Origin: a virus
Reading direction: 5' to 3' (one strand)
DNA length: 57,125 nucleotides
IMG/VR virus record: IMGVR_UViG_3300027712_000036
Span: 1-57,125 of that record
The position numbers were made by a program, and so were the translations under genes. Under the pieces are notes generated by a model. That model ran no database searches, was not told the DNA's origin, and saw only the letters and a program-made list of their open reading frames with translations. Numbering within the stretch: the first letter of the stretch is position 1; the number at the start of each line of letters is the position of its first letter. Below, in pieces: positions 1 through 57,125 of this stretch.

Positions 1-1879
1 TCTGTTTAAGTTTATCAAATGCCTGGTCTTGTTTAGACTGTTGTGTTTGTTGTAGATAGACATCCCCTTGTTCAGCTCTAATATCATCAGCTGTACCAAT
101 ATCTTCTCCAGACATAATCTTCATAGCAGCAAGATCAAATCCACTCTTTATAAATAGTCCCTTTAGATAGTCTAATATTTTTGACCACCAAGTTTGAACC
201 TTTGCTAATAGCTCAGGTTTTTCTGTAAGGCCCTCTGAACTATTTATAATTTTTTCTGCTAACACCTTAGCTATAGCCTCTTTCTTAAGCTTACGTATAT
301 CTGGTTTACCTTCTTTAGTTTGATAGTTTGGATCTGTTCTATATTCAGCTATCACCTGATCAAGAATTCTATAACCATTTATCTCTTTTAATAATTGGTT
401 AAATAATGCAGGGTTTGTTTGTTCTAAGATTTCAACAACAAAGTGCATTGCTTCCTCAGGAAGAGATTGTGATTCCATACCATCAACCACCTGAACTAAC
501 TTTTGCATAATTAGAGCAGCACCATTAGCATCTTGTTTAACTCCATTTATAACAATGTTTTGTAAAGACTGAACATCAACTCCTATACGCTTTAAGAAAT
601 CTTTAATCATTGCTATTGTCTTAGGAGAAGCTTTTGAGCTTATAGTGGCACCTTGTTTTTGAAGCATTATAGCTTCCTCACTATTAATTTGATTAGCAAA
701 CTCTTGTTCTAATTCATCTTCAACACTTTCTATTCTACTTTTTTCAAGGTCTAATATATTGGTGGCTGTTGCAAATGCCTGAGAGTATAAAGAACTTTTC
801 TTATCTATGCCTATTAATTTCAATATATAATCCATAAGTTCTTCAAAAAGATTCTTATGATTAACATTATCAAGTGCATCAATGCTTTGAAGTTGTTTTA
901 CAAACTTAGAATCTGTAAATAGTCCAACAAAGAATTCATCTATATCATGTGTACCATACCATCCTTCTCTTGTTTCTGGATTGTATTTACCAAGCTTTTC
1001 AACAGCATGATCAAACAGTCTTTTGAAATCTTTTGTAAAGGTGTTATTTTCTCCCTTTATAGAACGATTTGAAAGAGCATGTAATATCTCGTGTAATAAA
1101 AGTTTTTCTGAAAGACCATTCTTTACACTTGCAAATTCAGCAATATGAATAGTGTTGGTTTCTGGATTGTAATATCCACCAGCTTGTTTTATTTCAGAAT
1201 TAACACTAGCAAAATAAGGTTTAGATTCCAATTCAATCTTTACATTGTTTGTATTAGCGTATGTAAGTAGCTGTGTTGCAAGCTTGTTTAATGGATGTAT
1301 AGAATTAGCTATTTTCTCTAATACAGTTGCTACATTTTGTATCAAACCATCACTGAAATATTTACTTCTAATCTTATTATCAGCTGTACGTCCTTCTGTT
1401 TCTGAAGCAATAGGACCTCCTTCATTCTTAATCTCTACAACTTTAACATGATTTGTTCTTGTATCAATGATTCTAAATATATTTGGAAAACTTCTTTGTA
1501 GCTCTTGCATCACTGCTAAGTTTGGCTTATGAACAGTTTCCAAAACTTCTTGCTTCATTACTAAGGAGCCATTGTTCACCCATCCTGATGTAATAAAGAA
1601 TGAACCTTGATATTTATTAATCACTCCCTTTAACAAACCTTTAATTGCATCTGCAGATAGATTAGGATTAATCTTAAGTGCTTTTGTTATTATTGCAGGA
1701 ATTTTTTTCTTATCAGCTGTTAACCAATCTTTCACTTGAACTGCTGTAGGATAGAAGAAATCTTCCTTCATTTTTCTAACATTAGTAGAATATCCTCTTA
1801 CAAAAGATTCAGCTAAATCAGCTCCATAAATCGCAGTTAGTTTCTTAAAATTTGTAATATTTGGATTGATACAGCTCAT
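1..1879 (-). CDS. Large internal virion protein with zincin-type HExxH motif (partial)
   Basis: The frame is open from an ATG at 1879 to the window edge, so at least 626 residues are present and the C-terminus is missing. The start follows the stop of the RNA polymerase gene after only two bases, so the two are co-transcribed. At residues 263-267 lies HEILH, a full HExxH zinc-binding motif preceded by a Leu-rich helix. About 48 residues later DIDEFF (E315) is a plausible third ligand, the arrangement of gluzincin-like peptidases. No signal peptide is seen. Crassvirales carry several huge proteins beside the virion RNA polymerase that are packed in the capsid as cargo; this one probably belongs to them. 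Whether it cuts virion proteins or host targets cannot be told from sequence. Confident as a gene, moderate for peptidase activity. Confidence 0.6.
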   Translation of the reverse strand, partial: MSCINPNITNFKKLTAIYGADLAESFVRGYSTNVRKMKEDFFYPTAVQVKDWLTADKKKIPAIITKALKINPNLSADAIKGLLKGVINKYQGSFFITSGWVNNGSLVMKQEVLETVHKPNLAVMQELQRSFPNIFRIIDTRTNHVKVVEIKNEGGPIASETEGRTADNKIRSKYFSDGLIQNVATVLEKIANSIHPLNKLATQLLTYANTNNVKIELESKPYFASVNSEIKQAGGYYNPETNTIHIAEFASVKNGLSEKLLLHEILHALSNRSIKGENNTFTKDFKRLFDHAVEKLGKYNPETREGWYGTHDIDEFFVGLFTDSKFVKQLQSIDALDNVNHKNLFEELMDYILKLIGIDKKSSLYSQAFATATNILDLEKSRIESVEDELEQEFANQINSEEAIMLQKQGATISSKASPKTIAMIKDFLKRIGVDVQSLQNIVINGVKQDANGAALIMQKLVQVVDGMESQSLPEEAMHFVVEILEQTNPALFNQLLKEINGYRILDQVIAEYRTDPNYQTKEGKPDIRKLKKEAIAKVLAEKIINSSEGLTEKPELLAKVQTWWSKILDYLKGLFIKSGFDLAAMKIMSGEDIGTADDIRAEQGDVYLQQTQQSKQDQAFDKLKQ

Positions 1880-1881
1880 AA

Positions 1882-4800
1882 TTATAATTTACATTTTAAT
1901 TCTTCAATATATTGTTCTTCAGAATAATCAAATGGAATCTCATCATATAAATTCATGATTCTTTCCAACGAACCAACCTTTTGATATAATAAAGTTTTCT
2001 GTTCTGAAGAAAGACTGTTGTGCCATTTAGCTAGTTTTGTTGTAGTTTTAACAGCAGGGGCTTCTTTCTTCTCCACTACAGGTGTAACTTTCTCTATAAC
2101 TGGAGCTTCAATTTGTTTTACAGGTTCAACTGTAGGAGTTTCACCAAGCTTAGATAGTTTAGTGTCGTATATATCATTAATCTTATCTATACTCTTAAAC
2201 TGAATCCAAGCAAGTGTTCTTAACTTAGCACTTACATTAGGACCATCCCAATTATCTCTAGTGATATTATTCTCCTTAAGATAGTCATTGATGGTGATTC
2301 CTGTTGGATTTTGGTCATCTGTAAAGATTGCATCTTTTCCAGAGATTTCAATTGTACCACCAATCTCATCATCATATTGTGCTTCTCCTTCAAAAGCAAA
2401 TCCATTTTCTTTAAATGTAAATCTTCTTTGTTCCTCAACCTTTTCTTTTGTTAATCCAGGTTCTACAACTTCAGGAGCAGATTTTATTTCTATTGGCTTA
2501 ATTTCTGGTGTAGCTGCTGCAAGTTTATTTTCTTCTTCCTGTTGCATCATCTGTTGTATTTGTTTTTCTTGTCTAGCTTTATTATACGAAGATATGACAT
2601 CTGAATCTAAAACACCTGCATAATATGAAACTAAATGTGAATCAGGAATCACTTCATTAATTCTTATTGTACCATTATTTACAACAGATGGTTTATTATA
2701 GTCATAATATTCAGAAAGCAATTGACCATCACCTGTTAAATTAACAAGTTTGTATACATGATAGGTCATTGTTCCCTTATATGTTTCTTTTGTATAAGTT
2801 AGTGGGTTCCCAAGAACATCTCTAACTTTTTGATAGCCATAATAGTCTTTAAGAGAATTATCACCAGCTCTCTTCATTATACGATAGTCTTCATCTGAAA
2901 TAGTGCGTCCTGTTCTCATATCAACTCTCACTCCTGTCCAAGGGTTTGTAACCACCCTAGGCACCTTAAGATGATCGTTTGCTAAATAGTCTGAATCATA
3001 TTTTTCACTTAGCACTAAAACTTTTCTATCTGTAGCCTCAATATTATATGCTTCTATGTTTTCAAACAAAGGAGAATAATATTGATAAACCTCACCTATA
3101 ACATCTCCCCAGGCATTCACTTGTATATCTACAGGTTCTTCATCTTTAGATGTTGAAAAGAACATAGGGTTGAATGTAGGCATTATGTTTTCATCTTTCC
3201 AATTGCCTGTAGCAAAAGCACTGTCTGCAAAATGATTAAGATCTTCACTTGCTACTAATGGGGAAATAATAGGAGACACAATAGCACTATAGTCTTCTAT
3301 AGGAACAATGTTTTTAATTGATATAGCTGACTGATATGTTCCTTGTAGGATGGATAATAGTACAATGTTCTTAAACAATTCATTTGTACTAGGATTATCT
3401 CTTAACTCTCTCATCATTCCTGTATAGAGATTCTCATCATATGCTTCTTTTATATTGGCATTTAGTTTTATGCTTTTTGCACCACCTTCTCTATTAGATG
3501 TAACTATCTCAAAGTCTTGTAGAATTTTAATTTCTGGATGGTCTTTTTTAGCAGCAGCTAGCTGTGTATCAATTGATGTACCAGTGGCAACCATAAGTGC
3601 TTGAATATCAATATTAGCTGCTCCTTTAGTTTGTACAATATAGTCAATAAAAGATGTTCTTATCTTATTAGCCACCTTTTCATATTCATCTTCACTCATA
3701 AACTCATTAGCATCTAATATTCTTTCTAATATTGGATCTAATATTCCTCTAAATTCATCCTGCTCAAATTTAAAAATAGCACCCATTGCAGCCATAGAAG
3801 AATCAATCACCAATGATTGTTTTCCTATATGGGAGTTATCTAAAATATTTTGAACAGAAGAAATAATATTTGTATTAAGGGCTTGTCTTGTTCTATATTG
3901 TTTTCTAAACAATGTATCTCCACTTGTAAATTTAGTGGTGTCATAATTTACAGCTTGTGTAAACTTAAAATTATAACTAGCCATCTTAGCATATTTCAAG
4001 AACTCATCTAACACCTTTAACTGTACAGCATTACTTCTACTATCTCCAAATCTTTTCTTTTCACTATATTCTTTAATGTTAGCTTTTAAACCAGCTTCAC
4101 TAACATCTATCTCTGCATTATCATATTCAGCCTCTGTACATATAAACTTAGCCCTTATTGCTTCAAGGTTTCTTTTACCAAACAATCCTTTTTGACCATG
4201 GTTCTCAAGCATTGTTATATATTCAGAAATAATAGGCTGAGCTAAGAAATATGCACCTCTTTCCCCACACCCAATTCTTTCTAATAACATAGTTGTTCCT
4301 ATGATTAGATCGTTTGATATGATTTTAAGAATGTAAGGATCTTTTGACACATCCACAAATGATGTTGCATATCCAGAAAGTCTTGCAGAAATAAGTTCTT
4401 TACTATTTTTAACTGTTCTTCCTGATAGAGAGGGATATTCTACACCATCTATAGTCACTGCATTATGTGGAAGAATCACTCTACCATCTCCTAAAAACTT
4501 CTGATCAAATGCTGAAGCAAGTGCAAATCTTCTTTGATCAATAAACACTTTAGACTTCTGTGAAAGTGCATGATTTGTAATATTAACAGCAGCAATACCC
4601 ACCCATCTCTTAGCTGTAACAAATGCATGTCTAAGAGAAGTCATATAGTTTCTATCTAAGATTCTATTTGGTATAGTTGATTCATCAACATCTCTTAAAC
4701 CATCTAATGTTTTAGCCAGCTTCTTTAATCCAGCATCATCTACAGGAGATATGAGTCTTTCAAAGTTTTCAGGAAGTGTAATCATCTTCTCAAGAGAATC

Positions 4801-7800
4801 ATAGTATTCATTCTCAAGAGCTTTCTTGTACATACTTTTTACAAACTTTTCCTTAAGAGCAGCTTGCATATTTTCATTTCCAAACTCTTCTAGTTGTTTT
4901 GCTATATCACCAGAAAGATCTGAACCATCTGTATATTCTTCCATTAAGCTATCTATCATGTCAGAGTATTTCTCCATAAGACCTTTTGGATCATCAAGTC
5001 CTAATGTCATAATATCTACAGCTTCTAACAGTTCTCCTTTCTTAACTATATTACCTTCAAGCTTTTGATCAAATACAGTGCTGAAGAATTCTTTTGTAGC
5101 TTCTTCACTTCCTTGATATTTAATTAAACGTATATTACCACTCTTATCTGTGTATATGGATTTAAGATACATGTTTAGTTTATCTATATCAAAATCCGAT
5201 CCAGCCTTAGTGGTTATTTCTGAAGGAACTACCACTGTAGCACCCATGTATTGAGGAAGAAAACCTTTCACTCTAAATGTTTCTGCAGAAGATAGAGATT
5301 GTGTAGGAATACGGAAACCTATTCCTCTTAATATACTTCTTCCTTCATCTGTTTTATTTAGGTAGGTTAGTATATCCTTATCAGTTTTATATTTTCCTTT
5401 ACTAAGTTTTTCTTTAAACCAGTAAGGAAGCATGATTTCACAATAAGGATCTTTTTCAGTGTAAAACTTTAATGTATCATCTGTTAATACAACATCTTTC
5501 TTTTGCTCCTCTGTAAGAGAATTGTATTGTGATTGTGAAAGTTTCATCCAGTTTCCTTTATCATCTTTCATCGCAATGCCTCTATTCTTAGTGGCCTTTT
5601 CAAACATTGTAACAGGAACCTGTACGTGAGCACCACCAGCCATCTTTGGACGATCAATAGCTTTATCAACCATTGAATAGATAATACTTCTTATTTGCAT
5701 ATAAGAAGGAGAAGCTTCAAATGGAATTCTAAATTGGTTATTTTCATCAAGCTGTATAGTGTCTTTAGCATTATCTGCCATCTCTCTTCTTAGCATTTCA
5801 TGCATAAGAGTTTCAGAAACAGATCTACCATCCTTCATTATAAACTCACCATTGATTTCCTCAATACCAAGTTTAAGAAGAAGTTCATTATATGCATTCT
5901 CATGCATCATATTTAATAGTTCAACATTACGATTGTATTCTTTTTGAGCTGCCTCACTCGCAACACCATTATCAAAAAGATCCATACTTGCAATCTTCGT
6001 AAGCTGAGATCCTCTAGTTTGTTGTTTCTCACCCTCTTGTGTAGTTTCCACCTGAATACCATAGATTTTCCAAGGAACCTGTATCTTGTTATTGAAAGCA
6101 GACTCATTAAAAGAACCATCTGTATTATACAATGAATATAATTCTTCAGCACCTTCCTTTCTACCACTCTCCATAATGATATATCCTGTATCTCTTTCTT
6201 TCATCTTCAGGTATAACTTTTCAAGATTGGTGTCTTCCACCATGCTATAATAAATAGGCATCTGAGAAAACTTATCTAACACCTGATCAAAGATGTTTTT
6301 ATTGTGCTTGTTTCCAGATACAATAGGTTTAAGAACTTCTATTGTATATTTAGGAGAATCTTTCTCAATCATCTTAGCATCTTGTTTCTTAAGAGCTTCG
6401 TTTGAATAAGTGTATTTTCCTTTCTCTGCAAGTTTGTTTCTTGTGTAAGCCATTTGCCATTGATGAAAAGCTTCTGCTTCATCAGACCATTGACCGTTCT
6501 TTTGTTTAATCTCTCTGTATGTACCATCCATAAGCCATGACATTGCATCAGCTTCATTTGTACGTCCATATGCAGAAACTAATGCAGCCAGACTACCAGC
6601 TACATTCACATCCTTAACTGTAACAGTGTTAGTGTAAGACTTGTGTTGATGATATCCAAAATCTTTAGGAGTTAGTTTAATGTCACCTGCTTTGTTATAT
6701 TTATCATTGAGATGATTATTAAACTCAGGAGAATCAAATGTAGTTCTTCTAGGAGAAAGGAAAGATTTAATACGCTTAGTTTCCTCTAGCTGACCATCCT
6801 TAATAGCAAATTGAAAAGGATCACCAAATAAGATTTTATGATATTCTATGTTATTAATTATATAGTTTGCATTTGCAAAGCCAATAATGCTATGTAATTC
6901 TTGTTCTGATAATTTATTCTTATTTAGTCTAGATTGTCTTCCTTTACTTTCTCTTTGTAAAAACTTATCATCAAGACCTTTATATGACCAACCTTCTTTA
7001 GTGGATAACACTTGTTGACCTTTTTGAAGAATGTCTATTGTCTCATCTACAGTGTTTGCTATATAGGTTTGTATAGATTCTTGAATATCAACTAAATTAT
7101 CTTTAATAAACTTATCAATTTCTGCCTGTGTAGCATTTGTAGAAATTAGATTATTTACACCAATTAATGTTTTTGGAGAAAGAATATCCTTAAAGAAACG
7201 TAATTCTTTAGCTCTGTCTTTAATACTTTTTAAACGTTCTCTATTTTTAAAATCCATTGCTAATGCAATATCATCTCTTAAATATCCAATAAACGTAGTG
7301 TTAATCTTATTTGTAGCTCTACCAGTTTCAAAATCTAAGAAGCTAATATTGTTTCCAAGATTCATCATCCATTCTGTAGAACCATCTGCAGGAATTAATA
7401 TATAATAGTCACCATTTAGATTTTGATTAATCTCTTGTGTAAATCTATCTCCTATAGTTAGTTTAGAAGTTACAATTCCTTTATCTTCATCCAACTCTTT
7501 TGTACCTTGGATGTATTTAACTTTCATTGATTTAATTCTAACACCAGCACTATTAAAGAATAGCCCACCTGGTTTAAGCACTTGACTTCCTCTAGAGAAA
7601 ACATCATTTAGTTCTGGTCTTGTTATAAGGAGTTCAGCAAGTGTTTCACATTCATTAAAATCATTCTCAAATGAAGATGGAGCATTATTATCACTAAATG
7701 ATTGTCTTCTCTTACCATCAACACCAAAATAGGTGCTATCCTGATTAGGGTTTAGCACCCTAACAAGAAGTTCAGCAAGTGTATTCATTTGGGTGTTAAC

Positions 7801-10800
7801 TCCTAATGTAGCTCCTGTAATACTAGCTATAGGTATGTCACCAAGTTCATCTTTTCCTAAATAAGTGAATATTGCACTTACAGCATCATTGAACCTTCTT
7901 CTCTGGTTTTCCTTTCCTTCAGTTTTTAGTTTGTTATAAACCTCTAATGGAAACTCTATACCAAGGCTATTCAAGAAATCAATCTGCTGTTGAGGAGTTT
8001 TAATACTCACATTAGCTAACTTTTCTCTATTAACGTTGTATGTTCTATTTTCTCTATCTTGGAATATTACAGAATCTTTTTGTTTAGATAATGCTTTAAC
8101 ATTCTCAACCCACTTGTTCTGTGTTTGTTTAATCACTCCATATAAATTAGCAGGAGCTGTATAAACCTCATCACCAGTTTTATATTGTATTAACGCATCA
8201 GGTTTTTGTTTAGCAAATGTTTGCATAAATTGTACAAACAATCTCCAATCTTCTTGTTCAAATTTAGAAAAATCTATAGTGGCATTATTTAAATCTCCAC
8301 CAAGTCTATGAAAAAATCTAACATAATTTGCATCATATTTAGCAAGATCTATAAGTTTATCTACAGCCTTTGTCACTTTATTAGTATTACAAATCTTATC
8401 TATCACTGTAGCAAATGCTCTACTAAAATTTAATAATTTATATCCTTTAGCATAAAAACTAAACTTAGCCTTAGGCATTTTTAAAGAGTTAGGAGTTTCC
8501 TGATTAGTTGCTTCTGTTTCAACAAGAGTTCCTAATGTAAGTTTAATTGCTCCTGGAGACTGCTTCTTATAATCTACAGAAAATGTTTCAGAAGCATAAT
8601 CGTTCTTATTTGAACTCTCATCATTTATGTCACCTCTTCTTTCTGGATCAAAACTAATTCCTAATGGACGAAGATTTTCTTTTGTTCTACCAACAAATTC
8701 AAACCAATCAGCATCAGACATCTGTTGTCTTTTACCTTCTTTAATAAATTGTTTTTCTATTTGGCTAAATACATCTAATGTTGTAAAATTAACAATATCA
8801 AATATTGCTCTTTTAGAACTACCAAATAAAATAAAAGAAGCTCTAGCTGACATATCATCTATAAACTCATGAGTTTGTTCCTCTGTAAAGTTTCCCACTC
8901 TTCTATATTCAGCAGCTTCATTTATTGTTGTAGGATTTAATGTTCTTTCTTTAAACTTTCCTGTATCAATTGCTTTGAACATCTCTGTTTTTAGAGATGG
9001 TTTTGAAAAGAATGATTTAACAAATTCTAAAATCCTTCTGAAGAAGTTTACAATCTTTTCTCCCAATGATCTAGCAGGAAGTTTACCTAGTCTAAAATCA
9101 GCAAAGTCATCAGCTATTCTTTCTTTGATTTGTCTATCTGTAGCTTCAGAATATTCAATTTGCTTACCAGTTTCTCTATCTAGGAACGTACCACTCTTAG
9201 ATTTAAACTCATCAATAAGTGCAGTTCTTTCTTCATCTGTAAGCATTCCTTTCCAAATACCTTCAAATATCTCATGGTATTCTGTACCTCTTAACCCACC
9301 ACGAACAAACTTAGCTACACCATTCTCATACACACCCCAAGCTTTCTCTCCATCATATGTATCAATTAAGTTTTCTAAAACCTCCCAAGGAATATTAGGA
9401 ACATTTTCTTGAGCCCATGCTTTAAACAATTGAATCTCAGCATCAGTCATTCTCTGCTGTGTACCCTTTCCCACTCTTCTGTATTCTTCATCAGGATCAG
9501 ATGTTTTATTAGGATCGTATGCAGCTGTAGGTTGTACAACCACTGGAGCAGCTGGTGTAATAATAGGAGTAGCTGCTAACTCTGCAGCTTTTTGCTTTTC
9601 TAAACGATCATTTAAAGCTATTGTTATAAACTTTAAAAGGATTTGTTCATTTGTATCTGTAAGACTATATGCACTGTTTCCTTCACTATCTTTAAGTCCT
9701 TCTAAGAATTTAATGTAAGGAGTGAGTTTTGCATCATCCTTTGCCATCTCCTTAATAAGAGTGTTAGTGATTGGTGTTACAGATACATTACCATTTTCAT
9801 CGTATGTTGATGTAAACTGTATATCTCCAATAGATTTTATGTTTTCTGTATTCACCACTTTACCCTCCATATCATTATTTCCTATCTTAGTGGTGATAGG
9901 AGGTGTTCCAACAACTGGTGTAATAACTATAGGAGCAACGACTGTTTGTACAGGAAGTTCAAGTCCTTCTAGAGTGGCATATTTTTGTTTGTATGAATAT
10001 GGAACTGAAGGTGATTGTTGTGCTACAGATGTTGACAAAGGAATATTCTCAACAGATCTTTTTGATCCATCAGGATTCACTTGTGAAAGTAGATAGGATT
10101 GATAATTGTCCCACTCTCTTTCCTGTAATGTATCACTATCATCTAAATAGTATTCGTAAAACTTATCATTAAACTTCTTTGTGAGAGAGTCATTATTAAT
10201 ACTATTGAATGTATCTTTTAGTTGATCAGTTATTTCTTGTTCCTTATTAGCAATATCAGTTACATCATAGGCAGTTTTACCTAAATATAGAGTCATAGTG
10301 TCTGTATCTATATAGATTTGATTACCACTTGTATCATTTGTTTTTCTATAATATAATACATTTTGTAAGAATTCTACACTTGCTCTATCTAATGTCTTAT
10401 CTTTTGTAAGAACTTCTGACATTTTCTTTATCACCTGATAGATTGTAGCAGATTCTTTACTATTAAACTTTCTGTTATTTAAGAATTGTAATGTATCTCC
10501 ATATTGTAATACAGGTCTTCCATTAGGAAACTTCAGCACTTGACCATTATGAGAAATGCTTCCTGCTGTAGGGATAACTATCAGTCCTTCCTGACTACCA
10601 ATCTTATCTTCTGGAATTAATAAATTTCCTACAGCATTTCTTTCTTTCACTTTAATTGTCTTTCCTGTAGCATCTTTTTCTTCTGTAACATTTTCAATAG
10701 GAATACCTCTTGAAACAGTGAAGCTGTATAACTTATATTCATTTGCAGGGGCTGCAAATAACGTAGCTCTTGTAAGTTTCCATGCAGCTGCATGTGCTTT

Positions 10801-13800
10801 AAACTGAGCTTCCTCATTTTGTCTAAACCTAGGAACAGGATTTCCTTTAGCATCTTTGAAATCATAATATATCTCAGTGGTGGGCATAGTTTGAAATATC
10901 ACTTCTGACATATCAACTTGCTCACCTATCTTACTTAATCTCTTACCTTCTTTATTTACAAAATATACATCATTACCAACTTGTTCAACAAATACTTGTG
11001 CGACAAATCCTTTGTCTAAATCAGTTGATGTAGACATATCATTTGTTCCATAAGACAGTTGTGTAAGTCCATCCAACCCTAATGCTTTCTCTTGATTAGG
11101 AGTGACAAGGATTGCTCTGATGCTTCCTCTATTTTCAAAGTTTTTAACATTGTTTAAAAACACTCTAGAGTTTCTTACATGAAGAGGTTGTGTAAGAGCA
11201 TTTATATTATCTTCTGATTCTGATATTCCAGATATAAAGAATATTGGTGTGGGCTTTAACTTACCCTCTTGGTGAAATGCTTCTGTGCTAGGATTTCCTG
11301 TAATAGTTGTACCAGAATTAAGTTGTAATTCTACTTGTTCTTTCTCTATCTTTTCAGCAAACTTCTGTAACTTCTCTTGTTCAGATTCTAACTTCTCATA
11401 TCCCTGTAATTTATCAGCAGATATGTTTTGAATATTACCAGCAAGATCTTCCACCTTGAATGTACCATCAGGATTGAGAGCTAACACCTTCACTTTAGCA
11501 AGATCTGCAAAGTCTTGGTTTAATTCATCAGCAGCCTCTTTAGCTTTAGCTTCTGTGTCATGAAATGTAATATCTCCATTAGGAGCTGTCACTTGCCATC
11601 TATCATCAGCAATTTTATCTATATTAGCAATTTTAGAAGAAGGTATTTGATATTCTCTTCCCACTTGTCCTATTTCTTTATCTCCTGCTTTGTTTACAAA
11701 TACATGAGCTGCATCATCAGGAACAATAGGTTCTGTTGCAGCAGTTGTAGGTTCTTCTGTTTTTTCTTTTGGTTCTGCATAATATTTTTCAAAACCTTCC
11801 TTACTTGAAAGAACATCATATGCTGTAGCAGCAATTGCTTTTCTTTCTTTAAGATTATTAACATCATTTCCAAAATTATGTAAATCAACTAGATGTTCAG
11901 GAGAGATGACATCATCTTTTGTAAAATCTTGATTGTTCATTTCAAAATTCAACAATTTACTAAATGTCTTAATATCAGGAACTTTATTATTAATATCAAT
12001 ATTAATTCTTTCAGAAAGACTACGTAAAGCTTTTATTCTATCTTTAACATTCTTTCTTTCTTCAGGAGTGGTTAAGTTATTAATTGTTGCACTTAGTTGT
12101 GTAGCTTGTTCCTCATAAGACTTTCCTAACTCTTTTAAAGACTTTGGATCTGTAAGTGTAGCAAGTAGATCATTATTTAACAGAGCATTTATTCCAGAAA
12201 CTTTTTGTTGAATAGATGATAGTCTATCTTTTGTATCTTGATTGATACTTGATTGATATAATAGTTCTGTTTTCCAATCATTAAACTTGTCATGCTTTAT
12301 TGAATCAAGTTTTTCATCATCAGTTTTAGGATTTATACTTTTCTTAAATGGATTTTTAAATGTATAGTTAATTACATCTGAAGATTTTTTAATACTGTTT
12401 GCTTTAGTGACTAATGCATCTACATATTCAGCAACAGTTTTTTTATTTGATTCATTAAAATCCATTCCAAAGTGCTTTTCAAACTCCTCTTTAGGAAGAT
12501 CTTTAAGCATATTCAACTGTTCAAGTGTTACATCATGCATGTCAGAACCTAAACGTGAATTAACAAAGTTGAAGAACATATCATGTTTAAAGTTTTTATA
12601 CTTAAACACATTTTTGTTTTTAACAGCATCTTGCATATCAGCAGCAATACCTAAACTGTTAACTGTATCCTTATATTGATTTGCTAATATTCCTGTTAGT
12701 CCATGTTGGTTTAATATGTTAATGGAAGCTTGTAATCTTTTTTCTCCACTTTCTCCTTTTATTCTATCTATTGCTTTCATTCCTGCACCTGTAACTAGTG
12801 CAGAAAGAGCACCTACAAACATATTTTCTATACCATCTTTGCTACCAAACTGATCTGAAAGTCCTTTTCCTGTAGAAGCAATAATTTCATTAAGTGTATC
12901 CCAATGATCAGCCTTCTTAGGATCTTTGTTCTTTGATTGATTATATCTTCTAGTGTAGTAGTCAAGTGTACCTTTTTCAGCAGCATACTGTCCACCTTCC
13001 TCATATACACCTTCAGAAAAGATGTTAGCTATTTTAGGTTTTACAAAGTCCCATATCTTACCAGGAACTCCTTCTGTAGTTTTCTTTTCAAATACATCTA
13101 AAGATCCTTCCTTAAGACCAATCTTTCCAGCTTCTTCTATATCTCTTGTAATAGAACTTGTGAATCCTTTCTTACTAGCAGATGTAAATGATTTAAAAAG
13201 ATTATCAAACTGAATAGCATTACTCACTGTAAGAATAGCCATATTAATACCAAACCTAGTATTCATAGCATTTGTTGCAGCATCTTCTATATCCTGTAAA
13301 TCTTTACCAACTGGTTCTTCACCATTATTTAATGGATCTTCTTTAAATTGTTTAACCAATTCATTCTTCACTTGGTTATATCCATCTCTTGCCTCAACAG
13401 CAGCCTCTGTTCTTGCAGATCCATAAAGACTCATTCCATATCTAAATCCACTTGTAAGTTTTGTATATTTACCAACTTCTTGAAGTTTCTTAAGATCTAG
13501 TAATTTTTCTCCTGTAATTCCATCTTTAGATGCTTGATTTAATAAAATAGAAAGATCAGATTCTCCTGTTGAACCAAGAACTCTTCCTAATTTACCTTCA
13601 GCAGAGAATAGTTTATTAAGATAGAGAGATGCTTTACCAATTTGATTTCCTATTAATGGAATCTCTCCCAATCCTTCTGTAACAAATCCTAAAGCAGCAT
13701 CTTGTACAATAGCAGAACCAATAGCACCAGCAGTAAAACCTATATTCTTTATCACCTTATCACCCCAGAAGTTAGCAGAACCTTTAGCAAATGGAACAGC

Positions 13801-14328
13801 TGCCCAATATGGATGTTCTGTTTCATGTTGTGTATAATAGTTAGGAAACTCATCTTCTAAGTTCTTAGTCCAACTATCTATAGCTGCTTCATAACCATCT
13901 GGTCCTCCTGATAAATTAGCAGCTTTACCATTCTTTAATGCAGCAATTGTATTAGGAAGTGTGGCAAAACCTTGAAGGAATGTTCCTACAGCTGTTCCAG
14001 CCATTTTAACTATACCATTAGCAAGTTGATCTACAGCACTTTGTCCATATCCTGCAAAATCCTCATAATCATCTATTGTAGGATTGAATGTACGATATCT
14101 TTTATTTTCTGATAATTCCTTATTAGTTATAAATACACCTTTTGCATTAGGATTGGAATTTCGTGTATCAGCATTCAACTTATCAAATATGCTAAGTTGA
14201 TCTGTACCTACAGCAGGTTGTGCAGTGAATGATGGACTATATGGGATAGGTGCACGAGAAGTGAAATCAAATTGTTTTGGTGGTGCAATTTTGATTGTTG
14301 GGGCTAACTCTTTGTCAAAATCAGGCAT
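1882..14328 (-). CDS. Giant virion-packaged DNA-dependent RNA polymerase polyprotein (4148 aa)
   Basis: The key evidence is DFDID at residues 3045-3049 in the context AGSDFDIDKLN, the metal-binding catalytic loop of the double-psi-barrel (YonO-like) polymerases, known in crAss-like phage phi14:2 gp66. That enzyme is injected with the DNA and transcribes early genes. Other parts are the N-terminal few hundred residues, rich in Gly/Ala hydrophobic stretches (about 95-135 and 190-230) suited to internal or ejected virion proteins; Pro/Thr-rich linkers near 860, 1440, 1580 and the C-terminus; and HEIFE at 1685-1689, a zincin-like site where the second His is Glu, followed by an amphipathic segment. 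At 4148 aa it is far longer than the roughly 2200 aa of phi14:2 gp66, which suggests fusion with other cargo domains. It sits between other giant cargo genes in one operon. Polymerase identity is solid from motif and context; domain limits are inferred. Confidence 0.9.
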   Translation of the reverse strand: MPDFDKELAPTIKIAPPKQFDFTSRAPIPYSPSFTAQPAVGTDQLSIFDKLNADTRNSNPNAKGVFITNKELSENKRYRTFNPTIDDYEDFAGYGQSAVDQLANGIVKMAGTAVGTFLQGFATLPNTIAALKNGKAANLSGGPDGYEAAIDSWTKNLEDEFPNYYTQHETEHPYWAAVPFAKGSANFWGDKVIKNIGFTAGAIGSAIVQDAALGFVTEGLGEIPLIGNQIGKASLYLNKLFSAEGKLGRVLGSTGESDLSILLNQASKDGITGEKLLDLKKLQEVGKYTKLTSGFRYGMSLYGSARTEAAVEARDGYNQVKNELVKQFKEDPLNNGEEPVGKDLQDIEDAATNAMNTRFGINMAILTVSNAIQFDNLFKSFTSASKKGFTSSITRDIEEAGKIGLKEGSLDVFEKKTTEGVPGKIWDFVKPKIANIFSEGVYEEGGQYAAEKGTLDYYTRRYNQSKNKDPKKADHWDTLNEIIASTGKGLSDQFGSKDGIENMFVGALSALVTGAGMKAIDRIKGESGEKRLQASINILNQHGLTGILANQYKDTVNSLGIAADMQDAVKNKNVFKYKNFKHDMFFNFVNSRLGSDMHDVTLEQLNMLKDLPKEEFEKHFGMDFNESNKKTVAEYVDALVTKANSIKKSSDVINYTFKNPFKKSINPKTDDEKLDSIKHDKFNDWKTELLYQSSINQDTKDRLSSIQQKVSGINALLNNDLLATLTDPKSLKELGKSYEEQATQLSATINNLTTPEERKNVKDRIKALRSLSERINIDINNKVPDIKTFSKLLNFEMNNQDFTKDDVISPEHLVDLHNFGNDVNNLKERKAIAATAYDVLSSKEGFEKYYAEPKEKTEEPTTAATEPIVPDDAAHVFVNKAGDKEIGQVGREYQIPSSKIANIDKIADDRWQVTAPNGDITFHDTEAKAKEAADELNQDFADLAKVKVLALNPDGTFKVEDLAGNIQNISADKLQGYEKLESEQEKLQKFAEKIEKEQVELQLNSGTTITGNPSTEAFHQEGKLKPTPIFFISGISESEDNINALTQPLHVRNSRVFLNNVKNFENRGSIRAILVTPNQEKALGLDGLTQLSYGTNDMSTSTDLDKGFVAQVFVEQVGNDVYFVNKEGKRLSKIGEQVDMSEVIFQTMPTTEIYYDFKDAKGNPVPRFRQNEEAQFKAHAAAWKLTRATLFAAPANEYKLYSFTVSRGIPIENVTEEKDATGKTIKVKERNAVGNLLIPEDKIGSQEGLIVIPTAGSISHNGQVLKFPNGRPVLQYGDTLQFLNNRKFNSKESATIYQVIKKMSEVLTKDKTLDRASVEFLQNVLYYRKTNDTSGNQIYIDTDTMTLYLGKTAYDVTDIANKEQEITDQLKDTFNSINNDSLTKKFNDKFYEYYLDDSDTLQEREWDNYQSYLLSQVNPDGSKRSVENIPLSTSVAQQSPSVPYSYKQKYATLEGLELPVQTVVAPIVITPVVGTPPITTKIGNNDMEGKVVNTENIKSIGDIQFTSTYDENGNVSVTPITNTLIKEMAKDDAKLTPYIKFLEGLKDSEGNSAYSLTDTNEQILLKFITIALNDRLEKQKAAELAATPIITPAAPVVVQPTAAYDPNKTSDPDEEYRRVGKGTQQRMTDAEIQLFKAWAQENVPNIPWEVLENLIDTYDGEKAWGVYENGVAKFVRGGLRGTEYHEIFEGIWKGMLTDEERTALIDEFKSKSGTFLDRETGKQIEYSEATDRQIKERIADDFADFRLGKLPARSLGEKIVNFFRRILEFVKSFFSKPSLKTEMFKAIDTGKFKERTLNPTTINEAAEYRRVGNFTEEQTHEFIDDMSARASFILFGSSKRAIFDIVNFTTLDVFSQIEKQFIKEGKRQQMSDADWFEFVGRTKENLRPLGISFDPERRGDINDESSNKNDYASETFSVDYKKQSPGAIKLTLGTLVETEATNQETPNSLKMPKAKFSFYAKGYKLLNFSRAFATVIDKICNTNKVTKAVDKLIDLAKYDANYVRFFHRLGGDLNNATIDFSKFEQEDWRLFVQFMQTFAKQKPDALIQYKTGDEVYTAPANLYGVIKQTQNKWVENVKALSKQKDSVIFQDRENRTYNVNREKLANVSIKTPQQQIDFLNSLGIEFPLEVYNKLKTEGKENQRRRFNDAVSAIFTYLGKDELGDIPIASITGATLGVNTQMNTLAELLVRVLNPNQDSTYFGVDGKRRQSFSDNNAPSSFENDFNECETLAELLITRPELNDVFSRGSQVLKPGGLFFNSAGVRIKSMKVKYIQGTKELDEDKGIVTSKLTIGDRFTQEINQNLNGDYYILIPADGSTEWMMNLGNNISFLDFETGRATNKINTTFIGYLRDDIALAMDFKNRERLKSIKDRAKELRFFKDILSPKTLIGVNNLISTNATQAEIDKFIKDNLVDIQESIQTYIANTVDETIDILQKGQQVLSTKEGWSYKGLDDKFLQRESKGRQSRLNKNKLSEQELHSIIGFANANYIINNIEYHKILFGDPFQFAIKDGQLEETKRIKSFLSPRRTTFDSPEFNNHLNDKYNKAGDIKLTPKDFGYHQHKSYTNTVTVKDVNVAGSLAALVSAYGRTNEADAMSWLMDGTYREIKQKNGQWSDEAEAFHQWQMAYTRNKLAEKGKYTYSNEALKKQDAKMIEKDSPKYTIEVLKPIVSGNKHNKNIFDQVLDKFSQMPIYYSMVEDTNLEKLYLKMKERDTGYIIMESGRKEGAEELYSLYNTDGSFNESAFNNKIQVPWKIYGIQVETTQEGEKQQTRGSQLTKIASMDLFDNGVASEAAQKEYNRNVELLNMMHENAYNELLLKLGIEEINGEFIMKDGRSVSETLMHEMLRREMADNAKDTIQLDENNQFRIPFEASPSYMQIRSIIYSMVDKAIDRPKMAGGAHVQVPVTMFEKATKNRGIAMKDDKGNWMKLSQSQYNSLTEEQKKDVVLTDDTLKFYTEKDPYCEIMLPYWFKEKLSKGKYKTDKDILTYLNKTDEGRSILRGIGFRIPTQSLSSAETFRVKGFLPQYMGATVVVPSEITTKAGSDFDIDKLNMYLKSIYTDKSGNIRLIKYQGSEEATKEFFSTVFDQKLEGNIVKKGELLEAVDIMTLGLDDPKGLMEKYSDMIDSLMEEYTDGSDLSGDIAKQLEEFGNENMQAALKEKFVKSMYKKALENEYYDSLEKMITLPENFERLISPVDDAGLKKLAKTLDGLRDVDESTIPNRILDRNYMTSLRHAFVTAKRWVGIAAVNITNHALSQKSKVFIDQRRFALASAFDQKFLGDGRVILPHNAVTIDGVEYPSLSGRTVKNSKELISARLSGYATSFVDVSKDPYILKIISNDLIIGTTMLLERIGCGERGAYFLAQPIISEYITMLENHGQKGLFGKRNLEAIRAKFICTEAEYDNAEIDVSEAGLKANIKEYSEKKRFGDSRSNAVQLKVLDEFLKYAKMASYNFKFTQAVNYDTTKFTSGDTLFRKQYRTRQALNTNIISSVQNILDNSHIGKQSLVIDSSMAAMGAIFKFEQDEFRGILDPILERILDANEFMSEDEYEKVANKIRTSFIDYIVQTKGAANIDIQALMVATGTSIDTQLAAAKKDHPEIKILQDFEIVTSNREGGAKSIKLNANIKEAYDENLYTGMMRELRDNPSTNELFKNIVLLSILQGTYQSAISIKNIVPIEDYSAIVSPIISPLVASEDLNHFADSAFATGNWKDENIMPTFNPMFFSTSKDEEPVDIQVNAWGDVIGEVYQYYSPLFENIEAYNIEATDRKVLVLSEKYDSDYLANDHLKVPRVVTNPWTGVRVDMRTGRTISDEDYRIMKRAGDNSLKDYYGYQKVRDVLGNPLTYTKETYKGTMTYHVYKLVNLTGDGQLLSEYYDYNKPSVVNNGTIRINEVIPDSHLVSYYAGVLDSDVISSYNKARQEKQIQQMMQQEEENKLAAATPEIKPIEIKSAPEVVEPGLTKEKVEEQRRFTFKENGFAFEGEAQYDDEIGGTIEISGKDAIFTDDQNPTGITINDYLKENNITRDNWDGPNVSAKLRTLAWIQFKSIDKINDIYDTKLSKLGETPTVEPVKQIEAPVIEKVTPVVEKKEAPAVKTTTKLAKWHNSLSSEQKTLLYQKVGSLERIMNLYDEIPFDYSEEQYIEELKCKL

Positions 14329-14340
14329 TCGTAAAATTAT

Positions 14341-16920
14341 TTAAAGATTTCTAATTTCTTCCTTCCAACGTTCTGGAACATTAGGATTAGCTAAATATAA
14401 TAGTTTAATATCCATGTCTGTCAAAGACCCTATTCTATTTATTGCAGTTGGAACATCCATAGGATTATCATCAAGCTGTAAGTTTTTCCAACCACTAGGA
14501 GTTTTTATATTTAAGTTGATATAACTCAATCCACTTCCAGGACTTGCATTAGCATTAAGATCTGCTGTTACACTAAGATTTCTAACATTTACAAACTTAT
14601 TTGTTTGGAAATATGAGTTCTCAGGACGACTTGTAACATTTGTATTTCCACCTCCTAATTGCTGAGCATATTTTACATCAACTTCTTGTTGAGATGGTTC
14701 ATTTTTTGATTTTGGAAGTCCTTTTGCTTCTTCTGATGTAAGGGGAACCAACACTTGTTTAGATCCCAATAGCATCAATGCATAAGTTTTATCTCCCTGT
14801 ATCACCTTTTTATATTGAATATTATCTTTGTCTTTACTTGCTAACATGTCTTGTGCAGCAAGTGCATCACTATTTGAAAGTTCTGCAGAACCACCAGGAG
14901 TTCCTCCAAAAGGATCATTATATTTAAGTAGTACACTTCCAATTATTCCTTCCATATTATCTCTAGAAAGAGCACCATCTTTATTACTAACATTTATATT
15001 AGCTACAGAAGGAATATACTTACCAGCTTTTGTTCTTATCTTATCTGCTAAGGCAGTGTTATATGCAGTGTTATATGCATTAAACTTAGGACCTAATTCA
15101 TTATAGCTAGATAGTACATCAGATACAACTTGTTGATTTTTATTTTTAGGTAGTCTATCACGATCTACACTATATCTAGTGTTACCAAGTATACTATAAA
15201 GAGCTTTTTCTTTTTCATTCAATCCAGACTGATCTATAGATAAATAATCACCACCAGCAGTTTCACCAACACCTCCCACCACTTTTTCTTTATTTATATA
15301 TTCCCATAATTCTTTTGGTGTAAAATGTTGCATCTTTCCACTAATAGTAATATCTAATCCTCGCTTACTATTAAGAGATGCATTAAATGTTTTACTGCTT
15401 GCTGCTATTGTAGGATCTGCATTAACTTCATTTTCAGCAGTTTTAATGGCTGCATTTATACTAGCAGCTTTAATTCTACTATCTCTAGCAACATCCATTT
15501 GTTCTCTATATGTAACATCAATTGCAGTTTTATCTCCTCCTATAAATTTTTTATAATCTTCTTCAGCTGCTGCTATTGTTTTTCCAAACTTCTTTGCATA
15601 ATTTTGTATCACTGTATTAGCAGTTAGATCTGCTTGATTAGCATCCATTTGCATTGCTGTCTTGGGATCTTTTAAATTTGTACCTTCTCCAAGATATGTT
15701 GTAAATCCTGATGCACTACCATATAGCTTACTTATTTCAATATCTAGTTTTTGTCTCTCTATACCTAACTTTTCTCCATCTATCCATTTTGTATAACCAA
15801 ACTTATCTCTTTCAAGTTGAGCATTTGCCACTTGTAATCCATAAGTTTTTTCCCAATGAGCAGCTTCTAATTCAGGATTAGTCATTTTTTCAAGAGTACG
15901 ATGTTCCCAAGAGAATGAATTTGCAAATTCTGAAATGGCTCCATCTTTATATATATCTCCTTTTGCTTGTTCTGGGTTTGCAACTATGTCATCAAATCTA
16001 GTTTGTAAACCTTTTGACATTTCCACTTTTTTAGCATTCAGTTCATCAATTGTTGTAAGTGCCTTGTTTTTTAAAACTGGATTTGATCCACTTGAATTTA
16101 CAATTCCTTGAAGACCTACTATTCTACTATCAAGAGTTTTCACTTCAGAATCGTATATATTTTGATAGTGTTTTTGTAATTGTTCTACAGATGCTCCTCT
16201 AAATTGATATCTACCATCTATAGTCATTTGATCAATATCATCTGGTCTAAGACTAGATTTAATTGCATTTTCTATCTGAGTTGCAGAAATTCCTTCATCT
16301 TTCACTCTTGTCATAGCTGCTGCAAGTTTATTATGGTCAACATTCCCATTAGCATCCATTACATTAGTTATGTCCTCCTGTGTAAGATTTGAATGTAACT
16401 TTCCAAGAATATCAGTCCACTTCTTTTGGTAGTCTGTATAAGGAACATATCTCTCTGAGAATGTATCATCTAAGTTTTGTGAGGAAATATATTTACTTGC
16501 TTTATTATTAAAATCCCAAATATTTGATTGAGAAGACTTTCCCTGCTTTATTGCAGATTCCATTTCCTGAGCTTGCTTTCTATACCAAGCTGTAGAACCA
16601 ACAGCATTTTGTACATTCTTATCTCTAGTGATTTGTTTAGCCATACCACCAACAGAGTTAACTAATTGAAAATCAGAGAAATCTCCAGCAGCTATAGTTC
16701 TTAAATTACCACCAAGTTCATTCAGTTTAGATTGAAGATAGTTCTTATCTACATCTCTTAAAACATCCATACCAGCCACATTATCTATCTGAGATTGTAT
16801 TTTCTGTACACCCTGTTCATATTGAGCCTGTTTTAGTTGACCCACCTTCACCATTGCATCAACAGGAAGTGTTGATACATAGGGATTAAATTGTGTTATT
16901 GCGTCTGTCCAGCTTGCCAT
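14341..16920 (-). CDS. Conserved crAss-like internal/cargo structural protein (859 aa)
   Basis: The N-terminus (MASWTDAITQFNPYVSTLPV, then a KQAQYEQGVQKIQSQI segment) is a recognisable opening of a structural protein conserved next to the RNA polymerase in crAss-like phages. The sequence is mostly helical and rich in Gln, Lys, Asn and Ala, with no signal peptide, membrane segment or catalytic motif that I can see. Position and character fit the proteins packed inside the capsid or tail barrel (the 'cargo' class in phiCrAss001). It is preceded by a terminator hairpin and a host-type promoter, so it can start a transcription unit that continues into the RNA polymerase gene 12 bases downstream. 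The family is recognised from the N-terminus and gene order; the exact role is not known to me. Confidence 0.7.
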   Translation of the reverse strand: MASWTDAITQFNPYVSTLPVDAMVKVGQLKQAQYEQGVQKIQSQIDNVAGMDVLRDVDKNYLQSKLNELGGNLRTIAAGDFSDFQLVNSVGGMAKQITRDKNVQNAVGSTAWYRKQAQEMESAIKQGKSSQSNIWDFNNKASKYISSQNLDDTFSERYVPYTDYQKKWTDILGKLHSNLTQEDITNVMDANGNVDHNKLAAAMTRVKDEGISATQIENAIKSSLRPDDIDQMTIDGRYQFRGASVEQLQKHYQNIYDSEVKTLDSRIVGLQGIVNSSGSNPVLKNKALTTIDELNAKKVEMSKGLQTRFDDIVANPEQAKGDIYKDGAISEFANSFSWEHRTLEKMTNPELEAAHWEKTYGLQVANAQLERDKFGYTKWIDGEKLGIERQKLDIEISKLYGSASGFTTYLGEGTNLKDPKTAMQMDANQADLTANTVIQNYAKKFGKTIAAAEEDYKKFIGGDKTAIDVTYREQMDVARDSRIKAASINAAIKTAENEVNADPTIAASSKTFNASLNSKRGLDITISGKMQHFTPKELWEYINKEKVVGGVGETAGGDYLSIDQSGLNEKEKALYSILGNTRYSVDRDRLPKNKNQQVVSDVLSSYNELGPKFNAYNTAYNTALADKIRTKAGKYIPSVANINVSNKDGALSRDNMEGIIGSVLLKYNDPFGGTPGGSAELSNSDALAAQDMLASKDKDNIQYKKVIQGDKTYALMLLGSKQVLVPLTSEEAKGLPKSKNEPSQQEVDVKYAQQLGGGNTNVTSRPENSYFQTNKFVNVRNLSVTADLNANASPGSGLSYINLNIKTPSGWKNLQLDDNPMDVPTAINRIGSLTDMDIKLLYLANPNVPERWKEEIRNL

Positions 16921-16934
16921 AATAATTGTGTTAG

Positions 16935-16966
16935 CAAATGTAATTTAAAATATTATAATTACCAAG
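16935..16966 (-). promoter_or_regulatory. Bacteroidota-type promoter before the cargo/RNA polymerase unit
   Basis: Read on the minus strand: CTTG (16966-16963), 20 bases, then TACATTTG (16942-16935). This matches the Bacteroidetes primary sigma consensus TTTG-N19-21-TAnnTTTG with one mismatch in the upstream box. The start codon at 16920 lies 15 bases beyond the -7 box, so the leader would be very short. It overlaps the preceding terminator hairpin, a compact end/start junction. Confidence 0.5.
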
Positions 16967-16988
16967 TGATATAATGAGTTTTGGTAAT
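16958..16988 (-). terminator. Hairpin terminator between the 1130-aa and 859-aa genes
   Basis: A perfect 8-bp stem (ATTACCAA at 16958-16965 with TTGGTAAT at 16981-16988) closes a 15-base loop. On the minus strand it is followed by the AT-rich run TATAATATTTT. The long loop makes it a weak terminator; its position after the 1130-aa gene supports the call. Confidence 0.45.
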
Positions 16989-17006
16989 CTACTATAATTG
17001 AATTGG

Positions 17007-20000
17007 TTATAAACCTTTGATGGCTTTTACAATAGATCCATTTCTAGATTTAATCTTAACACCATTTTTACCAGTTTCATCTTTTGCTTGTTTCTTTGTA
17101 CCAATAATATTTCCAGAAGCATCATATGTAAACTCATATCCAGGAGCAATTCCACCACTTGTTTTACCTGTTCCTGAACCACCAAGAGCTACATCAAACT
17201 GTTGAAGAGGATTGTAGTTTTGTATTCTACCACTTGGAGAATATCTATAGTTGTATGTATTTTCATATACAGCTAATGTTTTATTTTCCAACTTGTTTTT
17301 ATCAATTTTATCAGCTATTGATTTAGCCACTTCTATAGCCTGTTGTTTAGTTTTAGATTTAGCTTCTGCTTGTCTACCATATTGAGTATCAAGGATTCCA
17401 AGATTTTTAAGTTGAGCATCATTGAGAGATGCTATGTTTTGATTATAAACACCCATTCTCTGACCTTGGTTTTGTCTGAATTGCTCTCCTAATATTTGAC
17501 TCTTGCTACGATTTGCTTGAGCCATTATAGCTGCTGCAGCTGCAGGATTTTGTCCAGCCATTCTTTCTGCTTCTCTACTTTGAGCAGTCACTTCATTTAA
17601 CTGATCCTGATAAGAAACATCATAGGGTGTTAAGAGTTGAGGATGATAGAGTTGTGCTTGAACTGGTTCTAATTGATTCATAGAAAGAGCAGTCATTTCT
17701 GGATTTAGATCAACTCTATAATCAAGATCACTAGGTCTTGCATATGGAAGAAGTTGATTAGCAGCATCTATCCATTTGTTTCTCTTAAGAGGTTCCACCA
17801 TATCTAAAGGAGGAAGAGTGGTAGTTGGTGTAGTGGTAGATGTTTTTAATGGTGGTGTAACTGGTGGTGTTTGTATTGATTTTTCTAATTTAGCCATATA
17901 CTGTTCTGTTCTTGGACCAAAGTATTCATCTACATTTGTTGAAAGAACATCCTCTATAGGAGCTTTCTTTAAATCTTCTATTGTTTTATATTTACTTTTT
18001 CCTTTTGATGTCACACCTTCAGGACTTGAAAGAATAACTTCTTTAGCAAAATCAGGAAAATATTCATGAAACTTCTTTTGAAACTCTGCTGTTTTTTTAC
18101 TCTTCTTTCCTGCTGCTTTAGCTTCTTCATATAATTTCTTCACCTCAGCATACTTAGCAGGATCTATAGTTGATGGAATTGTAGAAGCTGCTGTAGGAGC
18201 TGCAGCTACAGGTGTAGTTGCTGGTGCTGATATAGGAGCACCATTTTCATCTACATAAGAAGCAATATTACCATCAGCATCATATACAGGATAGGTGACA
18301 CCTGTTTGTGCTTTAAATATTTCCTTACCAAATTTAGCTTGTTGTTTCATAGCTTCTTTGTCTTTAATGTGTTTACCTTTAGCAAGATGATCTGCATCAA
18401 GTCCATGTTCTGTTGCTGTATCATTAATTGCATTTTGTACAGCTGCAGCATTCATTTTATAATCTGCATATTGTTTAAGGTTCATATTTGCACCTATTAT
18501 ATTTGCTTGATGAGCATCCAAATTTAGTTTATCAAATGGTGTATAAACATTTAATTCATTAATACTATTTGTAGATTTATCAATTATCTTGTTTTGTTTA
18601 GCTTCCTTTTTAGCAAGATCAGCTACATAGTTTTTAAACTTCTTACCTTTAGCATTTGGATCTCCTATATGGTTTAATAACTGATTAGGTATTTGAAGAT
18701 TGCCAAATACCACCATATTCTTTTGTCCTTGACCATCTGTCATTTCTGTAGCTGGCTCACCTCTTTCCACTTCAACATCAGCATCTGCACTTTCACTTCC
18801 AAACTCAGCATAATCAGTCATCTTACCACCATCACCATACTTTACACCTATTCCTGTATGTCCATTACCATCACCTTCATCATGACTCTTTCCTCTAAAC
18901 ATAACTGTTTCTCCTGTTCCAGGCATATATGGATTTTGAGACATGGGTTCTGCATATCCACCCCATGTAGTTTTAAGTTCACCACCTAAAGCCATAGTGT
19001 CTAAAGCTCTTTGACTTGGTTCTACATAATCTTGACTAATGTGTCCACCAGCTCTCAATGTATTCATCATAGGATCAGGTTTTAAAAGATCACTCATCTT
19101 ATGCTCACCAAAAGTTGCAATAACTTGTGGCTGCCAATCATGAGAAACCCATCCACCTTCTTCATAAGGAACAAGACCACCATCTCTTACAAATGCTGAA
19201 TTTTGTGATTGTAAAGCCTGAGCTCCTGATTGAAATGCTCCTGTTTCTACATTCTTTTGTGTAGCTTTCTGATTAGCTGCTATCTTCTTACCTTTCTTAT
19301 CTAAAAGACCACCAGTTAATGAACCAAGGGCACTACCTATAAGTCCTCCTATAGGTCCTCCTATTAAACTTCCTGCTGCTTTACCAATTCCTCCACCCAA
19401 CTGAGAACCAGCATTTTGTTTAAATCCACTTCCACCTATTGCACTACCTGCTGCACCAAATAACTGACCTGCTTGATCAGCACCCCCTGCACTAGAATAA
19501 TCTGATAGTTGTTGAAATCCACTCTGTGCTCTTGGCATAAATCCACCAGCTCTGTATTGTTTTACAATTTCAGAATCACTAAGTGGTTCATATCCAAGAT
19601 CATCATATAGGTTATTAGGAGCATAGGTGTTTTGTATCTCTCCAAGATTACCACCAACTTGCATACCATCTTTTGCTGTAAGAACATTTGTACCCACTCC
19701 ATAGGAAGGAAATAATTGTTCTGGTTGAACCATTGCATCTTCTGGTCTTACATATTTATTTTTAATCTTTTCTGGTCTCATGCTTGTAGCCTGAAGAGTG
19801 AGATTACTTAAAGCCTTATCTTGTTCTGATTGTTTTAATTTTTTCTTTTCTTCTTTCAGTCCTTGAATACCACCTATTATAGCAGATGCTGTTGATGCAA
19901 TTCCTCCTACACCACCAAGTTTACCTAATAAGCCAGTGGTGCTCTTGCCTATTGATTGTAAATTTATACCTTTTATAGAATCAGGTGTCTTACCACCTAA

Positions 20001-20399
20001 TGCACCAGGTTGTTGAATGTTTGCTCCTGTTCCATACATCTGCAATTGATTTGTAGCATTTGTAGCAGCAGCATTTGGTGTTAAGTTCATCACTCCACCT
20101 TGAGGATTATTTCCCCCAATTTGTGGAACTGCTGGATTATATAGATTATTAGGAGTTGGAGTTTGCTGTGTTATAGGAAGAGGATTACCCCACATATCTA
20201 ACTGTGCACCTGTTTGAGCTATAGGAGGATTACCAAAGTCTGTAAGTTGTTGAAGTTGTGTCTTCACCATCTTACTTCCCATAGCAGCTTTCTTAAACTC
20301 TTTCTTATGAGCTTTCATAAATGCTTCTTCTGTAGGGTATTTAGAATAGAATTGTTTCTCATTCTTTACACCAGCAATTTTTAAGATTTCAGCCTTCAT
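17007..20399 (-). CDS. Large Gly/Gln-rich conserved crAss structural protein (1130 aa)
   Basis: The N-terminus (MKAEILKIAGVKNEKQFYSK) is a signature shared by large structural proteins of Bacteroidota phages. Residues about 330-375 form a Gly/Ala/Ile-rich hydrophobic stretch that could insert in or cross a membrane during DNA ejection. A His/Gly/Glu-rich block around 495-560 (with VEVERGEP and VVFGNLQIPN) recurs in virion-associated proteins of this group. The centre has Thr/Pro-rich linkers near 740 and 860. The C-terminal third is Gln/Ala-rich and helical and ends in SRNGSIVKAIKGL. No enzymatic motif is seen. It sits in the block encoding capsid cargo and ejection proteins, 18 bases upstream of nothing else but the 489-aa gene, and is followed by a terminator. 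I infer an internal virion or ejection role. Confidence 0.65.
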   Translation of the reverse strand: MKAEILKIAGVKNEKQFYSKYPTEEAFMKAHKKEFKKAAMGSKMVKTQLQQLTDFGNPPIAQTGAQLDMWGNPLPITQQTPTPNNLYNPAVPQIGGNNPQGGVMNLTPNAAATNATNQLQMYGTGANIQQPGALGGKTPDSIKGINLQSIGKSTTGLLGKLGGVGGIASTASAIIGGIQGLKEEKKKLKQSEQDKALSNLTLQATSMRPEKIKNKYVRPEDAMVQPEQLFPSYGVGTNVLTAKDGMQVGGNLGEIQNTYAPNNLYDDLGYEPLSDSEIVKQYRAGGFMPRAQSGFQQLSDYSSAGGADQAGQLFGAAGSAIGGSGFKQNAGSQLGGGIGKAAGSLIGGPIGGLIGSALGSLTGGLLDKKGKKIAANQKATQKNVETGAFQSGAQALQSQNSAFVRDGGLVPYEEGGWVSHDWQPQVIATFGEHKMSDLLKPDPMMNTLRAGGHISQDYVEPSQRALDTMALGGELKTTWGGYAEPMSQNPYMPGTGETVMFRGKSHDEGDGNGHTGIGVKYGDGGKMTDYAEFGSESADADVEVERGEPATEMTDGQGQKNMVVFGNLQIPNQLLNHIGDPNAKGKKFKNYVADLAKKEAKQNKIIDKSTNSINELNVYTPFDKLNLDAHQANIIGANMNLKQYADYKMNAAAVQNAINDTATEHGLDADHLAKGKHIKDKEAMKQQAKFGKEIFKAQTGVTYPVYDADGNIASYVDENGAPISAPATTPVAAAPTAASTIPSTIDPAKYAEVKKLYEEAKAAGKKSKKTAEFQKKFHEYFPDFAKEVILSSPEGVTSKGKSKYKTIEDLKKAPIEDVLSTNVDEYFGPRTEQYMAKLEKSIQTPPVTPPLKTSTTTPTTTLPPLDMVEPLKRNKWIDAANQLLPYARPSDLDYRVDLNPEMTALSMNQLEPVQAQLYHPQLLTPYDVSYQDQLNEVTAQSREAERMAGQNPAAAAAIMAQANRSKSQILGEQFRQNQGQRMGVYNQNIASLNDAQLKNLGILDTQYGRQAEAKSKTKQQAIEVAKSIADKIDKNKLENKTLAVYENTYNYRYSPSGRIQNYNPLQQFDVALGGSGTGKTSGGIAPGYEFTYDASGNIIGTKKQAKDETGKNGVKIKSRNGSIVKAIKGL

Positions 20400-20417
20400 A
20401 TTTTTATTTTTATTATG

Positions 20418-21887
20418 TTAGTTATATTTATCCAACCACCCACCATTTTTCTTTTTCTGTGGATATTCAGTTACTGTCCTACCTTTAAATGTATATTCTT
20501 GATCTGGATACATCATTTGACGATCACCTGCATCTGAAATTCCTAATACAGGATAGTCTACCCCTTTCATTGTTATTTGATTAGAATTGATCTTTGTTAT
20601 CTCTCCAGGATGAGCCCATTGACCCATGTCATCTTCTATCACAGAACCATTCTTACTAATCATCTTTGGTTTCCAATCTAATCCATTTTGGTAATAAGTC
20701 ATTCCTCCATTCTCTTGTTTTGGAAAAATAGATTTGCCACCACTACTGATATAGTCTTCATACAACCTAGCTTCTCCTTCAAGAGTTGAAGGATTTTCAT
20801 ATATACGATCTCCAGCACCTACAAAAGACTTTTGACCTTTCTCATTAGGTTTTGATCCACTTATTAATTTACTTTTTGGAATAAATTGCAGTCCTGGATT
20901 AGACTTAATCATTTCATTCACTTGATTATCTACCTCTTGTTGCCTTCTTTCTTTAGGATTTCTTCCTGATAAAGTTTGAAGATGGTGATATTTCTCATGC
21001 TCTAACCACCAAGGATTATTTATATTTTCAACTTCACTATTAGGATCATAGTTAATTACACCATTGCTATATCCATAGTGACCTTCTGAATTTAATCCTT
21101 CAACATATTTAGGCTCTTGCCAATTTTCAACTTTTTCAGGTAGGTACTTTTTATGAATTGTTCCATTCTGTGCACTAGCTTTTGTCTTCTTAGCATATGG
21201 ACCATTAGAAGGAGCAGCACCTTGTGTACGTGCATATGTAAATCCTACAGAACCAGGGATAGAACCACCCATAGCAAAATCCTTTCCCCATCTTCTTAGA
21301 GGTGTAGGAATATCTTGTCCTTTCTCTACATAAGGATGTCTTACATTTCTTTCCCATTCATCAGCTTCTTGCCATGTTTTAAATGGACCACCAAGATGTT
21401 CTCCTGTTTTTCTAAACTCAGCACTTGCATCCTCTAAAGGATGGCCATATTTAAATGTAGGAATTAAAAAAGCAGGTTCTCCATCTTCACCACCTATAGA
21501 TTGAGCAAGTTCTGAACTAGGTACATTACTTGGAATATTTGCATATCCTATTGGTAGTTTAGAACTAGTTGGTTCAAGGAATGTAAGTTTACCACCCATT
21601 TGAAACTGTCCACCCCATGCAGGAGAATAGTTTCTTCCCTTTGTATTATATCCTACACCTACAAATCCTGGAGGATAGGATGTTGTATTATCATTATAGT
21701 TCTCTTGATGCTCTTGCATTCTTCCACCTTCTGCATATTTCTCTAACCATCCTTTTTTAGCTTGTATAGGAGCACCACCAGCTATAGCCCCAAAGAACTT
21801 ACGTTGTTTATCTGTAAGAGGATGCCCATGCACACTCTTATCATGAAGAATTTCTTTAGCTTTATTTGATGTTAGTTTCTTTGCCAT
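20418..21887 (-). CDS. Conserved phage protein with HExxH peptidase-like motif (489 aa)
   Basis: The start (KAKEILHDKSVHGHPLTDKQ, then RKFFGAIAGG) and the end (QWAHPGEITKI, PVLGISDAGD, FKGRTVTEYP) are conserved boundary segments of virion-associated proteins in crAss-like and other Bacteroidota phages. Between them, residues 297-301 read HEKYH (LEHEKYHHLQT), a full HExxH zinc-binding motif. TLEGEARLYEDY, about 75 residues later, could supply the Glu third ligand. This suggests a zincin domain carried within a structural scaffold; activity is unproven. The gene starts one base into the stop of its upstream neighbour (TAATG), indicating translational coupling. Confidence 0.6.
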   Translation of the reverse strand: MAKKLTSNKAKEILHDKSVHGHPLTDKQRKFFGAIAGGAPIQAKKGWLEKYAEGGRMQEHQENYNDNTTSYPPGFVGVGYNTKGRNYSPAWGGQFQMGGKLTFLEPTSSKLPIGYANIPSNVPSSELAQSIGGEDGEPAFLIPTFKYGHPLEDASAEFRKTGEHLGGPFKTWQEADEWERNVRHPYVEKGQDIPTPLRRWGKDFAMGGSIPGSVGFTYARTQGAAPSNGPYAKKTKASAQNGTIHKKYLPEKVENWQEPKYVEGLNSEGHYGYSNGVINYDPNSEVENINNPWWLEHEKYHHLQTLSGRNPKERRQQEVDNQVNEMIKSNPGLQFIPKSKLISGSKPNEKGQKSFVGAGDRIYENPSTLEGEARLYEDYISSGGKSIFPKQENGGMTYYQNGLDWKPKMISKNGSVIEDDMGQWAHPGEITKINSNQITMKGVDYPVLGISDAGDRQMMYPDQEYTFKGRTVTEYPQKKKNGGWLDKYN

Positions 21888-22756
21888 TATTTATAAGAGA
21901 TTTGACTTGGTGTAGTGATGAATCCTGAAACTAAATGAGCATCACTTCTATTATCTAGAATGTGTCTCACCTTTAAGAACTTAGCTCTTAGAGGTTCCTT
22001 TTTAAAAGATCTCTTGCCATAGTCCATATTTGCTTGGTTTATAATTTTATCTATAGAAAGACTTTCACAACTTGTTGTAAACAAAGGTATGGATTTATCT
22101 TTTACCATAGACCAAAATGTATTATATTGATAAAAATTATCACTCTTTGTATATGTAATTGTTTTACTATCAGCATTATATATAGGGTATTTTAAATACT
22201 CTTTTAGATTGTGTAGAGGTTTAGGAACTAGTTCTAATACACCAGAACACTGTTGTCCATTAAATAGAATAGCTTTATTAAACCATCTATCATCTGTATC
22301 TATTCTAGTATTATAGTTAAATACACCATCTACTATTTTAATATATTTATAAGCTTTTGTGTAGTCTTTTACATTTTGTAAGATTTCATCTTGAAAATCA
22401 TAAGAGAATGGATATTCTATTATATATGGTTCTATGTTTCCATAGTAGTAGTTGTAATTCACTATATCAGTTAGATGTCTCCAGATAGATGATGTATTTA
22501 TCTGTTTAAACGTCATTGCTGCTATTTGACATGTATCAAGTGTTGATATAGGGAGATTCTTTTTAACATGACATTTTCCTATAGATTCAACAATTATAAC
22601 TGTAACAGCATCATCAACTATGTATGTTATTCCCATGATAAGAGTGGTCTTTAATACATTAGTACCAAGAACATTTCCAAGATTATCGGAAATATTAAAT
22701 GGTCCAGTAACTCTATTACCAGCACTTGCTAATTTTATGATTATTGTTTTTGACAT
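21887..22756 (-). CDS. Tail-associated protein with N-terminal beta-sandwich adaptor (289 aa)
   Basis: Residues 1-65 (GPFNISDNLG, then a strand-rich segment ending ESIGKC) resemble the N-terminus of the 399-aa fibre protein at 33679-34878 (GPFALFSDVDG ending QSVSGC). Both look like a small beta-sandwich attachment domain common in crAss tail proteins. The remainder is rich in Tyr/Asn/Ile and is not recognised; it contains a YNYYYGNIEPYIIEYPFSYD segment seen in tail-region proteins of related phages. It lies between the muzzle-type genes and the 489-aa virion protein, with 10 bases to its upstream neighbour, so it is probably a distal tail component. Function inferred from context only. Confidence 0.5.
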   Translation of the reverse strand: MSKTIIIKLASAGNRVTGPFNISDNLGNVLGTNVLKTTLIMGITYIVDDAVTVIIVESIGKCHVKKNLPISTLDTCQIAAMTFKQINTSSIWRHLTDIVNYNYYYGNIEPYIIEYPFSYDFQDEILQNVKDYTKAYKYIKIVDGVFNYNTRIDTDDRWFNKAILFNGQQCSGVLELVPKPLHNLKEYLKYPIYNADSKTITYTKSDNFYQYNTFWSMVKDKSIPLFTTSCESLSIDKIINQANMDYGKRSFKKEPLRAKFLKVRHILDNRSDAHLVSGFITTPSQISYK

Positions 22757-22766
22757 AGTTTAATTA

Positions 22767-25226
22767 TTAAGAACATCCTCCACTTGGTGTTGTTACCACT
22801 CCACCAGATATTTCATATATAGTAACATATACACCTGTAGGTTTACCATTTACATCAAGATCACTTTGTATTTTAAAGTTATTTACACCATCTAGACTAT
22901 CTGTAATTGTTACAGCATTGTGGAAGAAATGGAAAGCTTGATAATTAGGAGAATTATAATACCAACCATTAGTTAAAGGAGCAGCATACACTGGTGAATA
23001 TGGAGCAATATGATCACCACCAGCTGCTGAATAAAGAAAAGTAACTACAGGTGCTGTTTGTTCATAATAGTAAGCAGCTTGAAACTTAACTGTTGTTGTT
23101 GTTCCTATAACCACTTTATTAGTTACACTTGCTGCATAATTATTATTTTGCTGCAAAAGATCAAGAGCAGCACAACTACCAGCACATGCTCCCACTGTTG
23201 CAAAGAAAGGTGATCCATCAACTGCAGTTATAGTGAATGACATTGTTTGAGCAATAGAATCAAATGTCACAGGAGTGAGATAGTGCATCATATATGCATC
23301 ACGACTTGTTCTTGTATCACCACAATTATCATTAAGATATTTAGTAACAAATGTCTGAAGGAATCTATAATAGTTAATATCAGATGAAGGTGGTGTAGGA
23401 CCTGCTGGTGTTACCCATGCTATATTATCATTATACTCAGATTGATATTTATTATAGTCAGTTATACTACTAAACTGGAATACAAAACTTGGTCCTGTTT
23501 TAGTTACAGTGATAGTTCCTGCTGCTTGTACACAGGTTTCATTATAATTATGAATATGATTTCCATAAGAACAAGACTGTTGTCCATTACTAAATGATTG
23601 TGAAAAAGTTGGAGTAATATTTGTTACTCCATTAGTGTCATAACTAGTAACTAGATATTTATAACGATCTGTAGTTTTATTATCATTGAATGTTGAAAAT
23701 CCATAAGTAAGATTATATGCACAAAGTCCTGTGCTATATGTCATCACTGCACTACATGGATCTATTACAGCCTTTGTCCATGATGTATCAAATGTTGTTA
23801 AACATGCAAAATATGCTGTCCAGTTTGTATTTGGATTAGTTGGAGCAATATATCCAGCTGTAATATCAATTAATATATAATCCCCTACTGCATAAGTTAT
23901 TGCTGTAAGATCTATAATATATTTACTATAAGATTGATTAACTTTTTTAATTACTCCTGTAAAATCAGTTGCTGGTATATCTGTTCCAATTGCAAAGTCT
24001 TGCATTAAAGTAGATGTAGCATTTAAAGGACTAACGTATGTGAATGTTATTCTATCAGATATAATATTTCCAGCAAAATACCATGCCATATATTGTGTAG
24101 ATCCATCAGAATTAAGATCAAATCCTAATGATTTACTAGCATCTGAAGGACTTGAAACACCATTAGTGTAATTAAATTTATGTGTGTATTGTTCAAATCC
24201 AACATCTGTATTTGTACCATTTGAACAATTTAAGTTAAGTACATTAATTGGTGTAAGACATGTTGCAAGATCACTAGCATATGAAGCTCCTGGAGTTATA
24301 GTAGAAGTGTATTTTATACTATCCAAATAAGCATATCTTATTATAGGAATCCAAGATCCTCCTATAGAAGGTCTTGCACTTGCTCCTGTGAAAGGATGAA
24401 ACTGTTGTATAGCTGGATCTGTATTTCCAGTGTTACCAGATGTAAACTCTATAGGGTTAAGTATACTATCAACATACCAATCAATTACATAATTACCAAG
24501 TGTACATAGACTAGAAGTCATATTACCAACACTTAATAAACCAACACCATTATCTATAAAATCAGTTAATATTGGAGCACAATCAACACATTTAGCAAAG
24601 TTTTGTACTGTGGTTGATGTACTAGTTGTTGTAGGTGGTATAGTGGTTGTTGTACTTGTTGTAGAAGTTGTACTAGTGGTTGATGTAGTGCTAGTGCTAG
24701 TAGAAGAAGTGCTTGTTGATGTACTGGTGCTTGTTGATGTGCTAGTGCTACTTGTTGATGTTGTTGTTGGAGGAACAGTAGTGGATGTAGAACTAGTTGA
24801 TGTACTAGTAGAAGTAGAACTTGTACTAGTAGATGTAGATGTTGATGTGCTAGTGGAAGTACTAGTTGAACTACTACTTGTTGTTGTTGTAGTGGGGGTT
24901 GGAGGAAGTTTAATAACAAAACCTTCCAATACACAATCTATAAACACTGTTGTTGTAGAAGTTGTTGTTCCTGGTTTTAAATTACTTGTTGTAGAAGTTG
25001 TTAGTGTACAAGGAACTTCTGATATTGCAAGAAGTTCAAGATCACATCCTCCATTAAGTCCTGAATAAAAGAAGTTATTCTCACCTATATAAAAGTTTGG
25101 GATGTAGCTATGGAAGCTCACCCAACTTTTGGTGTTCATATTAAATGATAGTGTCCAAGACTTGTTACAGAAATAATTAAGATCTGTAAGTTCTACCACT
25201 TTTCTTCTTTTGATTGTTTCTGACAT
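22767..25226 (-). CDS. Detached C-terminal muzzle segment fused to a Thr/Ser-linked tail domain (819 aa)
   Basis: Residues 14-60 (DLNYFCNKSWTLSF, SWVSFHSYIPNFYI, NNFFYSGLNGGCD) are the segment that in crAss-like phages ends the P22 gp10-like tail stabilisation protein. Here it opens a separate gene 12 bases after the end of that protein's own reading frame. Next come two short Thr-rich stretches (73-94) and a long Thr/Ser linker (110-207). A beta-rich C-terminal region of about 610 residues with scattered cysteines follows, not recognised but suited to receptor binding. No transmembrane segment. It is probably a tail-tip protein working with the 1630-aa muzzle protein. The homology claim rests on remembered family motifs and should be tested by profile search. 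Confidence 0.6.
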   Translation of the reverse strand: MSETIKRRKVVELTDLNYFCNKSWTLSFNMNTKSWVSFHSYIPNFYIGENNFFYSGLNGGCDLELLAISEVPCTLTTSTTSNLKPGTTTSTTTVFIDCVLEGFVIKLPPTPTTTTTSSSSTSTSTSTSTSTSTSTSSTSTSTSTSSTSTTVPPTTTSTSSTSTSTSTSTSTSTSSTSTSTTSTTSTTSTTSTTTTIPPTTTSTSTTVQNFAKCVDCAPILTDFIDNGVGLLSVGNMTSSLCTLGNYVIDWYVDSILNPIEFTSGNTGNTDPAIQQFHPFTGASARPSIGGSWIPIIRYAYLDSIKYTSTITPGASYASDLATCLTPINVLNLNCSNGTNTDVGFEQYTHKFNYTNGVSSPSDASKSLGFDLNSDGSTQYMAWYFAGNIISDRITFTYVSPLNATSTLMQDFAIGTDIPATDFTGVIKKVNQSYSKYIIDLTAITYAVGDYILIDITAGYIAPTNPNTNWTAYFACLTTFDTSWTKAVIDPCSAVMTYSTGLCAYNLTYGFSTFNDNKTTDRYKYLVTSYDTNGVTNITPTFSQSFSNGQQSCSYGNHIHNYNETCVQAAGTITVTKTGPSFVFQFSSITDYNKYQSEYNDNIAWVTPAGPTPPSSDINYYRFLQTFVTKYLNDNCGDTRTSRDAYMMHYLTPVTFDSIAQTMSFTITAVDGSPFFATVGACAGSCAALDLLQQNNNYAASVTNKVVIGTTTTVKFQAAYYYEQTAPVVTFLYSAAGGDHIAPYSPVYAAPLTNGWYYNSPNYQAFHFFHNAVTITDSLDGVNNFKIQSDLDVNGKPTGVYVTIYEISGGVVTTPSGGCS
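24606..24899 (-). repeat. Thr/Ser-codon low-complexity repeat (linker of the 819-aa tail protein)
   Basis: About 98 residues of alternating Thr and Ser interrupted by VPPTTT and IPPTTT. In DNA it is a run of near-identical 6-base units (plus strand: variants of gatgta, gttgat, ctagtg). The same units occur in four other structural genes of this window, giving homologous stretches for recombination. Antisense Val/Leu/Asp-rich frames through it are artefacts. Confidence 0.85.
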
Positions 25227-25238
25227 TCTATTTTATTA

Positions 25239-28200
25239 TTATGGTGGTGGTTGTTGAGTACAAGCATCTACACAAGTTGCATGTGCAAATGGAATCATTA
25301 TATATCCAGCAGGACCTGAAGTTCCTGAAATCACTTTATAAGCTATTGTATCAACAAATCCTTCTATTCTAAAATAAGAACCTATTGGTAGTGTAAATGG
25401 ATCAGCTGTAGTTACCACTACAGTTCCTGTAGGTGAAGAACATCCTAATGGTGCAGTGCATTCATAAGTTTCTGCAGTGTATGAAAAACTATAAACTGGA
25501 CCAGCAGTTGTTGTAGTTGTTGTTGTGCTAGTGCTTGTAGAACTTGTAGAACTAGTGGTTGTAGAAGTAGAACTAGAACTAGTTGTTGTTGTACTGCTAG
25601 CTGGGAAGAATGGAAGTTCTTCTTCTATATAAAATTCTTTTGTCTCAGGATCATATTTAACTCTATCATCTACAGGAATATAATCTAGTTTTGTTATGAT
25701 GACACGATCATATTTAGAATCATATACACCATGAAGTCCTATTCCATTAAAATGATTATCTATATCAACATTAGGAAAATATCTAAGAATTTCAAAAGCC
25801 AAATGATCTGTAAAGAATCTATTCATTCCTGAACCAAATGCAGAAAGATCTGTTGCTTGGTTACCAGCTATTAGAAACACTTGTCCTCTTTTAGCATCAG
25901 CACTGATTTGTCCCTGAGGAATCTTTAAAAGAAACTTATGTTGACTTCCTACATATCCAAGATCTGTTTCTGCAAAATCAATTGGAGGAGAACTCTTGAA
26001 CAATGTACTATTTCCTAAATAAGCAGCCTGTGGATTACTTGTATCCACTGTAAGAAGAGTGTTATATAAAAGACTCTTGTTTTCAAATCTAGCTAACACT
26101 GCTCTGTTCTGTATACCATCTAATGAAGTGAGCTTACCAAAGTTTTGAGGAAAATCAAAATATGATGCAGCACCATAGTTTAACCAGGCATTCACTTTAT
26201 TATTAGGATTGGAATCTTGAGAATCAGAATATATTGCTCTGAATGGATAGTTTGTAAAACAAAGTTGTGCTTTCCAGTCTGGAGGAAGATGTGAAAAATA
26301 ATCTTCTTTATTCTGTTTAGAGAATGTTACATTATAATAGTAGGTGTTATCTTGTTGTATTGTTACAAAGCTTTCCTGAACCCAATCATCAGGAATACTT
26401 GTGCTTACATGAGGCCAGAAATCTCCTTCTTTATTATTAAATGCCTGTCTAAGATTTACATTATATGAACTTTCACAATAGAAATTAGGAACACCATATG
26501 CAAACAGATACATCTTTCCATCATAGAAAGTTCTATTAAAACTTCCTGATACAAGATTTTGTGTATTTGGACAATCAAATCTATGTGCTTTATATGAAAT
26601 AATATTTAAAAGATTTGTACTACTTTGATTTACATAATAATCATCTAAATTAGATCTTGATGAAAACCAATATCTAGGATAGGCAACATTACCTATTTCA
26701 TCATAGAATATGTCTGAATCATCAGGAGCATTTACACGATTGTCTATAAAGAATGGAAGCTTTGTTTTAAATGCAAATCTTGTAATAAATGTATCACCAC
26801 CAAACACTGTATCAATACTACTACCTACAACAGGATCAATACTTCTTTGAAATCCTGTATCAATTGTTTCATAAGAATACATCTGTCCCCATTGGTTGAC
26901 AAATATATTCTTCAATGATCCATAGTATGAAACTACAGTGATGTCTTCTTCTTTTCCAGGATTTACACAATTTCCTTTTTCAGAAATTATAAATCTTGAA
27001 TTATCAGATATAACAGAACTTCCTGCAAAAATCAAACTAGGTGTTTCACTAGGATAGGGAAGAGAAGGAGTGGGACCAGTAATATTTGCAAATCCTGAAG
27101 ATGTGATAGTTATAGAATAATTAATACTTCCTGATACAAATATAGGATAGGTTGTTGAATCATAACTGCTACAAACACCTGGAGTAACAAGTACATTTTG
27201 TTGTCCAGTGGTAGGATTTGTTATATTAAATAGTGATGTAACAAGTATATTATTATTACAAATTTGATAGGTGTCATATGGTATTAGAAAATCATCAACT
27301 TTATCTGTTGTTTTTATATAAACAGAAGACTCTCTATTCCAATTATTGATGTTATGATTGTCACCAATACTTTGAACACCAGGTATAATATATTGAGCTA
27401 TATCAACAGTTCTTTGTTTTACACCAATGTTATTCTGTATATCAGCACTGTAGTCATAACTAGCTATAGAGTTGAATGAATATGTATAGTTTCTTCTTGT
27501 TATTCCATTTATGTATATTGCTAAATATGCCTGGTATGCTGTGAACATTGCTGATGCACTAAAACTAGATCCTGTTCCTGTAATTGCACCTAATGCAGCA
27601 CTTGAATCTAAAGCATCTTGTTGAGCCTCCTTGGTAAGAAGTTTATACAATGCATGATTTTTCACTTGTACAAAGTGTGCACTTCCAGCACCAAACATTA
27701 CATTCTCTAGTTTAAGAATATTTCCTAAGAATGGTTGTCCAAAAGATGTTTCAGGAGAGTTGAATACATGTCTATATTTTTGATCATCACTTTCAAAACC
27801 ATATAGATAGTCTTCATCTGAACCACAATTTAGTGGACCTCTAACTTTATTAAGTTCAGTTATTGTTGATATACTGGATAGTGTAGGAAAAGTGACTTGT
27901 ATAGGCTTAATTGTTGATGCAACATCAGGATAACCAGGTGATCCTGTACATGTATAATCAGGAATAACTATTGTTCTAAATCCATTATCTGTAGGACCTG
28001 TTCTAAAAGGAGTGATATAACTAAATAAAAGATTGATATTAAAAATAGGATTAAAAATAATATGAGTATTACAAATTCTCCATACACTATAATCAGCTAT
28101 AGAAACTGTAGCAGTGGTGTTAAGAGTTGGAATAGGTAGGTCAATTGAACAAAGATAAAAAACACCATCTGCTAAAAGAAATGGTTTAGTAGCTGCTTGA

Positions 28201-30131
28201 TTAGTGTCACAATCTACATAATTTATTGTACCATCGGCAGATGGTGTAATCATGTAAGAAGTACAATCTATAGAATATGAATTACTTGTAGCAAGTAGAA
28301 AAGGATCTTTCTTAATGTCATTATATGGATAGTTGGGATAGTAGTAGTCTGTTTGTTCTCTTGTATACTTTCCTACATTTCTAAGAATACCTTTTGCTAC
28401 AATAGATTTATTTGTACCACGATTACCCCTTACAATCTTGAATGCAACAATATCATTCTTCTGATCACTAGTGAGAGATGATATAGTTATTAGTCGTCTA
28501 ATTTGTTCAAGATCCACTCTAACTCCAATAGGGAATATAGCATCATTTTGCATCACAGGAGTGATTGGTCCAGATACACTATATGTAGGAGATTCATATA
28601 TGGGGCTTACAAGAACATCAGGAAACTTATGATGTCTTATAGGAGTGTCTGAAAGATCTCCCCATACATCTGTATTACAAGGATAGAGTTCTGTTGATTC
28701 CCAATAAGCAAAATCACCATATTGGTAAGCTCCTTTATATCCTGTTCCTCCTGTATATTCTGGAGCATATCCTGTAACATTTGCTGTGTTATATATTTTC
28801 CAATAAGGACTATATCCTATTCCTCCCACCTCATAATCAGGCTCACCAATAAAATCAGGATTTGTATCTGCTACATCAGGAATGTTTTCATTATTGTTTC
28901 TAGTTCTACCAGGAATATGAAAACCATCTGTTTGTTTACCATTTCTTAAAAGAAACACTATTTCAAATGCATAAACCTCATCTCTTAGATATCCTCTAAA
29001 ATTTGTAGCATTTATCTCATCTGAATAGTCTTCTGTATTTGGAATTCTATATGTCTGCCAACCAAGAGTTATTTGACTAGCAATACTTTGATAGTTAATC
29101 CTATCTATAGATGTAAGATCGTCCCATACAAGAACATCTTGAACTGTTGTAAGATCTTGAGCAATATCATAATAAGGATATTTCTCATAGATGTCACTTG
29201 TGGTTAAACGTATTTGTGTTTGATTCTGACCAGTGTATGTAATATTTCTTTCTATTTTATCAATAAAATATGTACCAACTAATTCTACAGAAGTGATGTC
29301 ATTTATTGTTTTAATTACAGCAATGTTGAAATATTGAAACTGTCCTGTAGCATCTAAGTTAGTGACATTTAATACAATAGACTTACCCACCTCATAATTA
29401 AAATTAGGTGTGGTAAGTTGTATATTTGCAATTGGTGTAGGATTGGTTATAGAATAGTAGGAAGTGTAAGGATTACCTGAAGCATCTGAATACTGAATAG
29501 CAAATTGATATGTACCAGCAATAAGGGCTCCACCAGTTGTAACATCTGTTACATTTAATTGAGGAATTTCAAAGTTGGGTTGTAATTTTAATTGATTACA
29601 ATCAACTTCAGTGGTTGGTGTTGGATCACATAATTCAGATCCAGGTCTTAGGATGTAAGGAATCATATCAATATCCAACCATCTTCTAGGATTGAATCCA
29701 TCTGTCCAATAAATCTCTGTAGTGCAGTTTGTAATCTTATGTACAATTTTATGTATAGGATATTGTATATTAAAATTAAGACATGGAGCATCTATGAGAG
29801 GTCTGTATATACAATCATTGTTCTCCATATATCCTATCTGAGATTCTGATGTATCAGAGTTTGCTAAGAAGAATATGTGTTTATTTTTTTCATTTATAAA
29901 ATGTGTACCTATTAACTGATAGCCCATAGGAAACTCTAAACATAATTCATTACCTGGCTCATTCTGATAGTTAACAGAATTAGAGTCAAAGTTTTCAACA
30001 GCTGCATTTAATGCATAAGTGAGCATACCCTTAGGAACTTGATTTACGGAATTATCCATATTCATCCCTGTAGTAGCTGTATTATATTCAATCTTAATAT
30101 TACCTTGATTAGTTGTTTCTTCTCCAGCCAT
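25239..30131 (-). CDS. Tail stabilisation / muzzle protein, P22 gp10-like (1630 aa)
   Basis: It directly follows the gp4-like tail tube gene (23-base overlap). The N-terminal part (FPMGYQLIGTHFINEKNKH, then IYWTDGFNPRRWLDID near 140-160) has the pattern of the crAss homologue of P22 gp10, which closes the tail and forms the muzzle of phiCrAss001. The beta-rich body runs to about 1500, where GLHGVYDSKYDRVIITKLDY and DPETKEFYI mark the usual approach to the C-terminal region. The canonical end is then replaced by a Thr/Ser linker (about 1509-1543) and an 87-residue Cys-containing beta domain. The missing end starts the next gene. The protein is cytoplasmically made and assembled into the tail; there is no signal peptide. 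Strong assignment by position and family pattern. Confidence 0.85.
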   Translation of the reverse strand: MAGEETTNQGNIKIEYNTATTGMNMDNSVNQVPKGMLTYALNAAVENFDSNSVNYQNEPGNELCLEFPMGYQLIGTHFINEKNKHIFFLANSDTSESQIGYMENNDCIYRPLIDAPCLNFNIQYPIHKIVHKITNCTTEIYWTDGFNPRRWLDIDMIPYILRPGSELCDPTPTTEVDCNQLKLQPNFEIPQLNVTDVTTGGALIAGTYQFAIQYSDASGNPYTSYYSITNPTPIANIQLTTPNFNYEVGKSIVLNVTNLDATGQFQYFNIAVIKTINDITSVELVGTYFIDKIERNITYTGQNQTQIRLTTSDIYEKYPYYDIAQDLTTVQDVLVWDDLTSIDRINYQSIASQITLGWQTYRIPNTEDYSDEINATNFRGYLRDEVYAFEIVFLLRNGKQTDGFHIPGRTRNNNENIPDVADTNPDFIGEPDYEVGGIGYSPYWKIYNTANVTGYAPEYTGGTGYKGAYQYGDFAYWESTELYPCNTDVWGDLSDTPIRHHKFPDVLVSPIYESPTYSVSGPITPVMQNDAIFPIGVRVDLEQIRRLITISSLTSDQKNDIVAFKIVRGNRGTNKSIVAKGILRNVGKYTREQTDYYYPNYPYNDIKKDPFLLATSNSYSIDCTSYMITPSADGTINYVDCDTNQAATKPFLLADGVFYLCSIDLPIPTLNTTATVSIADYSVWRICNTHIIFNPIFNINLLFSYITPFRTGPTDNGFRTIVIPDYTCTGSPGYPDVASTIKPIQVTFPTLSSISTITELNKVRGPLNCGSDEDYLYGFESDDQKYRHVFNSPETSFGQPFLGNILKLENVMFGAGSAHFVQVKNHALYKLLTKEAQQDALDSSAALGAITGTGSSFSASAMFTAYQAYLAIYINGITRRNYTYSFNSIASYDYSADIQNNIGVKQRTVDIAQYIIPGVQSIGDNHNINNWNRESSVYIKTTDKVDDFLIPYDTYQICNNNILVTSLFNITNPTTGQQNVLVTPGVCSSYDSTTYPIFVSGSINYSITITSSGFANITGPTPSLPYPSETPSLIFAGSSVISDNSRFIISEKGNCVNPGKEEDITVVSYYGSLKNIFVNQWGQMYSYETIDTGFQRSIDPVVGSSIDTVFGGDTFITRFAFKTKLPFFIDNRVNAPDDSDIFYDEIGNVAYPRYWFSSRSNLDDYYVNQSSTNLLNIISYKAHRFDCPNTQNLVSGSFNRTFYDGKMYLFAYGVPNFYCESSYNVNLRQAFNNKEGDFWPHVSTSIPDDWVQESFVTIQQDNTYYYNVTFSKQNKEDYFSHLPPDWKAQLCFTNYPFRAIYSDSQDSNPNNKVNAWLNYGAASYFDFPQNFGKLTSLDGIQNRAVLARFENKSLLYNTLLTVDTSNPQAAYLGNSTLFKSSPPIDFAETDLGYVGSQHKFLLKIPQGQISADAKRGQVFLIAGNQATDLSAFGSGMNRFFTDHLAFEILRYFPNVDIDNHFNGIGLHGVYDSKYDRVIITKLDYIPVDDRVKYDPETKEFYIEEELPFFPASSTTTTSSSSTSTTTSSTSSTSTSTTTTTTTAGPVYSFSYTAETYECTAPLGCSSPTGTVVVTTADPFTLPIGSYFRIEGFVDTIAYKVISGTSGPAGYIMIPFAHATCVDACTQQPPP
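25500..25606 (-). repeat. Thr/Ser-codon repeat near the muzzle protein C-terminus
   Basis: About 35 codons of Thr and Ser, built from the same 6-base units as the other linker repeats, joining the muzzle body to an added 87-residue domain. Confidence 0.8.
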
Positions 30132-31038
30132 ATCTATTTGTTCTATTTGGTAATTCGTACATGTTAAATCTGTTCAGGTCATTTATGATTCTTCTCTGCT
30201 TAGCATACACATCTTGTTTCTTAATTTCAATGTCTGCCATGATAAATGCTTCTTCAGATAGTTGTTTGTAATAAACAAGTTTCTGTTGTATTTGAGCAAA
30301 GGTTTCATCTGTTAGTTGGTTAGAGAGCATCTCAAACACTTTGTATTTAATGAATGCTTCTATGTATTCCCTAATACGATAGTTATCTGGAATCATTTGA
30401 TTACCACCATTATCATATTCTGTGGCATAAAATATAAGACTCACCACTCCATTTCTGAAATTAGTTACAAACTTATTATCTCTAATGTCAAATGAATCAG
30501 CAGCAGAACTTCCAAGGTTTGCACAATCTAATGTGCAATTAGCTCTAACACTAATATTACCTGGTTTAAGTAGGTAGGATTTAGTGTAAGCATTTTGAAA
30601 TGTGTTATTTGTTTTATATACAGCTTGTATTATTTCAGGAAGACATGTTCCATCACAACCTGGAAGATTGCATGCTGTATTATTACAAGGTACACCATTT
30701 GTAATAATAGGTGACACTTGTATAGATGTTTGTGAAGATGCTTGAGAGTAAAAAGAGTTGGCTGATTGATGAGGAAGATTTGCTACATCTGTACATAACC
30801 AAGCCTCTCTTACAGCAAAAAAGTTGTCTGGAAGTCTTGCTTGAAAATCTTCAATGAATAAATGTTCCTCAGTAATGACATATGTTGCTCTACCTAATTT
30901 TCTAAGACATTTATCTAAGTAGGTTGGGAACATAAGATCATCAATTGCTCCTGTATCAAAATAGCTTTTAAGCTCTTCCTTTACAGTGGAATAGACTATC
31001 TCTGGAGATGTGAAATTATATTTATAATAATAGCTCAT
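30109..31038 (-). CDS. Tail tubular protein / adaptor, P22 gp4-like (309 aa)
   Basis: The N-terminus (FTSPEIVYSTVKEELKSYFD, then YLDKCLRKLG) has the helical pattern of the crAss tail tubular protein related to P22 gp4, which joins portal and tail. A middle insertion with several cysteines (residues about 110-135, NGVPCNNTACNLPGCDGTC) is unusual and could bind metal or form disulfides after release. The C-terminal helix is Arg/Lys-rich. Order ring gene, HU-like gene, gp4-like gene, gp10-like gene is typical of the crAss structural block. Confident. Confidence 0.85.
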   Translation of the reverse strand: MSYYYKYNFTSPEIVYSTVKEELKSYFDTGAIDDLMFPTYLDKCLRKLGRATYVITEEHLFIEDFQARLPDNFFAVREAWLCTDVANLPHQSANSFYSQASSQTSIQVSPIITNGVPCNNTACNLPGCDGTCLPEIIQAVYKTNNTFQNAYTKSYLLKPGNISVRANCTLDCANLGSSAADSFDIRDNKFVTNFRNGVVSLIFYATEYDNGGNQMIPDNYRIREYIEAFIKYKVFEMLSNQLTDETFAQIQQKLVYYKQLSEEAFIMADIEIKKQDVYAKQRRIINDLNRFNMYELPNRTNRYGWRRNN

Positions 31039-31053
31039 AGTGTAATATTTATA

Positions 31054-31530
31054 TTAGTGTTTCCATTCTCTGTAGATGTGTTGGTATTTATCATTGGTTT
31101 TAATATAATGTGATAGTAGTCTGGAGGTTGTTCTTGTAGGTTTAAAATACCAAAGATCTGTATGTTTTAATCTTGCAGAATCTTTAAACCACATCCATCC
31201 AAAGAAATATCCTTCTGTATGATAGTTGAAATTATATATGTATTTTCCTTTCTCTTTTGTCTTTTGCCAATCTATAGGAAGATTGACAAACTCATCACTA
31301 AGACCTTTTTTCTTTCTTCGCTTCTTCTTGTTAATAGAAAACTCTCCAAATCCAAAAGGAAGCTTAGCTTTTTCTCCAGTTTCTAATATATAGTTTTTGA
31401 AAGATTCATTATAAGAATAGATGATGTTTCTCCATTCATCAAAAGAAAGTTTTATAGATGAATGTTTCTTACAAAATACATTGTAGTTTTCTCTGCTAGC
31501 ACTTCTCCAATCTATATGAACTCTTGACAT
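31054..31530 (-). CDS. Conserved crAss structural-block protein with HU/IHF-like core (158 aa)
   Basis: Residues 53-75 (KAKLPFGFGEFSINKKKRRK) resemble the beta-arm region of HU/IHF proteins (GFGxFxxxxR/K). Two IHF-like genes were described near the tail genes of crAss-like phages and this may be one. The rest is rich in aromatic residues (YNFNYHTEGYFFGWMWFKD), not typical of HU, so a structural role in the tail rings is possible instead. It is basic overall. It overlaps the upstream ring gene by one base (TAATG), indicating coupled translation. Moderate confidence for function. Confidence 0.6.
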   Translation of the reverse strand: MSRVHIDWRSASRENYNVFCKKHSSIKLSFDEWRNIIYSYNESFKNYILETGEKAKLPFGFGEFSINKKKRRKKKGLSDEFVNLPIDWQKTKEKGKYIYNFNYHTEGYFFGWMWFKDSARLKHTDLWYFKPTRTTSRLLSHYIKTNDKYQHIYREWKH

Positions 31531-32258
31531 TATTTTCCTGCTGGAGCATTTGGTGATTGCCCATCTATTTGATCTTGTGTAAGATCTGTTTTCAATGCAA
31601 AATATGTGGAAAGAAGTTTTTGAGAAGTTAACTCAAGAACTTGTTTCTCCAGATAACCAGGGAGGGCATATTCCTTATCTAGAGGATTTTTGCAATAATC
31701 TTCGTCTGAAGGTTGAAAGTCTCCACATCCACATTCAGGATACATTATTTCATTTGGAATATCTTCCTCAAAGAAGGCAGCTATTCTAATTGCTTGTAAT
31801 AATGGATTACTAACATACAGATAGTCATTCATAATCCAATAATAGTATTCATTCTTTATAATAGGAAGTTTTAAAAGATTGATATATCTATTAACTGTAA
31901 TTTCTTTTAGCTTCTTACCTATTCCACTCATTGCATTAATTGAATACACACCTTGAATAAGGTATTGATAATTTCCTTCACAAATACGTGGAAGTTTATA
32001 TTTACTTCTTGCTATTGTACAAGGATCTACATATTCACAACATTCTGAAATAGGAACTTCCACCATCTCTAAACAAGGAATGGTGGTGAAGAGAGTTGAT
32101 GTAGCCCAAAGCTTTCTAAGATTTGTTTCTCTCTTAACAAGTAGGAGAGTGTTATTTCTAATTTCAGATGCAATCACACGATCTGTTATAAGATTGTCTG
32201 TAGACAAAAGTTTATGCATTGAGCGTACATCTGATACTAATTTTCTTAATGTTGACAT
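31530..32258 (-). CDS. Conserved crAss ring/collar structural protein (242 aa)
   Basis: The N-terminus (STLRKLVSDVRSMHKLLSTD, then NLITDRVIASEIRNN) is a well-conserved pattern of a crAss structural protein encoded just before the HU-like and gp4-like genes. Family members in this slot form the rings between portal and tail. A Cys cluster in the middle and C-terminal part (ISECCEYVDPC; ECGCGDFQPSDEDYC) may bind metal. The C-terminus is flexible (SPNAPAGK). The specific ring cannot be assigned from sequence alone. Confidence 0.7.
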   Translation of the reverse strand: MSTLRKLVSDVRSMHKLLSTDNLITDRVIASEIRNNTLLLVKRETNLRKLWATSTLFTTIPCLEMVEVPISECCEYVDPCTIARSKYKLPRICEGNYQYLIQGVYSINAMSGIGKKLKEITVNRYINLLKLPIIKNEYYYWIMNDYLYVSNPLLQAIRIAAFFEEDIPNEIMYPECGCGDFQPSDEDYCKNPLDKEYALPGYLEKQVLELTSQKLLSTYFALKTDLTQDQIDGQSPNAPAGK

Positions 32259-32263
32259 AATTG

Positions 32264-33499
32264 TTATATTCTTGATTCAAATTCTCCTATCTTTCCATAG
32301 ATAGGATCATATATAAGTGCTAATCCAGCTCTTATTGAATTTACAAAGTTATTATCTAGATGCCATCTATCTGTTCCTGATAATGAAGGCATTTGTTGTA
32401 TTCTCACTCCCTTCACTTCTTTAGCCATATAGTGATGTTTATCACCTGTATGTATCTCTCTATATTTAGCATTTCCAAATAAAACACTATCTCTACCTGT
32501 AGCAAACAATAGAGGAAGATCATCTATTTTACAATTACCATGATGATATCCAATAAATGTGTTTCCTATCATTATAGACTTAGTTGTAGAATGTTCTCTT
32601 TGGAAACTAATAGAAGATTCACTTTTAAAGAAAACTTCTAAAGCATGTGCAAGATAGAATGATTTAGTACGATCGTGATTACCTTGAACTAAAATCACTT
32701 CTATATTATCTGCATGAGATTTTAAATAACTAATTGCTGTAACTAAAAGATCAAACCCTTCCTCATATTCATTATCATATCCTATAAGTACATCCTGAGG
32801 AGTACCTGCTGTAGTTTGATTCTGATAGTTGTCTGTATGAAAAAAGTCATTTGATATAGGAAATACAATCTTATCTATATGAAAACTTATTCCTATTTTA
32901 TCTATAAGATCTATAAGAACATCTATGTATTGTTGTTTCTTTTCTTGTATTGTTTCTCCTTCTAATGTCTTTTTTGCTAAATGAAAATCAGCTATAGAGA
33001 TTTCAACATTAACCACTTTCTTATAAGAACCTTCTCTATTATATGTTAAATTTGAAATATTCTTTGGTGTATAGCTCTCAAGGAATTTAGAAAAGTCTTC
33101 AGCTGTATAATCCTTTGGTTTTCTGAGAGTTGCAAATACTGAACTAGTAAATTTACCATTTGATTTCTGTTTAGTCCAGTAGTTAGAAATCTTATACTTA
33201 TCTAGATTAATCTTATGTAGTTTAGCTAATTCAAGATCATCTTTAGGTTCAAATGTGGTTTCTATTGTAGATTCTAATGTACCCTTATCATTATTCACTT
33301 TCACTATTAGTTCCTCTAAAATAGTAATATAATCTCCAACCTCAGCATCATCTCTCACCTTATCTTTGGTTCTTAACTCTTTTAACAACTCATCAATCAC
33401 TTCTTCTACAACACCTAGTTTTTCTGCATAAAATTTTCTACTCTTTTTCCAATGTAACATTTGTTCTAATTGTTCTAAGAGATGCTGGTTTACTGACAT
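32264..33499 (-). CDS. Calcineurin-like metallophosphoesterase (411 aa)
   Basis: Metal-binding motifs appear in the right order: DFH at 171-173, ND at 217-218, GNHDR at 273-277, YHHG at 318-321, and GDKHH at 352-356, which takes the place of the usual GHxH. Residues 1-45 look like a helix-turn-helix (WKKSRKFYAEKLGVVEEVID). Such phosphoesterases are recurrent in structural blocks of Bacteroidota phages, but their substrate (nucleotide, nucleic acid or phosphoprotein) is unknown. The gene begins a transcription unit: a terminator and a host-type promoter lie just upstream. Confident for the fold, low for the biological role. Confidence 0.85.
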   Translation of the reverse strand: MSVNQHLLEQLEQMLHWKKSRKFYAEKLGVVEEVIDELLKELRTKDKVRDDAEVGDYITILEELIVKVNNDKGTLESTIETTFEPKDDLELAKLHKINLDKYKISNYWTKQKSNGKFTSSVFATLRKPKDYTAEDFSKFLESYTPKNISNLTYNREGSYKKVVNVEISIADFHLAKKTLEGETIQEKKQQYIDVLIDLIDKIGISFHIDKIVFPISNDFFHTDNYQNQTTAGTPQDVLIGYDNEYEEGFDLLVTAISYLKSHADNIEVILVQGNHDRTKSFYLAHALEVFFKSESSISFQREHSTTKSIMIGNTFIGYHHGNCKIDDLPLLFATGRDSVLFGNAKYREIHTGDKHHYMAKEVKGVRIQQMPSLSGTDRWHLDNNFVNSIRAGLALIYDPIYGKIGEFESRI

Positions 33500-33527
33500 A
33501 TATAGGCTAGATTAATTAAAAATATAC

Positions 33528-33560
33528 TAAAGATACGGTATTCTTTTTAAATATACCAAA
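33528..33560 (-). promoter_or_regulatory. Bacteroidota-type promoter before the metallophosphoesterase gene
   Basis: Minus strand: TTTG (33560-33557), 21 bases, TATCTTTA (33535-33528), 29 bases before the ATG. It matches TTTG-N19-21-TAnnTTTG except the last base. The same -7 box (TATCTTTA) occurs at 51650-51657. Confidence 0.55.
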
Positions 33561-33604
33561 TTAATTTAACTAATTTGATTATATAGTTTAACTAAACTAG
33601 TTAT

Positions 33605-33647
33605 AAATAAAAAACTCCCAGGGTAGAAACCCTAGGAGAGTACCCTG
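33605..33647 (-). terminator. Terminator with an overlapping alternative hairpin
   Basis: On the minus strand the hairpin CTCC/GGAG plus AGGGT/ACCCT (33615-33638) is followed directly by TTTTTTATTT, a clear intrinsic terminator after the fibre genes. The 5' arm of a second stem, CAGGGTA (33619-33625) with TACCCTG (33641-33647), uses part of the same sequence, so the two cannot form together. This leaves room for attenuation between the fibre and tail units. Confidence 0.7.
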
Positions 33648-33678
33648 TAAAACCAACAAAACAGGATTTTTAATATTA

Positions 33679-34878
33679 TTAAACTTGTGTTACACAAACA
33701 TTATCTATAAATATATAATTAAAACTACCAAATCTGCAATTGTCAGAAGCACTTATTGCAAATAAGGTATTATCTGCACATGTTAAAGTTAGATCAATAG
33801 CAGTTGTTCCAAAAGTACCTATCCATGGAGATGTAGTTGTACCAGCTGAAACTTGAACAATTGATTGATCAGGACCACATCCACCATCTATTATAGTAAG
33901 GTCAAATGTTATTCTGTATGTGCTTCCTGGTGTAAGAATATTTTGTCCTATTGATCCTATAACATCTCCACCATGCCATGCAGCAGAACCTCCATAATCA
34001 GGAACCCATATCCAAGAAGGCTCTCCACCTAATATCCATCCATCAAGATTTGCATCAAATGTAGGATTAGCATTTAAACATGTTACTTCGGTAACACAAA
34101 CATTATTTACAAATAATATAGTTGGGTCTTGTACTCCTCCATTAATGCCAAATATTCTAAAAACTCCATTTCCTGTACAAGTAAGAATAATATCAACTTG
34201 ATGAAAACCATCAGTATTTGGTAAAGCACCAGAATCTGCAGTACCAGCAAAAACTGCTATGTTATTAAATCCCATATTATTTACAAAATAATAATCAAAT
34301 GTAATTCTATATGAAAGGCCTACAGTTAATATATTTTGGCTTAAATTTCCACCTCCATCAGCTGCATTATATACAGCTGAACCACCATAATTAGAACTCC
34401 ATAACCATGCATCAGCATCAGGAAGTATTGTCCATCCACTGAGATCAGTGTCAAATGTAGGATTAGCATTCAAGCATCTAGCAAATGGATTAGTTGTAGT
34501 AGTAGTAGTTGTTGAAGTACTTGTACTTGTTGTACTAGTAGAAGTGCTTGTTGTTGGTGGTACTGTTGTAGTGGTGGTGGTTGTAGAAGTGGATGTTGAT
34601 GTTGTAGAAGTGGATGTACTTGTGCTAGTTGATGTAGAACTACTTGAAGATGTAGTGGTTGTAGTGTTAACAAGAAGTATAATGTAATTTACACATCCTG
34701 ATACAGACTGCACTTTTATTGTAGTGGTTCCATCAAGTACAACTGCTGTATATCCAGCTAACATAGTTGCTTTACTAACTCCTACTGCAAATGCAGATGT
34801 ATAACCATCTACATCTGAAAAGAGAGCAAATGGTCCTGCATCTGTTCCAACTACAGTTAATGTTATTAATACATTCAT
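33679..34878 (-). CDS. Fibre/receptor-binding protein: adaptor, Thr/Ser linker, two jelly-roll repeats (399 aa)
   Basis: Residues 1-69 form a small beta-sandwich related to the N-terminus of the 289-aa tail protein. Residues 71-129 are a Thr/Ser linker. Residues 135-265 and 267-399 are tandem copies of one domain, each starting CLNANPTFD..L.GW and ending NNVCVTE/DNVCVTQ. Strand pattern, the YRITFDxxxx segment and the closing (V/I)DNVCV strongly resemble CBM4/9-like carbohydrate-binding jelly rolls. This is what one expects of a glycan-binding fibre tip. It lies 12 bases from the next fibre gene and is followed by a terminator. Sugar specificity is unknown. Confidence 0.7.
   Translation of the reverse strand: MNVLITLTVVGTDAGPFALFSDVDGYTSAFAVGVSKATMLAGYTAVVLDGTTTIKVQSVSGCVNYIILLVNTTTTTSSSSSTSTSTSTSTSTTSTSTSTTTTTTTVPPTTSTSTSTTSTSTSTTTTTTTNPFARCLNANPTFDTDLSGWTILPDADAWLWSSNYGGSAVYNAADGGGNLSQNILTVGLSYRITFDYYFVNNMGFNNIAVFAGTADSGALPNTDGFHQVDIILTCTGNGVFRIFGINGGVQDPTILFVNNVCVTEVTCLNANPTFDANLDGWILGGEPSWIWVPDYGGSAAWHGGDVIGSIGQNILTPGSTYRITFDLTIIDGGCGPDQSIVQVSAGTTTSPWIGTFGTTAIDLTLTCADNTLFAISASDNCRFGSFNYIFIDNVCVTQV
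33682..34476 (-). repeat. Tandem duplication of a carbohydrate-binding-like domain
   Basis: Two adjacent coding repeats (34476-34084 and 34080-33682) of about 130 codons each share their start and end motifs and internal strand order but have diverged clearly, so the duplication is old or selection has driven the copies apart. Confidence 0.7.
34492..34668 (-). repeat. Thr/Ser-codon repeat (linker of the 399-aa fibre protein)
   Basis: About 59 codons of Thr and Ser with one VPPTT break, made of the same short DNA units as the other linkers in the window. Confidence 0.85.
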
Positions 34879-34890
34879 TTATTATTGGTT

Positions 34891-35853
34891 TTAACAAGCT
34901 CCATCACCAAGTAGTATTGTGAAAAGAGAAGAAATTGGTACTGAGTCATTTACAAGTATACCAGGTAGTACAAAGTTTCCATCTCCTGGTAAATCTATAC
35001 AATTTAGTGTACCAGCTGAATCAATGATTGTTATATGCTGTGGTCCTGATGTACCCACTACTGAAACTGTTACAGTGTATATACCATTTAAATACATTGA
35101 GTATGCATCTCCTTGTGGTATAGGATAGATTGCAGGTGCATCTAATGGTAATTGTGTAATATCAAATTTTATATTGCTTATAGTTGTTCCAAGATTTGAA
35201 ACATTTGTTATATATATAAGTGTTTGAGCAAAACATCCTTCACCAAGTTCTAATGCTGTTACACCAACAGGAAGAATAAGTGAATTTCTTAAAGCACATA
35301 ATTGTTTAACTTGTACTCCTGCTAAGTTTGTACTTTTTAATGTAGATGTACAATCTGTAAACTGTATAGTTTCATTTGTTATATTTTCATTAGTTATCTC
35401 ATATGTAACACATACAGGAAGTGATGTAGATGTTGTTGTAGTACTACTAGTTGATGTAGATGTACTGGTGGATGTACTTGTAGAGGTACTAGTGGATGTT
35501 GATGTACTTGTAGATGTACTTGTAGATGTAGAACTGCTTGATGTAGTTGTAGTGCTAGGTACTGGTATACAAGTATTTACAAATGTACAAAATATATTGT
35601 TTAGAGAAGGATTTGTAGATAGAGCTGAGAAAAAAGCCATAGCTATATTCTCAGGACTTAATGCATTATCAATATGTTGTAATGCTAAAGTGCTACTATC
35701 ACATGTGCCTATATCTATATTTGGTAGGTTAGCTCCTGTATAGGATACTAGATCTGTACTTGTTTTATGTACATGACATGGATCAATTCCACATCCTCTT
35801 GGGTAAACTACACGTCCACCACCATAACAAGGCATACCAGGAATACAAGACAT
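34891..35853 (-). CDS. Fibre protein with Thr/Ser linker (320 aa)
   Basis: The Cys/Gly-rich start (MSCIPGMPCYGGGRVVYPRG) is followed by LVSYTGANLPNIDI and TLALQHIDNAL, a YTGxNLP module that crAss-like fibre proteins use for trimerisation or attachment. A Thr/Ser linker covers residues about 100-146. The C-terminal 170 residues are beta-rich with several cysteines and not recognised; a receptor- or glycan-binding tip is plausible. It is in a run of three fibre-like genes on one strand with 12-19 base gaps. Family placement is by motif and position. Confidence 0.65.
   Translation of the reverse strand: MSCIPGMPCYGGGRVVYPRGCGIDPCHVHKTSTDLVSYTGANLPNIDIGTCDSSTLALQHIDNALSPENIAMAFFSALSTNPSLNNIFCTFVNTCIPVPSTTTTSSSSTSTSTSTSTSTSTSTSTSTSTSTSTSTSSTTTTSTSLPVCVTYEITNENITNETIQFTDCTSTLKSTNLAGVQVKQLCALRNSLILPVGVTALELGEGCFAQTLIYITNVSNLGTTISNIKFDITQLPLDAPAIYPIPQGDAYSMYLNGIYTVTVSVVGTSGPQHITIIDSAGTLNCIDLPGDGNFVLPGILVNDSVPISSLFTILLGDGAC
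35416..35556 (-). repeat. Thr/Ser-codon repeat (linker of the 320-aa fibre protein)
   Basis: About 47 codons, the most regular of the linkers: long stretches of strictly alternating Ser-Thr, encoded by repeats of a 6-base unit (plus strand gatgta/cttgta variants). Slippage could change its length quickly. Confidence 0.85.
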
Positions 35854-35872
35854 CTATTGTTGATTTAAATTA

Positions 35873-37018
35873 TTAAGGAATATACATTATATAATAGCAA
35901 GCATAAACAGGTTGCTTATTATCATGTGCTCCACCACCACCTTGTGAAGCATTTGTTACACCAACTGATATTGTTGTAGGACTAGTTTTTCCTAATGTAG
36001 GAACTGTAGTGCTTCCAGAAGCAAAATAATCAAGAGCACCAGCACCTGTTAATTCTCTAGCTGTATAATTTGTAGCAGATACAACAGGAGCTCCACTACC
36101 TACAACACTAGTGTTAAATATAAAGTGATCATGAGAACTAGGTGTAACCACTGTTGTAGCAGCATGTGTATGAATAGGCATTTGAGGAACATCTAATACA
36201 ACAGAATTAGAACCAATATTATTAGTTCCTAATGTATAGTTTGGATTAAATACTGGATTCACTGCAGGATCAACTGTTGGAGAAAGTCCACCACCAAACA
36301 TTCCATTGATTGCTGTAACAAGAACTCTACCTCTAAGATCAGGAGTACCATTATTACCATTACAAAGATATATTTTATCAAATCCATTTGCTAAAAGACC
36401 AGCTCCTGTATTATCAAAGTTACCATTAGATCCAAAATATGGAACCACTGAATAAGGAACCATCCTTGCATTATACTGTGTTGTTGGAGTTAAGCTATCA
36501 AGATATGCCTGAATAAGAGTGTTAAGATTAGCACTTAGTACATATCTAAAATCTGCTTCTAAAACAAATGCACAGAATGCATCAATTGTAGCTTGTAGAA
36601 TAGCATGTGTTCCACTATTTGCACTTACACCTGTAAGACAGCTTACATTATAATTAGCCTCAATTACATCTACTTCAGCTTGTACATTAGTAACGTTATT
36701 ACTAACTATAGTAATTTGATTTTGTAAATCACAAGCAGATTTAATAAGGGCTTCAAATAAAACAGTGGCAGTGATATCACCACATGTTGGTAGATACTTA
36801 GTTACTATCTCACAATATGATGCTTGTGGAATTGTAATTACAATACCAGAACCATCTAATGTAGATGTAAGAAAAGTTATTAGAGCTTGCTCCACATAAG
36901 AAAGAGAATCTCCAGTTTTAATTCCAAGAACAGGAATATCTATTCCTGTATATCTAATACATCTGTCAGAAACTATTTCTGTACAGCCATTATAACAATT
37001 AGAACAATTAGTGCTCAT
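35873..37018 (-). CDS. Fibre protein with phage tail-collar domain (381 aa)
   Basis: The N-terminus (NCYNGCTEIVSDRCIRYTGI, DIPVLGIKTGDSL) is the attachment module typical of crAss head or tail fibres. It is followed by a helical region (about 85-185) likely to be a trimeric coiled segment. Residues about 188-235 (VPYFGSNGNFDNTG, ICNGNNGTPDLRGRV-like) are a tail-collar domain with its hallmark TPDLRGRV. The C-terminus has the matching QMPIHTHA and a final strand YACYYIMYIP. Tail-collar fibres contact host surface glycans in other phages. It overlaps the next gene by one base. Confident as a fibre; head or tail location is uncertain. Confidence 0.85.
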   Translation of the reverse strand: MSTNCSNCYNGCTEIVSDRCIRYTGIDIPVLGIKTGDSLSYVEQALITFLTSTLDGSGIVITIPQASYCEIVTKYLPTCGDITATVLFEALIKSACDLQNQITIVSNNVTNVQAEVDVIEANYNVSCLTGVSANSGTHAILQATIDAFCAFVLEADFRYVLSANLNTLIQAYLDSLTPTTQYNARMVPYSVVPYFGSNGNFDNTGAGLLANGFDKIYLCNGNNGTPDLRGRVLVTAINGMFGGGLSPTVDPAVNPVFNPNYTLGTNNIGSNSVVLDVPQMPIHTHAATTVVTPSSHDHFIFNTSVVGSGAPVVSATNYTARELTGAGALDYFASGSTTVPTLGKTSPTTISVGVTNASQGGGGAHDNKQPVYACYYIMYIP

Positions 37019-37284
37019 TATTTAAATTTTAAAAGTTTAACTCTACTAGCAATCATCTCAACAGTGTATGCACGAGCATAATCTTCATTACAAAGTTTAT
37101 ACGTTAGTATTCTTTTGTAATTTAAAAGATCATTTATTGCAACTCCTGGTACAGGACGATTAAGGATAAATACAACATTATTATATAGATTGTTAGATAG
37201 CTCAAAAAGCTTGCAGTCTATATCTGTTAAAAGTGCAGATATACTAGAACATTCTATACAATTTGTAAGTCTGGGTGATAACAT
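37018..37284 (-). CDS. Small conserved crAss structural-block protein (88 aa)
   Basis: I start this gene at the internal Met giving MLSPRLTNCIECSSISALLT, because the longer frame to 37341 would overprint most of the zinc-ribbon gene 37244-37396 and its extra N-terminus is not family-like. The core (DIDCKLFELSNNLYNNVVF, then LLNYKRILTYK) is a recurrent small protein beside fibre genes in crAss-like phages. It is helical, with no membrane segment. It overlaps the fibre gene by one base (TAATG), so it is translationally coupled. Function unknown; an assembly or chaperone role for the fibre would fit the position. Confidence 0.6.
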   Translation of the reverse strand: MLSPRLTNCIECSSISALLTDIDCKLFELSNNLYNNVVFILNRPVPGVAINDLLNYKRILTYKLCNEDYARAYTVEMIASRVKLLKFK

Positions 37285-37396
37285 TTTTAAATCGTTTAGT
37301 TCCTTGTTTAATAGCAGCATTACATGCTGAACAAAGGCCATTAATTAATTGACATCCACAGCCAAATTTTGCTCCACAATTTTTACAGTTTGCCAT
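37244..37396 (-). CDS. Zinc-ribbon micro-protein (50 aa)
   Basis: MANCKNCGAKFGCGCQLING is followed by LCSACNAAIKQG: six Cys at 4, 7, 13, 15, 22 and 25, enough for a tight zinc site, then a basic tail (KQGTKRFKNV). It ends in TAG at 37244 and overlaps the following gene's start by 41 bases in another frame. It begins one base after the stop of the 185-aa gene. The Cys pattern and CNCGAKFGCGC-type start match a small protein I associate with this slot in crAss-like phages. Role unknown. Confidence 0.7.
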   Translation of the reverse strand: MANCKNCGAKFGCGCQLINGLCSACNAAIKQGTKRFKNVITQTYKLYRMF

Positions 37397-37397
37397 A

Positions 37398-37955
37398 TTA
37401 TTGAAAGTTGGTTACATAATTATTACCAGAACAATGACAATCAGATTTAATAAAATTATTTAACATCTTATTTGCCTGATTGTATAGTTTGTTTGCTTGA
37501 TCAACAGCACAGTTATTTGCAGCTGCAATTGCTCCCTGTATGAAGAAATATATACTATTCAACTCAACTTTTGATTGTGTTTTAATAGCAAGGTCACATT
37601 CCATCATATCAAGTTTCATAAATGCAGCATCAAACTTTTCTTGTAATTGTTCAACACGAATTATTGTTCTATCTACATAGTTTATATATGCAGGAGTGAT
37701 TGAATACTTTAAATAGTAAACTCCATCAGGAATTGGTAAAAGATCATCAGTAGGTCCTGTTATACCTAATATTGTAGAATTAAATAAATTAAAATCGTTG
37801 GGTACAAATGGAAGAGTGACTATTCCAAATCCTGGAACAGTTATTTCAATTGTAGGAGCAGATGGGGTTGATGGATATGTGGATGCATCAGCAATGCCTA
37901 ATGTTAATGTATTATATGTAGGAACTACTAATATATCTAATTTTAAGTCTGCCAT
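37398..37955 (-). CDS. Conserved crAss structural-block protein (185 aa)
   Basis: Residues 1-90 are beta-rich (VVPTYNTLTLGIADASTYPS; DGVYYLKYSITP). From about 95 on they are helical with RTIIRVEQLQEKFDAAFMKL and DMMECDLAIK, then GAIAAANNC and a Cys-ending tail (DCHCSG). This combined pattern is one of the better conserved unknowns encoded downstream of the capsid genes in crAss-like phages. A head-associated or fibre-anchoring role is inferred from location. The stop is one base short of the zinc-ribbon start. Confidence 0.65.
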   Translation of the reverse strand: MADLKLDILVVPTYNTLTLGIADASTYPSTPSAPTIEITVPGFGIVTLPFVPNDFNLFNSTILGITGPTDDLLPIPDGVYYLKYSITPAYINYVDRTIIRVEQLQEKFDAAFMKLDMMECDLAIKTQSKVELNSIYFFIQGAIAAANNCAVDQANKLYNQANKMLNNFIKSDCHCSGNNYVTNFQ

Positions 37956-37970
37956 ATTATTTAAAATAAT

Positions 37971-38012
37971 TATGCCAGAGGATTGAGTTTTAATCCTCTC
38001 ACCTCTGGCATA
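37971..38012 (-). terminator. Strong hairpin terminator after the 387-aa structural gene
   Basis: TATGCCAGAG (37971-37980) pairs perfectly with CTCTGGCATA (38003-38012). The inside also contains AGAGGATT/AATCCTCT, an alternative inner stem. On the minus strand an ATTATTTTAAAT tract follows. It separates the capsid-associated gene from the fibre cluster. Confidence 0.7.
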
Positions 38013-38037
38013 GGTTATATGATTTCTACTTTTCTTC

Positions 38038-39201
38038 TTATGGAATCAAAGTAGATGTTGTTGAAGTTGAAGGCCATACTGTAGTGGTACTAGATGTAGT
38101 TGTTATACATATATTATCAGCAGATACAGTATCCAAAGCAGCTTCTAATATTGGTTGAACAGTAGCAGTTAATGCTTGAGGCACTGCAATGATCACCATA
38201 GAATCTTCCATGATATAATCACCCCACTGATAAGCTGATCTATCATAATTATTGAATTTAATATAGAATGTATCATATGTAACACCATCAGTTACCCAAG
38301 ACTCAAAGTTCTCATTGTAACCAACCATTCTATAAAGATGCTTCAAATATCCAGCTTGGTAGCTGTAATAGTTCTTCTCTAATTGTTGAATCTCAGTAGA
38401 TTGACCAGTTGCATAAGATGAACGCTGTGTGATAATTGGAGTTGCTACAAGGTTACAATTGTCAGCAACAATAAAGTCAGCTGTAGTTGCAGGACCAGAA
38501 TAAACGAATGTTCTAAAATACATTCTGTCATATTCGTAAGGAAATGCAGCAACATCACAAGGTTGACCATAAATAGTTAAAGGCTTACCAGAGATACGTA
38601 AGATTGCATTCTCATCATTACCAACTCTTTGGAATTGATAGAAATTGTTGAAGCTAATGTTATCAGGGTTGATACCAGGTGCTTGTTGTGTAAGCTTAAG
38701 AATGAAAGAATCAATCAAAGCAGGAACATCAACAGTAGTACAAGGATCTCCACCACAATCACAGCAAGGAGCTTGAACAGTTACTGAACGTGTGAAACCA
38801 TTGAAATACAATGTATCGATGTAAGATGAATGTGCACGAAGTGTAAGAGTTACAACTTCACCACATTTAGCTGTCCAACCAGATACATCTGTTACTTGGT
38901 TTGCAGGAGTAGAACAACCTACTACAGCATACCATTCTGTTACATTGTTTCTAGCATTACCACCTGAACTTAAAGCACCAGCAATCTTATCAGAACGCTT
39001 AGAACCTTGAAGATAAGTGTTAACTCTACCTTGAGCAACATAGAAATAAGGAGAAGTACCAATTGTACCTGCTGTAGCAAATGTGTAATCATTTAAGAAA
39101 AACCCCACTTGACCAGGAAGTAAATCTTGCGTAGAACCAGAACTAGCAATTGCACTGCCACTGGGAACTACGAAGAGCGTAGTTAATGAAAAATCAGCCA
39201 T
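38038..39201 (-). CDS. Capsid-associated conserved structural protein (387 aa)
   Basis: This is a beta-rich protein starting MADFSLTTLFVVPSGSAIAS with LPGQVGFF and YFYVAQGR segments, recognisable as an abundant virion protein encoded two genes after the major capsid protein in crAss-like phages; an auxiliary capsid or head-completion role fits. A CCDCGGDPC cluster (residues about 145-155) may bind metal. The last 23 residues are Thr/Ser-rich (ITTTSSTTTVWPSTSTTSTL), resembling the fibre linkers but ending without a further domain. It has its own terminator, so expression may be high. Moderate confidence for the precise role. Confidence 0.6.
   Translation of the reverse strand: MADFSLTTLFVVPSGSAIASSGSTQDLLPGQVGFFLNDYTFATAGTIGTSPYFYVAQGRVNTYLQGSKRSDKIAGALSSGGNARNNVTEWYAVVGCSTPANQVTDVSGWTAKCGEVVTLTLRAHSSYIDTLYFNGFTRSVTVQAPCCDCGGDPCTTVDVPALIDSFILKLTQQAPGINPDNISFNNFYQFQRVGNDENAILRISGKPLTIYGQPCDVAAFPYEYDRMYFRTFVYSGPATTADFIVADNCNLVATPIITQRSSYATGQSTEIQQLEKNYYSYQAGYLKHLYRMVGYNENFESWVTDGVTYDTFYIKFNNYDRSAYQWGDYIMEDSMVIIAVPQALTATVQPILEAALDTVSADNICITTTSSTTTVWPSTSTTSTLIP
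38041..38109 (-). repeat. Thr/Ser-codon tail of the 387-aa structural protein
   Basis: Short stretch of Thr/Ser codons in the same 6-base style as the fibre linkers, here at the extreme C-terminus with no domain after it. Confidence 0.7.
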
Positions 39202-39228
39202 TTTATTTATATTTAATTGTTAAAAAAA

Positions 39229-39960
39229 TTATTCGTTTGTTTGTATTCTGTATGTAGCACTTTGAACAGCAGATTGATTTTCTGTGTACATTGCTAAGTT
39301 TTGAACTGTAAGATCTAAGAGTTCATCTTCCAAATAGGTTTCAAGTTCACAATCTTGATCAAATGATGGAAGACCATCTAACATTATATATCCATCTTTA
39401 TTTATGTATTGAGGATATCTCATGTAGCTTATGTATATTTTAGTTGGTATAAATTCACCATCTGTAAATATAGATATTTCATCAGAGGACAGAAAGTTGA
39501 ATGTTTCTTGATATTCAAAAGATGGTCTGTAGTGAACATTGTTTAAACAAAACTGAAGATCACCATGTTTAGCCAATTCTCTATTTATCCAAATTTTTCT
39601 ATCTTTACATCTTCCTTTATCAGCTAATACATAACTATCAATATAGAACATGTATTTTGGTGTAAGAAGGTGTATGTTAGCAGCCCATTGGTTCAATTCA
39701 GCGTTCTTTACAAAAAGATCTAAAGGTTGCTTATTGTATGTTACAACAAGGCTCTGTAGGTCCTCATAACGCTTCTTGAAAGCATCAAGTCCTAATCCAG
39801 AATTTGTACTTTGACCATCAACTTTTTGTTTTATCAACTTAATCTGAGCTTCATTCAAAGCTAAGATTTTATCTTCCAGTTGAATTTGTTGATGCTCATT
39901 AGTTGATAGTTTATTTAGTTTTTGATCTATTTTATATAATAAACTATCTACTGGTATCAT
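39229..39960 (-). CDS. Conserved crAss head/connector protein (243 aa)
   Basis: The N-terminus is helical (MIPVDSLLYKIDQKLNKLST); the middle has RCKDRKIWINRELAKHGDL. The C-terminal half has IYISYMRYPQYINKDGYI and DCELETYLEDELLDLTVQNL, a pattern of a head-tail connector or ring protein conserved downstream of the capsid gene in crAss-like phages. It overlaps the upstream gene by four bases (ATGA). No enzyme motif. Position between capsid and tail genes supports a connector role; the specific ring is unassigned. Confidence 0.65.
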   Translation of the reverse strand: MIPVDSLLYKIDQKLNKLSTNEHQQIQLEDKILALNEAQIKLIKQKVDGQSTNSGLGLDAFKKRYEDLQSLVVTYNKQPLDLFVKNAELNQWAANIHLLTPKYMFYIDSYVLADKGRCKDRKIWINRELAKHGDLQFCLNNVHYRPSFEYQETFNFLSSDEISIFTDGEFIPTKIYISYMRYPQYINKDGYIMLDGLPSFDQDCELETYLEDELLDLTVQNLAMYTENQSAVQSATYRIQTNE

Positions 39961-40925
39961 ACAGACGCTAATTTCTTAGTTTTCAATTTTTGTTCAAGTG
40001 TGATTAGTTCATCCTGATTATCATCATCAGCTAAGAACTTAATCAAATCATCTTCATCTTTAGCTATTTCAAATTCACCTTCATAGACTTTACCTGTTGG
40101 TTTAATTCTATAAACTGAATGTGCTACAGCTTGTTTTACAAGATCTTTTATATGGAGCAGATTTTCCTTCATATCAGCAAATCTATTGAACACCTCTACA
40201 GGGTTAAGTCCTTGAAATTTACCATTTTTGAATTCTGTTTGTTTCAGCATATTATCCACTTGGTTGTAAACAACTTCTTCTTTAGTGTCTTCTGTTACAG
40301 GAAGTCCTAATAGTCTTGCAACTTTTCTCTTCTTCTCAGGAGTCATAGAATCAAACTTAACAATAGCTTTATTAATAAGTTGTTTCTTTTTAAAGATCAC
40401 TGCATTCTCAATCTCATCATCAGCTACATAAAATTGTGTATCTGCTGGAAACTCACCTCTTTCCCATGCCTGATAAGAAGAAGCAATTGTTGGATGCACA
40501 CGCAACCAAGAGAATGCTAATTCCTGAAAAGGAATAGTGAGATCAAAGTAATTGTCACCATCTAACAATTTAACTGGTTGTACATGCATTGAATCTTCTG
40601 TAGAAGTTGACAATCCATAATTCCAGAACTGAGAACGAGGTCCAAGATCAACATCTCCTAAAGCAATTTCTAACTTTTTTCTAAGTGCTGTTACACGCTC
40701 AGTTTCTAGTTCTCTTTCTAACTGATCTCCAATCCTGCGAATGTATGCAGCATTAGGATCTAGTCCTGTTCTATACTGACCATCAAGTTCCTTATAAGGA
40801 TACTTAAAAACTCCTGTACCAGGAATTCTAGTTAAGCCTTTCTGTGAAAGACCACCTTGCATTGTTTGCAACTGAGAGTTGTTGTACTCCTTTTTTAGTG
40901 TGGAGATTTTACCTGTTCTGCCCAT
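39957..40925 (-). CDS. Conserved crAss virion-assembly protein (322 aa)
   Basis: The start (MGRTGKISTLKKEYNNSQLQ, then MQGGLSQKGLTRIPGTGVFK) and an ELDGQYRTGLDPNAAYI segment are signatures of a conserved gene directly after the major capsid gene in crAss-like phages. It is charged, with heptad-like helices (residues about 65-85, 205-290) and an acidic end (DEDDLIKFLADDDNQDELI). This could be a head-completion protein or a second scaffold-like factor. It is separated from the capsid gene by a 179-base structured gap, so its level may be set apart from that of the capsid protein. Confidence 0.65.
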   Translation of the reverse strand: MGRTGKISTLKKEYNNSQLQTMQGGLSQKGLTRIPGTGVFKYPYKELDGQYRTGLDPNAAYIRRIGDQLERELETERVTALRKKLEIALGDVDLGPRSQFWNYGLSTSTEDSMHVQPVKLLDGDNYFDLTIPFQELAFSWLRVHPTIASSYQAWERGEFPADTQFYVADDEIENAVIFKKKQLINKAIVKFDSMTPEKKRKVARLLGLPVTEDTKEEVVYNQVDNMLKQTEFKNGKFQGLNPVEVFNRFADMKENLLHIKDLVKQAVAHSVYRIKPTGKVYEGEFEIAKDEDDLIKFLADDDNQDELITLEQKLKTKKLASV

Positions 40926-40953
40926 AATGTAGTTATTTATTTGGTTTTATTAG

Positions 40954-41008
40954 CAGAGTGGATCCATTGAAGGAAATGCGATTAACATTTAGTCAATCCA
41001 TCACTCTG
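40954..41008 (-). other. Long structured hairpin in the capsid gene 3' gap
   Basis: Three nested perfect stems: CAGAGTG/CACTCTG (40954-40960 with 41002-41008), ATTGA/TCAAT (40966-40970 with 40993-40997), AAATG/CATTT (40974-40978 with 40986-40990). No T-run follows, so it looks like an RNA stability or processing element and not a second terminator. Confidence 0.6.
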
Positions 41009-41015
41009 TATATTT

Positions 41016-41057
41016 AAGAAGAGCTCCTTAGGGTAGGATTATAAAGGAGCTCTTCTT
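41016..41057 (-). terminator. 14-bp perfect hairpin after the major capsid gene
   Basis: AAGAAGAGCTCCTT (41016-41029) pairs perfectly with AAGGAGCTCTTCTT (41044-41057) around a 14-base loop. On the minus strand only TTAAATAT follows, so termination may be partial. It could cap the abundant capsid mRNA against 3' exonucleases. Confidence 0.6.
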
Positions 41058-41104
41058 GGTAGGGTTAACTCGAAGCAGTTCTTATGGTATGCTTTTGAGT
41101 ATTA

Positions 41105-42664
41105 TTAGAATTGTGGAATCTCTTCGATTAACACAGTACGTGATAAATCCTCAATGAATACATCACAACGGTCTTTCATCCAGATTTCATAACCAGGGAA
41201 TTTGTTTGCAGAACTCATACCTTGAGACTTAGCAAAACCTAAGTGGTGACGAGTACCATCAATATATCCCCAAGTCATAGAAGGAGCACCTTTCATTCTT
41301 ACTTCTCTGATGTTATTAGTCATAGAACCATCACTCATAGGACTAACATCAAATACCATAAATACTGGAGTGCTTTTCTTGTTTTGACCAAACTCCAAGT
41401 TTGATTGTGGCAAATCAAGTTCTTTCAAGTGAATAAGTTCAACACGACCTGTTTCACGAGTAACCATTGCATCAAATGCAAAGTTATAAGTGATGTGTTG
41501 ACCTTCTCCTTGCATGTAACGATTTCCAGAATCAGCCATGAAAGTCAAACCTGAATTAAGAGCATCGTTCTTCAAAGCTTGTTGAAATACATCAAACCCA
41601 GCTTCATTTGTATACATCTTAACTTTACGATCTTTAACATCCACACGTCTGTAGAACAAATCTCCAAACACTGAACGAATCAAATTAGCAGTGAACTCAC
41701 CACGATTATATTGTACTAAGTTACCATTGTTACGCATTCTGTGATAAACACCAGCAGATGTACGCTTCAATTCTTGCTTAGAACCATTTGTTTTAACAGT
41801 ACCTGGCTTAGACCAAATCATACGCTTAACTTTTAATTCAAGCATACTTTTACGCATCCAGAACTCAATGAATGGTTCCCATTTAACATCATTACGAGTT
41901 AAAGGAAGTTGATTTCTACGTTGAGGAGCATACACTAAGATATCAAGAGGTTTGCCAGAAGCATCAACCATCATTTTATCATCAGCCCACTCAGTGATTT
42001 TGTGCTCATAACCATATGCAGAACCTAAAGATTCAAACATTGTAATTTGCTCACCCAAACGAGGAAGACCTAATAAGTCTTGATCGAATTCACCAATAGC
42101 AGCATCAACTAATTCTAATTCAATACCTGTTTGTAAGAAAGTAGAACTTACGAAATCTACAGTTGGATTATCAGTCACCAAAGTGAAACTATATAAATAT
42201 CCCATGTTCCAAGGAACTGGATCTTTAATTACATAGAAACGAGGACCATACTGACGAGAACCTACAGAAACAATTGCATTTTTAGAAAACTCATTAGTAT
42301 CAAGAACAAGAGAAAACTCTTGACCATCAATACCTGGTTTTCCTAAAGCGTTATTTAATGTGCTATCAGGAATGTCAATGATCTTAGGGAATTTGTAAGG
42401 AACAGCTACTTGCCATTTCCAAGCATCACTATTATTATCAATATAATAAGGAGTGCTTTTATTAATCATGTCTAAGAAGTCATTGCTATACAATGAACTT
42501 TGAGTGTAAAGACTGATGATTTTTTTATCATAGTCAGCAGGTTCTGTACTGTGGAAGCTTTCTAAGTGATTAGAGTCTGTAAGTTTACCTACAGCACGCT
42601 TATCCATAGAAGCGACCCTTGCATACGTAAAACCAGTTAAGCCTGGGATTGTTTGAATTGCCAT
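41105..42664 (-). CDS. Major capsid protein, crAss-type HK97 fold (519 aa)
   Basis: MAIQTIPGLTGFTYARVASM, SLYTQSSLYSNDFLDMI and the C-terminal WGYIDGTRHHLGF with YEIWMKDRCDVFIEDLSRTV follow the crAss major capsid protein throughout; length is in the family range (about 490-520). It comes after scaffold and portal in the usual order and is followed by very stable hairpins, in keeping with high expression. No proteolysis site can be read with confidence. High confidence. Confidence 0.93.
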   Translation of the reverse strand: MAIQTIPGLTGFTYARVASMDKRAVGKLTDSNHLESFHSTEPADYDKKIISLYTQSSLYSNDFLDMINKSTPYYIDNNSDAWKWQVAVPYKFPKIIDIPDSTLNNALGKPGIDGQEFSLVLDTNEFSKNAIVSVGSRQYGPRFYVIKDPVPWNMGYLYSFTLVTDNPTVDFVSSTFLQTGIELELVDAAIGEFDQDLLGLPRLGEQITMFESLGSAYGYEHKITEWADDKMMVDASGKPLDILVYAPQRRNQLPLTRNDVKWEPFIEFWMRKSMLELKVKRMIWSKPGTVKTNGSKQELKRTSAGVYHRMRNNGNLVQYNRGEFTANLIRSVFGDLFYRRVDVKDRKVKMYTNEAGFDVFQQALKNDALNSGLTFMADSGNRYMQGEGQHITYNFAFDAMVTRETGRVELIHLKELDLPQSNLEFGQNKKSTPVFMVFDVSPMSDGSMTNNIREVRMKGAPSMTWGYIDGTRHHLGFAKSQGMSSANKFPGYEIWMKDRCDVFIEDLSRTVLIEEIPQF

Positions 42665-42694
42665 TTTAGTTATTTTTAATTATTGTTTAATTGT

Positions 42695-43963
42695 TTATAA
42701 AAACCATGAACTAGAATTCTTTGCAGCTGATGTTGAAGATTTGTTTCCACTTTTAGTCACCTGTCTTGCCACTTCACCAAAAAGCTCATTAGATTTTTTA
42801 CTAATTCCACTTTTTTGTATTGTAGAAAGCGTTGGATCTTTTTCTATAATCTTTAATAGAAGTGCCACTTTAACCTTCATCTCATGATTTTCTGGTCTCT
42901 TCAACTCTAAGATAGTTTTATCAAAATCTGTAAGTGTTTCTCCAGATGCTGTTTTATACTTATCTACCAATAGAAAATCTTGTATCTCACTTGCTAATTT
43001 AGGATTAATGGGAATACCATCAAACTCTTTTGTCTTTAACTTTTCTTGAAGAACAGCTTGGACATTATTTATATACTGACCTTTAATTGATTGTTTCTGT
43101 TGAAGCTCTCTTTCTGCTTGTTGCTCCATTTGTTGTAGCTTAGCAGCTTCTTTCTTCACTAATACTTTATGATGTTTAGCAGCCACTGTTTCAAGATCAC
43201 CGTAGTTCTTTAATCTTTCCACTTCTGTTGTTATATCTTCAGGATCAAACCCTTGTTCAGTTAATGCTTGTTTCAGCACTTGTATTTGATTATGTTCCTG
43301 AGTAAGATCTAATTCTGCAAAACTTGATACATTATTATATGCACTGAAATATTCTTTAGGATCTACACCTTTTACAAATATGGCTTCAAATGCTTGTTGA
43401 TAATCTTCTCCAAATTGTCCAATGAAGTTATTAACCACTTCAATAGCTCCCTTCTTTTTCTCAGCTTGGAATCTTTCAAGGAATTCCTCAGGAGTGGAGA
43501 TTGTTACATCTTCTTCATCTTCATCTTTAGAAAATACACCAAGTTTAAATAGATCATTAGAAAGAGCAGTGAATCTACTAACTTCTTCAGGTTCTTCAGT
43601 TTCATCAGCATCTTCAGTTTTTGAAGGTGCTTTTGCCTGAGGAACTATTTCTTCTTCCTCTTCCTCTTCATCAGCTCCTAATAAGAAATCTGATAGAGAT
43701 TTTTTAGAATCATCATCTTCACTTTTTTTATCTGTTGAATCATCTATAGTTTCACCTACAGATTTAACAGCTTTCTTTTTTTCAGTTTTAGAAACAGGAG
43801 GAGCAGCATCTTCTGCTGTCATCTCTTTAATATCATCAGGACTAGTTGTAGAAGTTTCAGGAGCCATTAAATCATTTAAAAGCTCTGCATTTCCAAGTCC
43901 CATTTCCATTGTATTCTCAATACTGAAGTTACCAAATGATTGGTTCTCTAAATTTTCAGCCAT
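42695..43963 (-). CDS. Capsid scaffold-like acidic protein (422 aa)
   Basis: The N-terminal 150 residues are very acidic and low in complexity, with runs of Glu/Asp (EEEEEEIVPQAKA; KDEDEEDVTIST). The C-terminal part (about 265-300) is a Gln/Glu-rich coiled coil (LQQMEQQAERELQQKQS). The end is basic and Ser-rich. Composition and position between portal and capsid genes are those of a scaffolding protein. A promoter is located 30 bases upstream, so scaffold and capsid form a sub-unit of the operon. Assigned by context and composition, not by a unique motif. Confidence 0.7.
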   Translation of the reverse strand: MAENLENQSFGNFSIENTMEMGLGNAELLNDLMAPETSTTSPDDIKEMTAEDAAPPVSKTEKKKAVKSVGETIDDSTDKKSEDDDSKKSLSDFLLGADEEEEEEEIVPQAKAPSKTEDADETEEPEEVSRFTALSNDLFKLGVFSKDEDEEDVTISTPEEFLERFQAEKKKGAIEVVNNFIGQFGEDYQQAFEAIFVKGVDPKEYFSAYNNVSSFAELDLTQEHNQIQVLKQALTEQGFDPEDITTEVERLKNYGDLETVAAKHHKVLVKKEAAKLQQMEQQAERELQQKQSIKGQYINNVQAVLQEKLKTKEFDGIPINPKLASEIQDFLLVDKYKTASGETLTDFDKTILELKRPENHEMKVKVALLLKIIEKDPTLSTIQKSGISKKSNELFGEVARQVTKSGNKSSTSAAKNSSSWFL

Positions 43964-43992
43964 ATGTAGTTGTATTTATTTGGTTTGTATTG

Positions 43993-44023
43993 TAAATGTA
44001 TATTAAAGGTTGTTAATAGCAAA
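43993..44023 (-). promoter_or_regulatory. Bacteroidota-type promoter before scaffold and capsid genes
   Basis: Minus strand: TTTG (44023-44020), 19 bases, TACATTTA (44000-43993), 30 bases before the scaffold ATG. It lies in a 118-base gap that contains no gene. It would give an extra boost to scaffold and capsid mRNA. Confidence 0.55.
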
Positions 44024-44081
44024 GAGATGTAATGATATATAAATCAATATTTTGCATAATATAGCATTAATATTTTTTACT

Positions 44082-44612
44082 CTAATCAGCTTTGTTTGTA
44101 ATTACGTCATTTATTAGCCTGAAACTCCTTATTGGAGCCACATCTGTTAATGTAACCTGCTGAATTTCAACTCCCCATTTCTTTGCTTCCACCCTTGCTT
44201 TCTTTGTAAGAATTACATCAAGTTCAGGATCTATGCATTTTTCTGCAGGAATTGATATCACAATATTTTTTATTATACTCATAGTCATATCTGATAGAGC
44301 ATCTTTAGCATCATACACTTCTAGAAGAAATGTTTTGACATCAGAGATTTTATATTTAATCACACCCTTCACTACAAAGTTCTGTTTATCAAGGGTATAT
44401 AAAGATTGAGCAGGTAGACTGATTGTTGTTACAACAACATGCTGTCTTAGTATTTCATCAGCAAAGGGAATCTTAAAATGTATTCCTGGATGTAAAACCT
44501 TTCTAAACTTACCAAAACTAAGCCTTACACCTTCTTCATAAGAAGGAATAATTACCACTGGAAGAAGTTGTTCTATCCATTGTACAACTAAGTCTACAAG
44601 TTTATCAAACAT
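44082..44612 (-). CDS. SPFH/band-7 (stomatin-prohibitin) domain protein (176 aa)
   Basis: The SPFH pattern is clear: YEEGVRLSFGKF at 25-36, LHPGIHFKIPFAD at 40-52, TLDKQNFVVKGVIKYKI at 73-89, and the closing ARVEAKKWGVEIQQVTLTDV at 139-158. The first 22 residues (FDKLVDLVVQWIEQLLPVVI) form one amphipathic to hydrophobic helix that could sit on a membrane. The long C-terminal coiled coil of cellular SPFH proteins is missing. SPFH proteins form membrane-linked ring or cage oligomers in bacteria. It lies between portal and scaffold and overlaps the portal stop by one base (TAATG), so it is made with the head proteins. Family assignment is strong; the role in a phage is open. Confidence 0.85.
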   Translation of the reverse strand: MFDKLVDLVVQWIEQLLPVVIIPSYEEGVRLSFGKFRKVLHPGIHFKIPFADEILRQHVVVTTISLPAQSLYTLDKQNFVVKGVIKYKISDVKTFLLEVYDAKDALSDMTMSIIKNIVISIPAEKCIDPELDVILTKKARVEAKKWGVEIQQVTLTDVAPIRSFRLINDVITNKAD

Positions 44613-47197
44613 TATTTAGATTTTTTGTTTCTACCTTTTGCATTCTCTTTAGCTACAGCAAGATCATTAGCTTGATTTTCTCTAGCCACCTGAAGCTTTT
44701 CTCTTTCAATACTCATTTTATCAGAAGCTTGCTTGTTCTTAGAATTAATATCTGCAAGTTTCAATTCATAGTCTTTACTAGCTTTCACTTGCTCATGAGT
44801 TAACTTACTCATTTCCAATACATCAGGAACAGCATTTTGATTAACATCTTCACTTTCCACCTTACCATATCCTGTTGCAGCAATGATGGCAATCTCTTTC
44901 TTATTAATACGATCAAGTTCTCTTTGATAATCATCATGAGCAAGTTGTTGTTCATGTTGTTGTTGAGCTTGTTGTATTTGAGCTTGCTGTTGTTGTTGCT
45001 GAGCTTGTTGTTGTTGCTGCTGTAATTGCATTTGTTGATCTTGCATTTGCTCTTGTCTTTCCTTAAGTGTCTTAAACACCTTCTTCATTTGTCTTACACT
45101 CTTAGTACTGTAAAGTTCAATGATGTCATATAATGAACCACCATTCTGAATAACAGCCTGAGATAATTGTCTAATTTCTTGGAACATTTGTTGATCTTCT
45201 GGTCTATTTGTAGTGAACACTTTAAGATCTCTAAATCTAAGTTCAGAACCATTTATTTGTACAAATGCTGATTCTCCTTCAGACGTGATGTATGAAAGTG
45301 TGGATTGTGGTTTTTTAGCTTCTACATATAATGCTGCATCAATGATTGCTTGATATAGCTGACCCATTACATATTCATGTGCTACAAATAAAGGTTCTGT
45401 TTGAGAATAAGATTGTTGTATAGCTGTGTTAGTTCCTGTAGCTGATTCTGAAGCTGATACACTTCCCATTCTTTGTTTAGACATACCTACAAGTTCCCAG
45501 CACTCATTCTTCAATTGCATAGCAAGTTGATATCTAGATTGTATCTCTTGTGTTCTTGTAAGATCTATATCTCTAAACTGGTTGAATGAACTAGGACTCT
45601 TTAAGTTTTCTGGAGAATCATCAATAAACATAACCCCTCTATTACGTGCTTCCATTTCCCAAACATCTAATGCATCTTGAGCATCACCATCCTTAGGAAT
45701 AGGAATATGTCTTATAGATGTTAGATACACTTTACCCACCTCTTTTTCTAAGAGTTTATAAAGCTGGTTCATACATACATTATATAAAACTTGGAAAGGT
45801 TTCATTAAATCTACAAGAGATTTAGCCTCTGTATTCTTCACCTCATGTGTAAGTCCAAGGATTGGACAGTAGTTAAGTAGTTTGTATGGTTTAATGTGAT
45901 AGATGTCTGGACCAATCTTAATTCCTTGATACCACTCATTTATCCATCCCCATTCTAAAGAAATTTGTGTAGGAATAGTTCCACTCTTATATGTCTCATC
46001 AACAAGCATGGATTGTTCATTGTCCATTTCATCTGTATAGATGAGTTTTCCTATCTTCTTTTTAGAAATCCAATAAGCTCTAACCACTACATATTTATAA
46101 CCAAAGGAAGATACGTTTGATGTAAGTCCTAAGAAATCTTTAAGACCATCATTGTTTTCTTTCATCTCACTCTCAATAATCATTCTTGTCTGAAGGACTA
46201 ATGGATCATATGTATCATACATTACAGAATCTTGACCAGGAATAGCATCTGGATTTCCAAGATTGGATTCTCTAACATTGATCAATCCATAATCCTGGAG
46301 AGAAGATCTAAGATGATCTATCTCATCTTTTGTAATATCAGGAATGCTTTCAATGATTTCTGAAAGCTCCATCACCTGAACTATACCAGCTGCATAAGCT
46401 CCCTGAGCTCTACCAGTAGGATCAGAAATATACTTTCTATCAGGAGTGGTGAGGAACCATGTGTTCTTAGGATTAGCAACTTCAATGTTGAATCCAATTT
46501 TTGAATTATCTTCATATATATGATAGTATTCTCTTGCTGAAATTAATAAGTCTCTAAATGCATCTTCACTTTTTTCCTTTAGATTGAAGTCAGCTTTCTG
46601 ACATGTAAGAATATGATTGGCCCACTTCTCAGCTACAGATGTATAACTATCAAGTTGATCTTTCACATTTTCCATTGTCATCTGTTCCACCTGATCATCT
46701 TCTAATTCTTCTCCTTGCATTTTAGCTTTTTCTAATATCTTTTCTTTTGCCTGGTTCATTACAAACTCCTGGAGAATATTAGTCTTATATTCAAGCTCTT
46801 CAGCTTTAGAATCATCATCAAATGCCTTCACTCTAAATGTATCAGGTCTCTTGGAGATTTCTCCTACAAGTTCATTGATGGGAGTGGTGATGATGGAATA
46901 GTGTTTTACATATGCAGGAAGCTGAAGATCTGTAGTGAGCATATCTGTAAAACTCTTCACCTGTGGTTCCTGATAGAAGTCTTCCATACGTAGGATTCCT
47001 TTTACCAAGTCATAGTTTTTTACAAATGTATCTCTATTCTTTACATATTCAGCATAAGCTTTATTTGCAAAGTAGTCCATTGTATTTTTAATCCAACTTT
47101 CATCCTGCTTTTCTTTGTCAGTTTTAAACTGATCAGGGAATATATTTAAATACGCATAGCGTATAGTTGCATCTTTTGTATACCTTATAATTGCCAT
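44612..47197 (-). CDS. Portal protein (861 aa)
   Basis: A large protein directly after TerL, with the crAss portal pattern: MAIIRYTKDATIRYAYLNIF at the start, TPINELVGEISKRPDTFRVK, WGWINEWYQG, and VGMSKQRMGSVSASESATGT before the long C-terminal helices. Residues about 715-760 are a poly-Gln coiled coil, then a charged helix and a basic end (KGRNKKSK). Portals form the dodecameric DNA channel at one vertex and bind the terminase. Start and stop overlap both neighbours by one base, so stoichiometry is set by coupled translation. High confidence. Confidence 0.92.
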   Translation of the reverse strand: MAIIRYTKDATIRYAYLNIFPDQFKTDKEKQDESWIKNTMDYFANKAYAEYVKNRDTFVKNYDLVKGILRMEDFYQEPQVKSFTDMLTTDLQLPAYVKHYSIITTPINELVGEISKRPDTFRVKAFDDDSKAEELEYKTNILQEFVMNQAKEKILEKAKMQGEELEDDQVEQMTMENVKDQLDSYTSVAEKWANHILTCQKADFNLKEKSEDAFRDLLISAREYYHIYEDNSKIGFNIEVANPKNTWFLTTPDRKYISDPTGRAQGAYAAGIVQVMELSEIIESIPDITKDEIDHLRSSLQDYGLINVRESNLGNPDAIPGQDSVMYDTYDPLVLQTRMIIESEMKENNDGLKDFLGLTSNVSSFGYKYVVVRAYWISKKKIGKLIYTDEMDNEQSMLVDETYKSGTIPTQISLEWGWINEWYQGIKIGPDIYHIKPYKLLNYCPILGLTHEVKNTEAKSLVDLMKPFQVLYNVCMNQLYKLLEKEVGKVYLTSIRHIPIPKDGDAQDALDVWEMEARNRGVMFIDDSPENLKSPSSFNQFRDIDLTRTQEIQSRYQLAMQLKNECWELVGMSKQRMGSVSASESATGTNTAIQQSYSQTEPLFVAHEYVMGQLYQAIIDAALYVEAKKPQSTLSYITSEGESAFVQINGSELRFRDLKVFTTNRPEDQQMFQEIRQLSQAVIQNGGSLYDIIELYSTKSVRQMKKVFKTLKERQEQMQDQQMQLQQQQQQAQQQQQQAQIQQAQQQHEQQLAHDDYQRELDRINKKEIAIIAATGYGKVESEDVNQNAVPDVLEMSKLTHEQVKASKDYELKLADINSKNKQASDKMSIEREKLQVARENQANDLAVAKENAKGRNKKSK
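44943..45050 (-). repeat. Gln-codon low-complexity stretch in the portal gene
   Basis: Runs of CAA/CAG codons encode a poly-Gln segment with interspersed Ala, Met, Ile and His near portal residues 715-755. It is a coding trinucleotide-type repeat, prone to length change. Confidence 0.7.
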
Positions 47198-49224
47198 TAT
47201 GTAAACAGTTTACGTTTTTTATTATTAAACATTCCTCTCGATTCTGTAAATAGTGTGTTTTTCTTTTGTGATGCAAACATTGCTTTCACTCTATCATCTC
47301 CTGAACCACCTGCTCTTCCCATTATAGGATCCATCTTAAGTGCTTGAGCAATAGCTAGTTCTGCTGCTACAATTCTATCAAAGTTACCCTGATCATTATA
47401 TTGTATTATTTCTTCTAATAATGTAGGATCAAATATCTTATGTACACCTAATGTTTCTTTTATTATATTTCCTTCATCATCCTTTTCAATATGTACCACT
47501 TCTTCCATATACTTTTTAATACAATTGTGAAGATAGTCAATTATCTTCTGAGAACTTCTATGGACACCATATTCTCTTTTCACTGTTGTATTAGGAACCA
47601 CTTCCATAAGCCACTGTGGTTGTTTCTCAAGATAGTGAGCATCTCCTTTGGCCTTCATATATTCAATAAATGATATATCATCATTCTCACATAGTGTCCT
47701 TGCATTATAATACTTAATAAGAAATCTAGCTTGTTCTTCCCATGTTTCCTTCTTATCAGGTCTAGCTACATACGAAGCTACGAACATATCTTGATATTTC
47801 TCTCCTGTAAGATCGTGCATTCTTTTATAAACATAAACAGCTCCTAGAGAAGAACTATATGCAGACTTACCTTGTCTATAAGGATCCACTCCTGCAACAT
47901 ATAGTCCATATGTAGGATTGTCTATGGGAAATTCATATATAACAACAGGAGCATCCTTCATGTCACTATTCTTTAAAGGGAAGTTTGTTATAGGTCGTTT
48001 GTCTGTAAACTCATGACCTATTTTACCATCCTCATTGCTGAATAGAACAACAGGAGTTCCTGTTCTTTCTAATTGTGATAGTCTGTTCTTTTGTCTCTTA
48101 GCAGATTCTATATCAAAGATGTTTGTATCTTCATTCAGGAATATGTCATCCACTTCCTGAGGATAGTACATCTTCTCTTTTAAATAAGCAATCCTATCCC
48201 CTGCTTTTTTAAGTCTTTCTAGATTGGCATTTGTAATCTGTGTAGCTTTCTCTTCATCACTTACAAGCATACTTACATTATGAAGATCACTTTTAGTAGG
48301 TTGATTTAAATAGGCTCCAAGTGTACTTTCATTCTTGGCCTCCATTCTATACTTGTGAGAAATGAAAAGTCCATGCACACGTTTCTCATCCTTCTCATTG
48401 TTATATGTAAGGAAGTTAAAATTGTCCACGTCAAACATCAAGCTCTTTGCATCCATGAATTTCTTCATATCTCCACCTGTACCTGTAAGAATTGGAGAAC
48501 ATCCCCAACCAAATGGTGTAGTGAAACCTGGAACAGCAGCCTGTAATCCTCTTAAGAAATTCCCTTTACCTATCTCATCTATAATAAGCTTACGAGGTTT
48601 TGTACCTGCAATAGCCTCTTCATTATTACCCTCATCTAAGTTCCTGATAAGAATCTGTGAGAATGGTATTCTCTCTCCTGATTTAGTCTTTATACCTAGT
48701 GTCACTTGGTTCTTCCAGTTATCCTCTATCCTCTGCCACCTCCAAGCTTCTGGTAGGAAGTTGAGTCCTTTATCAATCTTATCTGTAATCAGTTTTATAT
48801 CTGGAGCATTTAGTCCTGCTATAATATTCTGAGAGTTTTCATCAAATGTAGCACCCCATGATATATAAGATGCTTCTATTACAGACTTTGCAAAACGTCT
48901 TATTCCTAATATAACTAGTCCTCGTTTCTCCTGTTGAGCCCTATCAATTTCATTTGTAACCACCCATTCATTATCTCTGAGGAATGGATTGGCATATTTC
49001 TGAGAGATGCGTCCTCTATCATCTATAATATCAACCTCTGTATGCCAGATGTTTAAGTGCCAATAGAGAAAGGGGTTAATATAAACCCCATTCATCATAG
49101 CTCCATTTAAACACAGCTCTTTATGAAAATCAAAGAATGCCTTATGTTCATCACTTTCCTTATCAGGAATACGTTTCTGATTTATAAACCAATCTTTATA
49201 ATCTATACTTTGTAGTTCAATCAT
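47197..49224 (-). CDS. Terminase large subunit (675 aa)
   Basis: The ATPase is shown by GIRRFAKS at 107-114 (variant Walker A), LIIDE at 213-217 (Walker B) and TGTG at 247-250 (coupling motif). The RNase H-like nuclease shows D447 (VAGVDPYRQGK), E513 (CENDD) and D616 (NFDRIVAAE) as the acidic metal-binding set. Length fits crAss TerL. The product docks on the portal, pumps DNA into the head and cuts it. The gene overlaps the small upstream gene by four bases (ATGA) and the portal start by one. High confidence. Confidence 0.95.
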   Translation of the reverse strand: MIELQSIDYKDWFINQKRIPDKESDEHKAFFDFHKELCLNGAMMNGVYINPFLYWHLNIWHTEVDIIDDRGRISQKYANPFLRDNEWVVTNEIDRAQQEKRGLVILGIRRFAKSVIEASYISWGATFDENSQNIIAGLNAPDIKLITDKIDKGLNFLPEAWRWQRIEDNWKNQVTLGIKTKSGERIPFSQILIRNLDEGNNEEAIAGTKPRKLIIDEIGKGNFLRGLQAAVPGFTTPFGWGCSPILTGTGGDMKKFMDAKSLMFDVDNFNFLTYNNEKDEKRVHGLFISHKYRMEAKNESTLGAYLNQPTKSDLHNVSMLVSDEEKATQITNANLERLKKAGDRIAYLKEKMYYPQEVDDIFLNEDTNIFDIESAKRQKNRLSQLERTGTPVVLFSNEDGKIGHEFTDKRPITNFPLKNSDMKDAPVVIYEFPIDNPTYGLYVAGVDPYRQGKSAYSSSLGAVYVYKRMHDLTGEKYQDMFVASYVARPDKKETWEEQARFLIKYYNARTLCENDDISFIEYMKAKGDAHYLEKQPQWLMEVVPNTTVKREYGVHRSSQKIIDYLHNCIKKYMEEVVHIEKDDEGNIIKETLGVHKIFDPTLLEEIIQYNDQGNFDRIVAAELAIAQALKMDPIMGRAGGSGDDRVKAMFASQKKNTLFTESRGMFNNKKRKLFT

Positions 49225-49553
49225 TTTCTATTTTTAAGGAAGTCTTCAGCCATAGAGCTAAGTTCTCCCTTGCCTCTCACTTCCACCTTACTCTCTTCTA
49301 TTGTTCTAAGCTTCTCCACCACTTCCACTAGTGCAAGATAGTTCTTCATTGTCTCTTGAACAAATTTTCCTTGAGCTTCTATAGAGGCAATCACCATTGG
49401 TAACATTCCTCCTTTAGCTGTAGGCTTCCATTCAATCCTATCCTTCAGTTCATGAAGTGGATTGGCATTAACATATGCTTTCCAGGATGTAAGCTGTTGC
49501 TCTGCCCAGTCTAGCTCTGTATTAATGTATGTAGTTTTTTTTATCGTTGCCAT
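49221..49553 (-). CDS. Small protein before TerL, candidate small terminase subunit (110 aa)
   Basis: MATIKKTTYINTELDWAEQQ, then mostly helical, with a coiled-coil C-terminal half (ETMKNYLALVEVVEKLRTIE) and a basic end. It lies directly before TerL with a four-base start/stop overlap, the usual place of the small terminase subunit, and size and helical content would fit. No helix-turn-helix is obvious, so the assignment is by position only; a conserved accessory protein is equally possible. Confidence 0.45.
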   Translation of the reverse strand: MATIKKTTYINTELDWAEQQLTSWKAYVNANPLHELKDRIEWKPTAKGGMLPMVIASIEAQGKFVQETMKNYLALVEVVEKLRTIEESKVEVRGKGELSSMAEDFLKNRK

Positions 49554-49554
49554 A

Positions 49555-49941
49555 TTAACATTTCCATTTTCTGAGACTCTTATTAATTCTACTATTTGGA
49601 TCGTTAGCTGTCTTGGATGATGTGAGTTTCTTTTTCATACCACTCATCCTAGCACAGAATGATCTTTTCCTAGGACCACCTCCTGGTTGTGGAGGTTTAA
49701 TATTATGTCCTTCAGCTTTTAATGATGCTCTACCTTTTGCATTCAATCCACCAGAAGGGCTCTTACCTTCTGCTCTTTGCCATGCACCTGTTCTAGCTTT
49801 CTTTATTTTCTTTTCCTGCTTAAGCATTTCAGCTGTGGGCTTTTTACCAGAACCTTTATTAGCTCTGATATTATCCCAAAGTCCTCTTTGTGAATAAGAA
49901 CCATCAGCTCTTTTAATCATTTGTTTCTTAATAGTCGCCAT
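49555..49941 (-). CDS. Basic conserved phage protein, DUF6321-like (128 aa)
   Basis: The core SPSGGLNAKGRASLKAEG, KPPQPGGGPRKRSFCARMSG and NDPNSRINKSLRKWKC is a conserved, Gly/Lys/Arg-rich pattern of phage proteins near packaging genes (I associate it with DUF6321, from memory). The protein is strongly basic, has no hydrophobic segments and may bind nucleic acid or the virion interior. The stop is one base before the start of the next gene, and its own start overlaps the upstream gene by 14 bases. Function not established. Confidence 0.7.
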   Translation of the reverse strand: MATIKKQMIKRADGSYSQRGLWDNIRANKGSGKKPTAEMLKQEKKIKKARTGAWQRAEGKSPSGGLNAKGRASLKAEGHNIKPPQPGGGPRKRSFCARMSGMKKKLTSSKTANDPNSRINKSLRKWKC

Positions 49942-50215
49942 TATCTTCTTCTTTTAATATGTTATCAAGATCCATTCCTTGTTTAATAATTTCATCTATT
50001 TCAAAATCATCTGTATGTGGAACATCCATTTCAAGTTGGTTCTTATACTTAGTTATAGCAAACAATAGTTCTTTGTCTGTTATTCCCCATACATCTCCAT
50101 ATTCATCAAGAGATGTTGCAAGGTGTCTACCCATGTTATATTGTGGATAGAGAGATTGTAGTTCCTGTAAAATCTGTAATACTTGGTTGTAGTGGTTTAT
50201 TTTTTTCATAATCAT
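49928..50215 (-). CDS. Small acidic hypothetical protein (95 aa)
   Basis: MIMKKINHYNQVLQILQELQ, GRHLATSLDEYGDVWGITDK and an acidic C-terminus (EEDNGDY). Helical, soluble. The GRHLATSLDEYGDVWG segment looks conserved but I cannot assign it. Possible starts are Met1 or Met3. It lies in the tight cluster of small genes upstream of TerL, so it may serve packaging or regulation. Confidence 0.6.
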   Translation of the reverse strand: MIMKKINHYNQVLQILQELQSLYPQYNMGRHLATSLDEYGDVWGITDKELLFAITKYKNQLEMDVPHTDDFEIDEIIKQGMDLDNILKEEDNGDY

Positions 50216-50221
50216 AATTCT

Positions 50222-50401
50222 TTATAACAAAATACCACTACTAGATGCTGTAAGTTTTACTAAGCTTGGCTTAATCACATTGGTGAGCAAATGCTGTATT
50301 TGTTCATTTGCTATTTTCTGTGTGTCTTCTGAGATTCCTGGTGTTGCACATAAGGCTGCCATTTTCTCAATTACAATAAATGCTTCTACTGATGGGTTCA
50401 T
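50222..50401 (-). CDS. Small hypothetical protein (59 aa)
   Basis: The frame starts MNPSVEAFIVIEKMAALCAT and ends VKLTASSSGILL before TAA. It fills the gap between two operon genes exactly: it overlaps the upstream stop by four bases (ATGA) and ends six bases before the next start. Packing of this kind argues for a real gene. It is helical with a Ser-rich end; function unknown. Confidence 0.6.
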   Translation of the reverse strand: MNPSVEAFIVIEKMAALCATPGISEDTQKIANEQIQHLLTNVIKPSLVKLTASSSGILL

Positions 50402-50673
50402 GTTAGTTGGTTTAAGTCATCATCTGACAGTTTAATATCTTTTTTAAATTCTTTTTCTTCATTATCTAGAATGTCATCTAGTTCTTCCTCAAAATTACTC
50501 ATCATCTCTTCAGACATATAATCTCTATTGTACATGATTCCTATTACATCCTGTTCTGCATCTGGAGTTCCCACAATGTCAATGTATTCCACACCAAAGT
50601 GATACAGATCAAGAAGTGTGTCAAGGAACACCTTCAGGGGAATCTTATGCAGTCTCACTTCATTCTTTTTCAT
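50398..50673 (-). CDS. Small acidic conserved hypothetical protein (91 aa)
   Basis: MKKNEVRLHKIPLKVFLDTL, DLYHFGVEYIDIVGTPDAEQ, then an acidic helical end (EEELDDILDNEEKEFKKD). The first half alternates strands and helices; the GTPDAEQDVIGI segment suggests a small folded domain. Overlaps of 14 bases upstream and four downstream place it in the operon. I do not recognise a function. Confidence 0.65.
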   Translation of the reverse strand: MKKNEVRLHKIPLKVFLDTLLDLYHFGVEYIDIVGTPDAEQDVIGIMYNRDYMSEEMMSNFEEELDDILDNEEKEFKKDIKLSDDDLNQLT

Positions 50674-50956
50674 TAATCATTTTTTTAAATTGTTCTTCCT
50701 CCTCATCTGTCAATATAGCCTTCCACTTATCTAATGGACAGCTACAAGAAAGACATTTAGTTTTAGCTGCCAGTGTACATCCACAATTTGTACAATGATT
50801 GTCTGGTCTTGCTGTCTTATGCCACCTAGAATGATGGGGACAATTAAGACATATATTAATCCTTTCTTCACCTGTTGCTTTAATCAAATCTTTTAAATGA
50901 GCAGGGGGAACAATGTTATTTCTCCAGCCCTCATAAATCTGGGAAAAGTTAATCAT
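50660..50956 (-). CDS. Zinc-ribbon protein (98 aa)
   Basis: Three Cys clusters at 36/39 (ICLNCP), 55/58/60 (CTNCGC) and 68/71/73 (CLSCSCPLDKW) can build two zinc sites. This small protein type is common in phages (T4-like and Bacteroidota phages) and often annotated as a rubredoxin-like or zinc-ribbon protein. A nucleic-acid or protein-binding role is likely but not shown. It overlaps both neighbouring genes, so it is co-translated with the IHF/HU-like gene. Confidence 0.7.
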   Translation of the reverse strand: MINFSQIYEGWRNNIVPPAHLKDLIKATGEERINICLNCPHHSRWHKTARPDNHCTNCGCTLAAKTKCLSCSCPLDKWKAILTDEEEEQFKKMINEKE

Positions 50957-51296
50957 GAATTCTCTGTTTTAATGTTTCAATATCTATTTCATTATTGTTC
51001 CACTTATTCTGTGCAGAGATTCTTTTCTGTTCAGAGGTTTCAGGATTGTCAATAACATTCTGAAAAAAAGCTCTCTTTGAAAGCAATGTCTCCATCCTCT
51101 TAACAGCCTTCTTGTGGTTGAAGAAAAACTTTCCAAACCCACTTATTTCTATAGAATCATTTACACGAAGGGCATCATTGGCAGAACTAAACTGGTGAGC
51201 TACAACAGTGTCAACCACCTTTTCATTCACCATCAACTTCACTGCCAGTTTCCTAACAAGATAGTCTCTCATTGAAAGACTCTGTGGCTTATCCAT
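50949..51296 (-). CDS. IHF/HU-like DNA-bending protein (115 aa)
   Basis: The pattern of the HU/IHF family is visible: an N-terminal helical pair (SMRDYLVRKLAVKLMVNEKV), then VNDSIEISGFGKFFFNHKKA covering the beta sheet with the GFGKF signature, followed by a non-typical C-terminal extension. IHF-like genes are a hallmark of crAss-like phages. It could fold DNA for packaging or regulate transcription at the nearby divergent region. Overlaps of eight bases with both neighbours. Fairly confident for the family. Confidence 0.75.
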   Translation of the reverse strand: MDKPQSLSMRDYLVRKLAVKLMVNEKVVDTVVAHQFSSANDALRVNDSIEISGFGKFFFNHKKAVKRMETLLSKRAFFQNVIDNPETSEQKRISAQNKWNNNEIDIETLKQRIHD

Positions 51297-51630
51297 GTAT
51301 CAGTTTTATTTCTAATGTAACGTCTTTCTCAAAGGGAAGAATAATCATTGGATTCACCTTCACCTTTGTTCCATCCTTAATAAGAATGTTCACCCTCTTG
51401 AGCTTGGAAATTATGTTATTAATCGTAGGACTTGTACTTCCATACCTATCACAAAACTCCTGTCTAATGTTAGAATAGGAAATGTTTCCCTTAATAGCTG
51501 TAAATGCTACAAGCTGTATTTCCCTATGTGTCAGCTTAAGAGAATTAACAGCTGAGAGAATAGAATAATACTTCTCTGCTAGAGAAAAACTATCCTCTGA
51601 TGAATTCTTAAGCTTCTGTAACATTGCCAT
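51289..51630 (-). CDS. Winged-helix DNA-binding protein, likely regulator (113 aa)
   Basis: Residues 35-85 (LTHREIQLVAFTAIKGNISY, SNIRQEFCDRYGSTSPTINN, IISKLKRVNILI) fit a helix-turn-helix with wing; the C-terminus is beta-rich (VKVNPMIILPFEKDVTLEIK). It is the first gene after a good host-type promoter and heads the operon that runs into packaging genes, a natural place for a late-gene regulator. Target not known. Confidence 0.7.
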   Translation of the reverse strand: MAMLQKLKNSSEDSFSLAEKYYSILSAVNSLKLTHREIQLVAFTAIKGNISYSNIRQEFCDRYGSTSPTINNIISKLKRVNILIKDGTKVKVNPMIILPFEKDVTLEIKLIHG

Positions 51631-51649
51631 AACTCTTATTTAGTTGATG

Positions 51650-51680
51650 TAAAGATAGCACAATATCATACAATGTCAAA
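51650..51680 (-). promoter_or_regulatory. Bacteroidota-type promoter heading the late operon
   Basis: Minus strand: TTTG (51680-51677), exactly 19 bases, TATCTTTA (51657-51650), 20 bases before the ATG of the winged-helix gene. It is one of the best matches in the window to TTTG-N19-21-TAnnTTTG, with only the last base differing, and shares its -7 box with the promoter at 33528. Confidence 0.6.
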
Positions 51681-51712
51681 TACAAACATTAAATCTATTG
51701 CTATATTATGCA

Positions 51713-51961
51713 TCAAATCTTTTTTATAAAGATGAACACAACATTAATAAAGAACAACCCTATAACAAAACATTCTTCCAATATCTCTTTCCCTTCTTCA
51801 TCTATACCTTCCTGACCATTAAAAGACATACCAAGATCAAAATATGGATGACCATAAGATTTAATCTCTAAAGATATTTCCAACTCATCAAATCCTATAA
51901 ACCCACAAACCATAGACATTACAATCAAAAAACTAACAATAAAAACAATTGAAACAACCAT
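51713..51961 (-). CDS. Small membrane protein (82 aa)
   Basis: An N-terminal hydrophobic helix (VVSIVFIVSFLIVMSMVCGF) and a C-terminal one (CFVIGLFFINVVFIFIKKI) flank an acidic middle region (ELEISLEIKSYGHPYFDLGM). It would be a two-pass inner-membrane protein. It lies first on the minus strand at the divergent region and has its own consensus promoter about 65 bases upstream. Role unknown; early interference with the host envelope or immunity to superinfection are possibilities only. Confidence 0.65.
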   Translation of the reverse strand: MVVSIVFIVSFLIVMSMVCGFIGFDELEISLEIKSYGHPYFDLGMSFNGQEGIDEEGKEILEECFVIGLFFINVVFIFIKKI

Positions 51962-52025
51962 AACAATATATATTTACACATTTGATATTCAGGAACAATT
52001 AATTCTTAACCCACCCACATCTCCC

Positions 52026-52058
52026 CAAAGTTACAAACTATATATAATACAAACCAAA
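52026..52058 (-). promoter_or_regulatory. Consensus Bacteroidota promoter before the small membrane protein
   Basis: Minus strand: TTTG (52058-52055), 21 bases, TAACTTTG (52033-52026): both boxes match the primary sigma consensus fully. Predicted transcripts would start near 52019 and have a leader of about 58 bases. As the best host-type promoter here it may be active early, before phage polymerase acts. Confidence 0.65.
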
Positions 52059-52132
52059 TCTTTTTTCAAATATATGTTCCACATGAAACACATCCCCATA
52101 CATTTTCTAAAATTTTATATAGCCCCCCTCCC

Positions 52133-52160
52133 TTGACATACAAAAAATATTTTATATTGA
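52133..52160 (+). promoter_or_regulatory. Possible rightward promoter before the plus-strand block
   Basis: TTGACA at 52133-52138 followed 16 bases later by TATTGA (52155-52160). It resembles a sigma70-type -35 with a weak -10, and the Bacteroidota -7 match is poor. It is the only candidate upstream of the first plus-strand gene; virion RNA polymerase may use another signal here. Confidence 0.3.
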
Positions 52161-52161
52161 T

Positions 52162-52238
52162 GTGAGAAGAGCCTACTCCATCTCAAAGACCCAGCCACAA
52201 ATTGAGCGGTGGGGATATCCTCCTGTAGTCACTTGCTC
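52162..52238 (+). ncRNA. Structured leader RNA candidate before the 132-aa gene
   Basis: GTGA plus CTAC (52162-52165, 52173-52176) pair with GTAG plus TCAC (52225-52232), and CTCAA (52182-52186) pairs with TTGAG (52202-52206). An alternative is TGAGA/TCTCA (52163-52167, 52181-52185). It contains GAGCCT, CCAGCCAC and GCGGTGGGG, words also seen in the two RNA regions further right. Not a tRNA. Structure is plausible but less certain than the one at 53243. Confidence 0.4.
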
Positions 52239-52265
52239 GAATCATTATTTAAACGAACATTTTTT

Positions 52266-52664
52266 ATGAACACATTAGTTATTACTGGTGGAGCATTCAC
52301 CAAAGAGAAGAATTTTAGCGGTTACACACCATCTGGCAAACGTGTGCACATCTTTGCAAAGCAGATGAGTGGAGCAGGATTTACGAAGGATGCTGATGTC
52401 ATCTTTCCATTGTTTGTCACAGCAGAAGAACGCACTTATACTGCTTCCAAAGATGCGAACGGTAAAGTGATACCATTTGCTGATGGCTCAACAACTATGA
52501 CCAGATTGACTGCTGGTGCTTTGTTCACTACCAAAGCGAAGCTTATTGAAGCACACGTTCTTGAAGCATCGATTGATGGAGAATTATCTCATCACGTTAG
52601 CCAAGCGGTTTCTCAATACAGCATCACAGGTGCAAGTGTTGCTCAACTGGAAGAACTTGCTTAA
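52266..52664 (+). CDS. First plus-strand gene, unknown protein (132 aa)
   Basis: I chose the ATG at 52266 (MNTLVITGGAFTKEKNFSGY); a longer frame from a GTG at 52209 would run through the structured leader. The protein has short strands and Gly/Thr turns early (TPSGKRVHIFAKQMSGAGF) and an Ala-rich C-terminus (VSQAVSQYSITGASVAQLEE), consistent with a compact beta fold such as an OB-like domain, though no family is recognised. Codon choice is clearly richer in G and C than in neighbours (GCG, CGT, GGC are used), which may indicate high expression or recent acquisition. It ends eight bases before a strong terminator, so it is a single-gene unit at the divergent region. Confidence 0.7.
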   Translation: MNTLVITGGAFTKEKNFSGYTPSGKRVHIFAKQMSGAGFTKDADVIFPLFVTAEERTYTASKDANGKVIPFADGSTTMTRLTAGALFTTKAKLIEAHVLEASIDGELSHHVSQAVSQYSITGASVAQLEELA

Positions 52665-52671
52665 GAACTTT

Positions 52672-52700
52672 GGGGATTACCAACTGGTAGTCCCCATTTT
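52672..52700 (+). terminator. Strong terminator after the 132-aa gene
   Basis: GGGGATTACC pairs with GGTAGTCCCC (one T-G pair) around the loop AACT (52672-52695), followed by ATTTT. A classic intrinsic terminator. Confidence 0.8.
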
Positions 52701-52704
52701 CTAT

Positions 52705-52793
52705 CACCATTATATATATAAGGGTGGGTAATGATGCATTATTACGTAGGGTGGGGAATATTATTGCACCAATGTTGGACACAAATGAGGTGC
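52705..52793 (+). other. Intergenic hairpins and palindrome before the 87-aa gene
   Basis: CACC-TTATA/TATAA-GGTG hairpin (52705-52726), an 18-bp near-perfect palindrome GTAATGATGCATTATTAC (52728-52745), and GCACC/GGTGC (52766-52770 with 52789-52793). The palindrome could be an operator. The words AAGGGTGGG and TAGGGTGGGG repeat 27 bases apart. The remainder of the gap to 52923 holds only AT-rich sequence with TAGTTTTA and CACACA words. Confidence 0.4.
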
Positions 52794-52923
52794 TGTGGAT
52801 TCACATTTCCTTGAGAACCAACAAAATACAATAACAATAAACCAATTTTTAAAACATAGATATAGCATTAAGTTATAGTTTTACATACACACATAAAAAA
52901 GAGTTTGTCCTCTATAAAAGATA

Positions 52924-53187
52924 ATGTTTATTATGAATAGTATTAAAGTTATAGGAAAGATTACACTTCCTGATGCTCCTAAAAAGCACAAATGTGTATG
53001 TCATGATTGTGGTAATGTATTAGATGATTCTTGTGGTGATCCAAGACATAAAGTTGTTACAGGTTGGACTGATGGTAGGAAAGAAGAGAGAATGATATGT
53101 GATTATTGTGCTGATGAGCAGTTTGGAGACTATGAACCATGTAGTATATTTGATGGTACACCAGATTGGATGAGATATTGTTATTAA
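52924..53187 (+). CDS. Zinc-finger-like small protein (87 aa)
   Basis: Cys at 24, 26 and 29 (CVCHDCG), 37, 59 and 62 (ICDYCADE) can bind one zinc ion or more. The rest is polar, with an acidic end (GDYEPCSIFDGTPDWMRYCY). Start at 52924 or at the second ATG (52933). It is flanked by its own structured leader region and terminator, so it is expressed alone. It may bind DNA or RNA or a host protein; no family recognised. Confidence 0.6.
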   Translation: MFIMNSIKVIGKITLPDAPKKHKCVCHDCGNVLDDSCGDPRHKVVTGWTDGRKEERMICDYCADEQFGDYEPCSIFDGTPDWMRYCY

Positions 53188-53210
53188 GGACTATTATAGT
53201 CCTTTTGTTT
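53186..53210 (+). terminator. Terminator after the 87-aa gene
   Basis: AAGGACTA/TAGTCCTT, an 8-bp perfect stem with loop TTA (53186-53204), then TTGTTT. It overlaps the stop codon. Confidence 0.75.
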
Positions 53211-53242
53211 AATGCACCAATTCCACGCAGATATATATAAAA

Positions 53243-53393
53243 CTGCACTGATTAATAAGTAGAGCCTTGCAGCCAATGATGTGTTGAAACACACATCTCT
53301 TTAATCAGTTTCCCAAGGGTGGACAGATGTAGTAGACAAATTGCTGTGAACTTCTGAATGTTAATCACGTCAATCTATTACATCTGAGTGCAG
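53243..53393 (+). ncRNA. Highly structured intergenic RNA with pseudoknot (candidate new ncRNA)
   Basis: P1 is CTGCACT (53243-53249) with AGTGCAG (53387-53393). P2 is GATTAA (53250-53255) with TTAATC (53301-53306). P3 inside P2 is GATGTGT/ACACATC (53278-53284, 53291-53297), loop TGAAAC. P4 is CAGATGTAGTAGA (53324-53336) with TCTATTACATCTG (53374-53386), 13 bp with one G-U. P4 is extended by TTGCTGTGA/TCACGTCAA (53341-53349, 53365-53373; one mismatch). CCTTG (53265-53269) can pair with CAAGG (53314-53318) as a pseudoknot. P4 ends exactly where the P1 strand begins. No frame longer than a few codons crosses it. It lies after a terminator and before the 62-aa gene. Confidence 0.7.
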
Positions 53394-53404
53394 AGGGAAC
53401 ATTA

Positions 53405-53422
53405 TTATTCACACACATTAAA
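53405..53422 (+). promoter_or_regulatory. Shared 5'-UTR box, copy 1
   Basis: TTATTCACACACATTAAA, ending nine bases before the ATG at 53432. It is nearly identical to copy 2 at 53756-53773, with the same spacing. No Shine-Dalgarno sequence is present, as usual in Bacteroidota; the box may support translation or mark RNA processing. Confidence 0.5.
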
Positions 53423-53431
53423 AACAAGTTT

Positions 53432-53620
53432 ATGGAAAGTATTAAACAAATGGTAGAATTAAAGAATATACTATCAGAAGTAAAAGAACTTAGACTTAAA
53501 AGGTATATACAAGATTTGGATGAGGTGTATAATAAACTTAATTCTCTTGTTAGAGATGAATTGGATACATCTTTAGAACAATTCTTAGTTGATTATTACG
53601 AGCTTAAGAAAAATAGCTAG
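53432..53620 (+). CDS. Small helical hypothetical protein (62 aa)
   Basis: MESIKQMVELKNILSEVKEL is followed by KRYIQDLDEVYNKLNSLVRD and DYYELKKNS. It is almost all helix with heptad-like Leu/Ile spacing, so probably a coiled-coil dimer. It ends in TAG. It lies between two structured RNA regions and shares its 5'-UTR box with the following gene. Function unknown. Confidence 0.65.
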   Translation: MESIKQMVELKNILSEVKELRLKRYIQDLDEVYNKLNSLVRDELDTSLEQFLVDYYELKKNS

Positions 53621-53621
53621 C

Positions 53622-53750
53622 ACAGTGTAGGACAAAAGTCTTGTCATAGTCTTACATTGTTTAACACCCAGCCACTGTAAGGTCAAAGACCTGGTGTGGA
53701 GATAAGAGCTTCAACCTGCTAAACGGTGGGAGAGGGTACCCAAGCCTCTC
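53622..53750 (+). ncRNA. Structured leader RNA candidate before the 99-aa gene, ending in an attenuator-like hairpin
   Basis: Stems: ACAGTGTA/TACATTGT (53622-53629, 53653-53660, one G-U) enclosing GACAA/TTGTC (53631-53635, 53641-53645); ACACC/GGTGT (53664-53668, 53693-53697) enclosing AGGTC/GACCT (53680-53684, 53688-53692); and GAGAGG/CCTCTC (53730-53735, 53745-53750) followed by AATTTTTATT. It shares CCCAGCCAC and CGGTGGGA words with the leader at 52162. The last hairpin could stop transcription before the gene. Confidence 0.5.
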
Positions 53751-53755
53751 AATTT

Positions 53756-53773
53756 TTATTCACACATATTAAA
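53756..53773 (+). promoter_or_regulatory. Shared 5'-UTR box, copy 2
   Basis: TTATTCACACATATTAAA, ending ten bases before the ATG at 53784; it differs from copy 1 by a single base. Shorter CACACA versions precede the genes at 54362 and 54778. Confidence 0.5.
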
Positions 53774-53783
53774 TAATTTAATC

Positions 53784-54083
53784 ATGGAAGAAACAATCAT
53801 TAAGGGTAAAAAGGTTCATAATTTAGAGATTAGAAGTCCTAAAGTAAGAAAGCTTTTAGAAGAGCTTTGTGTTAATTATAAGATTGATCCTCATGAAAAT
53901 GTAATTTTATTTGATTTTAAAGGATTTGATTTTTCCATTAAGAGAGCTAATGGGTTGGATTATTTTATAACCAAAATGTTAGACAAGGCTTATAAAGATG
54001 GATATAGAATAGGTTGTAAATCATTAGGACGTTCAATTGTAAATACAATTATTGAAAAAAACGAGTATAATAATTCACTTTAA
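53784..54083 (+). CDS. Small hypothetical protein (99 aa)
   Basis: MEETIIKGKKVHNLEIRSPK, LCVNYKIDPHENVILFDFKG, DKAYKDGYRIGCKSLGRSIV. Mixed alpha/beta and basic at the C-terminus. No motif recognised. It begins a run of four closely spaced genes (53784-54693) that ends at a terminator. The structured leader with an attenuator-like hairpin suggests regulated expression. Confidence 0.65.
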   Translation: MEETIIKGKKVHNLEIRSPKVRKLLEELCVNYKIDPHENVILFDFKGFDFSIKRANGLDYFITKMLDKAYKDGYRIGCKSLGRSIVNTIIEKNEYNNSL

Positions 54084-54094
54084 AACTAATAACA

Positions 54095-54343
54095 ATGGCT
54101 ATTAACCTTATTAAAGAGAAACTTGAGAAGCAATTAGAGCTTCTTGAGGAATTAGAAGTGGCATATTCAGCAGAATTATGTAAATACGTAGTTAAATATG
54201 AATACAATGAAGGAGATAGGAAAGTTTATTCTCTATATGATAGAGAAGAAGATAAGCTTATTAAAATGGACAAGCATGAAAGGATTATGTCTTGGTTCAA
54301 TGTTAGAAACATCGATCTAAACAAAGTAAAATTTATTAATTAA
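54095..54343 (+). CDS. Small hypothetical protein (82 aa)
   Basis: MAINLIKEKLEKQLELLEEL forms a Leu-rich helix; the second half has short strands (YVVKYEYNEGDRKVYSLYD) and ends SWFNVRNIDLNKVKF. Possibly a helix-plus-sheet protein-binding module. 11 bases from the gene before and 18 to the next. Unknown. Confidence 0.65.
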   Translation: MAINLIKEKLEKQLELLEELEVAYSAELCKYVVKYEYNEGDRKVYSLYDREEDKLIKMDKHERIMSWFNVRNIDLNKVKFIN

Positions 54344-54361
54344 AAATAAAAACTCACACAC

Positions 54362-54559
54362 ATGAAAAAAGGATTTTATTTATTTATGACAATTTTTATG
54401 ATTATTGTCACAACAGGAATGTTATTTGCTGGATTTGCTGTTCTTCCTGTTAGCAGGATTAACTTTATGCTTATCAATGCACTATCATTAATGGGCTATT
54501 TAGGAGCATTTTGTTATTTTGATTCATTCATCAAAGTTAAAACACCAACAAAAAAATGA
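54362..54559 (+). CDS. Two-pass membrane protein (65 aa)
   Basis: Two hydrophobic segments: FYLFMTIFMIIVTTGMLFAG (5-24) and INFMLINALSLMGYLGAFCY (33-52), with basic ends (MKKG; KVKTPTKK), so both termini are probably cytoplasmic. It is preceded by a CACACA leader directly before the ATG. Overlaps the next gene by four bases (ATGA). Role unknown. Confidence 0.65.
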   Translation: MKKGFYLFMTIFMIIVTTGMLFAGFAVLPVSRINFMLINALSLMGYLGAFCYFDSFIKVKTPTKK

Positions 54560-54693
54560 CAACAGAAAAAATAACAATATCAGATGAGCACTATTGGCTT
54601 ATTGATGGACACAAAATTTGGGCTGAGACATTACAAGATGCTCTTGCCCTTCTTCCTATTATGGAAGACCTTGAGAGATTAACGTGGGGTTAA
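54556..54693 (+). CDS. Small acidic protein (45 aa)
   Basis: MTTEKITISDEHYWLIDGHK, then IWAETLQDALALLPIMEDLE. It starts in the stop of the membrane protein gene (ATGA), a coupling that supports it as real in spite of its size. It ends 12 bases before a terminator. A short sheet followed by one helix; unknown function, perhaps a partner of the membrane protein. Confidence 0.6.
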   Translation: MTTEKITISDEHYWLIDGHKIWAETLQDALALLPIMEDLERLTWG

Positions 54694-54705
54694 TTATGGA
54701 AGGAC

Positions 54706-54737
54706 AGGCCTGATGTTTCTACATCTGGGCTTTTATT
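54706..54737 (+). terminator. Terminator of the 53784-54693 gene run
   Basis: AGGCC/GGCTT plus GATGT/ACATC with a small internal loop and TTCT apical loop (54706-54732), then TTATTT. Moderately strong. Confidence 0.65.
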
Positions 54738-54777
54738 TAAACAAATAAACATACATTTATAAACAAAACACACAAAC

Positions 54778-55143
54778 ATGAAAAAAATCATTTATTGGCT
54801 ATTATTAATAGCTACAGTTGTATTTGTAGGAGTATTTATTTATCATTTCTTCTATTCTTGTAAAGAAATAGAACATTATATAATCATCTTAATGGGAGCA
54901 TTTGCATCCTTTATATTGATGATTATGTTTAAATCAAGACCAATGGACACAAAAGAAGAAATCATATACAACGATCTTGTTGAACTAAAGGGAGTGACAG
55001 CTCTTCTCATCATTGCAGCAATTTGTATGTTCTTGCTTGCATGTCTATCAGGATGTTCACACAATGGATATGGATGCCATGGTAATTCAAGAACAATGAC
55101 TGGTGAAGGAATAAAGAAACATAACATAAGACGTTCTTATTAA
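54778..55143 (+). CDS. Membrane protein with Cys-rich end (121 aa)
   Basis: Hydrophobic segments at 4-27 (IIYWLLLIATVVFVGVFIYH), 34-50 (IIILMGAFASFILMIMF) and 72-92 (GVTALLIIAAICMFLLACLS). The tail CSHNGYGCHGNSRTMTG is a pattern I associate with small phage membrane proteins of Bacteroidota hosts. LLACLSGC resembles a lipobox but is far from the N-terminus, so it is not a normal lipoprotein signal. CACACA lies shortly before the start. Function unknown. Confidence 0.65.
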   Translation: MKKIIYWLLLIATVVFVGVFIYHFFYSCKEIEHYIIILMGAFASFILMIMFKSRPMDTKEEIIYNDLVELKGVTALLIIAAICMFLLACLSGCSHNGYGCHGNSRTMTGEGIKKHNIRRSY

Positions 55144-55214
55144 ATAATTATGTGTGAAGGGTCTCCTGAAATCTATTTAGACGTAGGGAGAACTTACACA
55201 TTAAAACAAAACAA

Positions 55215-55382
55215 ATGAAATACATATTATTATTGTTGTGCATATATAGTTGTACACCTCAGTATTCTTACATTCCTAGTAAAAGGGAAATTAGAAGAGA
55301 TACAAGAAGATATATGAGACATCATAATACAGGGAACTACATAATTCCCAATCACCCAACATATCAAGTTTCAACCCATTAA
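55215..55382 (+). CDS. Small lipoprotein-like peptide (55 aa)
   Basis: MKYILLLLCIYSCTPQYSYI: a short Leu-rich signal with a Cys at 13 (IYSC, an imperfect lipobox), then a basic body (SKREIRRDTRRYMRHHNTG). It ends with TAA 11 bases before the next ATG. It could be exported and lipid-anchored. Coding status is supported by spacing and composition only. The 71 bases before it hold a weak CTCC/GGAG pairing and no gene. Confidence 0.5.
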   Translation: MKYILLLLCIYSCTPQYSYIPSKREIRRDTRRYMRHHNTGNYIIPNHPTYQVSTH

Positions 55383-55393
55383 AACAAATTATT

Positions 55394-55909
55394 ATGTATC
55401 AGTTAGCAAAGCTTGTATTAAAATCTTACATGCCAAGATCCCTTGAGAAAGGAATGTTGTTCTATACTAATGTTGGACAACAGCTTAAAGTGATAACTCT
55501 TGAAGATGTTCCTCGTGACCATGAAGAATATATGAGAACACATGGTGCTCCTGTTGAATTGTACATCATCTCACACACCAATCCTAACACACCAGAATAT
55601 TACATCATTGCACAACCTCATCAAATAGGTTGGATTGATGAAGGTGACCACACTGATGAGTTGAGAGATATTACAATAACAGATGTTAACACTATTATGG
55701 AAGATTATGATGGATTTGTAAAGGTGGATGTTATTGAACACTATACAGATGATGATGAAGTTCAATATGATGACATGTATAAACTTGTTCCTAATATATA
55801 TATGGAAAAAGCAATCATTGCTCCATATTATGAATATTACGATCAACAAGAATATATATTAGAGGGTGATGAAGAGTGGATTGTTGATGATGATTCTGAA
55901 CAAAATTAA
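55394..55909 (+). CDS. Acidic hypothetical protein (171 aa)
   Basis: The N-terminal half has alternating strands (KGMLFYTNVGQQLKVITLED; VELYIISHTNPNTPEYYIIA). The C-terminal half is very rich in Asp, Glu and Tyr (YTDDDEVQYDDMYK; EYILEGDEEWIVDDDSEQN). Strong negative charge recalls DNA-mimic or inhibitor proteins, but this is not evidence of such a role. No family recognised. Confidence 0.65.
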   Translation: MYQLAKLVLKSYMPRSLEKGMLFYTNVGQQLKVITLEDVPRDHEEYMRTHGAPVELYIISHTNPNTPEYYIIAQPHQIGWIDEGDHTDELRDITITDVNTIMEDYDGFVKVDVIEHYTDDDEVQYDDMYKLVPNIYMEKAIIAPYYEYYDQQEYILEGDEEWIVDDDSEQN

Positions 55910-55920
55910 ATTAATTAGTT

Positions 55921-56073
55921 ATGAAAACAATTTTAATTAAAATCATATTTGGTGAGAGTAAACCAATTGATTCATGCTCAACAGGAGTAACAACAGTCAC
56001 ACCAGATGAACAACTATCATTCAATCAATGGTGTATTGCATTAAACGTAAGTAGATATTACGGAAAATATTAG
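55921..56073 (+). CDS. Small hypothetical protein (50 aa)
   Basis: MKTILIKIIFGESKPIDSCS, then TGVTTVTPDEQLSFNQWCIA, ending in TAG. It starts 11 bases after the previous stop and is followed by a strong terminator, the last gene of its run. Unknown function; moderate confidence that it is expressed. Confidence 0.55.
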   Translation: MKTILIKIIFGESKPIDSCSTGVTTVTPDEQLSFNQWCIALNVSRYYGKY

Positions 56074-56093
56074 TTTGTGTGTATGTGTGAAAT

Positions 56094-56127
56094 GCTCTTG
56101 ACATTAATTTGTCAGGAGCTTTTTTTT
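56094..56127 (+). terminator. Strong intrinsic terminator
   Basis: GCTCTTGACA pairs with TGTCAGGAGC (one T-G pair) around TTAATT (56094-56119), followed by eight T. The clearest terminator in the window. Confidence 0.9.
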
Positions 56128-56150
56128 AATTCATTAAAAATCAATTAATT

Positions 56151-56591
56151 ATGAAGATTTTAAAAATTGAACACCATTATTATTTAATGGAAGAGTCAAG
56201 TATTACAGAAGGGAATTATATGTGGAATGGTGTTATTATGTATAAAATCATAAAGAACACATCTATGCCTCAAAGAGGATGGAAAATCATTGGGACAACT
56301 GATCATTTAGAAGACCTTCCAAAGATGGATATACAAATGTTAGAAAAACCCACTCCTACACAGTTTAATTCAGCAGATGTAATACATTATTCTAATTGGG
56401 TGTTGAGCTGGTGTTCTACAAACAAATATAGAAAAACAGGTGATGGTGTACAACCATTTGGAATAGGAGACAGTATAACAGATGAAAAACTATTTGAAAT
56501 GTATTTAACATCTATTTCTCCTAATAAGACAGAATGGAATGATGTAGAAGCTACAGTGCATGGAGATGTTGTGATCATCACTAAACTATAA
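56151..56591 (+). CDS. Hypothetical protein (146 aa)
   Basis: MKILKIEHHYYLMEESSITE, MPQRGWKIIGTTDHLEDLPK, then IHYSNWVLSWCSTNKYRKTG and TVHGDVVIITKL. A mixed alpha/beta soluble protein with conserved-looking Trp and Cys (WVLSWCSTNKYRK) but no motif I can name. It starts after the strong terminator, so it needs its own promoter; I cannot place one with confidence. Three bases separate it from the next gene. Confidence 0.65.
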   Translation: MKILKIEHHYYLMEESSITEGNYMWNGVIMYKIIKNTSMPQRGWKIIGTTDHLEDLPKMDIQMLEKPTPTQFNSADVIHYSNWVLSWCSTNKYRKTGDGVQPFGIGDSITDEKLFEMYLTSISPNKTEWNDVEATVHGDVVIITKL

Positions 56592-56594
56592 ATA

Positions 56595-57125
56595 ATGGCA
56601 GAAAGAAAAAAAACATACATCAATGCATTCAATAAACATAAATGTAGGGAGTTTTTATTCTCTTTATTTGCTGAAAAACAGATTAATAAAATTGTAGGGT
56701 TAGCTGGTCCAGATATAAATGATTATGTAAAATTTTGTAAATCAAAAGGTTATACAGAGTTTGAAATATATGAAAACCATATTTCTACAATATTTGATCA
56801 AATTAGGTTTTTAAGAACAAAATCTAAAGTGAGTCTTACATATGGAAATATTCTTAATGCAGATGTTAATAGAAAGAATGTATTATTTGATCTTGATTAT
56901 TGTGTAACAACAAAATACATGAATTTACATTTAAAAAAGTTTAATAACAACTTTATTATGACATTTTCAAGAAGAATTACTAATAAAGAAACATTTGATT
57001 CATTCTTTAAAGCAAAGAAAGAAACATTAAAATCTATACTCACTGTATTTAGTCCTATTAAACATTCTATTCTGACCACAGAGAATGGAAATACATATTA
57101 CTATGTGGAATATCGTGACACATCA
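56595..57125 (+). CDS. Methyltransferase-like hypothetical protein (partial, at least 177 aa)
   Basis: Open to the window end. GLAGPDINDY near residue 35 (glycine loop), FEIYEN near 57 (acidic end of strand 2), LTYGNIL near 82 and FDLDYCVT near 98 follow the order of motifs I, II, III and IV of Rossmann-fold methyltransferases. IMTFSRR near 120 is a further strand. This is an inference from spacing and not a recognised family; the substrate could be DNA, RNA or protein. It starts three bases after the preceding stop. Confidence 0.4.
   Translation, partial: MAERKKTYINAFNKHKCREFLFSLFAEKQINKIVGLAGPDINDYVKFCKSKGYTEFEIYENHISTIFDQIRFLRTKSKVSLTYGNILNADVNRKNVLFDLDYCVTTKYMNLHLKKFNNNFIMTFSRRITNKETFDSFFKAKKETLKSILTVFSPIKHSILTTENGNTYYYVEYRDTS

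Follow-up and report, generated by a model that had tools for sequence, protein, structure and literature searches.

The RNA encoded on the + strand at positions 53206-53401 of the window (the whole 57,125-nucleotide stretch analyzed, IMG/VR record IMGVR_UViG_3300027712_000036) is very probably a divergent phage form of the twister self-cleaving ribozyme, whose most likely use would be to cut early polycistronic RNA into mRNAs that are each stable on their own. All support for this assignment is comparative: the structure is seen in covariation, the homology with twister in layout and conserved letters, and the phage type, position and orientation in the surrounding genes. The twister ribozyme reportedly goes back to Roth et al. 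in 2014, and its type-P1 family is RF03160 in Rfam. The defining features of twister are stems P1, P2 and P4 (P0, P3 and P5 being optional), a U-A cleavage site in internal loop L1, and the pseudoknots T1 and T2, which connect loop L4 to L1 and L2 (PMC5408937). The window RNA follows the order U^AA, P2, two C, P4, U-CCC-AA-GG, P4′, P5, A, P2′, GA-GGG, P1′, and is matched at E 1.5e-10 by R1, a covariance model built only from the motif. Because its T2 is altered, we file it as a twister variant rather than a standard member. The claim that this form is undescribed is as strong as its basis, Rfam 15 and the open-access papers searched.

Features of the RNA and Its Flanks

52924-53187, + strand: upstream 87-aa gene of unknown function (ORF; homologs in contigs L002-L005)
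53188-53206, + strand: terminator-like hairpin GGACUA-UUA-UAGUCC and U-run, between the 87-aa stop codon and the predicted cleavage site (from sequence)
53206-53401, + strand: whole RNA, type-P1 twister-like with an insertion in L4 (layout and covariation, 59 compact and 33 expanded relatives)
53206-53209, + strand: P1 5′ strand, partner 53398-53401 (4/4 pairs; all four P1 pairs covary in alignment A1)
53210-53211, + strand: predicted cleavage site U53210^A53211 in the UAA of L1 (homologous to the twister U-A scissile bond; PMC5408937)
53213-53217, + strand: P2 5′ strand UGCAC, partner 53388-53392 (covariation)
53222-53226, + strand: P4 5′ strand UCCAC, partner 53319-53323 (all five pairs covary)
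53227-53309, + strand: insertion within L4, comprising P6 and P7 with a tip hairpin (33 relatives with insertion)
53227-53230/53243-53246, + strand: P6 hairpin, loop AUAUAUAUAAAA (100% of cells paired)
53247-53255/53301-53309, + strand: P7 (98% of cells paired)
53278-53284/53291-53297, + strand: P7 tip hairpin (7/7 pairs in the window)
53311-53318, + strand: core loop L4, UCCCAAGG (invariant in A1)
53312-53314, + strand: T1 strand CCC in L4 (T1 variants in divergent copies)
53317-53318, + strand: T2 candidate GG in L4 (invariant in A1)
53319-53323, + strand: P4 3′ strand GUGGA, pairs with 53222-53226
53324-53386, + strand: P5 hairpin with variable tip (53324-53336/53374-53386; 9/11 scored pairs change on both sides)
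53388-53392, + strand: P2 3′ strand GUGCA (covariation with 53213-53217)
53393-53397, + strand: L1 3′ strand GAGGG (GA and GGG conserved)
53395-53397, + strand: T1 3′ strand GGG, pairs with CCC of L4 (covariation)
53398-53401, + strand: P1 3′ strand, pairs with 53206-53209
53432-53620, + strand: downstream 62-aa ORF

Relatives and Covariation

IMG/VR contains four relatives of the upstream 87-aa gene (L002-L005), and a related RNA is present in three of their contigs; in L002 and L005 it lies 3′ of the gene, and L004 has one on either side. Segments common to these three contigs and the window start about 30 nt before the 5′ boundary originally predicted for the RNA (AAUGCACC) and finish past its 3′ boundary (GAGGG). 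A two-block pattern, UCCCAAGG ... GAGUGCAGAGGG, gave 104 and at least 120 matches in viral contig stretches and five in the genomes of bacteria and archaea (257 billion bases). R1 matched a single one of these five, and weakly (E 0.051), so we regard them as mostly due to chance. In all, relatives were collected from at least about 200 IMG/VR phage stretches. BLAST searches of isolated-phage records with the region, and with the ribozyme of one relative, returned no match. At least 7 of 9 P5 pairs are kept in 204/209 distinct instances, found with a pattern that places no requirement on P5. The compact form, in which P4 is followed directly by the loop, accounts for 150 of 198 instances, and about 35, the window included, carry an insertion. 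Two to four nearby copies stand in tandem in L026, L068, L088 and L171.

Across the 59 compact relatives of alignment A1, a structure composed of P1, P2, P4, P5, T1 and T2 is paired in 91.1% of cells. Changes on both sides affect 18 of its pairs, and its covariation scores 0.351, versus 0.143 for shuffled and at most 0.099 for slid controls. Every pair of P4 covaries (99.3% of cells paired), and 21 distinct P4 5′ strands occur among 150 relatives. The P1 register with the most pairing, 69% of cells versus 36-60% in the others, is exactly that of twister: one nucleotide outside UAA on the 5′ side and directly outside GAGGG on the 3′ side. Since the relatives were sampled via exact blocks, P2, T1 and T2 appear more invariant than they are, and an unbiased reading was taken from 159 copies located by P4 and P5 pairing only. 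Among these, P2 reads UGCA/UGCA in 138, UGCG/CGCA in 5, UGUA/UACA in 2 and UGUG/CACA in 1; a fifth P2 pair is C-G in 142, U-A in 10 and U-G in 2; and T1 is CCC/GGG in 143, CAC/GUG in 3 and UCC/GGA in 1. One further copy (L038:2531) has CCA/UGG, and with these compensatory variants all three T1 pairs covary.

The insertion of about 35 members, the window among them, is a separately covarying L4 domain (P6/P6b/P7) located at the position of the extra nucleotide between P4 and the loop U. P6, P6b and P7 are paired in 100%, 86% and 98% of cells in the 33 expanded relatives, with both-side changes in 2, 3 and 6 pairs, respectively. An internal loop, GAUAUAAAGACUUCUUAG/CUAAGAUGUGAAAC, is common to most expanded members; in the window, L002, L139 and L044 a short loop replaces it, of 12 nt in the window. 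The P5 hairpin reaches up to about 140 nt across the family. Hairpin-tip cassettes of 36-39 nt recur with 89-100% identity on different helices of different ribozymes (the P5 tip of L100/L105 with the P7 tip of L056; P5 of L088 with P7 of L135/L169), suggesting that they may be exchangeable modules.

Comparison with Twister and Other Ribozymes

The motif shares with type-P1 twister (RF03160) the order UAA-P2-(T2)-P4/L4-P5-P2′-GAGGG-P1, the stems P1, P2 and P4, all of them covarying, a P1 placed directly outside L1, and a T1 of three Watson-Crick pairs between CCC of L4 and GGG of L1. The conserved letters also agree: AA 3′ of the cleavage site, G-A-GGG in L1 and U-CCC-A-A-G in L4. Canonical viral twisters, fetched by a separate pattern, read UAAUGCA-GC-...-CGGUCCCAAGCCCG-...-UGCA-GAGGG, so that the motif has the same sequence blocks around the active site; its UAAUGCA and UGCAGAGGG match many canonical phage twisters letter for letter.

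The differences from canonical twister lie mainly around P2, T2 and L4. Covariation gives P2 five pairs instead of the canonical four; altered P2 length has been suggested to disturb the twister active site (PMC5408937). The GC dinucleotide that follows P2 and takes part in T2 is CC in the motif, and its GC partner in L4 is GG (invariant in A1). An early idea, that T2 had simply exchanged GC/GC for CC/GG, is weakened by the covariation of the first C (C17) with G119 as the fifth P2 pair; T2 may instead be reduced to a single pair, the likeliest from the sequences being C18-G35, with C17-G36 as the alternative. In addition, the near-invariant G-C pair closing L4 is replaced by C-G, A-U, U-A or U-G (pair 27-37), P3 is absent, P5 is long, and P4 is separated from the loop U by either an extra nucleotide or the whole P6/P6b/P7 domain.

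The Rfam search proposed with the original prediction was run and gave no family match to the element: cmscan of the window, the element and the relatives against Rfam 15, at a threshold relaxed to E 10 for the element itself, assigned it to no family, and the Rfam twister models did not match the motif, RF03160 not even in a per-genome search at E 10. The missing P3 and the long P5 and L4 plausibly account for the blindness of RF03160. The earlier reading, in which the RNA was recognized as no known ribozyme, is not supported, given the twister layout and the ability of R1 to find Rfam twister-P1 members. On unrelated contigs, fetched for the canonical pattern, R1 matched L289 (E 6.8e-6, 4.8e-4 and 5.2e-4), L239 (0.005) and L270 (0.029), and the sites in L289 and L270 are independently called twister-P1 by RF03160 with 48-56 bits.

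Twister-sister (RF02681) has a vague similarity to twister in the P4 loop (PMC6154101), but it is without the double pseudoknot and cuts the opposite strand (PMC5408937), whereas T1 covaries in RNAs of the window type; the RF02681 model did not match the element. Pistol, hatchet and hammerhead ribozymes have different folds and are not homologous to the motif. Rfam did identify other ribozymes in the carrier contigs, namely hatchet (L100:460-597 and L202:4453-4619), pistol (L059:1122-1190) and canonical twister-P1 (L149:855-923). This co-occurrence matches a published pattern in bacteria, where ribozymes that cleave themselves are grouped close to one another and to phage genes (PMC10085705), and the pistol and hatchet ribozymes would be consistent with a site that calls for some self-cleaving ribozyme.

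Genomic Context

The window derives from a crAss-like phage, as had been supposed: crAss-like PHROGs match its portal, its terminase and its major head protein, and the portal is 25-27% identical to those of crAss-like phages over about 98% of its length. R1 finds the RNA in 24/25 records searched, usually as one copy per genome; the crAss-like portal family is present in 23/25, and in all 22 records having both, the RNA lies on the strand opposite the portal. In these phages the virion RNA polymerase transcribes the regulatory and replication modules, which are early, and the structural genes are late (PMC10136315). From this gene order we infer that the RNA is part of early transcripts, in an early-type arm between small genes. 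The flanking ORFs are mostly on the strand of the RNA (157/182 on the 5′ side and 159/175 on the 3′ side). A search of viral contigs with the downstream 62-aa ORF found no relative. A hairpin with U-run, as seen in the window ahead of the predicted cleavage site, occurs in 35/196 relatives, versus 7 when shuffled.

A role in tRNA processing was considered and rejected: the ribozymes lie near tRNAs in 2/203 cases versus 7.2 expected at random. A search of the window for tRNA or tmRNA found none. Weak snoRNA and coronavirus Rfam hits elsewhere in the window were attributed to chance.

Several other conserved sequences were observed in the window or in related contigs. A second conserved, Rfam-negative RNA lies between the 62-aa and 99-aa genes (window 53625-53765, + strand); its core, AGCUUCAACCUGCUAAACGGU..GAGAGGGUAACCAAGCCUCUC, occurs in at least 12 IMG/VR contigs, directly 5′ of a twister-like copy in L080, L073 and L120, and it is possibly another ribozyme or a regulatory RNA. 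A conserved stretch at a divergent junction just 5′ of a 151-aa gene (window 52150-52250, + strand; TTATATTGATGTGAGAAGAGCCTACTCCAT..CCCAGCC..GGTGGGGATATCC), with blastn matches in L002, L003, L109, L135, L162 and L168, may be a leader RNA of early transcripts or a promoter region. AUAUA-GGGTGGG repeat blocks, perhaps promoter or origin elements, are found at window 52715-52765 and in L002-L004, just past the 3′ end of the gene preceding the small-gene cluster. Inspection by eye of L003 and L005 revealed an identical hammerhead-like sequence, CUGUC..CUGAUGA-U-GACC..GGUC-GAAACAG, directly 5′ of the 87-aa gene homolog; it has an extra U before stem II and is unreported by Rfam at E 1.

Proposed Mechanism

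In the proposed mechanism, the early-arm transcript would fold with P1, P2 and P4 stacked and with T1 joining loop L4 (UCCCAAGG) back to GAGGG, placing U53210-A53211 beside the conserved guanine G53393, which by homology is the counterpart of the twister general-base guanine (PMC6154101). In established twister chemistry a guanine acts as general base and the N3 of an adenine as general acid (PMC6154101), and it is on this chemistry that the proposed cut at U53210^A53211 is based. Attack of the U53210 2′-OH on the phosphate would leave a 2′,3′-cyclic phosphate 23 nt past the 87-aa stop codon, just 3′ of the terminator-like hairpin, so that the upstream mRNA would end in a hairpin. The downstream RNA would begin with a 5′-OH and keep the folded ribozyme ahead of the 62-aa gene. 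The earlier suggestion of a leader for this gene is thus partly borne out, in that the ribozyme would be its structured 5′ leader after the predicted cleavage. The most likely use of such a cut would be to divide the polycistronic early transcript into separately stable mRNAs, with the L4 domain and P5 hairpin as accessory modules that probably stabilize or tune the fold. The usual presence of a single copy per genome argues against a general processing of many mRNAs.

Alternative Readings

Among the alternatives, a natural allosteric ribozyme fares best, though we consider it unlikely. Here the L4 domain (GAUAUAAAGACUUCUUAG..CUAAGAUGUGAAAC), the P5 tip or both would sense a metabolite, protein or RNA that decides whether the early transcript is cut, and the L4 domain together with exchangeable P5/P7 tips would define a natural allosteric twister family in crAss-like early operons. 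A highly conserved L4 internal loop between covarying helices with variable tips has the usual appearance of an aptamer or docking element, and the modules folded at the P5 tips are diverse and in some cases shared. Purely structural docking explains this conservation equally well, however, while 150/198 members are compact and lack the L4 domain, and the conserved internal loop has shrunk to a 12-nt loop in the window itself.

Somewhat less probable still is a twister-derived RNA that has lost cleavage and persists between the two genes as a stable structured leader or 3′-end protector. A P2 longer than that of canonical twister, together with the changes in T2 and in the pair closing L4, could be read in this way, as could the single copy per genome. 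Yet AA, GA and CAAG are invariant in the alignment, and U precedes AA in 144/150 compact relatives, while the helices vary freely; moreover, divergent copies restore T1 by compensatory change, as expected if catalysis is kept.

That pairs of ribozymes excise an RNA, which is then ligated to a circle or small RNA, appears quite improbable. The close copies in the four tandem cases would suit such excision, but most genomes hold one copy, and RtcB is found in 1/25 carriers and TROVE in 0/25. A search for RNA_lig_T4_1 gave no match in the carriers or in any control and so carries no weight. The RtcB-like RNA ligase of one carrier phage is encoded at G011:51449-52222.

The original prediction, a closed four-helix RNA of unknown class at 53243-53393 acting as a leader or in polymerase binding, is hardly credible as a whole: every one of its pairs exists in the window, but the 7-bp closing helix 53243-53249/53387-53393 (7/7 in the window) is complete in only 2/33 expanded relatives (the window and the one nearest to it), P6, which competes with it, is paired in 33/33, and GUGCA (53388-53392) covaries instead with UGCAC (53213-53217), 30 nt 5′ of its start. 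Its interior fared better. The branch 53247-53255/53301-53309 is P7, conserved and covarying with 9/9 pairs where six had been given; the 7-bp hairpin at 53278-53284/53291-53297 forms all its pairs in the window; and the 13-bp helix is P5 (13/13 pairs, one G·U), likewise conserved and covarying. The boundaries had to be moved to 53206-53401, since the cleavage site, the 5′ strands of P1 and P2 and the T1 3′ strand (53395-53397) all fall outside the earlier interval. A 5-bp pseudoknot had also been proposed with its bases unnamed; the conserved pseudoknot is T1, and our guess at the pairing that was meant, CCUUG (53265-53269) with CAAGG (53314-53318), was rejected, CAAGG being part of the conserved core loop and CCUUG missing from the nearest relative, L002. 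On the argument that so much pairing is unlikely by chance, the 151-nt fold of −43 kcal/mol (z = −2.71, equaled by 3/200 shuffles) beats chance but is not overwhelming for a single sequence. The broader proposal, that a structured non-coding RNA of the phage precedes the 62-aa gene, stands, as homologous loci show strong covariation rather than conservation of the DNA alone.

Significance

This twister-like form occurs in more than 200 phage stretches of IMG/VR, most of those tested being crAss-like; it is missed by the current RNA library, and counts of phage ribozymes are consequently too low. Loop L4 contacts the active site in known twister crystal structures. The motif keeps its active-site letters while the length of P2 and the pairing of T2 change and L4 accepts a domain, and it thus offers a direct test of the requirements of the twister fold. 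Because it sits in the early-type arm of crAss-like genomes, it provides a concrete, testable case for what self-cleaving ribozymes do in phages.
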